From assembly GCA_021414225.1 (NCBI GenBank), contig JAIOOX010000002.1, positions 300,597-342,957 of the forward strand: 42,361 nt of DNA, written 5' to 3'. The notes beneath the pieces are model-generated. The model was not told where the DNA came from. It saw only the letters and a program-made list of their open reading frames with translations, and made no database searches. Shown here in pieces: positions 1 through 42,361 of this stretch (positions are counted from its first letter, which is position 1; each line of letters begins with the position of its first letter). The position numbers and the translations under genes are program-made. Source of the DNA: Candidatus Vogelbacteria bacterium. Lineage in GTDB: Bacteria > Patescibacteriota > Minisyncoccia > Phycocordibacterales > XYD1-FULL-46-19.

Positions 1-665
1 CCTTCTTTCAAAGCTTCTAATTCATCGTTGACCGCAATCCGAATCGCTTGAAAGGTTTTGGTAGCTGGATGGAGTCGGCCTTTTTGATACCACTTAGGCA
101 CCGCGCTTTTGATAATATCCACCAACTGCCAAGTAGTTTTGATTGGCCCTTTCTGGCGGGCTTTGGCGATCGCTTCGGCAATTTGCCGGGAGAAACGTTC
201 TTCGCCGTAACCATAAATCACATTGGCTAAATTTTCTTCACCCCAGCTATTGACCACATCATAAGCAGTGACCAAGGCTTCTTCTGGTTTATCAGATAAA
301 GTCATCACCAAAGGTGTATCAGTTCGAAAAGAAAAGCCTCGTTCGTCATCATCTAGTTGACCAGAGTTAACCCCTAAATCAAGCAAGATGCCTTGAACTT
401 TGCCAACAGTGACCAAAGTCTCAATCTGACGAAAATTACCAACTACCGGTGTAAATTTAGCCTCACACTCAGCTAAATTTTTAGTGGCTCGAGCCAACGC
501 TCGACCATCAGCATCTATACCAATCAAATGGCCAGTTGGGCCAATAATGTCCGCTAGTGCCTTAGCGTGTCCAGCCTCACCTAAAGTGCCGTCCACCACC
601 ACATCGCCAGACTTGAGATTCAAGCCTTCAATTACTTCATGTAAAAGAACAGGTATATGGGCCAT
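1..665 (-). CDS. rsmH: 16S rRNA (cytosine(1402)-N(4))-methyltransferase RsmH, 3' end cut by window
   Basis: RsmH (MraW) uses S-adenosylmethionine to N4-methylate C1402 in the 16S rRNA decoding centre. The frame reads MAHIPVLLHEVIEGL, then a methyltransferase motif I (DGTLGEAGHAKAL, about residues 25-37), then LLDLGVNS and, near the cut, RLHPATKTFQAIRI, all typical of the family. About 221 codons are present; the C-terminal part, probably 70-90 residues, lies beyond the left edge. The ATG at 665 follows the mraZ stop by one base, so the two should be translationally coupled. The mraZ-rsmH pair normally opens the dcw division/cell-wall cluster, so ftsI, mur and fts genes may follow outside the window. 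Confidence 0.95.
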   Translation of the reverse strand, partial: MAHIPVLLHEVIEGLNLKSGDVVVDGTLGEAGHAKALADIIGPTGHLIGIDADGRALARATKNLAECEAKFTPVVGNFRQIETLVTVGKVQGILLDLGVNSGQLDDDERGFSFRTDTPLVMTLSDKPEEALVTAYDVVNSWGEENLANVIYGYGEERFSRQIAEAIAKARQKGPIKTTWQLVDIIKSAVPKWYQKGRLHPATKTFQAIRIAVNDELEALKE

Positions 666-666
666 C

Positions 667-1101
667 CTAGAAAACTCCGATTTCGCCCAACTTTTCGGCT
701 AATTGATCAGCCTCTTTTTGGACTTTATCCTTATCAGCTTTCCAGCGGTCCTCATCCCAAATCTCCAGTCGTTCGTGAATGCCAGCGACCACCACTTTGG
801 TATCGAGACCAGCAAACTCTCTCAGAAAATCTGGGATCAAAACCCGCCCCATAGCATCAACATCTGTTTCGACGGCGCCAGCCAACATAAACCGGTTGAA
901 CCGACGAGTGTCAGCTTGGCCCATTGAAAGACCAGCTAACTTCTCAGCCACTTTGGCCCAGGCTTTGACTGGGTAAAGCGACAAACAGTTGTCGAGACCA
1001 TGCGTAATGACCACCTTCTTACCAAGCTCTTTGCGAAATTTAGCCGGCAACGCTAGGCGTTTTTTTGTATCAATAGTGTGCCGGTATTCGCCGATAAGCA
1101 T
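667..1101 (-). CDS. mraZ: Transcriptional regulator MraZ
   Basis: MraZ is an AbrB/SpoVT-like DNA-binding protein that controls the division/cell-wall cluster and its own promoter. At 144 residues it has the usual length and two tandem half-domains, each with the D-x3-R signature: DTKKR near residues 11-15, and DAMGR near residue 82. It is the first gene of the unit, one base ahead of rsmH. The sequence upstream (1157-1223) carries a helically phased array of its likely operator. A -10-like TATCTT (1108-1113) lies exactly six bases before the ATG, which would allow a leaderless transcript. A second promoter candidate overlaps the operator array. Confidence 0.95.
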   Translation of the reverse strand: MLIGEYRHTIDTKKRLALPAKFRKELGKKVVITHGLDNCLSLYPVKAWAKVAEKLAGLSMGQADTRRFNRFMLAGAVETDVDAMGRVLIPDFLREFAGLDTKVVVAGIHERLEIWDEDRWKADKDKVQKEADQLAEKLGEIGVF

Positions 1102-1156
1102 AATAAGAAGATAAATTAACTAGGGTGTTGATCATTGGTGGAGCCAACGATCTCTG

Positions 1157-1223
1157 CCACTTTTTCCCACTACTCTCCTATTCTACTCCACTTCTTCCCA
1201 CTGACCAACACCACCCCACCACT
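1157..1223 (-). promoter_or_regulatory. MraZ-box array overlapping a candidate mraZ promoter
   Basis: On the minus strand AGTGG occurs at 1161-1157, 1171-1167, 1192-1188, 1202-1198 and 1223-1219, with a degenerate copy at 1181-1177. Starts are 10, 10, 11, 10 and 21 bp apart, so all copies face one side of the helix. MraZ is known to bind short TGGG/GTGG-type repeats about one turn apart. A promoter candidate TTGGTC (1203-1208), 17 bp spacer, TAGAAT (1180-1185) lies within the array, which fits autorepression. Confidence 0.75.
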
Positions 1224-1229
1224 AAAACT

Positions 1230-1279
1230 GTTGATAACCTAAAAAGCCCCTCCGTCGAGGGGCTTTTTAGGTTATCAAC
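1230..1279 (-). terminator. Terminator after lysS (23-bp perfect stem)
   Basis: A perfect inverted repeat pairs 1230-1252 with 1257-1279 around a 4-base loop. The core is a GC-rich stem (AGCCCCTC/GAGGGGCT) flanked by A and T tracts that lie inside the longer stem. It begins seven bases after the lysS stop and separates lysS from the mraZ operator. Its symmetry would let it stop transcription in both directions. Confidence 0.85.
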
Positions 1280-1285
1280 TTATGA

Positions 1286-2758
1286 TTATTCTCCTTTGGG
1301 TCTCAGGGTTGGAAAATAGATCACTTCTTTAATAGTTTGGACATCAGTTAAAAGCATCACAAGGCGGTCAATACCAATACCCCAACCACAAGCTGGTGGC
1401 ATACCATACTCCATTGCTTCCAAAAAGTCTTCATCTTTTGGTTGAGCTTCATTATCCCCTTTGGCTTTATTCTTCTCCTGCTCCATAAAGCGAGCTCGTT
1501 GGTCAATAGGGTCATTAAGTTCAGAAAAACCGTTAACCAGTTCTGTCCCACCAACCAGAAGTTGGAACCGATCAATCAGTCTTGGATCATCTTCACGGCG
1601 TTTAGCCAATGGCGCAAATTCAACTGGATAATCAACCAAGAAAGTTGGTTGAATTACTTTTGGTCGACAAGCTTTTTTATAAATATGATCAATGATTTTT
1701 TCTTTTGGTAAATTTGGGTCGATACTCAAACCAAGCTTAGTCGCCTCTTTAAGTAAGTCACCTTCTGACATGTCCATCACGTTATCGAGACCAGTGTATT
1801 CTTTAATCAAATCTAGATACTTAACCACGGCGAAAGGTTCAGCAAAACTAATAGTCTGGCCATCATAAGTTAATATATCTGAACCAAAAACTTTCTGAAT
1901 AACCTGTTTAAATAATTTCTCAACTCGCGCTCTTTCGGCAGTGGCATCAGAAAAAGCAGCATAGGCTTCCAGTGAAGTAAACTCTGGATTATGAGTTGGA
2001 TCAATTCCCTCATTTCTAAATGAGCGTCCGATTTCGTAAATCATCGGGAAACCACCAATCATCATTTTCTTCAGATCAAGTTCTGGGGCCACCCGCAAAC
2101 TAAGATCAATATCTAAGGCTTCGTGATGAGTGACAAATGGTGTAGCCGTAGCGCCACCAGCTAGTTGCTGAAGCATTGAGGTTTCTACCTCTAGGAAACC
2201 GTCACTATTTAAGAAGTTGCGAATTTCGGTAATAATTTTAGATCGAGTGATAAATCGTGTCCGGACAGTTTCATCGGTCAAAGTATCTAAATAACGTTTA
2301 CGAAACCGTTCTTCCACATCTTGCAAACCAGCCCACTTATCTGGTAATGGTCGTAAAGATTTTGCTAACATCTGCCAACTAGTCACTTCTAAAGTTTTTT
2401 CACCCTGTTTGGTGGTGAATAGGGTTCCAGTCACCGCCACAAAATCACCCACATCGACAGTCGTATCAAATAATCCCAAACTATCTTCACCTAATGTGTC
2501 TTTCTTGGCTACCGCTTGAAATTTGCCAGTTCCATCAAATAAATCAAAGAAAATAAGCGCCCCTTGACCCCGACGAGCCATCAGTCGCCCTACCAATTTT
2601 ACTTCAGTTTTTGCTTCACTTAACGGATCAAATTCACTACCCACCTCTTTTAAACTATGTGATCGTTCACAATGAATAGGAAAAGGGTTCTGGTTAGCCT
2701 GTTTTAAGAGTTCCAGTTTTTTTAACCGCTCGCTTCGGATGTCGTCCAGCGATGCCAT
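1286..2758 (-). CDS. lysS: Lysyl-tRNA synthetase, class II
   Basis: LysS charges tRNA(Lys) with lysine in the cytoplasm. The 490-residue length is normal. An OB-fold anticodon-binding domain comes first (about residues 55-150), followed by the class II core: motif 1 around the stretch ending GFLEVETSML, motif 2 (EIGRSFRNEGIDPTHNPEF) and motif 3 (GWGIGIDRLVMLLTD). The ATG lies seven bases after the greA stop, so greA and lysS share one transcript. A long hairpin terminator follows the stop. The family assignment is secure. Confidence 0.97.
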   Translation of the reverse strand: MASLDDIRSERLKKLELLKQANQNPFPIHCERSHSLKEVGSEFDPLSEAKTEVKLVGRLMARRGQGALIFFDLFDGTGKFQAVAKKDTLGEDSLGLFDTTVDVGDFVAVTGTLFTTKQGEKTLEVTSWQMLAKSLRPLPDKWAGLQDVEERFRKRYLDTLTDETVRTRFITRSKIITEIRNFLNSDGFLEVETSMLQQLAGGATATPFVTHHEALDIDLSLRVAPELDLKKMMIGGFPMIYEIGRSFRNEGIDPTHNPEFTSLEAYAAFSDATAERARVEKLFKQVIQKVFGSDILTYDGQTISFAEPFAVVKYLDLIKEYTGLDNVMDMSEGDLLKEATKLGLSIDPNLPKEKIIDHIYKKACRPKVIQPTFLVDYPVEFAPLAKRREDDPRLIDRFQLLVGGTELVNGFSELNDPIDQRARFMEQEKNKAKGDNEAQPKDEDFLEAMEYGMPPACGWGIGIDRLVMLLTDVQTIKEVIYFPTLRPKGE

Positions 2759-2765
2759 TGTTTTA

Positions 2766-3230
2766 TTATTTAACGTTTAACAAACTATATTCCACAGCCC
2801 CACTAGGAGTAGACACTTCCACACTGTCACCCTTTTTTCGGCCAATCAAAGCTGAACCAATGGGAGATAAGTGAGAAATCTTACCCAACAACATATCAGC
2901 TTCTTCAGAACCAACAATCGTTAATTCTTTTTCTTCCCCACCTTTTTTCTTAATCACCACCACCGAACCAACATCAACAGTACCGCTATGCTTGCCAGAC
3001 ACAATCTGGGCATTTTTTAAAATATTTTCAACTTCCTTGATTCGGTCTTCAATATCAGCTTGTCGATCTCGAGCTTCTTGATACTCAGCATTTTCTGATA
3101 AGTCACCGAGGGACTTGGCATACTCTAGATGAGCAGCAACCTCCTTACGTTCGACGGTTTTAAGATTTACTAACTCAGCTTGTAAAGCGTCATACTTCTC
3201 CTTACTTAGGTATTGAGTGTCATTATTCAT
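2766..3230 (-). CDS. greA: Transcription elongation factor GreA
   Basis: GreA rescues backtracked RNA polymerase by stimulating transcript cleavage. The N-terminal coiled coil carries the acidic tip (LGDLSENAEYQEARDRQ) with Asp43 and Glu46 at the positions expected to coordinate catalytic Mg2+. The C-terminal FKBP-like domain contains SPIGSALIGRKKGDSVEV. I chose the ATG at 3230 (154 residues). An in-frame TTG at 3236 lies only one base beyond the -10 box and would probably be outside the mRNA. The promoter places transcription start at or next to this ATG, so the mRNA should be leaderless. First gene of the greA-lysS operon. Confidence 0.96.
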   Translation of the reverse strand: MNNDTQYLSKEKYDALQAELVNLKTVERKEVAAHLEYAKSLGDLSENAEYQEARDRQADIEDRIKEVENILKNAQIVSGKHSGTVDVGSVVVIKKKGGEEKELTIVGSEEADMLLGKISHLSPIGSALIGRKKGDSVEVSTPSGAVEYSLLNVK

Positions 3231-3237
3231 GGCCAAA

Positions 3238-3266
3238 AGTATAGCCTATTTTGGCCAGTACGTCAA
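3238..3266 (-). promoter_or_regulatory. greA promoter embedded in the mrdA terminator; leaderless start
   Basis: Minus-strand TTGACG (3266-3261), 17-bp spacer, TATACT (3243-3238) is a near-consensus sigma70-type promoter. Seven bases separate the -10 box from the greA ATG (3230), so the predicted start is the A of the ATG or the base before it. The promoter lies almost wholly within the hairpin at 3241-3275. Confidence 0.85.
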
Positions 3267-3275
3267 AATAGGCTA
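3241..3275 (-). terminator. Terminator-like hairpin after mrdA
   Basis: A 13-bp perfect stem pairs 3241-3253 with 3263-3275 across a 9-base loop, starting one base after the mrdA stop. In the minus direction only a short T run follows (T at 3238-3235, interrupted by the -10 box), so termination may be partial. The same bases hold the greA promoter. Confidence 0.65.
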
Positions 3276-3276
3276 T

Positions 3277-4971
3277 TTAAACAGTGGGTACGTCCAAGTA
3301 CTCTGGAGCATAAATCTTAATGAAATCAACAAAATTGCGCATCACCCGACCAGCACCAGAAGTTACATTACGAGGCCCTTGTTCCATGACAATGGAAAAT
3401 GCATAACGAGGATTATCATAAGGCCAATAGCCACTCAACCAGGAGTTAACATATTTTTTACCGGCATCAATTTCAGCACTTCCACTTTTGACTGCTAGCT
3501 TTATCTCCGAGTCTTTTAAAATCTGAGCTGTCCCATCAGTCACCGTCATTCTCATCCCCTCATGTACCACCTTAAAATCTTTCTCTTCTAAACCAAGTTG
3601 GCGAATTGGTCTAGTGGTATAGTTGTCTTGTTGTTTTAAAACAGTCGGCACTATCACGTCACCGTTGGTAGCAATAGTCGCAAAAGCTCTTAAGACTTGA
3701 AGTAAAGTCACCTGAACTCCATATTGACCAATAGCAGTATGATAAGTATCTCCGATCCGCCATTGTTCGCCTTTGAAGGTTTCCTCCTTCCATTCTGGGT
3801 TAGGGATAATTCCATCCACCTCACCACCTAAGTTAATTCCGGTCTTCTCTCCTAAACCAAACAAACGCATATATTTTTCAATATTATAAATACCCAAACC
3901 TTTCTGATCCCTAAACCCACCACCAATGATATAAAAATAAACGTTAGACGACACGGCGATAGCTTTACGCATATCAACCGACCCGTGGTCAGCGTTATCT
4001 GGGAAAATAGTCGGACGCTCTGGGTCATACGGGTTTGGCAGGGTTAACTTACCGTTAGTTTGAAAAAATTTATTTGGGCTAACAATTTTTTCTGCCAAAG
4101 CACCCATGGCCAAGATAGGCTTAACCGTTGAACCTGGAGTATAACGGCCAGAAATAGCTCGATTTAGAAAAGGATTACCAGGATCTATCCCATAACCTCT
4201 TATTTTCGCCTCATCCTTACCTTCCACAATAATGTTAGGCTCATATTCAGGATAGCTGGTCAAAGCCAAAACTTCACCGGTTTTTAAATCCATAATCACC
4301 CCAGCCCCACCTTTAAAATTTTGAGCGATGGCCAAATCTTTAATCGATTTATACAGACCTTCTTGGACCACAGCATCAACCGACAAGTTAATACTCCTGC
4401 CTGGTAAGGATTCTTTAACAACATGATCTGATTCTATCTGCCCCTTGGCATCAACTTCTTCAATTTTTAGGCCTGGTTCACCAGAGAGGTCATTATTAAA
4501 AAACTCTTCAACCCCATCACGACCAACTGGTTGTTTAGGATTATATTTGAATTCTTTTATTTGATTATCAGTGGGGTAACCAACAAAACCAAGTAAATGA
4601 CCAAATCCTTCTTTAGGTAAATATTTACGACCATTATCATTCCAAATCAATTCGACCCCTTTACGATCATAAACAATTCCGCGATCAGGGAAAATAGGAG
4701 TATGATTTAATTTATTATCATCGCTTCTTTTAGCAAACTCTTGACCTCTTACCACCTGAATCACTCCTACTCTATAAGTAAAAATTAGACCAACTACCAA
4801 AAAAAATAATCCTAAAAAATATATCGCTCGTTTACTAATCGGTGATTCAATCCGACCCTCAAATTGTTGCGTGTTAAAAGACGGCAAATTACGCGAATCC
4901 AAAAATATTTCATCCGGATCAATATAATGACTCTTTTTTTGGCGTCTAAATAATCTAAAGATTGACCACAT
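3277..4971 (-). CDS. mrdA: Penicillin-binding protein 2 (peptidoglycan D,D-transpeptidase)
   Basis: This class B PBP cross-links peptidoglycan during side-wall growth and works with the MreBCD complex. One membrane segment (about residues 49-70) anchors an extracytoplasmic protein. The transpeptidase motifs are intact: STVK with Ser281 and Lys284, SSN at 341-343, and KSG at 495-497. The N-terminal dimerisation region is short, and the protein has 564 residues against roughly 630 in E. coli. It is the last gene of the proS-mreBCD-mrdA run, six bases after mreD, and is followed at once by a hairpin. mrdA next to mreD is the standard rod-shape arrangement, which favours PBP2 over the division enzyme FtsI. 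Confidence 0.93.
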   Translation of the reverse strand: MWSIFRLFRRQKKSHYIDPDEIFLDSRNLPSFNTQQFEGRIESPISKRAIYFLGLFFLVVGLIFTYRVGVIQVVRGQEFAKRSDDNKLNHTPIFPDRGIVYDRKGVELIWNDNGRKYLPKEGFGHLLGFVGYPTDNQIKEFKYNPKQPVGRDGVEEFFNNDLSGEPGLKIEEVDAKGQIESDHVVKESLPGRSINLSVDAVVQEGLYKSIKDLAIAQNFKGGAGVIMDLKTGEVLALTSYPEYEPNIIVEGKDEAKIRGYGIDPGNPFLNRAISGRYTPGSTVKPILAMGALAEKIVSPNKFFQTNGKLTLPNPYDPERPTIFPDNADHGSVDMRKAIAVSSNVYFYIIGGGFRDQKGLGIYNIEKYMRLFGLGEKTGINLGGEVDGIIPNPEWKEETFKGEQWRIGDTYHTAIGQYGVQVTLLQVLRAFATIATNGDVIVPTVLKQQDNYTTRPIRQLGLEEKDFKVVHEGMRMTVTDGTAQILKDSEIKLAVKSGSAEIDAGKKYVNSWLSGYWPYDNPRYAFSIVMEQGPRNVTSGAGRVMRNFVDFIKIYAPEYLDVPTV

Positions 4972-4977
4972 AAGAAT

Positions 4978-5268
4978 TTACACCATAACACGAACTTTGA
5001 TTTCTTCGACAACCACTATCCCCAACAACATACCTATTGTCCCCGCAAAATAATAAGGAGACCAGCCCAAAACCGGTATCCCAAAAACTAACTCCATAAC
5101 AAAAAAAACTATAGCTATTTCGTAATAATAAGAAAAGATGATAAGCCCTAGACCACCCACCACTATTAATAGATATGTAGGCAAAAAATAAGCCGTCAAT
5201 ATTAATAGTAGACCGAAAATTAGACGATCTATTCCTTTAGTGAATAATTTCAATCCAAGATAATTCAT
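4978..5268 (-). CDS. mreD: Small membrane protein in the MreD position
   Basis: This 96-residue protein is nearly all hydrophobic, with about three membrane segments (roughly residues 17-35, 36-63 and 70-90). MreD is the integral-membrane member of the rod-shape complex and is usually about 160 residues, so this would be a short version. The call rests mainly on its place between mreC and mrdA. I prefer the ATG at 5268 (MNYLGLKLF); an upstream alternative start at 5322 would extend the overlap with mreC. With the chosen start the gene still overlaps the end of mreC by 32 bases in another frame. Confidence 0.7.
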   Translation of the reverse strand: MNYLGLKLFTKGIDRLIFGLLLILTAYFLPTYLLIVVGGLGLIIFSYYYEIAIVFFVMELVFGIPVLGWSPYYFAGTIGMLLGIVVVEEIKVRVMV

Positions 5269-6055
5269 AAATATTAATTGGTGAGGCAATGTAAATGGTT
5301 TGCAGTGGATTACGAGGGTCATTGTCTACCCCACCAACCAATCCGATCAAATATGATTCTGGGTTTTGAACTATTACCTGATCCCCTTTTTCAATCTTCA
5401 ACCCTCGAGGCAACTTGGTAGTAAAATTTCCATTTCCAGCCCCGCTGACAACAGCTGGAACACTATTAGGTCCAATCACCACATTCATATCTGTCCTAGG
5501 TGATGAATAAAACTTTATTTTAGTGGTATTACTAAAAATCTGAACCACTTCGCCTAACAATAAATTTTCTTGAACGACTACCTTATCGCCCAACCTAATA
5601 CTATCTGACTGGTTACGACCAATATCGACTAAAAAAGTATCATACATAGTCCGTGGTGGTCGATCAAAAACCCGAGCCACCACCGGTGCTTCTTTATTTT
5701 CGTAACGACTAGCTACTTTTTGTAAAACAGCCAACTCTGCTAATTGTAATTTATTAGCTCTGAGTTGCTCACTCTGTATTTCAACTGTTTTTTTTAAATT
5801 TTCTACCTGTAAAACCAAAGACCTCTGAGTTCTAAAAAAATTAACTGTTCTAAATAATAATCCTTGGCTTTTTTCACTAGCCACAAAAACTGGTCGAACC
5901 ACAATTACAGCCACCCCAGACAAACCACGGTAAATTAGTGGACCCATAATATACAAACCGACTATCAAAACCAGAGTAATCATAATTTTGTTACTCCGTC
6001 GTGGACGATTTTGATTTTTAAAAACAGTATTTTTATCGAGGAGGTAATTCATCAT
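5237..6055 (-). CDS. mreC: Rod shape-determining protein MreC
   Basis: MreC links the cytoplasmic MreB filament to periplasmic or extracellular wall synthases. The 272-residue protein has a basic N-terminus (PRRSNK), one membrane segment (about residues 25-45), a coiled coil (about 75-112), and a two-barrel MreC domain that includes DIGRNQSDSIRLGDKVVV and GLVGGVDND. The start overlaps the 3' end of mreB by 23 bases and the end overlaps mreD, so the three genes are very compact and probably translationally coupled. Two adjacent ATG codons (6055, 6052) are both possible starts. Confidence 0.93.
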   Translation of the reverse strand: MMNYLLDKNTVFKNQNRPRRSNKIMITLVLIVGLYIMGPLIYRGLSGVAVIVVRPVFVASEKSQGLLFRTVNFFRTQRSLVLQVENLKKTVEIQSEQLRANKLQLAELAVLQKVASRYENKEAPVVARVFDRPPRTMYDTFLVDIGRNQSDSIRLGDKVVVQENLLLGEVVQIFSNTTKIKFYSSPRTDMNVVIGPNSVPAVVSGAGNGNFTTKLPRGLKIEKGDQVIVQNPESYLIGLVGGVDNDPRNPLQTIYIASPINIYELSWIEIIH

Positions 6056-7085
6056 CGTTGTCGATTAATAAGTCTTGATACAAGTCTAGATTCTCCAAGA
6101 CAATTCCCGCCCCCCTGACCACTGCAGTATGAGGTTCTTCAACCATGTGAATTGGTAATTTTAATTCCTTTTCAAATAATTTAGCCAGACCTATCATTTC
6201 TGCCCCTCCACCAACCAACACAATTCCTTGCCTCATAATATCTGAAACTACTTCTGGTGGGGTCGACTCTAAAACCTCTTTAATAGAATCAACCAACAGG
6301 TCGATCGCCGGCATAATCGCTTCTCTGATATCACTATCAGTGATAACCACCTCTCGAGGCAACCCAGTGATTAAATCACGACCTCTGATCGTTGCTTCCA
6401 TTGGTTCAACTTGTTTGATAACTGAACCAATTGCTTTTTTAACTTCCTCAGCGGTTTTCTCACCTAATAAAATTTTAAACTCATCTCTCACATAAGCACT
6501 AATATCCTGATTTAACTTTTCACCGGCAATATGTAAATTTTTAGATTTTACTACTCCACCTAAAGAAATAACCGCAATATCAGTTGTTCCACCACCAACA
6601 TCCACAATCATACTACCAACTGGTTCGTAGACAGGAATTCTAATACCAATCGCTGCAGCCATAGGTTCTTCTACCACATGAACTTCCCGAGCTCCAGCAT
6701 TACGAGCCGCATCACGAACCGCCCGACGCTCCACGTTAGTAACTCCTGACGGTACACCAATCACCACTCTCGGTCCCAGTAATCGCTTAGGAGTCAAAGC
6801 GGTAGCTTTTTTCATAAAATAAGCCAGCATCTCTTCAGCTACTTCGAAGTTAGAGATCACCCCATTTTCAAGTGGCCTAATCGCGGTAATGTGAGCCGGA
6901 GTCCGTCCAATCATCATACTGGCATCATTCCCAACCGCCACCACTCGACCCGTTTTTTGATTAACTGCCACAATAGAAGGCTCGTTAAGGACTATCCCTT
7001 GACCGCTAACATAAACCAAGGTGCTAGAAGTACCCAAATCAATACCAATATCACTCGAAAACATTTCATAGAGTTTTTTAAACAT
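6033..7085 (-). CDS. mreB: Rod shape-determining protein MreB (copy in the mreBCD operon)
   Basis: MreB is the bacterial actin that guides lateral wall synthesis. The actin-fold nucleotide motifs are complete: phosphate-1 IGIDLGTSSTLVY near the N-terminus, phosphate-2 IVDVGGGTTDIAVISLGG, and the adenosine motif GIVLVGGGAEMIGL. Length is normal at 350 residues, with a short acidic C-terminal tail. The ATG comes six bases after the proS stop, so it probably shares the proS promoter. A second, divergent MreB is encoded at 11706-12719. Confidence 0.96.
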   Translation of the reverse strand: MFKKLYEMFSSDIGIDLGTSSTLVYVSGQGIVLNEPSIVAVNQKTGRVVAVGNDASMMIGRTPAHITAIRPLENGVISNFEVAEEMLAYFMKKATALTPKRLLGPRVVIGVPSGVTNVERRAVRDAARNAGAREVHVVEEPMAAAIGIRIPVYEPVGSMIVDVGGGTTDIAVISLGGVVKSKNLHIAGEKLNQDISAYVRDEFKILLGEKTAEEVKKAIGSVIKQVEPMEATIRGRDLITGLPREVVITDSDIREAIMPAIDLLVDSIKEVLESTPPEVVSDIMRQGIVLVGGGAEMIGLAKLFEKELKLPIHMVEEPHTAVVRGAGIVLENLDLYQDLLIDNDDELPPR

Positions 7086-7091
7086 GAAAAA

Positions 7092-8339
7092 TTATTTCAG
7101 ACTAGCCAACAAATCAGCCTCGGATAAGTTTTTGACCTCCCCCGTCATCCTATCTTTAACCTCTAAACTACCAGCTGTAATCGTTTTTTCACTCACCACC
7201 ACTCGAGTTGGTAAGCCCAACAAATCAGCATCGCCTAATTTTTCACCAGCACCAAGATCTCTGTCATCGTAAAGAACGTCTACACCTTGATCGGAAATAT
7301 GTTTGTAAAGTCTTTCGGCTTCTTGTTTAACATTATCACTACCACCTAAAGAAACGAGATGGACAGTAAACGGCGCAATACTTTTTGGTAATCTCATCCC
7401 TTTATCATCGGCCAAGACTTCCACTACCGTTCCCAACAAACGACCCAGACCAATTCCATAAGAACCCATCACTACAGGATAAGAAGCTCCAGCTTCGTCT
7501 TTATACATTAAATTCATTGGCGCTGAATACTTGGTTCCCAATTTAAAAATATTACCCACCTCAATTGACTTGGCTTCGTAGCACTCTTCTTTATTAATAC
7601 CCAGTTCAGCCAGTATTTCGTCCGTAAAAACCTCTTCATTGATAGCAATACCTTTTTTGTCAGAGATATAAATTTTATCCTCCCCCGCCTCACTAAGAGT
7701 CTGAAATTCATGACTATATTTAGAGAAAGAACCGCCTGAAGCAAAAGTTTTATAGGTTAAATGCCCAATACCAACCGCTTCAAAAATACGTTTATAACTA
7801 TCTGCCACCTCTTCATAAAAACCATCTAAAGCTTCTTGGTCAGTATCAAAAGAGTATAAATCTTTCATTAAAAATTCACGGCCACGCATAATACCACTTT
7901 TGGCTCGTAGTTCATTACGAAACTTAGTTTGGAATTGATACACTCTTCGAGGTAAATCTCGATACGACTGAATATACTCAGCCATAATAGAAGATAATGG
8001 CTCTTCATGAGTAGTAGCTAAACCTATCTCACCCCCACTTTGTAAATTAGTTTTAAACCAAACATCAATCACCTCATCAGCCCAACGTCCACTTTTTTGC
8101 CAGACTTCAGTATTTTGCAAAGCAGTCAATTCTACTTCCTGACCACTAAGCTTATTCATCTCGGCACGAATTATATTTTCAATCTTTTTTAATGATAGAA
8201 GACCTAATGGTAAATAAGAATAGACACCCGCCATTTCTTTATGAATAAACCCAGCTCTAATCAAAAGCTTGGCATTTTTTGATACTTCATCTTTTGGGTC
8301 TTCCCGGCGAGTTTTAGTAAAGAGTTGTGATTGACGCAT
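7092..8339 (-). CDS. proS: Prolyl-tRNA synthetase, short form without the INS editing domain
   Basis: ProS charges tRNA(Pro). The class II catalytic motifs are present: motif 1 around VELTALQNTEVWQKSGRW, motif 2 as FQTKFRNELRAKSGIMRGRE, and motif 3 as MGSYGIGLGRLLGTVVE. A C-terminal anticodon-binding domain (PFTVHLVSLG onwards) follows. At 415 residues it lacks the roughly 180-residue INS domain that in the E. coli enzyme sits between motifs 2 and 3 and hydrolyses alanyl-tRNA(Pro). It heads the rod-shape operon and is driven by a strong promoter only four bases upstream of its ATG. Confidence 0.95.
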   Translation of the reverse strand: MRQSQLFTKTRREDPKDEVSKNAKLLIRAGFIHKEMAGVYSYLPLGLLSLKKIENIIRAEMNKLSGQEVELTALQNTEVWQKSGRWADEVIDVWFKTNLQSGGEIGLATTHEEPLSSIMAEYIQSYRDLPRRVYQFQTKFRNELRAKSGIMRGREFLMKDLYSFDTDQEALDGFYEEVADSYKRIFEAVGIGHLTYKTFASGGSFSKYSHEFQTLSEAGEDKIYISDKKGIAINEEVFTDEILAELGINKEECYEAKSIEVGNIFKLGTKYSAPMNLMYKDEAGASYPVVMGSYGIGLGRLLGTVVEVLADDKGMRLPKSIAPFTVHLVSLGGSDNVKQEAERLYKHISDQGVDVLYDDRDLGAGEKLGDADLLGLPTRVVVSEKTITAGSLEVKDRMTGEVKNLSEADLLASLK

Positions 8340-8349
8340 AGATCACCCA

Positions 8350-8378
8350 ATCATAAACGATAAGTGACTTGGGGTCAA
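8350..8378 (-). promoter_or_regulatory. proS/mreBCD operon promoter, about 4-nt leader
   Basis: Minus-strand TTGACC (8378-8373), 17-bp spacer, TATGAT (8355-8350). The predicted start is the A at 8343, giving a leader of four bases before the proS ATG at 8339. No ribosome-binding site fits in that space. Confidence 0.8.
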
Positions 8379-8439
8379 AATTACGTATTAACTACTTAAT
8401 TTGACTTAAGGTAGATACTGTCTTGAAATTTAAAACGCC

Positions 8440-9537
8440 TTACAAGAGCTTAATGACATCACCCCACGTCACGTAGAGCATAAAAGAAATAAGGATAACA
8501 AAACCAATCAAATTGAGAGTGTTGGCTATTTTAGGATTAAGCGGCGAACCTTTAATGGCTTCAACTATCAAGAAGAACAGGCGGCCACCATCAAGAGCAG
8601 GAAATGGTACCAAGTTTATAACCGCTAGATTAATCGAGATAAAGGCAGTGAAAGTAACTAAATAAACCAAACCTAAAGCACGAGCATCACCCACCATTCC
8701 AGCAATTCCTACTGGTCCAACCACAGCCTCCTTAATGGGTAGACCTTGAGCAATTTTAACAACCAAATCACTTAAACCACCCACCATGGACACCACTGTT
8801 TCATAAGTCATCTGAGCACCGAACCAAGGCGCCTGATACCAACGACTATCCACAATAGCAACCTGCTCAAAGCCCAGACCAATAGCCCACTGACCAGGAA
8901 TAATATCTTGAGAAGCTAAAATTTTAACTTCTTTTATCTGACCATCCTCTTTTTCTACCCCAACAACCAAGGGTCGGGAAGCCAAACGATTAATAATTGT
9001 TTTTAAGTCATCTACGGTTCTGACTGTAATTTTATCCCCGCTCAAGTTGCGGACATAAGCAACAATGTCTCCCGTTTTTAATTCAGCTTGCTGAGCTGGT
9101 GAGTCAGGCAGAACTCCTGAGATGACAGTTCTAGCGTCAGTAACAGGAAATTTGGTAGCTAAATCACCTGACACCGGAAAACCTAAAACAAAAGCCAGAC
9201 TAAACAAAACCCAAGCTAAAATTAAGTTAAAAGTCACCCCAGCCACCAAAACACTAGCTTGTATTTTTTTTGACTGACTAGCCAAACTACGATTTTTATC
9301 TGGACCAGTTAATGAATCTTGGTTTGGATCTTCTCCAAAAATTTTTACATAACCACCAAACGGAATTAGATTAAGGGCATAAATTGTCTCACCATACTTA
9401 TAAGAAAATAATTTAGGTGGAAAACCAATAGCAAACTCATCCACTCGTACCCCAGATATTTTGGCCACCAAAAAATGACCAAGTTCGTGAACGAAGATCA
9501 GAAGAGCTAAAATTAAAATAAAAATTACAATTGTCAT
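8440..9537 (-). CDS. rseP: RIP zinc metalloprotease, RseP/site-2 protease family
   Basis: An intramembrane zinc protease that cleaves membrane-embedded substrates such as anti-sigma factors or signal-peptide remnants. The first membrane segment holds the metal motif HELGH (His17, Glu18, His21). A PDZ domain follows (about residues 135-205; ISGVLPDSPAQQAELKTGD), and the C-terminal membrane segments contain the third-ligand motif NLVPFPALDGGRLFF. Length is 365 residues with about four membrane spans. The ATG overlaps the frr stop by one base (TAATG), so the two genes should be translationally coupled. The substrate is unknown. Confidence 0.94.
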   Translation of the reverse strand: MTIVIFILILALLIFVHELGHFLVAKISGVRVDEFAIGFPPKLFSYKYGETIYALNLIPFGGYVKIFGEDPNQDSLTGPDKNRSLASQSKKIQASVLVAGVTFNLILAWVLFSLAFVLGFPVSGDLATKFPVTDARTVISGVLPDSPAQQAELKTGDIVAYVRNLSGDKITVRTVDDLKTIINRLASRPLVVGVEKEDGQIKEVKILASQDIIPGQWAIGLGFEQVAIVDSRWYQAPWFGAQMTYETVVSMVGGLSDLVVKIAQGLPIKEAVVGPVGIAGMVGDARALGLVYLVTFTAFISINLAVINLVPFPALDGGRLFFLIVEAIKGSPLNPKIANTLNLIGFVILISFMLYVTWGDVIKLL

Positions 9538-10091
9538 TAGATCTCCATTATTTCTACCTCTTTCTTATCAGCCAGACCTTCTAAACCCCGATTTGCTTCA
9601 TCAACTAATTTTTGAAGTTCTTCTTTTGATCGGTGTAAATCATCCTCACTAATTTCACCCTCTTTTTTCTGATTATTAAGATCGTTAGTCACTTTTTCTC
9701 GTTCTTTACGGAGAGAAACCCGGGCATCCTCCAATTTTTCACCTACCAACTTAACCAGCATTTTTCGACGTTCCTCGGTCAAATCAGGAAAAATTACTCG
9801 AATACTGGTGGAGTCTGGTGAAGTAGACACTCCAATATTACTAGCCGCAATCCCCGTCTCAATCGCCTTAATTTGACTAGCATCCCACGGCGTAATGCGA
9901 AGAGTCTTAGGATCTTCAGAGCTAATATTGGCTACGTGTTTAATCGGCATTTTACTGCCATAGGAGTCAATCATCACCGAGTCGAGCAGGGTCGGAGTTG
10001 CCCGTCCCGTCCTTAACATCGCAAATTCGCCTAGTAACCAGGTTTTAATTTCTTCAATTTGAGTTTTAAAGGGTGAAAAATTGTAAGCCAT
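9537..10091 (-). CDS. frr: Ribosome recycling factor
   Basis: RRF works with EF-G to split ribosomes after termination. The 184-residue length is canonical. The head domain contains GRATPTLLDSVMIDSYGSK, and the C-terminal helix region reads LTEERRKMLVKLVGEKLEDARVSLRKERE in outline, with the usual charged three-helix bundle. First gene of the frr-rseP pair. A -10-like element ends only 6-9 bases before the ATG, so the mRNA is predicted to be leaderless or nearly so. Confidence 0.97.
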   Translation of the reverse strand: MAYNFSPFKTQIEEIKTWLLGEFAMLRTGRATPTLLDSVMIDSYGSKMPIKHVANISSEDPKTLRITPWDASQIKAIETGIAASNIGVSTSPDSTSIRVIFPDLTEERRKMLVKLVGEKLEDARVSLRKEREKVTNDLNNQKKEGEISEDDLHRSKEELQKLVDEANRGLEGLADKKEVEIMEI

Positions 10092-10097
10092 ACGAAG

Positions 10098-10129
10098 ATT
10101 ATCCTAACATGTTTTCTTTATTTGGTCAT
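10098..10129 (-). promoter_or_regulatory. frr promoter, leaderless or nearly so
   Basis: ATGACC (10129-10124), 17-bp spacer, TAGGAT (10106-10101); an overlapping GATAAT (10103-10098) is a better -10 match, with 20-bp spacing. The start is predicted at, or 2-3 bases before, the ATG at 10091. Confidence 0.55.
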
Positions 10130-10142
10130 TATAAAAAAAGAA

Positions 10143-10175
10143 AATAGGCAGGTGACCATGAGTCACCTGCCTATT
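10143..10175 (-). terminator. Terminator of the 10196-10807 gene
   Basis: A 14-bp perfect stem (10143-10156 with 10162-10175, 5-base loop). In the minus direction it is followed by a T-rich tail (10142-10131, broken by a single C). It lies 20 bases after the stop codon. Confidence 0.9.
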
Positions 10176-10195
10176 AGAAACTTTTCATCCCCCTG

Positions 10196-10807
10196 TTAAA
10201 TCCATTCGTACCAAGGCGCACGACGAACTATTCGCCGATACAACAAAGGTATAGCAATACCGGTACCAGCGATACCCATATAGATAGGTAAAGCCCAGTT
10301 AGCCAAGGTATTTTCTGGGATCGCAAAGATACCCAAAAGATACGCCAACGAAAAGGCTACCCAGGCAAACGGTCTGTCCCTCTCTGGATCTTCCCATACC
10401 CACCTAATTGTTGGCCAAACAGCAAACAAATCAGCGACCAAGGAAATATACAAAGCGTATTGGGCCAAGGTTTTATCAGACCGGACATACCACCAGAGAA
10501 CCAGAGACAAGACGCAGAGAATGATACAGACCCACTCTACCTTGTCAGGCCAACTCAGTTTGCCGTGTCGCCATATCACTAAGATGGTGACCACGCTTGG
10601 ATTGATGAACCCAAACAAAGCCGGCCAGGCATTAGCTTCGGCCCCCGAAGAACGGTAAGTCAAAAGCAGGGACAGGCCAATCACCGACCAAAGAATCCAC
10701 CCAGTTACGTTAGGATGGATTTCCTCACGCCACACCCGATAGATATAAGGCATGACGCTCATGGCCACCAGAACTCCAGACAAGAGCCCAATCTGTTCCT
10801 TAGTCAA
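10196..10807 (-). CDS. Seven-helix membrane protein with internal duplication, function unknown
   Basis: About 203 residues with seven predicted membrane helices. Two similar parts (about residues 8-50 and 118-158) each hold a proline-led segment followed by a basic-aromatic run and a second helix (MPYIYRVWREEI; VWPTIRWVWEDP). This suggests a 3+1+3 duplication like that of PQ-loop/SWEET transporters, but I see no diagnostic PQ dipeptides. The chosen TTG start at 10807 is preceded, six bases away, by GGAGGTG (10818-10812), one of the best Shine-Dalgarno sequences in the window; an upstream TTG (10840) lacks one. The gene has its own promoter and terminator and is visibly richer in G+C than its neighbours, so acquisition by transfer is possible. 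Confidence 0.8.
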   Translation of the reverse strand: MTKEQIGLLSGVLVAMSVMPYIYRVWREEIHPNVTGWILWSVIGLSLLLTYRSSGAEANAWPALFGFINPSVVTILVIWRHGKLSWPDKVEWVCIILCVLSLVLWWYVRSDKTLAQYALYISLVADLFAVWPTIRWVWEDPERDRPFAWVAFSLAYLLGIFAIPENTLANWALPIYMGIAGTGIAIPLLYRRIVRRAPWYEWI

Positions 10808-10890
10808 AACACACCTCCAATTCTTGTTTATCAACCCCAAGGTTGCGGTTAGTTTTTAGTTGGGAGAATTTATCAAAATATCCACTCAAG

Positions 10891-10918
10891 ATAATACAAC
10901 AAATACAACTAAAGTCAA
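10891..10918 (-). promoter_or_regulatory. Promoter of the seven-helix protein gene
   Basis: TTGACT (10918-10913), 16-bp spacer, TATTAT (10896-10891). It predicts a leader of about 75-80 bases that contains a small CAACC/GGTTG hairpin (10832-10845) and the strong GGAGGTG site. Confidence 0.7.
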
Positions 10919-10921
10919 TAT

Positions 10922-11584
10922 CTAAAGAATAGTGGCTAAATTTTCCATCACCAAACGAGGCACCGCCGAACGATCAGATAAGTTTCGCTTAGCTTTTATT
11001 ATTTCTATAACCTCAACCTTTGGTAATCTATTTTGATTGAATCCATCTTGAACCACCGCCTCGCAATCCGTTAAAAATTTCATTAATTGACCTTTAACTC
11101 CATCTTCTTTGTAGTTAAAATTAGACTCGATCAATTCTAGGCGTTGGTGAGGATCGGCATTTAAAAAATTACTGGCCAGTGATTTATCTTCAATTTTTTG
11201 GAAATTTGTCTCAGATTTTAAAACTAGCAATCTAGATAATACTGTTGGCAACAAAATTCCCTCATGCGCGATAACTAAAATAATCTTAACGTCTGTAGCT
11301 GGTTCTTCTAAACTCTTTAACAAAGAATTCTGGGCTTCAAGATTTGCACTAACAATTCCCCAAACTGCGTATTTTATTTTTCCACCCAAAGGCCGTGTTG
11401 ACTGCCAAGTTTTTACTTTATGACTATCGTCCACACTAAAGTTATCAAATAATTCACACCAGACATCAGCTGAGTTAACCGGTAATAAGGCCTTAAATTC
11501 AACTATTAGCTGACTCGGCTCCCCCACTACCGCAAAAGCATGGTGATTGGAATTTAAGATTTTTTGTAATAAAGAAATATCCAT
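10922..11584 (-). CDS. DNA polymerase III delta-prime-like subunit, truncated
   Basis: The clamp-loader delta-prime subunit helps open the sliding clamp during replication. The clearest match is EAQNSLLKSLEEPATDVK followed by LLPTVLSRL, the family's conserved 'LLK-LEEP ... LLPT-SR' segment. The 220-residue length is well below the usual 300-330, and I see no P-loop or zinc-binding cysteines in the N-terminal part; delta-prime does not need ATP binding. A TATAAT (11604-11609) lies 19 bases upstream of the ATG without a clear -35. The C-terminal collar domain is short. Function is inferred from one conserved block plus length and order. Confidence 0.7.
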   Translation of the reverse strand: MDISLLQKILNSNHHAFAVVGEPSQLIVEFKALLPVNSADVWCELFDNFSVDDSHKVKTWQSTRPLGGKIKYAVWGIVSANLEAQNSLLKSLEEPATDVKIILVIAHEGILLPTVLSRLLVLKSETNFQKIEDKSLASNFLNADPHQRLELIESNFNYKEDGVKGQLMKFLTDCEAVVQDGFNQNRLPKVEVIEIIKAKRNLSDRSAVPRLVMENLATIL

Positions 11585-11705
11585 ATACTTTGAGTATGAA
11601 GAAATTATAGTACGAGATCAACATTGCGCAGGTCGGCGGACCGAGCATAGCGAAAATTTAGCAAAATTTTACGCGCGTTGAACGAGTAGTGATAATTTCG
11701 AAATT

Positions 11706-12719
11706 TTAATGCTTAGCAATCACACTCTTCTTATAAGTTTCCAAGTGTTCCAACGCAATACCAGTCCCTTTCGCCACACAAAATAAAGCTTCGTCGGCCA
11801 AATAAGCCTTAACCCCGGTTCGACGATAAATCAACTCAGGCAAATTTCGTAACTGAGACGATCCACCAGTCATAATAATTCCCTGGTCAATAATATCAGA
11901 AGCCAGTTCTGGTGGTGTATCCTGAAAGACAGCCTTAATTGCTTTTACTATTTCCCTTAACTCTACATCAATCGCTTTTACTATTTCGTTAGTCTTTATT
12001 TCAACTCCACGTGGTAAGCCGGTCATAAAATCTCGCCCTTTGATCTGATGAACCAACTCTTCTTCCATCGGCACCGCTGACCCAATCGCAATCTTCACTT
12101 CTTCTGCTGTCTTATCACCGACACCCAAATTAAAAGTTTTCTTAATATAGTCAGCAATCGCCTGGTCAATTTTATTACCCGCATGCTTCACCGAAGTCGA
12201 AGCTACAATACCGCCCAGAGAGATGACAGCCACATCAGTGGTCCCTCCACCAATATCTACTACCATATGACCCTTAGCTTCATAAATCGGGATACCAGCT
12301 CCAATAGCGGCTAAAATTGGCTCCTTTACTACATAAGCATTACGAGCCCCAGCTTTCATCGCCGCCTCAATCACCGCCCGCCTTTCCGTTGAAGTAACTC
12401 CCGCCGGCACCGACACCATGACGTCTGGTTTCCAAATACTCCACTTTCCTAAAGCTTTACTAATATAATATTTAAGCATGGCTTCGGTTACTCGATAGTC
12501 AGCAATCACCCCATCCTTCATAGGCCGATAAGCAATAATATTATCGGGTGTTTTGCCAATCATATCCTTGGCCTCCACGCCCACTGCCACCACCTTATTA
12601 TCAATCTGTGACACCGCCACTACTGATGGTTCGTTTAATACAATCCCCTTGCCAGGTAGAAAAACTAAAGTATTAGCGGTACCGAGATCGATACCGAGTT
12701 TTCTGGTAAAAAAAGCCAT
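11706..12719 (-). CDS. mreB: MreB/Mbl-type actin homologue (second copy)
   Basis: A second actin-like MreB of 337 residues. The motifs are complete: LGIDLGTANTLVF, VDIGGGTTDVAVISLGG and IIMTGGSSQLRNLPEL. It resembles the 6033-7085 copy throughout but differs at many positions, with a different N-terminus (MAFFTRK) and C-terminus. It follows murA by 12 bases, so it is probably co-transcribed with a peptidoglycan-precursor gene rather than with mreC/mreD. Rod-shaped bacteria with several MreB copies (MreB, Mbl, MreBH in Bacillus) divide the work between wall-synthesis modes; whether that applies here is inference. Confidence 0.95.
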   Translation of the reverse strand: MAFFTRKLGIDLGTANTLVFLPGKGIVLNEPSVVAVSQIDNKVVAVGVEAKDMIGKTPDNIIAYRPMKDGVIADYRVTEAMLKYYISKALGKWSIWKPDVMVSVPAGVTSTERRAVIEAAMKAGARNAYVVKEPILAAIGAGIPIYEAKGHMVVDIGGGTTDVAVISLGGIVASTSVKHAGNKIDQAIADYIKKTFNLGVGDKTAEEVKIAIGSAVPMEEELVHQIKGRDFMTGLPRGVEIKTNEIVKAIDVELREIVKAIKAVFQDTPPELASDIIDQGIIMTGGSSQLRNLPELIYRRTGVKAYLADEALFCVAKGTGIALEHLETYKKSVIAKH

Positions 12720-12731
12720 GATAATAAAGAG

Positions 12732-14033
12732 TTAGTGTTGGCGGGTAATATTGACACCCACCTTTTTTAGTCGTTCAACTATATTTTCGTAACCACGATC
12801 AATATAGTGGACATTATGGACCACAGTTTCCCCTTTAGCAATAATACCAGCCAAAACGTAAGCCAAACCCGCTCTCAGGTCAGGACTCTCCACATGTTTA
12901 CCAAATAATTTAGTTTGGCCCTCAATAATCGCTCGATGAGAATCAAGAATGCGAGCATTAGCCCCCATTCGGTTTAATGTTTCTAAATATTGCAGCCGAC
13001 CTTCAAAAATAGTTTCAAACATAAAACTTTGTCCCTCAGTCTGCGTCAAAAAGACAGCTAATGGTGCTTGCAAGTCAGTTGGGAAGCCTGGGTATTCATG
13101 AGTTTTTATATCCAAGGCTTTAAATTTTTTAGGTTGCACCCCTTTAACTTGCACAAAATCTTCACCAACAATTAATTTTACTCCCGCCGATCTTAAAGAC
13201 AATAATAATGAATCTAGATGATCTGGTTCACAATTAGTTATTTTTAAATCTTTACCAGCTAGTGCCCCCAAGATAATAAAACTACCAGCTTCAATTCGAT
13301 CGGGAATAGTTTGATAAACTTGTCCGGAACCATCCAATAAACCACCACCTTCAATTGTTAAAGTTGGTGTCCCTAAACCGTAAATTTTAGCGCCACACTG
13401 ATTTAAAAATTCTCCTAAACTTTGAATCTCTGGTTCTAGGGCAGCATTTTTTATAACTGTCACCCCGGAAGCCAGAACAGAGGCCATCATCAAGGCTTCC
13501 GTACTACCCACACTAGCCACACGCAAAAAAATCTCCGCCCCATGCAAACGCTTATTTTTATTTTTAACCTTAAAAATGTATTCTTTTTCTTTTTCACTAA
13601 AGACCGCCCCCATATCAGTAAAACCTTTCAGGAAAATATCAATTGGCCGTTTACCTATCACACAACCACCAGGATGAGGAAAAGAAACTTTACCTAACCG
13701 AGCCAACAGTGGCCCAGTTAAAGCGATTGAAGCTCTAATCCTTTTTGCGATATCTGGCGATATAACATGAGTTTTAACATCTTGGGTAAACAACCGATAA
13801 GTATCATCACTTATCTTTTCAACTACCACCCCTAAATCTTCTAACAATTCCAAGATTCTCTTCACATCTTCAATGTCCGGCACATTGGAAATAGTCACTT
13901 CGTTTTTAAACAACAAAGAAGCCGCTAACACCTTCAGAACAGCGTTTTTAGCTCCACCAACCTTAATAGAACCAGCCAAGGTTCTTTGACCAGACAAACC
14001 TTTAATCTCAAAATAGTCTTGCTCATTAGCCAT
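12732..14033 (-). CDS. murA: UDP-N-acetylglucosamine 1-carboxyvinyltransferase
   Basis: MurA transfers enolpyruvate from PEP to UDP-GlcNAc, the first committed step of peptidoglycan synthesis. The 433-residue length is normal. Lys29 (VGGAKNAVL) and the catalytic loop cysteine Cys124 (HPGGCVIGKRPID) are present; Cys rather than Asp in this loop predicts the fosfomycin-sensitive type. Other family blocks include DRIEAGSFIILGALAG and YPGFPTDLQAPLAV. First gene of a pair with the second mreB. A -10-like TACAAT ends eight bases before the ATG. Confidence 0.97.
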   Translation of the reverse strand: MANEQDYFEIKGLSGQRTLAGSIKVGGAKNAVLKVLAASLLFKNEVTISNVPDIEDVKRILELLEDLGVVVEKISDDTYRLFTQDVKTHVISPDIAKRIRASIALTGPLLARLGKVSFPHPGGCVIGKRPIDIFLKGFTDMGAVFSEKEKEYIFKVKNKNKRLHGAEIFLRVASVGSTEALMMASVLASGVTVIKNAALEPEIQSLGEFLNQCGAKIYGLGTPTLTIEGGGLLDGSGQVYQTIPDRIEAGSFIILGALAGKDLKITNCEPDHLDSLLLSLRSAGVKLIVGEDFVQVKGVQPKKFKALDIKTHEYPGFPTDLQAPLAVFLTQTEGQSFMFETIFEGRLQYLETLNRMGANARILDSHRAIIEGQTKLFGKHVESPDLRAGLAYVLAGIIAKGETVVHNVHYIDRGYENIVERLKKVGVNITRQH

Positions 14034-14041
14034 AGAACCCT

Positions 14042-14070
14042 ATTGTAGGGCCTGACCTGTTTTTGAGCAA
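14042..14070 (-). promoter_or_regulatory. murA promoter candidate, 1-2-nt leader
   Basis: TTGCTC (14070-14065), 17-bp spacer, TACAAT (14047-14042), eight bases before the murA ATG. The -35 is poor. The -10 sits inside a small palindrome, CCCTA-TTG-TAGGG (14038-14050), which could be an operator or a chance symmetry. Confidence 0.4.
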
Positions 14071-14083
14071 ACTGTGTATATGT

Positions 14084-16246
14084 TTAGATCAAAATATCCT
14101 CAGACAAGACCCCTTTTGTTAAATTGATTGGTTCACTTTGGTAGACCTTAGCGTAAGCTCCATCAGGTTGGCGATGTTCAACTGTAAAGTAGTAAACCCC
14201 TGGTCGAACGAGCATGTAAAAACGACCAACAACGTCAGTCACCACATGTTTAACCTCTTGATTAATATCAGCATAGAAAGCTCGAACAATAGCAAACGGA
14301 ATTGGCTCATTATTATCACGCCTTTTGACCACCACTAGACGGTGACGATAATTATAAACACCTCGACTAGCAAAAATTAAACCGTAACAAATCAAAATAC
14401 CGATATTACTCCAACTTGGACTAACAAAAGTAGAAATACTTGAAAAAATTAAACCAACCCAAACAATAAGCTGAACTATTTTAACTCTCTTTGCTTCTCG
14501 AGCAGAATAAACTTTGAAGAATTCTGTTTGCCCTTTCACGAATTCATTCCAATCAAAACCAACTGGGTCTAATGGAATATTTAAATTAACCACTTCATTA
14601 CCAGAGGTAATAAACGGATCACCAAAATACAAGTTATCATAAAGCTCATCTACTTGTTTACCAGCTAACAATTTTGATGGGAAAGCATAGTGAGTCTTAC
14701 CGGCTTTTAAGGTATAAGTATCCGATGGAAGAAAGAGGCCGTAGCGACCGTCGATATCCGTAATCGCTGAGGATACTTCTGTTGCAGGATCTAGGTAACG
14801 ATAAACACTAACATAAGCTGGATCAATTGGTCTTTTGGTCACTGCATCATAAACAGTACCCCAAGGTTTATTTTTGCGACGAAAACCAAAATAACCCAAA
14901 AATGAACCAAACCAACGCAGAATCAAGAGATAGAGATCAACAAAAGAAGTCACCTGACTAGCAATCGCCACTGTCTGAGCCACTCCCACCAACAAACCGG
15001 TCCCCACCGACACAGGCACCAAACTATTTAAAAGCAAATCCAGAGGATTAACCTTATTAACCGGAGTAACCCCAGTAACTTTCAAAGAACCAACAATTCT
15101 TTTAATAGTCTGATCTTTATAATTAATAATGTAGACAAAAATTGGATATAAACCATCTTTACCTAGAGAACCGATACTAGCCGTATATGCTGTTCTTTCA
15201 GTATTTAGTCTTAGCAAGAAAGAAAATGTCTTATTAGGATCAGTTGGGTCTGCCACAGTTACACCAATCGCCTTTAAAACTCCCGGTACTCGATCGGCTG
15301 GTAAGTAGACAGTGAGGTCTTTTTTGCCATTAACCACTACAGTTGTTCCAAAAGTAAAAAATTGTCGTGCTTCACCATCTTGAATAAAAACAAAATCTCC
15401 TAATGATAAGTTTACTAGAGCTGGATCTTCCGTGTCAGTCGAAGGAAATTGACTAAAAGGATCTACCGGTGATTCTTCTTCTGGTAATTCGTCTTCACCG
15501 TAAGTACAAGCACCGCTACTAATAGTAGCAACCGGATCATAGTTATTAGCCTCTGGGTCAAGACAACCAACAACAGGAGGAGTCGAAGTGGCATAGGTAC
15601 AACTACCGTTACTAACGGTCGCTAGCGGATTATAGTTACTAGCCAGCACATCAAGACAACCGATTACTGGTGGATTATTATCAATCCCAGTACCAGGCAA
15701 GACCTCAAACGTAATCACCCCAGAAGAATAATCACCAGAGGCACTACGCACAAAAATACTATAGTAGTAAGTAGCACCCTGAGCGACATTAGTGTCCGTA
15801 AAAGATTGATTAACCCCGTCGTACAAAAGCGTCCCCTCGTTTGGAGATACCGCAATCGAGTTCAGTTTACGAACCAATCTAACCGCTTGAAAGTCGGTAA
15901 AAGTTGGGTTAGTCCAAGTTAAAACGACCCTTTTAGGGGCTGTATCATAGTAATTAGAAATAAAATTCGTCACATTTGGTACTGAGACAGATAAATAAGT
16001 ACAACTACCATCATCTACAGTAGATGAGGCATTAAAATTAACAGCTACTGGATCCATACAACCATTGATTGGGTCAGTACCACCACCGCCACCATCAGTT
16101 GTACTAGCGCTAGTCACATCTAAAGTCACATTTAAAGAATCTGTGTCCGTGACAGCTAAGACAGAACTACCGATCCCCAGCAATAAAAAACAAACTAGCA
16201 AAAAAATATTTAGTTTGATCTTTATCAAAGAAAGAAATATTTTCAT
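14084..16246 (-). CDS. Large exported/membrane protein with GCxDPxAxNY repeats, a fibronectin-like domain and carboxypeptidase-regulatory-like domains
   Basis: A 720-residue envelope protein of unknown function. A signal peptide (residues 1-31) precedes three copies of a 23-residue cysteine/aspartate motif (about 62-84, 196-218, 227-249; pattern GC-D-A-NY-P-AT---G-CTY). A fibronectin type III-like stretch (about 88-184) separates copies 1 and 2. After a beta-rich region come hydrophobic segments (about 405-455), a carboxypeptidase-regulatory-like domain (about 462-560), two more membrane segments (about 588-632), and a second such domain (about 640-695). Last gene of a four-gene operon of exported proteins. 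A scaffold or adhesin role is inference. Confidence 0.8.
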   Translation of the reverse strand: MKIFLSLIKIKLNIFLLVCFLLLGIGSSVLAVTDTDSLNVTLDVTSASTTDGGGGGTDPINGCMDPVAVNFNASSTVDDGSCTYLSVSVPNVTNFISNYYDTAPKRVVLTWTNPTFTDFQAVRLVRKLNSIAVSPNEGTLLYDGVNQSFTDTNVAQGATYYYSIFVRSASGDYSSGVITFEVLPGTGIDNNPPVIGCLDVLASNYNPLATVSNGSCTYATSTPPVVGCLDPEANNYDPVATISSGACTYGEDELPEEESPVDPFSQFPSTDTEDPALVNLSLGDFVFIQDGEARQFFTFGTTVVVNGKKDLTVYLPADRVPGVLKAIGVTVADPTDPNKTFSFLLRLNTERTAYTASIGSLGKDGLYPIFVYIINYKDQTIKRIVGSLKVTGVTPVNKVNPLDLLLNSLVPVSVGTGLLVGVAQTVAIASQVTSFVDLYLLILRWFGSFLGYFGFRRKNKPWGTVYDAVTKRPIDPAYVSVYRYLDPATEVSSAITDIDGRYGLFLPSDTYTLKAGKTHYAFPSKLLAGKQVDELYDNLYFGDPFITSGNEVVNLNIPLDPVGFDWNEFVKGQTEFFKVYSAREAKRVKIVQLIVWVGLIFSSISTFVSPSWSNIGILICYGLIFASRGVYNYRHRLVVVKRRDNNEPIPFAIVRAFYADINQEVKHVVTDVVGRFYMLVRPGVYYFTVEHRQPDGAYAKVYQSEPINLTKGVLSEDILI

Positions 16247-16254
16247 TAAAAAAT

Positions 16255-17019
16255 CTAAAGAGTTACCGCTGTTGCTGTAATAATGGCCCCATATGATCCA
16301 GTCGCTAGATTTTTAGTTGCTCCCACTACCGCTTTTAATCTCAATACCGTCGCAGACCCAGCTGGATTATTAGCTGAAGCGCTAGCTGCAATCGTTTTAC
16401 CAAGAGTATCAAAACCATCCCAACAACTACCACTAGTGTCTGACGATCCACTATCACAAACAGATGACCCGTCGTCTAAGAAACGATTAATGATATCGAC
16501 CCCTTCAGGACTAAAACCGAATTTAGCCTCAGATGTACCAACTGAAAAAGAAAAATCGGGTGCGAGGCCAGCTGGAGTATAATCATCAAAACTATTAGCC
16601 CCTGATTTCAAAGCTGGATTCGTATCAGCTGCCACCGACAAACTATAACCACTTGGATTATTGGTCACCACCGTCCAACTAGCTGAACCATCAGAGGTAC
16701 CACCACTAGCACCAACAATAGCTGGCGACATCGACACATCACTAGGTGAGCTCAAATTTAAACTAATAGTTACCCCACTAGATTCCATGGCTTGATACCC
16801 AGCATTGAGATTATAAGATGAACTCGTACTCGTTCCTGTACTAATTTCACCTAAAGTATCCTCTATTATGTAAGTACCAGAAACAGATCGAGCTCCAGCA
16901 AAATTAATACTATCTTTTTCTAGTTTGTAATTAGTACTACTCGCTACATAAGCCCAGGCCGGACCAGCTAAAACCAAGCAAACTATAAGATAGGTTGAAT
17001 AAAAAATAACAACTCTCAT
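16255..17019 (-). CDS. Exported beta-rich protein, WxL-like, function unknown
   Basis: 254 residues starting at the ATG at 17019, with a clear signal peptide (MRVVIFYSTYLIVCLVLAGP, cleavage likely near AWA). The mature protein is rich in Ser, Gly and Thr and predicted all-beta. SASWTVVTNNPSGYSLSV and the C-terminal GSYGAIITATAVTL resemble in layout the beta-sandwich of WxL surface proteins, but I do not see two exact WxL motifs, so this is an analogy. The ATG overlaps the upstream stop (ATGA). An upstream in-frame start is rejected because it would put the signal peptide inside the protein. The neighbouring gene encodes a DUF916-like partner, as in WxL clusters. Confidence 0.75.
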   Translation of the reverse strand: MRVVIFYSTYLIVCLVLAGPAWAYVASSTNYKLEKDSINFAGARSVSGTYIIEDTLGEISTGTSTSSSYNLNAGYQAMESSGVTISLNLSSPSDVSMSPAIVGASGGTSDGSASWTVVTNNPSGYSLSVAADTNPALKSGANSFDDYTPAGLAPDFSFSVGTSEAKFGFSPEGVDIINRFLDDGSSVCDSGSSDTSGSCWDGFDTLGKTIAASASANNPAGSATVLRLKAVVGATKNLATGSYGAIITATAVTL

Positions 17020-17906
17020 GTTTTTAATTTTATCATAAAACGATAAATCAAACCGCCAATTAACAATATAATTATCCCTCCAATGATTAAACCCGTTAGC
17101 CAACCAAGCACTATAAACCAGACTGTTTTTTTGTCTATTATATTTTCATAACCTCTATTTAATTGCAGTTCCGCTTGGTAAATACCAGTTTTCAACTCAG
17201 GCGCCAAGACTATTTTCTGTCTAGCTGACTGAGGCAAAACAAACCAAGGCTTGATCACTATCTCTTTTGACTGCCCGCCGAACAAAGGTTTAATAGACAA
17301 TAAACCATACGGATTCAAATAAGTATTACCCTTATTATTAAACAACATCGAAAATTTAATAGCCTGCGAACCAAAGTTAACGTATCTGCCCTGATTTAAA
17401 CTGGCCAAAAAACCAGACTCTTGTTTTTCACCTGCCACCTTAACAAAAACCAACAAACCTAATCGGGGTTTAGTCTGGGGACTAGCAGTTACCGTTTCTA
17501 ACCTAGGTGTAACCAAAACCGCTGCATGTAAACTACCAACAGGCGCCTGGTCAGGTAAAGTAATCGTTACTGGGATAGTCTTTTCTTCACCTTCAGCTAA
17601 AACAAAAGACTGCTCCGGTACAGAAAAATAATTTTTTAGAGAAAACCGACTAGTCAGTCTACCTAAAAATCTAACTCCCCCTTCTTCGGCTGGAGAGGCT
17701 TCAACATCTTCAAATGAAATATCAAAAACACTCTCTCGCCCTAAATTGTTAACAATAAAAATATCTTTACTAATCTGACCGCCTGGAATTAATTCTACTT
17801 CTATTTTTCCTGGACCTAAAGTTAGCGACGGTTCAACCGCCTGAGAGGTGTTTGGTATGAAAAAAACAACCACCAACCAAGTTGTAATGAGTATTTTTTT
17901 AATCAT
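17016..17906 (-). CDS. DUF916-like exported protein with C-terminal membrane anchor
   Basis: 296 residues: a signal peptide (1-23), a first immunoglobulin-like domain (about 28-130; GKIEVELIPGGQISKDIFIV), a second beta-domain (about 140-245), then one membrane helix (about 263-287) and a short basic tail (RFMIKLKT). This layout matches DUF916/WxL-interacting proteins of Gram-positive bacteria, which bind WxL proteins at the cell wall. The family call is from architecture and sequence style only. It overlaps the next gene by four bases and follows the 17910-19034 gene by three. Confidence 0.7.
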   Translation of the reverse strand: MIKKILITTWLVVVFFIPNTSQAVEPSLTLGPGKIEVELIPGGQISKDIFIVNNLGRESVFDISFEDVEASPAEEGGVRFLGRLTSRFSLKNYFSVPEQSFVLAEGEEKTIPVTITLPDQAPVGSLHAAVLVTPRLETVTASPQTKPRLGLLVFVKVAGEKQESGFLASLNQGRYVNFGSQAIKFSMLFNNKGNTYLNPYGLLSIKPLFGGQSKEIVIKPWFVLPQSARQKIVLAPELKTGIYQAELQLNRGYENIIDKKTVWFIVLGWLTGLIIGGIIILLIGGLIYRFMIKLKT

Positions 17907-17909
17907 GTT

Positions 17910-19034
17910 TTAATTCGATTTAACTGGCGTCAAAACGAAAATATAATTTTCACCGGTGGTGTTATTAAAAACTGGAGTAATAATCCCAGATTGTCGTGAT
18001 TTATCAAAATCAACTAACACTGGATCAGAAAAAAGATTTTTAATTTGATTCTTGATGGCTTCATCAGTAGTTGAGGCTGACGATGGAACCACCACCACCC
18101 CTTGACCACCAGAATCTTGAATTAAAACAGGTTGTCCACCACCCGTTGATTTAAAGGCTTCTGCCAGAGTCCCTTTGAGATCCGCCAACACTTCGGCTTT
18201 AATTTGTTCCCGCAAAGCCACTTCATCAATAATCGGATTGGCGGTTACTTTTTCGTCTGGACCAAAGAAAAAGTTATACCAGTTGTTAGAGATCAGGTCG
18301 ACATAGTAAATTACAAAATCAAGTACCCCTACCGACCAAGACTTAATCATTGTAATAAAATCATCAAAACCAGTAGCCAACCCAGTCAGACTGCCAATGG
18401 CCGCTACTTGATTATATTCAATTGGATTATTTACTACCTCAGAAGTTATCTCGGTGGGATAAATTTGATCAACCACTGGTTTATTTAACAGACTAGTAAA
18501 ACTATCAGCCAAACCAGAGGCTAAAATTTTGGGCTGGTTAAAGGTATCAGTCGACATAGTTCCAAAAGCCTCACCAACAGCTTCTACCACTTTTCCGGGG
18601 AAAATAGAGGCTATCGCTAAAACAGACAAAGCATTATCACCCACTAAACTAGAGGCCATTTTTGTTTCATCCACCAAAAAGCTAACCGGCACCGTTATCA
18701 ATGAATAAGCTCGGTCACGAATAAAATCATCTGGAGCAATGTAAACATAACGAAAAGATGGTATTAAATACTGTCCTACACCCAAAATACCAAAAGCTAA
18801 AAATAGTCCAGCTAGCGGTACCAAAACATTAACAGCATGCGAGGCCGGTAGTTTGGATTTATAGTCCACCGGGATTAAGGATACTCTATTTACAATTCCT
18901 GACTCCTTTAAGACAGGCAAACTATTAGCGTCGGCTGGCGTTGTTGTCTGAGTGTCAGAAGACCCTACTTGTTTGTTAAACAGTGCTTGAGTCCAAATGT
19001 CATTTTGAGGATTAGGAGAAAAATTAGATACCAT
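17910..19034 (-). CDS. Membrane-anchored hypothetical protein heading the surface-protein operon
   Basis: I do not recognise this 374-residue protein. A polar N-terminus (about 1-65) leads into one hydrophobic segment (about 68-92). A long mixed region with possible amphipathic or weak membrane segments follows (about 215-255), then a charged helix (IIDEVALREQIKAEVLADLK) and a beta-like C-terminus. It is the first gene of a tight run with three exported proteins (gaps of 3, -4 and 8 bases), so a role in displaying or assembling them is possible. TATACT and TATAAC boxes upstream are promoter candidates without a good -35. Confidence 0.75.
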   Translation of the reverse strand: MVSNFSPNPQNDIWTQALFNKQVGSSDTQTTTPADANSLPVLKESGIVNRVSLIPVDYKSKLPASHAVNVLVPLAGLFLAFGILGVGQYLIPSFRYVYIAPDDFIRDRAYSLITVPVSFLVDETKMASSLVGDNALSVLAIASIFPGKVVEAVGEAFGTMSTDTFNQPKILASGLADSFTSLLNKPVVDQIYPTEITSEVVNNPIEYNQVAAIGSLTGLATGFDDFITMIKSWSVGVLDFVIYYVDLISNNWYNFFFGPDEKVTANPIIDEVALREQIKAEVLADLKGTLAEAFKSTGGGQPVLIQDSGGQGVVVVPSSASTTDEAIKNQIKNLFSDPVLVDFDKSRQSGIITPVFNNTTGENYIFVLTPVKSN

Positions 19035-19110
19035 ATTTAGTTATAAACAAGATAAGATTAGTATACAAAAAAAACCTTAAATCAAGAAGTGCATAAAACG
19101 CTATTTTCGG

Positions 19111-19116
19111 TATACT
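19111..19116 (+). promoter_or_regulatory. priA -10 box, short leader
   Basis: TATACT ten bases before the priA ATG (19127), predicting a leader of about 4-5 bases. No convincing -35 is visible. The 92-base gap also serves the divergent 17910-19034 gene. Confidence 0.5.
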
Positions 19117-19126
19117 GCTTAACAAG

Positions 19127-21022
19127 ATGAAAGTCGTCACTGTTATTCCATTATCAAAGGGTGTTTTTCGAGATCACCTCACCTATTTTACTACCGCCAA
19201 CTTAACCCCGGGCGCTTTAGTTACTGTGCCAGTTAGACAAGGAGAAACGGATGCCCTGGTCGTCGAAGTCAAAGACGCTTCTAGCGTCAAATCTTCTTTA
19301 AAAAAAGAAGATTTTAGCCTCAAAAAAATCACCCAAATTAAACAAGACCATTTTTTCCAACCAGACTTTATTAAAGCCTGTCAAAAAAGTGCTAGTTATT
19401 TTTTAGCTCCGACTGGTCATATCATAAAAGAATTTACTCCAAAAATAATCTTGGAAAATTATAGTTTGATTCACAGCCAGCCCGTATTCGCCAAGTCAAA
19501 CAATCTTCCAAACAATTCAAATATTATTACTGAAAAATATGCTCTTCAAGATGACAATAATGAGCGTTTAGGCTTTTACAAACGAACTATTAGAGAAGCG
19601 TTTGCTCAAAAAAAATCTGTTTTTATTTGTTTTCCTTCGTCTTTAGATATAGACCAAATAAAGTCTGAATTATCAAAAGGAATAGAAGATCACACTTTTA
19701 CTCTCCACAACAAACTAACCCAAACCGACCTGATAGCTAATTGGAATAAAGCCCTGGCCAATCAGAAACCGATCGTGATTTTAGGCACCTCTTTATTCTT
19801 AGCTCTCCCCCGAGCGGATATCAAAATTTTTATTATTGACCAAGAAAGATCTCCTTACTACAAACACCTCCAACGACCTTTTATCGACGCTCGGGTATTT
19901 ATTGAACACTTAGCTGAAGCGACCAACGGTAAATTAATATTAGGCGACTCCCTCCTCCGGACCGAAACAATTCACAAAATTAACGAGCATACATATTTAC
20001 CAACCAGTATTATTAAACAACGAAATAAAGGCCAAGCTGAAAGTTTGGTGATTGTTCCACCTAAAAAAAACAATACTGATCCAACAGCTAATATTTTTAG
20101 TGAAGAATTATTATCAATGATTGACTACAGTATCGCCAATAACAACAGATTGGTAATTATTAGTGGTCGACGCGGTCTCTACCCTATTACTATCTGTAAT
20201 GATTGCGGCACCGTCGTCACCTGCGACCAATGTACCAACCCTGTCTCTATCCATAAAACCGATGAGGGGGCTGCTTTCATGTGTCACCGTTGTGGCAGTA
20301 TTAAGCCCGCTGAGGATAAATGTATTTATTGTGGTGGCTGGCGTTTAGCTCTTTTGGGTACAGGAACTGAAAAAATCGCCGAAACTATCAACCACCTCTT
20401 TCCAGCTACACCTATGTTTAAAGTTGATAGTGATAGCGTCACCCCGAAAAAAGCCAAGGAAGAAATCAAAAAGTTTCTAGCCACCAAAGGCTCAGTTTTA
20501 ATAGGAACTGAAATGATTCTCCACTATCTTAAAGAACCCTTGGAATACAGCGCCCTTTTATCAATCGACTCTTTGTTCGCTATTCCTGATTTTAGAATCA
20601 ATGAGAAGATTTTAAATTTAGTCATCGAAACCCACAAGTTAGCCACCAAACATTTTATTATCCAAACGAGACTGATTGACCATCAATTATTTAACCAAGC
20701 TTTGACCGGTAATCTCTCAGACTTTTTCCGCAACGAGCTAGAAGAACGTCAACTTTTAAACTATCCCCCCTTCAGCAAGCTCATTAAAGTTAGTTGTAGT
20801 GGCTCCAAACAAACCGTCCTAAATTCGATAAATCATCTAGCGACTGACTTAAAAAAATATAAACCCCTGGTGATCCCTAATTTAGAAGCCCACCACTCTC
20901 ACTACCGAGCTTCGTTAATTCTAAAGTTACCGATGACGCCATTAGATCCTGACTTACTAAATATATTAAGCAGTTTACCACCAGCCTGGTTAATTGACGT
21001 TGACCCTGAGTCAATCTTGTAG
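19127..21022 (+). CDS. priA: PriA-like primosomal protein with degenerate helicase motifs
   Basis: PriA restarts stalled forks by recognising DNA structure and loading the replicative helicase. The N-terminal DNA-binding region and eight zinc-binding cysteines (357, 360, 366, 369, 386, 389, 399, 402) are intact, as are RRGLYPITICNDCG and GTGTEKI. The ATPase core is not: where GxTGSGKT should lie, before SVFICFPSSLDIDQ, there is no Walker A. The DEEH box reads DQER (238-241). The QVAGRAGR segment after LLSIDSLFAIPDFR is replaced by ETHKLATKHF. At 631 residues it is also shorter than the usual 730. It probably keeps structural or loading functions without translocating. Followed by def with 21 bases between. 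Confidence 0.88.
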   Translation: MKVVTVIPLSKGVFRDHLTYFTTANLTPGALVTVPVRQGETDALVVEVKDASSVKSSLKKEDFSLKKITQIKQDHFFQPDFIKACQKSASYFLAPTGHIIKEFTPKIILENYSLIHSQPVFAKSNNLPNNSNIITEKYALQDDNNERLGFYKRTIREAFAQKKSVFICFPSSLDIDQIKSELSKGIEDHTFTLHNKLTQTDLIANWNKALANQKPIVILGTSLFLALPRADIKIFIIDQERSPYYKHLQRPFIDARVFIEHLAEATNGKLILGDSLLRTETIHKINEHTYLPTSIIKQRNKGQAESLVIVPPKKNNTDPTANIFSEELLSMIDYSIANNNRLVIISGRRGLYPITICNDCGTVVTCDQCTNPVSIHKTDEGAAFMCHRCGSIKPAEDKCIYCGGWRLALLGTGTEKIAETINHLFPATPMFKVDSDSVTPKKAKEEIKKFLATKGSVLIGTEMILHYLKEPLEYSALLSIDSLFAIPDFRINEKILNLVIETHKLATKHFIIQTRLIDHQLFNQALTGNLSDFFRNELEERQLLNYPPFSKLIKVSCSGSKQTVLNSINHLATDLKKYKPLVIPNLEAHHSHYRASLILKLPMTPLDPDLLNILSSLPPAWLIDVDPESIL

Positions 21023-21028
21023 TATAAT
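21000..21028 (+). promoter_or_regulatory. def promoter inside the end of priA
   Basis: TTGACC (21000-21005), 17-bp spacer, TATAAT (21023-21028). The -35 and most of the spacer are priA codons and the -10 starts right after the priA stop. The predicted start at A21035 gives a nine-base leader without a Shine-Dalgarno site. Confidence 0.8.
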
Positions 21029-21043
21029 AATAAGATAAATCTC

Positions 21044-21550
21044 ATGTTACCCATTATCCAAACCGGCCATAAAACCTTACGCCAGATCGCCCAACCAGTG
21101 GACGAGTCTCTATTTGGTACCCCAAAATTGAAAAAGATTTTAGCTGATATGAGTCAGGCTTTAGCCACTTGTGATGACGGTGTCGCTCTAGCAGCCCCTC
21201 AAATTGATATCTCCTTAAGAATTTTTATTATCGCTGGCAAGATTCTACGCAAAAAAGATAGCGACCCACTCCCTAATGACAAAGTTTTTATCAATCCCAA
21301 ACTAACAAAAGTTTCTCGAAAAAAATTAATCAGGGATGAAGGCTGTCTGTCTGTCCGCTGGTTATATGGCAAAACAAAACGCGCCGAAAAAGCAACAGTG
21401 GAGGCTTATGATGAAACTGGTAAAAAGTTCACTATGGGAGGCGGTAGTTTCTTTGCTCAAATCTACCAACATGAAATAGACCACCTTGATGGTATTCTTT
21501 TTATTGACCATGCCACCGATGTCGAGGAAATAAAACCAGAGAACTTATAA
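21044..21550 (+). CDS. def: Peptide deformylase
   Basis: Def removes the formyl group from the initiator methionine of new proteins. All three metal-site motifs are present: GVALAAPQI (motif 1), EGCLSV with Cys101 (motif 2), and QHEIDH with His143, Glu144 and His147 (motif 3). Length is normal at 168 residues. Motif 1 has Val-Ala where most enzymes have Gly-Leu, a mild change. The matching formyltransferase gene, fmt, is about 0.8 kb downstream on the same strand, separated by a minus-strand orphan gene. Confidence 0.96.
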   Translation: MLPIIQTGHKTLRQIAQPVDESLFGTPKLKKILADMSQALATCDDGVALAAPQIDISLRIFIIAGKILRKKDSDPLPNDKVFINPKLTKVSRKKLIRDEGCLSVRWLYGKTKRAEKATVEAYDETGKKFTMGGGSFFAQIYQHEIDHLDGILFIDHATDVEEIKPENL

Positions 21551-21566
21551 ATATAAAAAAACAGAA

Positions 21567-21601
21567 AGCCCCACATGAAAGCGGAGCTTTCATGTGGGGC
21601 T
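21567..21601 (-). terminator. Terminator of the 21613-22134 gene
   Basis: A 16-bp perfect stem (21567-21582 with 21586-21601, 3-base loop). In the minus direction it is followed by a T-rich tail (21566-21551), beginning 11 bases after that gene's stop. The plus-strand side has no T run, although the stem could also affect def transcripts. Confidence 0.9.
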
Positions 21602-21612
21602 GAAATTGTGTC

Positions 21613-22134
21613 CTACTTGCGGAACAGAAACCAAGCGCAGTTGTGGTCGAAGTCAATCGTCGGGCGCAGACCCACTACGCGACGCCCGATGGACCAGAAA
21701 AAGAAACGATATCTACCCCACCAGACAAAGCAAGCCTTACGCCTGCCTCCGAAGATGCAGTCAGTTGTAGCCACCAAGTATAAAGGATTCTGGCCCAGCG
21801 TCCGCTCGAGGCCAGGGTACTGCTCGCCAATCGCGAAAACTTCGCGCGGAACCGTCATCTTCAGGCCGACGCTCTGGGCCCAGACCAAAGCTCTGTCCCA
21901 GCTACCACAACCTGGCAGGAAGTTCAAGATGATATAGTCCCCTTGGATTTCTTCTGTACTGGTAGGTAAATAGAGGTCACCAACCTTTTGAACTTCACCG
22001 TTAATCCGTTTGTGGGGTAAAAAACCAGCACTGATCGCTTCCTTCCAGTCACGCCCGTGATTAACACGACAATGAAGGTTAACGATACGAGCACCTTCGG
22101 GAGCCACAATCGTGTTTTCATTAGCATTAGTCAT
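21613..22134 (-). CDS. Orphan protein of unknown function, free-standing transcription unit
   Basis: 173 residues, no signal peptide; the aromatic-rich C-terminal part is not clearly a membrane span. Distinct-looking blocks are CRVNHGRDWKEAISAGF, GDYIILNFLPGCGSWDRAL, VPREVFAIGEQYP, NPLYLVATTDCIFGG, RKACFVWWG and the end CAWFLFRK; the last few recall proteins I have seen only as hypotheticals in CPR genomes, but I cannot name a domain. The ATG follows a purine-rich GGAAGGG by eight bases. The gene is visibly richer in G+C than its neighbours and has a full-consensus promoter, a 166-base folded leader and a strong terminator, which points to a highly transcribed, self-contained cassette. Confidence 0.75.
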   Translation of the reverse strand: MTNANENTIVAPEGARIVNLHCRVNHGRDWKEAISAGFLPHKRINGEVQKVGDLYLPTSTEEIQGDYIILNFLPGCGSWDRALVWAQSVGLKMTVPREVFAIGEQYPGLERTLGQNPLYLVATTDCIFGGRRKACFVWWGRYRFFFWSIGRRVVGLRPTIDFDHNCAWFLFRK

Positions 22135-22211
22135 GTCAGTAACCCTTCCGTTATTGTTGATTCTTTTTCAGGACAACTTAAGTTTTTGGTTGCTGATTGA
22201 CCACTACAATA

Positions 22212-22265
22212 GTAGTCACAGCGAGAAATGACTTATTCCCATAAGCCACTTTTCGCTATGACTAC
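22212..22265 (-). promoter_or_regulatory. Long leader hairpin upstream of the 173-residue orphan
   Basis: A 25-base arm (22265-22241) folds onto 22236-22212 across a 4-base loop. In minus-strand RNA it has 21 Watson-Crick pairs, three G-U pairs and one A-C mismatch; the plus-strand version would lose the G-U pairs. The asymmetry supports an RNA element read from the minus strand. Its role (stability, translation control or attenuation) is unknown. Confidence 0.7.
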
Positions 22266-22306
22266 ATGCAAGTATTGATACTATCAAAGAACCACCTTAT
22301 ATCTAT

Positions 22307-22335
22307 ATTATACACCTACTAGGTAAGTTTGTCAA
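22307..22335 (-). promoter_or_regulatory. Full-consensus sigma70-type promoter of the 173-residue orphan
   Basis: TTGACA (22335-22330), 17-bp spacer, TATAAT (22312-22307): twelve of twelve bases match consensus, the best promoter in the window. The predicted start near A22300 gives a leader of about 166 bases. The spacer contains ACCTA-G-TAGGT, a small palindrome that could bind a regulator. Confidence 0.9.
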
Positions 22336-22359
22336 GTAGTGCTGAAAGACTACTTAAAA

Positions 22360-22368
22360 TGCTATATT
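22360..22368 (+). promoter_or_regulatory. fmt extended -10 promoter, leaderless
   Basis: TGC followed by TATATT (22363-22368) is an extended -10. Seven bases separate it from the fmt ATG at 22376, so the predicted start is at the ATG. No -35 is visible; the -35 box of the divergent promoter lies 25 bases upstream of this element. Confidence 0.6.
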
Positions 22369-22375
22369 TTACAAT

Positions 22376-23188
22376 ATGAACTTCACCTTTTTTGGAACTG
22401 ACGAATTTAGCGTTAAAGCTTTAAACACATTGAAACAGCGTGGCTTTTTGCCGAGTCTAATCATAACTACACCAGACAAACCACAAGGGCGAAAAATGGT
22501 TTTAACTCCCCCGCCGGTTAAAGTGTGGGCCTCCGAAAATAATATTGATTTTATGCAGCCACCTAAATTAAAAGATTTCCAATTCCCTAATGGTGATTGG
22601 GATGTCTTCATCGTAGCTTCTTATGGCAAAATTATTCCCCAAACTATTTTAGATACTCCTAAATTTGGGACACTCAATATCCACCCCTCACTTCTACCTA
22701 AGTTTCGCGGGGCTACGCCCTTGGAATCAGCTATTTTATCTGACGACACGGAAACCGGTGTAACCATTATCATTCTAGATGCCGAAATGGACCATGGACC
22801 CATTGTCGCTCAAACTAAAACTCTATTATCTAATAAATTTTATGTAGAACTCCGGGATGAATTGGCTGAAACTGGTGCCAATCTAGTGGCTAATATTTTG
22901 CCTGATTTTATAACTGGCCAAATTATTCCTACCGATCAAGATCACACTCAAGCAACTTTCACCAAAAAAATCACCAAAGAAGACGGGCTGATCAATTTGA
23001 ATGATGACCCAATTACAAACTTCCACAAAATTCGCGCTTTCACTCCGTGGCCGAGTGCTTATTTCTTTGATACTAGAGATGGAAAAAATGTTCGTACTAT
23101 AATCAAAAAGGCCCACCTCGATGGTGAGTCCTTAGTCGTTGACCGGGTTGTACCTGAAGGTAAATCCGAGATGAATTGGAAAAGCTGA
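22376..23188 (+). CDS. fmt: Methionyl-tRNA formyltransferase, short form
   Basis: Fmt formylates the initiator Met-tRNA. The N-terminal Rossmann domain begins MNFTFFGTDEFSVKAL, and the catalytic block is present as LNIHPSLLPKFRGATPLESA with the later aspartate (DAEMDHGPI). The C-terminal OB domain is reduced: the protein has 270 residues against about 315 in E. coli and ends soon after VVPEGKSEM. The methionine start codes directly after a -10 element, so the mRNA is probably leaderless. It functions together with def, encoded about 0.8 kb upstream. Confidence 0.95.
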   Translation: MNFTFFGTDEFSVKALNTLKQRGFLPSLIITTPDKPQGRKMVLTPPPVKVWASENNIDFMQPPKLKDFQFPNGDWDVFIVASYGKIIPQTILDTPKFGTLNIHPSLLPKFRGATPLESAILSDDTETGVTIIILDAEMDHGPIVAQTKTLLSNKFYVELRDELAETGANLVANILPDFITGQIIPTDQDHTQATFTKKITKEDGLINLNDDPITNFHKIRAFTPWPSAYFFDTRDGKNVRTIIKKAHLDGESLVVDRVVPEGKSEMNWKS

Positions 23189-23192
23189 AAAC

Positions 23193-23221
23193 TTGACTTT
23201 AATCAACCAAAAAGCAAGAAT
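23193..23221 (+). promoter_or_regulatory. Candidate promoter of the structured RNA
   Basis: TTGACT (23193-23198), 17-bp spacer, AAGAAT (23216-23221, four of six matches). It lies just after the fmt stop and predicts a start near A23228. Confidence 0.4.
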
Positions 23222-23227
23222 TAATTT

Positions 23228-23434
23228 ACCTTTGGTTCCCAGCCGCCAGAGCAGTTAGTATCGAGAGAGAAAGTCTTTCTCTCTGTGCTAGAGGTATAAC
23301 CTCTCGTTGCGCACATGATTGGCGCCGAAGCAAAAGCCTTCTAGTATCTGAGAGTATCGGCATCTAGAGATCAACGTTGCCGAAAAAGGTTGGTTTGTCC
23401 AGGAGTCACAGAGATGTGGCACCTGGGCATTTTT
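23228..23434 (+). ncRNA. Candidate structured non-coding RNA, about 205 nt
   Basis: No credible reading frame occupies 23189-23572. The first half is dense in inverted repeats: ACCTTT/AAAGGT closing 23228-23233 with 23385-23390; a hairpin of about 7-8 bp in 23266-23286 (GAGAGAAA..TTTCTCTC); AGAGGT-ATA-ACCTCT (23290-23304); GCCGA/TCGGC; and TCTAG/CTAGA. It ends in a terminator hairpin (23397-23428) with a GAGA tetraloop, followed by ATTTTTAT. A weak promoter sits at the expected distance upstream. Size would suit 6S-like RNAs, but I found no hallmark of 6S, tmRNA, RNase P or SRP RNA. Exact ends are inferred. Confidence 0.45.
23397..23434 (+). terminator. Plus-strand terminator after the candidate RNA
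   Basis: The stem GTCCAGG/CCTGGGC (one G-U pair) continues through an A-A mismatch into GTCACA/TGTGGC (one G-U pair) around a GAGA tetraloop. It is followed by five T at 23430-23434. Confidence 0.7.
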
Positions 23435-23469
23435 ATACACAGAACTTTCCTGTGTGGAAGAAAAACAAA

Positions 23470-23566
23470 GTCTCGCCAGTAATTTTGTAATATTGTGCAG
23501 ACGGTCAGCCGAGCATGGCAATTTACAAACAAGCAAATATGCGCATTCCAAAATTATTGGCGAGAC
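23470..23566 (-). terminator. Long-loop terminator after ppiA
   Basis: An 18-base inverted repeat (23470-23487 with 23549-23566, one mismatch) encloses 61 bases. In the minus direction it starts seven bases after the ppiA stop and is followed by TTTGTTTTTC, so it reads as a terminator with an oversized loop. The loop contains small palindromes (CGG-TCAG-CCG; ATGCGCAT). Confidence 0.6.
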
Positions 23567-23572
23567 GAAGTT

Positions 23573-24259
23573 TTACTTTATCTCAATCTTTTCAATCTTC
23601 ACATCCTCAAGCGGATGATCATTTTCATTAGTTTTGACAGCAATAATTTTATTAACGACATCCATACCGGCAACAACTTTGCCAAACACGGTGTGTTTAG
23701 GATTCAAAAAACTATTATCGGCCACGTTTATAAAGAACTGAGAACCATTGGTATTTGGTCCAGCATTAGCCATAGAGATCGTTCCTATCGCATTACTATT
23801 CGTTGGTCCAATCTCGTCAGCAAATTTGTAACCTGGACCACCAGTGCCATGGATACCCCAATTCTTTGGCTCGGCTTTGGTCAACGGATCCCCACCCTGG
23901 ACCATAAAGTTAGGGATCACTCGGTGAAATAGTGTGCCATCATAAAAACCAGCTTGGGCTAGCTTCAAAAAATTAGCTACTGTATTTGGAGTTTTGTCGG
24001 CAAATAATTCCAATTTTATTACTCCCACACTTGTGGTCATAGTCACCACTGGTTGAGAATTAGTTTGAGCACCCGCCGACATTGTTTGACTCTGATTATC
24101 AGGCACACTCGGTGTTGATGATGAAAATAAATCTGTCATGTTAATAGTTGAAGTAGCTATAGTATTAATAGTAACCGGTTTAGTTTGAGTTATAAAAACA
24201 CCCAAACCAAGCACCACTAGGACTGTGGCGACAATCGCCCAAAGAGTATAATTATTCAT
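23573..24259 (-). CDS. ppiA: Cyclophilin-type peptidyl-prolyl isomerase, membrane-anchored
   Basis: A cis-trans prolyl isomerase that assists protein folding outside the membrane. An N-terminal hydrophobic segment (about residues 7-26) anchors or exports the protein, followed by a Ser/Thr/Gln-rich linker (about 30-70). The cyclophilin domain (about 75-228) contains FHRVIPNFMVQGGDP with the catalytic arginine, GTISMANAGPNTNGSQFFI and NPKHTVFGKVVAGMDVV. It follows hpf by two bases and is the last gene of that pair. The symbol is used in the generic cyclophilin sense. Confidence 0.92.
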   Translation of the reverse strand: MNNYTLWAIVATVLVVLGLGVFITQTKPVTINTIATSTINMTDLFSSSTPSVPDNQSQTMSAGAQTNSQPVVTMTTSVGVIKLELFADKTPNTVANFLKLAQAGFYDGTLFHRVIPNFMVQGGDPLTKAEPKNWGIHGTGGPGYKFADEIGPTNSNAIGTISMANAGPNTNGSQFFINVADNSFLNPKHTVFGKVVAGMDVVNKIIAVKTNENDHPLEDVKIEKIEIK

Positions 24260-24261
24260 GT

Positions 24262-24633
24262 CTAATTAGATTTCCAACCTTTAATTAAATTCTTAATAGC
24301 CCGCCCGCCCTTACGAAACAAAGTAATCTTTTTATTAGCCTCACTGCTTAGAGTCTCAATCAAGGCGTCTTTAACCATATCGATCGCGGCATACATATCT
24401 TCATCAGTCACCTCTTCTCGTACCAGTTTAGTACCAGCTCTAGTGAGATTTATTTCAGCTCGGAAAATATCACCTGATTTATGGTGGTTGGAGACCTTGC
24501 TAATCTCCACCTCGGCAATCGCGCTAGCATCATTAGGATTAACAAACTTTTCTAAATAGCCCACTTTATTTTCCACATACTGACGTAAAGCCCCAGTCAA
24601 CTCCATTCCTGTCGCCTTGATATTTAAACGCAT
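24262..24633 (-). CDS. hpf: Ribosome hibernation promoting factor, short type
   Basis: HPF/RaiA-family proteins bind the decoding region of idle ribosomes and protect them in slow growth. The 123-residue protein has the family fold: MRLNIKATGMELTGALRQYV at the start, then a VEI-V-N-HKSGDIFRAEI strand pair, and DMYAAIDMVKDALIETL leading to a basic tail. It lacks the C-terminal extension of long HPF. First gene of a two-gene unit with ppiA. A good promoter about 50 bases upstream gives it a conventional leader, in contrast to many genes here. Confidence 0.9.
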   Translation of the reverse strand: MRLNIKATGMELTGALRQYVENKVGYLEKFVNPNDASAIAEVEISKVSNHHKSGDIFRAEINLTRAGTKLVREEVTDEDMYAAIDMVKDALIETLSSEANKKITLFRKGGRAIKNLIKGWKSN

Positions 24634-24684
24634 AATAAGATATTAATTAGGCTAATAAATAACGACTTTTTATTTCTCTCTTAC

Positions 24685-24712
24685 ATTATAACCCCGACTT
24701 AGTCAGTTTCAA
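24685..24712 (-). promoter_or_regulatory. hpf-ppiA promoter
   Basis: TTGAAA (24712-24707), 16-bp spacer, TATAAT (24690-24685). The -35 overlaps the stop codon of the DUF167 gene. Predicted leader about 45 bases. Confidence 0.75.
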
Positions 24713-24948
24713 ACCTTGACCTCTAACATCTTATTTGGTCTATGGTGACCAGAGATGATTTTGACTTGTTTCGGTAAAACTTGATAGTACTCAGCCACCA
24801 TAACCACAACTCTTAGGTTGGCTAGGTTATTTTCAGCTGGCTCTTTAACCGACAAAACTAGACTATCCGGTTGGAGGATAGCTAGTTTTTGTCGATGAGA
24901 CCCTGGTATAACTTTAACCTTAACAAACAAAGTGTTAGATAGTTTCAA
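24709..24948 (-). CDS. DUF167 (YggU-type) family protein
   Basis: A small protein of up to 79 residues with the DUF167 signature: FVKVKVIPGSHRQKL at the start, then LVLSVKEPAENNLANLRVV (usually 'PAxxGKAN') and a KIISGHHRPNK segment (usually 'SGxxSRxK'). The family is widespread with no settled function. TTG codons at 24948 and 24930 are both possible starts; the second gives the usual family beginning and a four-base gap from the pyk stop, while the first overlaps pyk by 14 bases. It should be co-transcribed with pyk. Confidence 0.8.
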   Translation of the reverse strand: MKLSNTLFVKVKVIPGSHRQKLAILQPDSLVLSVKEPAENNLANLRVVVMVAEYYQVLPKQVKIISGHHRPNKMLEVKV

Positions 24949-26341
24949 TCACCATCATGTTAGTACCGATGGCTTTAGCGAAAGGCATACCGCCCGCTAT
25001 AACAATTGCATCCCCTTTCGAGGCAATTTTATATTTTAGAGCAAAAGTACGCACAAACTTAAGTACTTCATCCAAGTTTTTGAATTTAGGAATAACTACC
25101 GGCACCACTCCGTAAGATAATGACAACTGGTTCAGGGGTCGAGCATTAGGACTAAGAGCTAAAATATTATGACTTGGTCGATGACGAGAAATCATCCGAG
25201 CGGTGAAGCCGGAGTTAGTCAAAGCCACAATAAACTTAGCTTTAGCATGATAAGCAGCTTCAACTACGGCATCAGAGACAATGTCAGTTACCCCATGATC
25301 AATATCATTAGCGAAACGTCCACCATCCAACTCCGGTTCTATTCTCTTGGCAATAGTAGCCATCATCGCCACTGATTCAACAGGGTAATCACCTAGCGTG
25401 GTTTCTTCAGACAACATAATCGCATCAGTGCCATCAAAGATAGCATTAGCCACGTCTGACACTTCTGCTCTAGTTGGGATTGGTGATTTAATCATTGACT
25501 CCAACATTTGAGTAGCTGTTATAACTGGTTTACCCGCTTCATGACATTTACGGATCATCATTTTTTGAGCCAAAGGTACGTCCTCAGCTGGAATCTCAAT
25601 TGCTAGGTCACCCCGAGCGACCATCACCCCATCAGCCAACCGAATAATTTCGTCTATATTTTCCAGAGCTTCTGGTGTTTCAATCTTAGCAATGATTTTG
25701 GCGTCACACTTTCGCTTGTTTAGAATATTTCTCAATTCAGTAATGTCAGCCGGACGACGCACGAAAGACAAAGCAATAAAATCAACCTTATGTTTAATAC
25801 CAAACTCTAAATCTTTTCGATCTTTCTCAGTAATTGAACTTATCGACAAATAAGCTCCCGGTAAGTTTACCCCCCGACGAGCCTTCATGTCGCCACCTAC
25901 TAGCACTTTACAAATAATATCATTACCCTTAATGTCTGTAATTTGTAGTTTTTTCTTACCATCATGCAGTAAAATCATCCCTCCAACTTTCACCTCTTTA
26001 GGTAAAAGTGGATAATTTACATACACCTTTTTATCATTACCAACAATCTTGTCAGTCGTTAAAGTGAAAGTTTGCCCAGGCTTTAGATTAATAGACTCGG
26101 TATCAAATTCTCCAATTCTAATCTTGGGACCACCCAAGTCTTGAAGAATCGCTACCGGCATACCCAACTTATCAGACACCTTGCGAACTATTTTAACTTT
26201 AGGCTCGTGTTCAGCAAAATCACCGTGAGAAAAGTTTAACCGAGCCACATTCAAACCAGCTTTCACCAATTCAGTCATAACCTTCTCATTAGAAGTCACC
26301 GGACCAATCGTTGCTACAATTTTAGTTTTTTTAGTAAACAT
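24935..26341 (-). CDS. pyk: Pyruvate kinase
   Basis: Pyk converts PEP and ADP to pyruvate and ATP, the last step of glycolysis. The 468-residue protein has KIVATIGPVTSN and NVARLNFSHG at the start, IIAKIETPEALENIDEII with the catalytic lysine, VMVARGDLAIEIP, and ITATQMLESMIKSPIPTRAEVSDVANAI. No C-terminal PEP-utiliser extension is present. Its promoter leaves a leader of about 46 bases that carries a small TGCC-TTTA-GGCA hairpin (26377-26366) followed by a run of seven T in the minus direction, which could act as an attenuator; the stem is only four pairs, so this is weak. gpmI and eno in this window supply the preceding steps. Confidence 0.96.
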   Translation of the reverse strand: MFTKKTKIVATIGPVTSNEKVMTELVKAGLNVARLNFSHGDFAEHEPKVKIVRKVSDKLGMPVAILQDLGGPKIRIGEFDTESINLKPGQTFTLTTDKIVGNDKKVYVNYPLLPKEVKVGGMILLHDGKKKLQITDIKGNDIICKVLVGGDMKARRGVNLPGAYLSISSITEKDRKDLEFGIKHKVDFIALSFVRRPADITELRNILNKRKCDAKIIAKIETPEALENIDEIIRLADGVMVARGDLAIEIPAEDVPLAQKMMIRKCHEAGKPVITATQMLESMIKSPIPTRAEVSDVANAIFDGTDAIMLSEETTLGDYPVESVAMMATIAKRIEPELDGGRFANDIDHGVTDIVSDAVVEAAYHAKAKFIVALTNSGFTARMISRHRPSHNILALSPNARPLNQLSLSYGVVPVVIPKFKNLDEVLKFVRTFALKYKIASKGDAIVIAGGMPFAKAIGTNMMVIETI

Positions 26342-26393
26342 AGATATATTTGAACAAAAAAATATTGCCTAAAGGCAGTTGTTAATGAAAGTG

Positions 26394-26422
26394 ATTATAC
26401 AGAATAAGCTTATAAATTACAA
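26394..26422 (-). promoter_or_regulatory. pyk promoter
   Basis: TTGTAA (26422-26417), 17-bp spacer, TATAAT (26399-26394). Predicted leader about 46 bases, ending before the pyk ATG at 26341. Confidence 0.65.
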
Positions 26423-26431
26423 TCTAAACAA

Positions 26432-26468
26432 CAAAGACCGCTCTCTAGATAATTAGGAGCGGTCTTTG
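26432..26468 (-). terminator. Terminator after the SIMPL-domain gene
   Basis: A 12-bp perfect stem (26432-26443 with 26457-26468, 13-base loop) about 30 bases after the stop at 26499. It is followed in the minus direction by TTGTTTAG; its other side also has a T-rich flank. Confidence 0.8.
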
Positions 26469-26498
26469 TTTTAAAACTTGAAGTTAAGTTTTGGAGAT

Positions 26499-27272
26499 TT
26501 ATCTGATCTGATAGCGAGCATTCACCCTAACCACTATTTCTTGAGAGCCAGCTTGGATCGATGGCGCTTGAATGTTCATCACCTTAGCCTCTGACATGGC
26601 GGAACCCATAGCATATGGATAAGGGCTATTAGTCATTTCATCAACAGACAAAAGTGAACCCAAACCAAAACCACCCGCTTCGGCTACCAACTTAGCCTGA
26701 GTTCCAGCTTCTTTAATAGCTAAACCACGAGCCTCGCTTTCTAATTTTTTAATATCATCAACAGTAAATTGCAAACCAGAAACAGAGTTAGCGCCCTGAG
26801 TTACTACTCCAGCCAAAATATCGCCCACTTTATCAAACTTCCGAACTTTGACTTCGATAGTTTGATTAATTTCATAACCAATAATCTGTGCTGGCGGACA
26901 CAGCTCCCCCATTCCACAATTATAGCCTTGGTAACGAGGGTTGATGGAGTAATTAGTGGTTTTAATATCTTTTTCATCAACACCCGATTCTTTCAAAAAA
27001 TCAATAGCTTTATTTACTTTAGTCGAGTTGTCAGCCTGCAATTTAGCGACATCTTTACCTCCTTGGGTAATCAAACCAAAACTAAAGTTAGCCACATCGG
27101 GCACCACCACCACCTTACCTTCACCCGTCACCCCAAAACTACGATAAGAAGTCGGACCAACAGATGACGAGTAAGCTCGAGCATAAATAAGTACCGCATA
27201 AGCCCCCACCACGAGCGCTAAAATACTGACAACTGTAAAAACTTTCTTCAACTGTTCTTGTGAGTAGACCAT
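26499..27272 (-). CDS. SIMPL-domain (DUF541) exported protein
   Basis: 257 residues with an N-terminal membrane segment (about 12-31) and one SIMPL/DUF541 domain (about 45-257). Family blocks include SFGVTGEGKVVVVPDVANFSFG, the ITTNYSINPRY-like stretch (KTTNYSINPRYQGY) and EIVVRVNARYQ at the end. SIMPL proteins are periplasmic or surface proteins; some affect stress tolerance, but the biochemical role is not settled. Two cysteines (NCGMGELCPP) could form a disulphide. It is a single-gene unit with a leaderless promoter nested in the uppP terminator. Confidence 0.9.
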   Translation of the reverse strand: MVYSQEQLKKVFTVVSILALVVGAYAVLIYARAYSSSVGPTSYRSFGVTGEGKVVVVPDVANFSFGLITQGGKDVAKLQADNSTKVNKAIDFLKESGVDEKDIKTTNYSINPRYQGYNCGMGELCPPAQIIGYEINQTIEVKVRKFDKVGDILAGVVTQGANSVSGLQFTVDDIKKLESEARGLAIKEAGTQAKLVAEAGGFGLGSLLSVDEMTNSPYPYAMGSAMSEAKVMNIQAPSIQAGSQEIVVRVNARYQIR

Positions 27273-27279
27273 GTAATTA

Positions 27280-27308
27280 ATAGTATTTATTAAGCTAATA
27301 TTTGTCTA
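27280..27308 (-). promoter_or_regulatory. SIMPL-gene promoter nested in the uppP terminator; leaderless
   Basis: TAGACA (27308-27303), 17-bp spacer, TACTAT (27285-27280), then seven bases to the ATG at 27272. The -35 lies mainly in the hairpin loop of the uppP terminator. The spacing from -10 to ATG equals that at greA. Confidence 0.65.
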
Positions 27309-27319
27309 TATTAGCTTAA
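27290..27319 (-). terminator. Terminator-like hairpin after uppP
   Basis: A 12-bp perfect, AT-rich stem (27290-27301 with 27308-27319, 6-base loop) 27 bases after the uppP stop. No proper T run follows, so efficiency is uncertain. Confidence 0.5.
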
Positions 27320-27346
27320 ATTGACCCTAAAGACCAGGGTGTAAGA

Positions 27347-28117
27347 TTAGACCACAAACCACAATATAATCAAACCAACAGCAATCCGGTACCAACCAAA
27401 CCAAGAAAAACTATGTCGCCCCACAAAATTAAGAAACCACTTTACTGACGCAATACTCACCACAAAGGAAGCTATAAAACCAAAAAGTAACACTTCCCAC
27501 TCCCCAACCGAAAACCCCTCACCAGATTTTAGTAAGTCATAAGCTGTCGCTGACATCATGGTCGGAATAGCTAAAAGAAAAGAAAATTCCATTATTGTTT
27601 GACGAGATAAACGCAACGACATACCACTAATAATAGTCGCCCCCGATCGTGACACCCCTGGAATCATAGCTAAAGCCTGACAAGCACCCAAAATGACAGC
27701 TTGCTTAAAAGAAATATCTTCAACTTGTTTGGTATCAGTCCCTCTTTCTTCATACCAAGCTTCGAATAATAAAATTACAACACCACCAATAAAGAGCGAC
27801 CAACCAACTATCAATAGTCCATCAGTTAAAAATTGTTTAAATAAAGAATAACCCAAGAAACCAATGATCGCTGTCGGAATAAAAGCGGCAATAACTTTAT
27901 AAATAATAGCGGGTTGCAAAATCAGTCTGCGAGCATACAAACAGACGATCGCTAAAATAGCCCCTAGTTGAATAGTAATAACAAAACTCGATAAAAAAGC
28001 TGACCACTCTAGATTAAGAATCTTACTCGCCACCAGTAAGTGCCCAGTCGAAGACACTGGGATAAATTCAGTTAAACCTTCCACAACCGCTAAAATAAAA
28101 GCATCAACAAAAGTCAT
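27347..28117 (-). CDS. uppP: Undecaprenyl-diphosphatase
   Basis: UppP (BacA family) recycles undecaprenyl pyrophosphate to the monophosphate carrier used for peptidoglycan and surface polymers. The two signature loops are intact: VEGLTEFIPVSSTGHLLVA near the N-terminus and MIPGVSRSGATIISGM in the second half. At 256 residues with about eight membrane helices it is a typical member. It is the last gene of a five-gene operon (gap of two bases to the upstream gene). Confidence 0.96.
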   Translation of the reverse strand: MTFVDAFILAVVEGLTEFIPVSSTGHLLVASKILNLEWSAFLSSFVITIQLGAILAIVCLYARRLILQPAIIYKVIAAFIPTAIIGFLGYSLFKQFLTDGLLIVGWSLFIGGVVILLFEAWYEERGTDTKQVEDISFKQAVILGACQALAMIPGVSRSGATIISGMSLRLSRQTIMEFSFLLAIPTMMSATAYDLLKSGEGFSVGEWEVLLFGFIASFVVSIASVKWFLNFVGRHSFSWFGWYRIAVGLIILWFVV

Positions 28118-28119
28118 TT

Positions 28120-29430
28120 TTATTTTAAATCAATCCTAATAACTTGATCATCGTTAGTCTTGAAAGTGTTCTGACCGTCACGATTATTAGTCCAAGCATA
28201 CAAAATATCACCCAAACTAAGCATTCCTCCCCAACGACCATAACCACTAAGAACAGTACCAAAATCAACCGGCGACGAAGTGGCGGAAAGATACCGGTTC
28301 AAGTCGAAAGCAATCAATGCTCGTCCAGCGGCCATCGACATTACCAACGAACTAGAAGCTGAGCTCGCGGAGATCACCCCTAAACCAGTTGGACCCCAAG
28401 TTTTGGTTCCACTACAAATGATTGGATCACTAAAACGACCGTCGCCCGACAAGCAACCACCAGCAACCGGCCAACCGTAATTAGACCCAGGAGTCAGCCG
28501 GTTAACCTCGTCGTTGTTATTAGTGCCAACCTCAGAAACTAAGCCAGTAACAGATTGATTTGTTTTAGTCCAAGTTATGCCGGTCGGCTGACGCAGACCA
28601 GAAGCATAAATAAAGGATCCTTTGTTTGGATTATCGGCGGGTACCTGACCTTTGTTGGTTACTCGTAAAATTTTCCCAGCTAAGGATTGATTATCTTGAG
28701 CTAAAATAGCTCTACCGACATCACCGACTAAAACCCATAAGTTATTATCTGGACCGAACGCGATCGTGCCGCCGTTATTCGTATAACCAGCTGGTATACG
28801 ATCAATTACAATTTGGTCATTAACAAAAACTAATGGAGTAAAAATTTTATCTAACTTAGTAGAGGTGGCTGCACTGGAACTAGCCACCCGATCTATTTCA
28901 GACACTAAATCATAACTAACTACTTTGTTAAATAATTCACCACCTTGACTATGATAGGTATAGAAAAGATAAATTTTACGGTTAGTAACAAAATCAGGAT
29001 CTAAAGCTATTCCCAACAATCCTGCCTCACCCACCGAGTCAACATCGGTTAGGGTAAAAATATCATTCACTTTATCATCCAAACCAACCAACTTAACAAC
29101 TCCTCTTTTCTCAATAATAAGCAACCGCCCATCAGGTATAACAGCCACCCCTTTTGGCCCAACCAAGCCCTGAGCTTTAACTGTTAGTTGATCAATTTTC
29201 ACCGAAGTAGAAGAACTAGAGATTGGTTGACTGAAGAAATCAGACTTCAAAAGACCCTCCGTCACAAGCTCACCATCTGTTGAAGTTGCCACCAATTCAA
29301 TTTTACCAGTTGATGAAATACGATAATTAGTTTGAGTTTTAGAAAACCAAGTATACAACGCAAAAGAAAACCAGAGTAAACTAGCCAAAACTAGAAAAAC
29401 AATAATTACAATAATCGCCTTGTTACTCAT
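28120..29430 (-). CDS. Membrane-anchored glucose/sorbosone dehydrogenase-like beta-propeller protein
   Basis: 436 residues with an N-terminal membrane segment (about 4-28) and a six-bladed propeller of the PQQ-dependent sugar dehydrogenase fold. Matches include GPKGVAVIPDGRLLIIEKRG, GEAGLLGIALDPDF, YASGLRQPTGITW and DEVNRLTPGSNYGWPVAGG. In active enzymes the block read here as YTNNGGTIAFGPDNNLW normally carries a catalytic histidine at the first Asn (HNGG-L-FGPDG). The His-to-Asn change and the poor fit to a minimal metabolism suggest a non-enzymatic or altered role. Co-transcribed with uppP. Confidence 0.85.
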   Translation of the reverse strand: MSNKAIIVIIVFLVLASLLWFSFALYTWFSKTQTNYRISSTGKIELVATSTDGELVTEGLLKSDFFSQPISSSSTSVKIDQLTVKAQGLVGPKGVAVIPDGRLLIIEKRGVVKLVGLDDKVNDIFTLTDVDSVGEAGLLGIALDPDFVTNRKIYLFYTYHSQGGELFNKVVSYDLVSEIDRVASSSAATSTKLDKIFTPLVFVNDQIVIDRIPAGYTNNGGTIAFGPDNNLWVLVGDVGRAILAQDNQSLAGKILRVTNKGQVPADNPNKGSFIYASGLRQPTGITWTKTNQSVTGLVSEVGTNNNDEVNRLTPGSNYGWPVAGGCLSGDGRFSDPIICSGTKTWGPTGLGVISASSASSSLVMSMAAGRALIAFDLNRYLSATSSPVDFGTVLSGYGRWGGMLSLGDILYAWTNNRDGQNTFKTNDDQVIRIDLK

Positions 29431-29444
29431 AGTTATAAGTCAAT

Positions 29445-29945
29445 TTACAAGATAAAACTGAAAACTACAACAAAACCAAAGATTAGTAGTCCCTGCAAAC
29501 TTATTCCAAAAACCGGTGAACCTTCAATCCGACGTTTAGAGTGAACAAATTTATGAAACCGTTGTAACAAGTTAATTGCCTTGTTTGGAAAATGACTATA
29601 AATAAAGTGAAAAAAATCTGGGAACACAGCCACCAATAAACCTAACCAGCCAACCCAAGACAACTCCTGTCCTAAAATCTTAAAGGCCACCAGACTCAAT
29701 CCTACCCCAATAATAAAATCAATTCCCACCTTCAAACAATCACTAATAAAACTAACCCCATACGAAAACTTCCAAGTCATCGAATCATTATAATCACCAC
29801 TAACAGAGTGAAGTTGATAGTCCCAATGTGGAATAGCATCTAAAACAAAATGGCTTAGAAAAGCAATTGGTATAGCCAAAAAAGGATTCCAAGCCAAGCT
29901 TTGAGCCACTAAAGAACCAACCACACCATGAGTTGCTAAAGTCAT
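29445..29945 (-). CDS. Membrane protein resembling YdjM-type metal-dependent hydrolases
   Basis: 166 residues with about four membrane helices. The N-terminal THGVVGSLVAQ and the motif LSHFVLDAIPHWDYQLH recall the His/Asp pattern of the YdjM/DUF457-like predicted membrane-bound hydrolases. No activity has been settled for that group, and the match is limited to these motifs. Third gene of the 30716-27347 operon, four bases after the previous stop. The C-terminal half has FHFIYSHFPNKAINLLQRFHKF, rich in basic and aromatic residues. Confidence 0.65.
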   Translation of the reverse strand: MTLATHGVVGSLVAQSLAWNPFLAIPIAFLSHFVLDAIPHWDYQLHSVSGDYNDSMTWKFSYGVSFISDCLKVGIDFIIGVGLSLVAFKILGQELSWVGWLGLLVAVFPDFFHFIYSHFPNKAINLLQRFHKFVHSKRRIEGSPVFGISLQGLLIFGFVVVFSFIL

Positions 29946-29948
29946 ATT

Positions 29949-30377
29949 TTATTCTAAATTTTCTTCTATTAAATTAGTAATCTGACCATCAACCAGTTTA
30001 ATAGTGAAGACCTTACCGGTATAAACCGGCTGATCAACCAATAAAGACTGCAGATCCGATACTGACTTAACTTCAGGTTGATCAATAAGGGACACCTCTG
30101 CATCAGTCGACAAATTTATTCTCTGGATTGATGAAAAATCCCTAGCTCCAGACTGATCGTCTATTGACTCATCAAGGGAAGCACTAACCTCATCAACAAC
30201 TGCGTAATAAGTTAAATTTTCTCTATCAATACTTCTCAGATAAACAACCCTCTCATCTGTAAAGTCTATTTGATTACTACTTGGTATCAATAAATAAGAC
30301 ACAATAATTACCATCAAAAAAACAAACCCTAACAATGACCACCTGTGTCTTAATGATAAATGTTTAAGAAAATTCAT
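29949..30377 (-). CDS. Hypothetical protein with one N-terminal membrane anchor
   Basis: 142 residues: a basic start (LSLRHRW), one membrane helix (about 14-33), then a soluble, acidic region likely outside the cytoplasm. I recognise no domain. The soluble part has strand-helix alternation (VVYLRSIDRENLTYYAVVDE; QPVYTGKVFTIKLVDGQITNLI) that could be a small mixed fold. Second gene of the five-gene envelope operon, three bases after the holin-like gene. Confidence 0.75.
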   Translation of the reverse strand: MNFLKHLSLRHRWSLLGFVFLMVIIVSYLLIPSSNQIDFTDERVVYLRSIDRENLTYYAVVDEVSASLDESIDDQSGARDFSSIQRINLSTDAEVSLIDQPEVKSVSDLQSLLVDQPVYTGKVFTIKLVDGQITNLIEENLE

Positions 30378-30380
30378 ATT

Positions 30381-30716
30381 TTATTTAGCCAAACGACCTA
30401 AAAAGACGTTAACTAAAGACAAGACCAAACTAAAGGCTAAAGCCCACCAGAAGTTGGTCACCGTAAAGCCAGGTACAATAACACCAGCAAACATGATCAG
30501 TAAGGCATTCAAAACAAAAGTAAATAAACCCAAAGTGATTAGATTAATAGGTAAAGTTAAAATTAGCAAAACCGGCCTAACAAAAACATTTATCACCCCT
30601 AACACCACCACCAAAACTAGAGCTACCCAAAAATTAGCCACAGACACTCCTTGTAAAACATAAGCTGTCACCACGATTGCCAGTGCTGATATCAACCAGT
30701 TAGTAAAAATTTTCAT
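30381..30716 (-). CDS. Four-helix 'phage holin family' membrane protein
   Basis: 111 residues with four hydrophobic helices and the family pattern: LISALAIVVTAYVLQGVSV, then GVINVFVRPVLLILTLPINLITLG, and NFWWALAFSLVLSLVNVFLG. This is the widespread membrane-protein group related to the mycobacterial 4-TMS holins. In most bacteria it is chromosomal with no phage context, and nothing phage-like lies nearby. It is the first gene of the five-gene operon, with an extended -10 promoter four bases upstream of its ATG in predicted start position. Confidence 0.88.
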   Translation of the reverse strand: MKIFTNWLISALAIVVTAYVLQGVSVANFWVALVLVVVLGVINVFVRPVLLILTLPINLITLGLFTFVLNALLIMFAGVIVPGFTVTNFWWALAFSLVLSLVNVFLGRLAK

Positions 30717-30726
30717 AGGTGACTTA

Positions 30727-30735
30727 AGTATAACA
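30727..30735 (-). promoter_or_regulatory. Promoter of the envelope operon, about 4-nt leader
   Basis: An extended -10: TGT followed by TATACT (30732-30727), ten bases before the ATG at 30716. No good -35. Confidence 0.5.
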
Positions 30736-30751
30736 AATTATAAATACTAAT

Positions 30752-31195
30752 CTAACGACTATACAAACCAATCAACACAGCATAATCGAGAACGTGACCT
30801 TCAGCAGCTTTGTTAAAATCATTAATACTCACACCTATTGGTAAATTTAAATCAGACACATCTAAAGCCAACAACTTGAAAAAATAGCGATGGGCTCCTG
30901 ACTGAGGGCACGGTCCACCATAGCCAACTTTTCCAAAACTATTTTTACCCTGAACAGCTCCTTCAGGCACTTTCCCCTCCTCAATGATTTGATCAACAGG
31001 TTTAATGTTCCAAACTAACCAATGAACAAAATTTTTTGTTGGCGAATCTGGATCATCCACCACCAATGCTAAACTTCTAGTATTCGCCGGTACATTAGCT
31101 ATTACTAGGGCAGGACTACTATCGGACCCGTCACAAGTATAACGTAATGGGATCAGACCGGTATGATTAAAAACGGAACTAGTTAAAGAAATCAT
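30752..31195 (-). CDS. YbhB/YbcL-type PEBP (Raf kinase inhibitor-like) protein
   Basis: 147 residues from the ATG at 31195; an in-frame TTG six bases upstream is less likely. PEBP-family motifs are clear: IPLRYTCDGSDSSPAL, LALVVDDPDSPTKNFVHWLVWNI (the ligand-pocket DPD-x-HW core) and YGGPCPQSGAHRYFFKLLALD. Bacterial members bind small anionic ligands, and their physiological role is mostly unknown. It ends 35 bases before the holin-like gene start, whose promoter lies in that gap. Confidence 0.92.
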   Translation of the reverse strand: MISLTSSVFNHTGLIPLRYTCDGSDSSPALVIANVPANTRSLALVVDDPDSPTKNFVHWLVWNIKPVDQIIEEGKVPEGAVQGKNSFGKVGYGGPCPQSGAHRYFFKLLALDVSDLNLPIGVSINDFNKAAEGHVLDYAVLIGLYSR

Positions 31196-31339
31196 AAGCA
31201 ATAAGACTAAGAAATTAATTATTAACCATTGACTGAATTAACCTAACTATAATACAAAGCTCTGAGTAAAAGAACAATCAATCCGGTTATTTAAATTAGG
31301 AACCCACCAATTTCAGAAACCTTGCCTTTAGTATTTGAT

Positions 31340-31348
31340 GTGATAATT
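31340..31348 (+). promoter_or_regulatory. Extended -10 promoter of the 72-residue ORF
   Basis: TGT followed by GATAAT (31343-31348) gives a predicted start near 31355 and a leader of about 20 bases that contains AAGGGGGG ahead of the ATG at 31374. A TTGCCT at 31323 is too close (14-bp spacer) to be a good -35. Confidence 0.45.
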
Positions 31349-31373
31349 TGTAATATAGAAGGGGGGCAAAACT

Positions 31374-31592
31374 ATGAAAGAGATCAGCCTATTTGCCATT
31401 ATTTTGACTGGAATCAGTATGATTCCTCCACCACCACGCGGTCTTGTTTCTGACGAAAAAAGACTGAGACCAGTTACTCCAAAGAGGATAAGGCCGGTTG
31501 TTGAAATTCTTGGAACTAACCCACCCAATGACGGCCAGTACGACCGTCTCGGGCGTCAAAAGGGTCGAACTAAGAAGGGTGACAGCCAATGA
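31374..31592 (+). CDS. Small orphan protein, unknown function
   Basis: 72 residues. A short hydrophobic start (ISLFAIILTGISMI) is followed by PPPP and a basic, Pro/Arg-rich remainder (RPVTPKRIRPVVEILG; RLGRQKGRTKKGDSQ). The ATG sits eight bases after a G-rich AAGGGGGG, and a perfect terminator follows 17 bases after the stop. I recognise no domain. The reverse strand is also open for most of this stretch, but without promoter, ribosome site or terminator. It belongs with the other orphans here that have their own promoter and terminator. Coding status is likely but not certain. Confidence 0.6.
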   Translation: MKEISLFAIILTGISMIPPPPRGLVSDEKRLRPVTPKRIRPVVEILGTNPPNDGQYDRLGRQKGRTKKGDSQ

Positions 31593-31609
31593 CTTGTCAC
31601 CAAACCCAG

Positions 31610-31650
31610 TACGGGTGTCGTCGCCTTAGGCGACGACACCCGTATTTTTT
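31610..31650 (+). terminator. Strong terminator of the 72-residue ORF
   Basis: A 16-bp perfect stem (31610-31625 with 31629-31644, TTA loop) followed directly by six T. It is among the most GC-rich hairpins in the window. Confidence 0.95.
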
Positions 31651-31664
31651 CCACTAATTAAATT

Positions 31665-31673
31665 TGCTATACT
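31665..31673 (+). promoter_or_regulatory. Leaderless promoter of the 31681 gene
   Basis: TGC followed by TATACT (31668-31673), an extended -10, then seven bases to the ATG at 31681. The -35 position falls on the T run of the preceding terminator. Confidence 0.65.
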
Positions 31674-31680
31674 TGCCATC

Positions 31681-31920
31681 ATGATCAATCTTGAAGGATT
31701 AAATATTCTAAGCCTCCTAGTCACCGCCTCCTTTTTATGGCGAACTCTTATTACCGTCGGCATCATCTCACTCCTAGCTCTTGTTTTTATTTGGCGCCAT
31801 CGACTAAAAATTTATAACCAACAACCTATCACTCATTTAGAAATTCTATCTTTAGTCCTTCTAATTATCTTAATCTTAGCCAACACTTTGATTGTTTTTA
31901 AATATGCTCAACTTTTATAA
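31681..31920 (+). CDS. Small membrane protein, unknown
   Basis: 79 residues with two predicted membrane helices (about 17-36 and 53-74) joined by a basic loop (WRHRLKIYNQQ). No recognisable domain. It overlaps the next small membrane gene by 17 bases, so the pair is probably translated together and may form a complex. A leaderless extended -10 promoter supports it as a real gene. Confidence 0.75.
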   Translation: MINLEGLNILSLLVTASFLWRTLITVGIISLLALVFIWRHRLKIYNQQPITHLEILSLVLLIILILANTLIVFKYAQLL

Positions 31921-32194
31921 AAAACTACCTAGTTTGGTCTATATCGAATCAGCTGTAGTCGGCTTAATAATGATTAGCCCTCTTTTCTGCTTACTTATTT
32001 TCCTTACCAAACATAACTCAATCGTCCTATCTACCAAAACCTGGCTCCTTCTTTTTTTCTTTTATCTTAACTTTTTGATTCTCTTATTACCTTTAGTTTA
32101 TAGCTTAATTGCAGAAATAATTCACAACCTCAAGCAGAAAAAAATACACCCCCAGTCAGAGACCGCGAGTGTATCTTTTGAAAATCAAATTTAA
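31904..32194 (+). CDS. Small membrane protein, unknown; partner of the preceding gene
   Basis: 96 residues starting at ATG 31904 (MLNFYKKLPS), inside the end of the previous gene; an earlier ATG at 31892 is possible. Two membrane helices (about 15-38 and 46-70) are followed by a polar tail (NLKQKKIHPQSETASVSF). The last 50 bases of the gene overlap a terminator that serves the opposite-strand gene at 32201-32308. No domain recognised. Confidence 0.75.
   Translation: MLNFYKKLPSLVYIESAVVGLIMISPLFCLLIFLTKHNSIVLSTKTWLLLFFFYLNFLILLLPLVYSLIAEIIHNLKQKKIHPQSETASVSFENQI
32144..32174 (-). terminator. Terminator of the 35-residue acidic gene
   Basis: In the minus direction ATACACTC pairs with GGGTGTAT around an inner CGGTC-TCT-GACTG hairpin, followed by a run of T (32143-32138). 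It lies within the 3' end of the opposing gene. Confidence 0.7.
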
Positions 32195-32200
32195 AACTAA

Positions 32201-32308
32201 CTACATTGTTCCTTCTTCGTCTGCAGACTCTTCAGCATCAGTATCAGTTTCCACTTCAACTGGATCACCGTTTTCATCCACCTCTTTTACTTCATCGATT
32301 TCGTCCAT
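32201..32308 (-). CDS. 35-residue highly acidic protein
   Basis: The minus strand encodes MDEIDEVKEVDENGDPVE and a further 17 residues ending EEGTM before a TAG stop. Seventeen of the 35 residues are Asp or Glu and only one is basic. The frame is supported by a promoter (TTGCCT, 17 bp, TATACT) about 45 bases upstream and a T-tailed terminator 27 bases after the stop, so this looks like a transcribed mini-gene rather than a chance frame. No Shine-Dalgarno site is visible before the ATG. Function unknown; acidic mini-proteins can act as DNA mimics, chaperone-like tails or metal buffers, but nothing here selects among these. Confidence 0.6.
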   Translation of the reverse strand: MDEIDEVKEVDENGDPVEVETDTDAEESADEEGTM

Positions 32309-32359
32309 GGTTTTGATATTTTATAAGTTTAAATAATATTGGACGACCTTGGTGCCAGG

Positions 32360-32388
32360 AGTATATCAACCCCTTTTCAGCTAGGCAA
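32360..32388 (-). promoter_or_regulatory. Promoter of the 35-residue gene
   Basis: TTGCCT (32388-32383), 17-bp spacer, TATACT (32365-32360). Predicted leader about 45 bases. Confidence 0.55.
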
Positions 32389-32410
32389 TATGCAAACTGG
32401 GCATATCTTG

Positions 32411-32419
32411 TGGTATAAT
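32411..32419 (+). promoter_or_regulatory. Extended -10 promoter of the heptapeptide-repeat gene
   Basis: TGG followed by TATAAT (32414-32419); predicted start at A32426 and a six-base leader before the ATG at 32432. Confidence 0.65.
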
Positions 32420-32431
32420 TAACTAACCTTT

Positions 32432-33001
32432 ATGACCCTTCAAAGAACTAGTACCCACGAACAATTAAATACCCAAAACGTCACCAACCTCCACCCTAAT
32501 ATTTGGGGTGATTTTACTAACCTCAAAGGCAGTGTAGCCAAAATTTACGGTGACGTCAGTCTCCACCGCATCTCAGGTGATACCAGCCGGATCAGTGGCA
32601 GTATTGCTGGTGTTTTTGGTCAGACTGACAAAATATTAGGCGACTTATCAAACATCCGTGGTGACGTAACAAATCTACAGGGTGATGTTTCCAACATATC
32701 AGGAGATGCTTCTAGCGTAATCGGTAATGTTAGCCGACTTAGAGGCGACGTCACAAACATTCGCGGCAACGTGTCTGATTTAAATGGCCAAGTGACAGAT
32801 TTAATCGGCGACGTTTCCAACATTAAAGGTGAAGTAACTAATATCTCCGGCAACGTCAGTAACTTACGCGGCAATGTTAGTCGTTTAATTGGTAATGTCT
32901 CTGGTTTGATCGGTGATGTCTCTGGCCTTGAAGGTAATGCTACCGGTGTTGAAGGTGAGGCAACTGGACTGAATGGCGAAATCAATCAGATTTTAAAATA
33001 G
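32432..33001 (+). CDS. Heptapeptide-repeat protein
   Basis: 189 residues. After about 25 residues the whole protein consists of about 23 copies of a seven-residue unit with consensus G-[DN]-V-[ST]-x-[ILV]-x (for example GDVTNIR, GNVSNLR, GDVSGLE), with one nine-residue unit near the start. Copies vary at the DNA level, so it is not a recent expansion. The fixed Gly and alternating Val and Ile/Leu suggest a beta-solenoid with short turns or a fibre-like stack. It has no signal peptide or membrane segment, so it is probably cytoplasmic. I cannot assign a function. It is convergent with rsmE. Confidence 0.85.
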   Translation: MTLQRTSTHEQLNTQNVTNLHPNIWGDFTNLKGSVAKIYGDVSLHRISGDTSRISGSIAGVFGQTDKILGDLSNIRGDVTNLQGDVSNISGDASSVIGNVSRLRGDVTNIRGNVSDLNGQVTDLIGDVSNIKGEVTNISGNVSNLRGNVSRLIGNVSGLIGDVSGLEGNATGVEGEATGLNGEINQILK

Positions 33002-33007
33002 AAAAAA

Positions 33008-33709
33008 TCAAATCAAATTATTGACAGCTAAGTAAGTAGCGACAATCGCTGCGGTTTCCCCTCTTAGAATATTTTGACCTAGTGATTTTATTTCCCAACC
33101 AGCCTGCCTGGCTTCTATTATCTCTTCATTAGTAAAACCACCCTCCGGACCAACTAAAATAGCTATTTTTTTATTTTTATCTCCAGCTCTTATTTCTGAA
33201 CTATCGCCTTGTTTATCAAATATTATCTTGTGATCAAAACTAGACACGGAAAGAACTTCAGACCAAGTGGTGATCGAGTTTAAAGTTGGGACTACCACTC
33301 GTCCAGATTGTTCAGCTGCTTCTTTAATAATTTTATTCAATCTTTCCTCATTTAAACCAAGCTTGACTGTCCTGGTGGTTAAGACCGGAATAATTTGACT
33401 AACACCTATTTCAGTCGCCTTTTGACAAACTAATTCGAAGTTTTCTTTTTTCAAGACCGCACAACACAAAAACACCTGATTGCTATCACCAGAATCAACT
33501 GTCTTCACTTCTCCAACCTCAACTAATATTTTATTACCTTGATAAGACACAATGGTTGCTTGAGCTTCTTGACCTTGTCCATCAGTCAGTAAAATTAGCG
33601 CTCCAACTTCTAGTCTTAAAACATTTTTCCATTGATTGTACAGTTCCAAATCATCCAACTTAACTTGACCAGAACTTAAACTACCAACAATAAACCGATG
33701 TAATTTCAT
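33008..33709 (-). CDS. rsmE: 16S rRNA (uracil(1498)-N(3))-methyltransferase
   Basis: RsmE methylates U1498 of 16S rRNA. The 233-residue protein has the N-terminal PUA-like domain (MKLHRFIVGSL, then VLRLEVGALILLTDGQG) and the SPOUT knot domain with KIAILVGPEGGFTNEEI and the final SLGQNILRGETAAIVATYLAV. The length is close to the E. coli enzyme. It follows the 33715-34185 gene by five bases and is convergent with the heptapeptide-repeat gene, with six bases between stops. Confidence 0.95.
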   Translation of the reverse strand: MKLHRFIVGSLSSGQVKLDDLELYNQWKNVLRLEVGALILLTDGQGQEAQATIVSYQGNKILVEVGEVKTVDSGDSNQVFLCCAVLKKENFELVCQKATEIGVSQIIPVLTTRTVKLGLNEERLNKIIKEAAEQSGRVVVPTLNSITTWSEVLSVSSFDHKIIFDKQGDSSEIRAGDKNKKIAILVGPEGGFTNEEIIEARQAGWEIKSLGQNILRGETAAIVATYLAVNNLI

Positions 33710-33714
33710 ACTGT

Positions 33715-34185
33715 CTAAACTACTGCCTTAGTTTTTCCAATTTTACCCAATTCGGTTTTGACTTTTTCTAACAATTCTTCATGCACCCGCAAGGCCTGAG
33801 AAGCTAGATCACGGATCACTTCGTCTGTCTTACCCTCACCAACCCCTAACACCAAACCCCAATGAACGATCGCCGCTCCTTGAAAAAAACCAAACCATTC
33901 CAGTAGTTCTGATTGATTGTCCCACTGTTCAGCTACATATAGATCTCTCATCGCCCTTAGTTTTTGACCAGTACTTTCAGCTTTAGTGGTCACAATTTCC
34001 GTCACAGCGTAAGCATCCGCCAGAGCTAAAACTTTCTTTTCATCTTCTTCCAAAGTAGTAATCGTCTTTCCTACTTCTAAGATCGGACTCAAGGCATTAC
34101 GGCCTTTAACTAAGGTTTCTATCCCTACCCTTGAAAAAGCGAGGACCTCACCTAGTTTTTTGGCTGAAAATTCGTTTAACATCAT
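33715..34185 (-). CDS. Hypothetical helical protein upstream of rsmE
   Basis: 156 residues, predicted almost entirely helical and soluble. Alternating charged and hydrophobic stretches (KRAMRDLYVAEQ-like: GQKLRAMRDLYVAEQWDN; VHEELLEKVKTELGKIG) suggest a helical bundle. No domain recognised. Two consecutive ATG codons (34185, 34182) are possible starts. An extended -10 TGATATAAT lies about 40 bases upstream and would drive this gene and rsmE. Confidence 0.75.
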   Translation of the reverse strand: MMLNEFSAKKLGEVLAFSRVGIETLVKGRNALSPILEVGKTITTLEEDEKKVLALADAYAVTEIVTTKAESTGQKLRAMRDLYVAEQWDNQSELLEWFGFFQGAAIVHWGLVLGVGEGKTDEVIRDLASQALRVHEELLEKVKTELGKIGKTKAVV

Positions 34186-34359
34186 AATCTTACAAAGGTG
34201 GTTAATATTCTAATAACTCCATTATATCATAACGACTTTTTAAGATAACTATCACTACTAAAACCGTAAAAGCAGTCACAATAAATTATTCCTTTATAAA
34301 TTTTTTACTTTTTAAAAAAATTTGTGTATAACTTTGCAGACTTTTACCTCAAACAAGAA

Positions 34360-34365
34360 TATAAT
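34360..34365 (+). promoter_or_regulatory. -10 box upstream of the DUF4349 gene
   Basis: TATAAT at 34360-34365 with only a poorly spaced TTGCAG as -35. Predicted leader about 58 bases with a small AAAGTT/AACTTT hairpin (34378-34393). The rest of the gap 34186-34429 is very AT-rich and holds no other gene. Confidence 0.4.
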
Positions 34366-34429
34366 AATGAGTAATAAAAAGTTTTAGAACTTTGCTTAAA
34401 TAAATTTTATTAATTAAAAAAATATTACT

Positions 34430-35383
34430 ATGTCTCGCCCAAAAAAAGTTTCTCCAGTTAAATTACCTCTCAAAAAAATAGCTCCTATTATTTTACTGAT
34501 AGTTATTTTTTTAGTTTTATTGATCAGCGTCAAAGCTCTTAGCACTCTCTCTGGTGGTTCTATGATCAGCACCCCCGGCTTTAGAGGTGAATCAACTGTC
34601 TCTTCCAAAGGAATCATGATGGACTTATCTTCATCCCCTAGCATGGCAGCTGATTCAGTGATAACCAGTCCAGAGATGGGCTCTACTCTCCCTCGACAAA
34701 AAATTATTAACGGTTCACTATCACTCTTTGTCGACAACGTTGAATCAACTATCGACAACATTAAAACTATCGCCGACACTTCTAACGGTTTTACCAGTCA
34801 GTCTAGTATTTATGAATCTGACAATCACACGATTGTTGGCTCTATTACAGTTAGAATTCCAGTTGATCAGTTTGACGTCACTGTAATGGAGATCAAAGAG
34901 TTGGCAGTAAAAATCGAGCGTGAATCAACTGGCAGTGATGATGTGACTGATCAAGTTTTTGATACTGACACCCGTATTAAAAATTTAGAAGCTTTGGAAA
35001 CCCAGTACCGCGACATTCTCAAGAAAGCCACCAAGATTGAAGATATCCTTCAGGTTACCAATCAACTAAACATTGTTCGCCAACAAATCGAAAGCCTGGA
35101 GACTCAACTTAAATATTTGAGCCAGTCCACTGATATGGCTACTATTTCTGTCGATCTTAAAGCAGTTGCCGACGTTCAAGTTTTTGGTCTAACTTGGAAA
35201 CCTCTTATCATTGTCAAACAGGCTTTACGCGATATGGTGGCAGGGATTATTAACTACCTAGAAACCATTATTCGGGTGATTCTTTACTTACCAGTCCTTA
35301 TTATTTGGTTAACCACTTTCGGCCTTATCATTCTAGGTCTATACAAAGCCAGCCTGCTAATTTATAAAAAGATAAGGAAATAA
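34430..35383 (+). CDS. DUF4349 membrane protein
   Basis: 317 residues: a basic N-terminus, a membrane helix (about 19-38), a Ser-rich linker, the DUF4349 domain (about 84-250) and a C-terminal membrane hairpin (about 280-312). The domain includes RQKIINGSLSLFVDNVE, GSITVRIPVDQFD and a coiled coil (RIKNLEALETQYRDILKKA; LNIVRQQIESLETQLKYL). DUF4349 proteins are envelope proteins of unknown function in many phyla. A bidirectional terminator separates it from the convergent ABC transporter genes. Confidence 0.88.
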   Translation: MSRPKKVSPVKLPLKKIAPIILLIVIFLVLLISVKALSTLSGGSMISTPGFRGESTVSSKGIMMDLSSSPSMAADSVITSPEMGSTLPRQKIINGSLSLFVDNVESTIDNIKTIADTSNGFTSQSSIYESDNHTIVGSITVRIPVDQFDVTVMEIKELAVKIERESTGSDDVTDQVFDTDTRIKNLEALETQYRDILKKATKIEDILQVTNQLNIVRQQIESLETQLKYLSQSTDMATISVDLKAVADVQVFGLTWKPLIIVKQALRDMVAGIINYLETIIRVILYLPVLIIWLTTFGLIILGLYKASLLIYKKIRK

Positions 35384-35403
35384 TAACGGTTAACAACCCT
35401 TAT

Positions 35404-35436
35404 AAAAATACCCCTGATTGAATCAGGGGTATTTTT
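35404..35436. terminator. Bidirectional terminator between the DUF4349 and ABC genes
   Basis: A 16-bp perfect stem (35404-35419 with 35421-35436) around a single-base loop; in practice the inner pairs open. A and T tracts on both flanks make it effective from either side. It ends four bases before the ABC ATPase stop. Confidence 0.92.
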
Positions 35437-35439
35437 ATT

Positions 35440-36129
35440 TTAGATTATTTTATTGACGTCAGTATCTACTATAACTCCATCCGATAACGTAATAGTTCGG
35501 TGACCAATCTCCGCATATTCTGGTTCGTGGGTCACCATCACAATAGTCTGACCAGCTTTGTTTAAATCTATGAAAGTTTGCATGATCACTTCCGACGTTT
35601 CCGAGTCTAGGTTGGCGGTCGGCTCATCAGCAAACATGATCTTAGGAGCATGAGCTAAGGCTCGAGCAATTGATACTCTTTGTTGCTCACCACCAGACAT
35701 TTGGCTAGGCAAATTATCCAACCGATGGCCCATTTGGACTCGCTCAAGAGCCACCGCCGCTTTAGCATGAGCTTGAAATTGGTCGAGGCCTTGCATAAGC
35801 AAAGGCAACATGACATTTTCTACCGCTGACAAGTCAGGTAAAATAGCATAGTCTTGAAAAATATAACCCAACTTATTCAATCTAAATTGAATCCTCTCTA
35901 CTCGATCAAGTTCGGCAGTGTTTATTCCATCCAAGAAAACCGCCCCAGAAGTAGGATGATCCAACAATCCCAACTGATACAGTAAAGTACTCTTACCAGA
36001 ACCAGATCGGCCGGTAATAGTCACAAACTCACCCTCACTAACTTCAAAATCTAATCCTTTGAGCACTTTGAAATCAGCTTCACCGTTGTGATAACTTTTT
36101 ACTAATTTTTCTGCTTTAATCATAGACAT
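35440..36129 (-). CDS. ABC transporter ATP-binding protein, MacB/LolD type
   Basis: 229 residues with all ATPase motifs: Walker A GRSGSGKST (about 40-48), Q-loop in YIFQDYAILPDL, signature MSGGEQQRVSIARAL, Walker B IMFADEPTANLD and the H-loop in MVTHEPEYA. The ENVMLPLLMQGL region is typical of the MacB/LolD/FtsE group, which powers mechanotransmission by FtsX-like permeases rather than classical import. Six bases separate it from the permease gene upstream. The substrate is unknown. Confidence 0.93.
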   Translation of the reverse strand: MSMIKAEKLVKSYHNGEADFKVLKGLDFEVSEGEFVTITGRSGSGKSTLLYQLGLLDHPTSGAVFLDGINTAELDRVERIQFRLNKLGYIFQDYAILPDLSAVENVMLPLLMQGLDQFQAHAKAAVALERVQMGHRLDNLPSQMSGGEQQRVSIARALAHAPKIMFADEPTANLDSETSEVIMQTFIDLNKAGQTIVMVTHEPEYAEIGHRTITLSDGVIVDTDVNKII

Positions 36130-36135
36130 ATTATT

Positions 36136-37398
36136 TTATCTACCTAAAATCGCATCAAGGGTATTGCGTCTAATAATCATCCGCGCTGGAATAAAACCGG
36201 CAATGACTGTCGTCACTAACAACAACAACACTCTAATCGAGGTACCACCTAGTGGGGCAACTAAAATTCCATCAGAAAATGGGAAGTTAATCGGATGAGC
36301 TGCTACAAATGGTTGTAATAAACCATACAAAATAACTAAGCCAACAGCTGACCCAACCACAGCATAGAAAATTGATTGCAAAATATAAGAGATCTCAATT
36401 GCCTGACTAGAAATCCCAATCCCCTTCATAATCCCAATATATTTTCGCCGGGTAATCGCGTTAACAAAAATAACAATAAAAATAGTAATTGAAGCCACCA
36501 CCAAGCTAATTGAACCGAGGAAATTGCCTAATAACTGAAAAGTACTGGATATCTGACGGAAAAATTCACCTTGGGATTCTTGCCAAGTTTGAACTCTAGC
36601 AAATTCTCCCAAACCACCTTGTTGTAAAATAACTTTTACTTCCAGAGGGTCGACATTGGGTTTCAATTTGATCGCGATCTCTCCCACATTGTAATCAGTC
36701 CGCCCAAGCATCCCCCGCAATTGACTATCAACAAAATAAACTCGGCCACCCACATCATCAATCTTGCTTTTGACCACTCCTTTAATCGTCACTTCTCTAG
36801 TCTGACCATTAACCTTAATTCTAATCTTATCACCAAGACCAACATTAGATAGACTCAAAAATTCAGGCCCCGTAAAATACTTGGCTAATAACCGCGAACC
36901 AACCAACACCTGATCGAAATCTTGATCAGTTAAATACTCTCCTTCCACCAACAACGATTTTAAGTTCGTAGTCTCATCTTCCATTGTTGGGTTGATACCC
37001 GTGATATTAGAACCAGTATTATCCACCGCATCTATCTCGCGACTCTTAGTCTGATAGTTGGCTTCAACCGTCCCACCCTTCAAATAACGAGCTGTCAGAG
37101 ATTCAACTTGAGGTAAACTCTTCGCTCGATTGATAAAGTCTGTACTACGCTCAATATAGTCCTTGTCTTCGTTACTAATAATTAAAATATCACCTGAGTA
37201 TTGAGCTCGAAAAGCCCGACTAGAACCTTCTATCAAACCAACCAAAATACCAGTCACTACTACCAAATTAAGAAAAGTCAGCGTCATCACAAACGTAATC
37301 AACACTGTCGTCCACTTACTGGAACGCTTAAGCTGTCGTATAGCTAAAAACCAACCAACTCGGACTGATATAAAAAAATGATTGAAGCGTTGAAGCAT
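36136..37398 (-). CDS. ABC transporter permease, FtsX/MacB-like
   Basis: 420 residues with the MacB layout: one N-terminal helix (about 30-55), a large extracytoplasmic domain (about 60-285) and three C-terminal helices (about 293-320, 340-370, 385-408) ending with the typical short basic tail (ARMIIRRNTLDAILGR). It pairs with the ATPase at 35440-36129. Such pairs export lipoproteins, peptides or toxins, or transmit signals across the membrane. First gene of the pair, with an extended -10 promoter and leaderless start. Confidence 0.92.
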   Translation of the reverse strand: MLQRFNHFFISVRVGWFLAIRQLKRSSKWTTVLITFVMTLTFLNLVVVTGILVGLIEGSSRAFRAQYSGDILIISNEDKDYIERSTDFINRAKSLPQVESLTARYLKGGTVEANYQTKSREIDAVDNTGSNITGINPTMEDETTNLKSLLVEGEYLTDQDFDQVLVGSRLLAKYFTGPEFLSLSNVGLGDKIRIKVNGQTREVTIKGVVKSKIDDVGGRVYFVDSQLRGMLGRTDYNVGEIAIKLKPNVDPLEVKVILQQGGLGEFARVQTWQESQGEFFRQISSTFQLLGNFLGSISLVVASITIFIVIFVNAITRRKYIGIMKGIGISSQAIEISYILQSIFYAVVGSAVGLVILYGLLQPFVAAHPINFPFSDGILVAPLGGTSIRVLLLLVTTVIAGFIPARMIIRRNTLDAILGR

Positions 37399-37405
37399 TA
37401 ATCAG

Positions 37406-37414
37406 ATTGTATCA
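37406..37414 (-). promoter_or_regulatory. Leaderless promoter of the ABC permease gene
   Basis: TGA followed by TACAAT (37411-37406), an extended -10, then seven bases to the ATG at 37398. No -35. Confidence 0.6.
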
Positions 37415-37445
37415 GAAATGCTTATTTTGAGCCATTTCAATACAC

Positions 37446-37474
37446 TTGACTTAAATAGACAAATATGTTATTAT
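37446..37474 (+). promoter_or_regulatory. Promoter of the poly-G orphan gene
   Basis: TTGACT (37446-37451), 17-bp spacer, TATTAT (37469-37474). Predicted leader about 20 bases, containing the purine-rich AGAAAGGAA ahead of the ATG at 37501. Confidence 0.8.
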
Positions 37475-37500
37475 TAGAGGTAGAAAGGAACCCAATAACT

Positions 37501-37842
37501 ATGAGCGACAAATATTCCCGGTCGGGTGGAAAATACACCGGCAACCACACGACCTTAAGCCCTCTTGCCGCCACGGTTTGTGATATCGCCAACAAGTGTG
37601 ATGTCGTAACCAAAATATCCCCCGGTTTTCTGAAGGCTGGCCTACGTTCAGTCAACGGCCAAAGGCGGGTCAAGATCACCGACAAAAATGGGGGGGGTGT
37701 TATTGTCTATCAGGGACAATACCTCTCACCAAGAAGTCATTATCTACTCGAGCGATTTACAGTTAGCCAAACTGCACATTGCCCAAGAATGTCGCAACGA
37801 AAAAATAAACATTGGCTTCAAAGATTAATTCCCGCCCACTGA
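37501..37842 (+). CDS. Orphan protein, possibly DUF2103-like, with a frameshift at an 8-G run
   Basis: As written, the frame from ATG 37501 gives 113 residues. Up to the G run at 37690-37697 it looks like a real protein (GNHTTLSPLAATVCDIANKC; ISPGFLKAGLRSVNGQRRV). After the run it turns Arg/His/Gln-rich, and its stop falls inside the terminator repeat. With seven G instead of eight, the frame continues VLLSIRDNTSHQEVIIYSSD and ends FKD-TAA at 37826-37828, just before that repeat, for about 108 residues. The 'ISPG ... QEV' pattern recalls DUF2103, a predicted metal-binding family, but this is tentative. Either one G is a sequencing error, or the run allows slippage or phase variation. Confidence 0.65.
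   Translation: MSDKYSRSGGKYTGNHTTLSPLAATVCDIANKCDVVTKISPGFLKAGLRSVNGQRRVKITDKNGGGVIVYQGQYLSPRSHYLLERFTVSQTAHCPRMSQRKNKHWLQRLIPAH
37690..37697 (+). repeat. Eight-G homopolymer within an orphan gene
   Basis: Eight consecutive G inside the 37501 gene. Removing one G switches to a frame with better coding character and a more sensible stop (37826-37828). Confidence 0.95.
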
Positions 37843-37886
37843 AAACTAACTCGCTTAGTCTGTCACGAGGCGGGTTTGTTGTTTTT
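37831..37886 (+). terminator. Terminator-like repeat after the poly-G orphan
   Basis: CCCGCC (37831-37836) pairs with GGCGGG (37869-37874) across a 32-base loop that contains its own CTCG/CGAG pair. TTTGTTGTTTTT (37875-37886) follows. It may also act on gpmI transcripts from the other side. Confidence 0.55.
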
Positions 37887-37889
37887 AAA

Positions 37890-39422
37890 TTATTGAACTA
37901 AAACCCGACCAGTCATTTGAACTGGTTGAGTAATGTTGAGTAGTCTTAAAATAGTCGGAGCAATATCCGCGAGCGACCCTTCATTTTCCGCCAAGATAAA
38001 TTTAATATTAGTGTCAGTTATAATTACTGGCACTGGATTACAGGTATGGGAAGTGTGGCGTTCACCGGTTTGTTCATCAATATTTACTTCCGCGTTACCG
38101 TGATCAGCGGTGATAAAAGCTACCCCACCTTTTTGATCTAAAGCCTCAATAATTCGCCCCAACTGTTTGTCTGTTTCCTCCACCGCTTCCACAATCGCTG
38201 GCACGTTAGCGGTATGACCCACCATATCCGGATTAGCAATGTTGATGAAAATAAAATCCGTTCCTTTATTTATTTGTTCAATCGCTTTATTAGCAATCCC
38301 CTCCGCTTGCATTTTGGGTGCCAAGTCGTGAGTTAAAACATCTTTGCGACTAGGTAACATAATATCTTCCTCGCCTTGATAGGGATCATTTTTACCGCCG
38401 TTTAAAAAGTAAGTCGCGTGGGGGAATTTTTCGGTTTCAGCAATATGAGCTTGAGTCAAACCCGCTTTCGAAATTTGCTCGGCCATTGTTGTTTCAATGT
38501 TAGATTGCCTGAAAGCCACCTGACAAACAAGGGTTGGTTCATACTCCGTCATAGTCACAAACAAAATATTAGCTTGGAGTGCTTTTTCCGCAATTTTATG
38601 AGAAATCATCCGAGCCCGATCAGGTCGGAAGTTGAAAAAGAAAACACCGTCATTTTCTTTCAGTTTATGCATTTCTCCTTTCTCGTCGGTAAAAACAATC
38701 GGCTCCAACTTTTCATCCACCAAACCCTGACTATAGAGCTCTTCCAAATAAATTGACGGTTGTTTCAAATGACAAATATTACCTTTACACTCAAAAATAG
38801 CATCTGTTGCCTTCTCGACTCGGTCCCAATTGTTATCACGGTCCATGGCGTACAACCGACCAGACAAAGTGGCAATAAAACCGACCCCCGTATAAGCAAT
38901 CACCTCCTCAAGTTCTTTTAAATATTTAGCCGCTGATTGCGGAGCTGTATCTCGTCCATCAGTAAAAACATGGATCGCTACATTTTGGACCCCTGCTTCT
39001 TTGGCGGCTTGCAGAAAAGCAATCAAGTGGTCTTTGTGACTATGCACTCCCCCGTCAGACACCAAGCCTTGAATATGTAAAACGGAGTTATTTTTTTTGA
39101 CGTGATCAAAAAGGGCCCGGAAAGCTGGATTTTTACCAAACTCGCCAGACTGAATCGCTTTTTTAATCTTAACCAAGTCAGTATCCATCACCGCCCCAGC
39201 GCCGATCGTCATGTGACCCACTTCGGAGTTACCCATTTGCCCCTCAGGTAGTCCCACTGCTTCACCAGACGCACACAACAAGGTGTGTGGGTATTTATCC
39301 CAATAAGCGTCAAAATTAGGCGTCTTGGCTTCGGCAATCGCGTTATCTTTTAATTCCTCTCTGTAACCCCAACCATCAAGGACGATCAAGACTACTGGTT
39401 TTTTAGTATTTAGTGATTCCAT
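37890..39422 (-). CDS. gpmI: 2,3-bisphosphoglycerate-independent phosphoglycerate mutase
   Basis: GpmI interconverts 3- and 2-phosphoglycerate in glycolysis using two manganese ions. The 510-residue length is standard. Alkaline-phosphatase-fold motifs are present: VVLIVLDGWGYR with the metal Asp, the phosphoserine loop GQMGNSEVGHMTIGAG (Ser66), FTDGRDTAP, FFNFRPDRAR, NIANPDMVGHT, ITADHGNAE and GERHTSHTCNPVP. It lies directly downstream of eno, separated by a terminator, and has its own TACAAT element nine bases before the ATG, giving a predicted leader of about three bases. Confidence 0.97.
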   Translation of the reverse strand: MESLNTKKPVVLIVLDGWGYREELKDNAIAEAKTPNFDAYWDKYPHTLLCASGEAVGLPEGQMGNSEVGHMTIGAGAVMDTDLVKIKKAIQSGEFGKNPAFRALFDHVKKNNSVLHIQGLVSDGGVHSHKDHLIAFLQAAKEAGVQNVAIHVFTDGRDTAPQSAAKYLKELEEVIAYTGVGFIATLSGRLYAMDRDNNWDRVEKATDAIFECKGNICHLKQPSIYLEELYSQGLVDEKLEPIVFTDEKGEMHKLKENDGVFFFNFRPDRARMISHKIAEKALQANILFVTMTEYEPTLVCQVAFRQSNIETTMAEQISKAGLTQAHIAETEKFPHATYFLNGGKNDPYQGEEDIMLPSRKDVLTHDLAPKMQAEGIANKAIEQINKGTDFIFINIANPDMVGHTANVPAIVEAVEETDKQLGRIIEALDQKGGVAFITADHGNAEVNIDEQTGERHTSHTCNPVPVIITDTNIKFILAENEGSLADIAPTILRLLNITQPVQMTGRVLVQ

Positions 39423-39455
39423 AATTCAAATATTGTACTACAGACACCAGAGATA

Positions 39456-39483
39456 AGAAAACCCCTCACTGGAGGGGTTTTCT
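39456..39483 (-). terminator. Terminator after eno
   Basis: A 12-bp perfect stem (39456-39467 with 39472-39483, ACTG loop) with CCCCTC/GAGGGG core and flanking A/T tracts, 17 bases after the eno stop and upstream of the gpmI promoter region. Confidence 0.85.
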
Positions 39484-39499
39484 GTGGTTTCAAATTTAA

Positions 39500-40810
<1,311 letters not shown>

Positions 40811-40832
40811 TTAAATATGTGACGCCCTTCAC

Positions 40833-40861
40833 TTTACCAAAAAAGTAAACAGGAGTACAAT
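40833..40861 (+). promoter_or_regulatory. SulP transporter promoter
   Basis: TTTACC (40833-40838), 17-bp spacer, TACAAT (40856-40861). Predicted leader about 28 bases. Confidence 0.55.
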
Positions 40862-40895
40862 CTGGAATGCTCACTTAACCAACTAAACTAACTTT

Positions 40896-42361
40896 ATGTC
40901 AACAACTATGTCTGTTTTTCTCCGTCGTTTTCAAAGCAATTGGAAATCTGGTTTGACTGTCGCTCTAGTCTCAATCCCCCTATCTATCTCCTTAGCCATC
41001 GCCTCTGGAGCTACTCCGATCATGGGTATTATCACCGCTGTTTGGGCGGGACTCATTGCCTCTTTTTTTGGTGGCAGTAATTTTAATATTGTTGGTCCAG
41101 CTGGTGCCCTGTCTGGTATTTTAGCCGCTTATGCTCTAGTCCATGGCTACACCACTTTACCGTTAGTGGCCATCGCCGCTGGAGTTATGATTTTAATCGC
41201 CTACGCTTTTAGACTAGAGCGTTTTATCGCTTTTGTACCTGGTAGTACTATCCACGGCTTCACTTTAGGGGTTGGTATTATTATTGCCCTCAACCAACTA
41301 AACTTTGCTTTTGGTTTATCTGGTTTACCTAAACATGAAGAATTTATTAAAAACGTCTGGGAAACATTAACTCATCTTGGTCAGTCATCTCTGCCCACCT
41401 ACGGCGTTTTTGCTTTGTTTTTTATTGCCCTCTTCTTACTTCTAAAACTAACCCCGAAAATTCCTGGGGCTTTGACTGTGGCCCCTTTAGGTATTTTATT
41501 TGGCTATTTAACTACGATTGGAATAATCGATATTCCTCTTGAAACTATTGGTAGTAAGTTCGGCGATATTAAAGCCACTTTAATCTCCCTTCCAGACTTA
41601 TCATTCAATTCCACCATCTTGATTAGTGCTGGCGCTGTCGCTTTTGTAGCTATTTTAGAAACTATGCTCTCAGCCAAAATCGCCGATGGTATGACCAAGA
41701 CCACTTACAACGACCGTAAGGAAATGGTGGGCCTTGGTTTGGCCAACATCGCTTCTGGTGTCACTGGTGGACTACCAGCAACTGGTGTTTTAGTCAGAAC
41801 GGCTATCAACATTAAAGCTGGCGCCAATCATAAAACTTCTCAAGGTTTAAATGCTATTTTTGTTGGTCTGATTTCCTTGATCTTGTTCCCTTACTTCAAG
41901 TTCCTACCAATGGCCGTGATCGGAGCCATGCTAATCTTCTCCGCTATTCGAATGGTGGAAAGTGAGCACTTTGTTCGTTTTTACCGTCACGATCGTAGAG
42001 GTTTCTGGATCGCTATGGCAGTAGCCGCTATTACTGTTTACAAAGATCCAACTTTTGGTCTATTATTCGGAACCACCATCTCCCTCTTATTATTAGTTGA
42101 AAAGTTGTCTCGAGGACAATTTGATCTGAAAGTTAATACCCCGGCCGATGGTCTAGTTTCTTCGGTCTCTGGTGAACAATTAACCAAAGAAGAAAGCTTG
42201 GGTGAGACCAATCATGTTTTGGTTTACTCTATCAAAGGTCAGCTAGCTTATATCAATAGCCAAGCCCACTTATCACGTTTCCAAAATGGTTTAAATGGTT
42301 ATCAAGCTGTCATTCTTCGTCTCCGAGAATTAAATTTTATCGACATCGATGGCGTGGACGC
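40896..42361 (+). CDS. SulP-family anion transporter with STAS domain, 3' end cut by window
   Basis: SulP proteins transport sulfate, bicarbonate or other anions, often with sodium or protons. An open frame runs from ATG 40896 to the window end: 488 codons plus two bases, with no stop. It starts MSTTMSVFLRRFQSNWKSGL; a nearby in-frame ATG at 40908 is also possible. The membrane core (about residues 18-400) has the family features VALVSIPLSISLAIASGATP, FNIVGPAGALSGILAAYA and ASGVTGGLPATGVLVRTAIN. The C-terminal STAS domain begins near residue 440 (VLVYSIKGQLAYINS) and is incomplete, reaching FIDIDGVD. The substrate cannot be read from sequence; bicarbonate uptake as in BicA is one option. Confidence 0.93.
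   Translation, partial: MSTTMSVFLRRFQSNWKSGLTVALVSIPLSISLAIASGATPIMGIITAVWAGLIASFFGGSNFNIVGPAGALSGILAAYALVHGYTTLPLVAIAAGVMILIAYAFRLERFIAFVPGSTIHGFTLGVGIIIALNQLNFAFGLSGLPKHEEFIKNVWETLTHLGQSSLPTYGVFALFFIALFLLLKLTPKIPGALTVAPLGILFGYLTTIGIIDIPLETIGSKFGDIKATLISLPDLSFNSTILISAGAVAFVAILETMLSAKIADGMTKTTYNDRKEMVGLGLANIASGVTGGLPATGVLVRTAINIKAGANHKTSQGLNAIFVGLISLILFPYFKFLPMAVIGAMLIFSAIRMVESEHFVRFYRHDRRGFWIAMAVAAITVYKDPTFGLLFGTTISLLLLVEKLSRGQFDLKVNTPADGLVSSVSGEQLTKEESLGETNHVLVYSIKGQLAYINSQAHLSRFQNGLNGYQAVILRLRELNFIDIDGVD

Follow-up and report, generated by a model that had tools for sequence, protein, structure and literature searches.

Orphan small RNAs encoded in bacterial intergenic regions are the described elements that most resemble the stretch of about 205 nt reported here, which lies between a methionyl-tRNA formyltransferase gene (fmt) and a peptidyl-prolyl isomerase (PPIase) gene. 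Like them, it is intergenic, non-coding and confined to one lineage, measures about 200 nt, and carries a promoter-like match and a strong terminator; it differs in being known from sequence alone, in belonging to a genome in which Hfq was not found, and in having a body that mostly folds at a near-chance level. The 3′ untranslated region (UTR) of a bacterial operon, closed by an intrinsic terminator, offers a second comparison: the stretch lies on the same strand as fmt, directly after its stop codon, and its terminator can serve the priA-def-fmt genes, although its length and GC content would be unusual in this genome. With the genes for tmRNA (RF00023), RNase P RNA (RF00010), SRP RNA (RF00169/RF01854) and 6S RNA (RF00013) it shares a raised GC content in a low-GC genome but, unlike them, it has neither a covariance-model match nor conservation in relatives. 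Our leading reading, held at a probability of roughly 0.45, is that this lineage-specific stretch is transcribed as an orphan small RNA.

The genome spans 689 kb in five contigs and is 99.6% complete; the window, by which we mean the whole 42-kb stretch of DNA analysed, has a GC content of 40%. The gene upstream of the candidate (22376–23188, plus strand) is the 3′-most of the priA-def-fmt string, and we take it to be fmt from its protein sequence; its closest relatives are from Parcubacteria, e.g., Candidatus Vogelbacteria (57% identity). It converges on a PPIase-like gene of the minus strand (23573–24259, stop at 23573), with a 384-bp intergenic region between the two, and both genes were assigned as open reading frames (ORFs) with synteny in sister loci. 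On the far side of this pair, the gap between hpf and the pyruvate kinase gene (24634–24934, minus strand) holds an apparent small ORF, below the ORF size cut-off, that looks DUF167/YggU-like by eye.

Within the intergenic region, the GC content jumps from 22% over the first 40 bases (23189–23228) to 49% over the candidate RNA body (23229–23394, plus strand), for which several alternative folds are predicted. This value is close to that of the RNase P RNA of the same genome (48%); about 5.6% of all 166-nt windows in the 42-kb stretch are equally GC-rich, few of them intergenic. A sequence-only reading had seen no credible coding frame here, and indeed there is none on either strand, the longest ORF within the stretch being an 87-aa TTG frame on the minus strand. 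The block has a weak internal repeat, TAGTATC(T)GAGAG, in two copies; the repeat was noticed post hoc, 15–19 of 500 shuffles were equally good, and an internal repeated module was rejected as too weak. The composition bears on a realistic alternative, namely that the stretch is a long 3′ UTR of the priA-def-fmt transcript, with an ordinary intrinsic terminator and a GC-rich body that is functionless by itself. A GC-rich 3′ UTR of 200 nt would be unusual in this genome, in which the other intergenic stretches listed have 20–44% GC.

At the 3′ end, an intrinsic terminator with a stem of 8+6 bp, a GAGA loop and a T run occupies 23396–23434 on the plus strand (stem-loop 23396–23429). It is very strong, with a pairing probability of 0.96–0.99, a 40-nt z-score of about −6 and ATTTTTATA directly after it. 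The GAGA tetraloop and T run described earlier are thus borne out, and the intrinsic terminator looked for in an independent small RNA gene is present. Because the fmt operon needs a terminator anyway, this is no proof of a separate gene, and the same structure would also close the priA-def-fmt transcript. The terminator is distinct from a 34-nt inverted repeat, absent from the sequence-only reading, at 23458–23578 on the minus strand (arms 23458–23491/23545–23578, 82% complementary, 53-nt loop), in a region (23440–23580) with a z-score of −4.7. On the minus strand, TTTGTTTTTCTT comes next, and the repeat, whose loop is enlarged, probably terminates the PPIase-hpf genes, so that each of the converging transcripts would own a separate stop. 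Very stable intergenic terminator hairpins, with stems of about 15–23 bp, were seen at 1102–1285, 10092–10195 and 26342–26498 of the window; these beat the candidate body in folding.

Upstream of the body, a scan revealed a weak sigma-70-like match, TTGACT-17-AAGAAT (23193–23221, plus strand; 9/12), that would place a transcription start near 23228. The match has the correct spacing for the candidate promoter proposed earlier, but it lacks discriminating power, as chance matches are equally good: the 801 bp scanned contain five matches of 9–10/12 versus 1.1 expected, the other four lying inside genes or on the opposite strand. The weakness of the match favors the 3′ UTR alternative. Transcription may start near 23228 from this promoter, or it may arrive by read-through from fmt.

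Folded as a whole, the region has a z-score of −4.35 to −4.6 against shuffles. This value (about −4.4) is owed mainly to the terminator (about −6) and to hairpin A (23256–23290, plus strand; about −4), the sole clearly non-random hairpin of the body. By itself, the body reaches −2.07, with 8 of 200 shuffles as good, and the portion 3′ of hairpin A (23292–23394) reaches −0.55. Hairpin A has a probability of 0.7–0.9 when the transcript starts at 23228 and of about 0.2 when it starts at 23189. Indeed, the predicted structures change between these two starts, the latter favoring an 8-bp helix, 23201–23208/23388–23395, with a probability of 0.62–0.86. The fold is not unique, as the minimum-energy structure accounts for 0.4% of the ensemble, which is diffuse (mean positional entropy of 0.87 in the body versus 0.15 in the terminator). 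Of the architecture proposed from the sequence, with at least five nested hairpins inside a closing helix, the stable hairpin A survives; the hairpins lie mostly side by side rather than nested, in a diffuse fold. The two strands of the closing helix, ACCTTT (23228–23233) and AAAGGT (23385–23390), are present, but they pair with a probability of 0.001 with the 23189 start, 0.02 with the 23228 start, and 0.045 once the terminator is removed.

For scale, the RNase P RNA of this genome has a z-score of −11, and three tmRNAs of relatives range from −3.1 to −6.8. When 1018 windows of 166 nt were scanned across the 42-kb stretch, about 24 outscored the candidate, and several of those that were folded proved to be intergenic terminator hairpins; the best window containing the entire terminator (start 23324) ranked 25th. 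Both this ranking and the restriction of non-random folding to the terminator and one hairpin argue for a 3′ UTR.

The stretch matches no known RNA family. Over the window, on both strands, Rfam gave no relevant match at curated (gathering) thresholds, nothing relevant appeared at E ≤ 10 on either strand of 22900–23700, and ARAGORN made no tmRNA call in the region. Nevertheless, a very divergent tmRNA, SRP RNA, 6S RNA or RNase P RNA had been entertained, a reading that could draw on the failure of Rfam models to find SRP or 6S RNA in this genome or 16 relatives and on the lack of a tmRNA hit in this genome. We consider it extremely improbable. In the region, covariance models and ARAGORN identified no tmRNA, and the respective models identified no RNase P RNA and, in both the small and large bacterial versions, no SRP RNA. 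The RNase P RNA of the genome is located elsewhere (G000:C2:47231-47676, 130 bits), and none of the relatives searched has a similar sequence, whereas a housekeeping RNA, like RNase P RNA, would be expected in sister genera too. With the small and large SRP models, all 17 genomes (this one and 16 relatives) came up empty, but the searches also missed B. subtilis among their controls, which makes this weak evidence; their silence in these Parcubacteria-like genomes may reflect search sensitivity or real divergence. The 6S RNA model found none in the same 17 genomes and none in the region, where the predicted folds are multi-hairpin rather than a single long hairpin with a central bubble.

As for tmRNA, it is present in 16 of 16 relatives (78 bits or more cited), and these 16 also have SmpB. 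Neither was found in this genome, nor was infC, the search for which had no positive control here. In three of the four relatives whose neighborhood was read, smpB adjoins infC and rplT, and smpB and ssrA are adjacent in relatives. Because tmRNA, smpB and infC are absent together and are neighbors in relatives, a single assembly gap is the likely cause, and it likely accounts for the three better than a tmRNA hidden in the window. The idea of a divergent tmRNA placed here for want of one in the genome was thus dropped, given that its smpB and infC neighbors are absent too.

By sequence comparison with sister genera, the block is peculiar to this lineage. In blastn searches, 60 relatives returned nothing beyond matches of chance length (the best, over 20 nt, with E 0.017), and the hits in phages and plasmids were likewise short and attributable to chance; as a sensitivity control, the genome's own RNase P RNA was detected in 14 of 15 relatives (E < 1e-5). 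No second copy of the block was found in its own genome, and an exact pattern search of viral contigs found none. A single-sequence covariance model retrieved only the block itself from 38 fmt loci and from 297 genomes of the order, the latter with a sensitivity limited by stricter filters and by the single sequence; a 16-bit match in one genome (E 0.16) was taken as chance. Absence of the stems from relatives had been named beforehand as grounds for rejecting a structured RNA, and at the sister-genus level they are indeed not conserved. No homologue emerged among 60 (blastn) or 297 (covariance model) genomes, and hence none with the compensatory changes that would mark a conserved structured RNA class. 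Folding statistics and conservation together give little support to a new structured RNA, and that proposal is mostly not supported. That these Parcubacteria-like bacteria have a genus-specific class of structured regulatory RNA, Hfq-independent and as yet outside Rfam, is unlikely. The lack of conservation in the body also suits the 3′ UTR alternative.

The genes around the block are conserved. In 36 sister loci, priA-def-fmt converges on (PPIase)-hpf in the same order, with a gap of 32 to about 1080 bases 3′ of fmt, and none of the sister loci tested carries the block. In the best-matching one, L063, the block is missing and a terminator hairpin sets in at the fmt stop itself, which speaks against a long 3′ UTR. 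A conserved junction with a block absent from the sister loci tested would also befit a remnant, whether decayed or inserted (a pseudogene, a mobile element or a duplicated module), that ends by chance in the operon terminator, and the weak TAGTATC(T)GAGAG repeat could be counted in its favor. However, that repeat is post hoc and marginal, phages, plasmids and the 60 relatives yield short chance matches only, and the genome has no second copy; such an origin is therefore unlikely. An ancestral terminator common to this locus and L063, both of which contain a short CTCGCCA inverted repeat, was rejected owing to an unconvincing local alignment, and the idea that the convergent junction marks a skew switch at the replication terminus was rejected because the GC skew keeps its sign. 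In another sister locus (L065 4900–5220, Candidatus Vogelbacteria RIFOXYB1_FULL_42_16), the fmt/hpf junction contains a palindrome of about 260–300 bases, within which lies a second long inverted repeat.

An orphan small RNA, our leading reading, is favored by the rise in GC content, the terminator, hairpin A, the promoter-like match and the lack of a coding frame, as well as by the separate opposite-strand terminator and a sister junction that is kept in the absence of the block. Against it stand the marginal fold of the body, the weak promoter match, the lack of a homologue, and the failure to find Hfq. A transcript that ends at the terminator (23396–23434) is likely, and transcription would stop at 23434. 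If the RNA is functional, its most probable mode of action, tentatively, would be antisense pairing through unpaired segments, e.g., UUCCCAGCCGCC, without Hfq. Of all this, the sequence gives good support to the terminator alone, and the start site, function and independent transcription of the RNA are inferred. Thus, of the suggestion that the stretch is something new, the possible orphan small RNA without a family match stands, whereas the claim of structure mostly does not. Overall, an orphan transcript is plausible but unproven, either as a lineage-specific small RNA or as a long fmt 3′ UTR with its terminator.

In the literature, no dedicated small-RNA study of this streamlined lineage turned up. 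If the small RNA is real, it would be an orphan example from such a lineage, without raising a new question by itself. The analysis is mainly of value for what it says about this locus and genome: the apparent structure downstream of fmt is mostly a terminator and one hairpin, and the missing tmRNA is probably an assembly gap.
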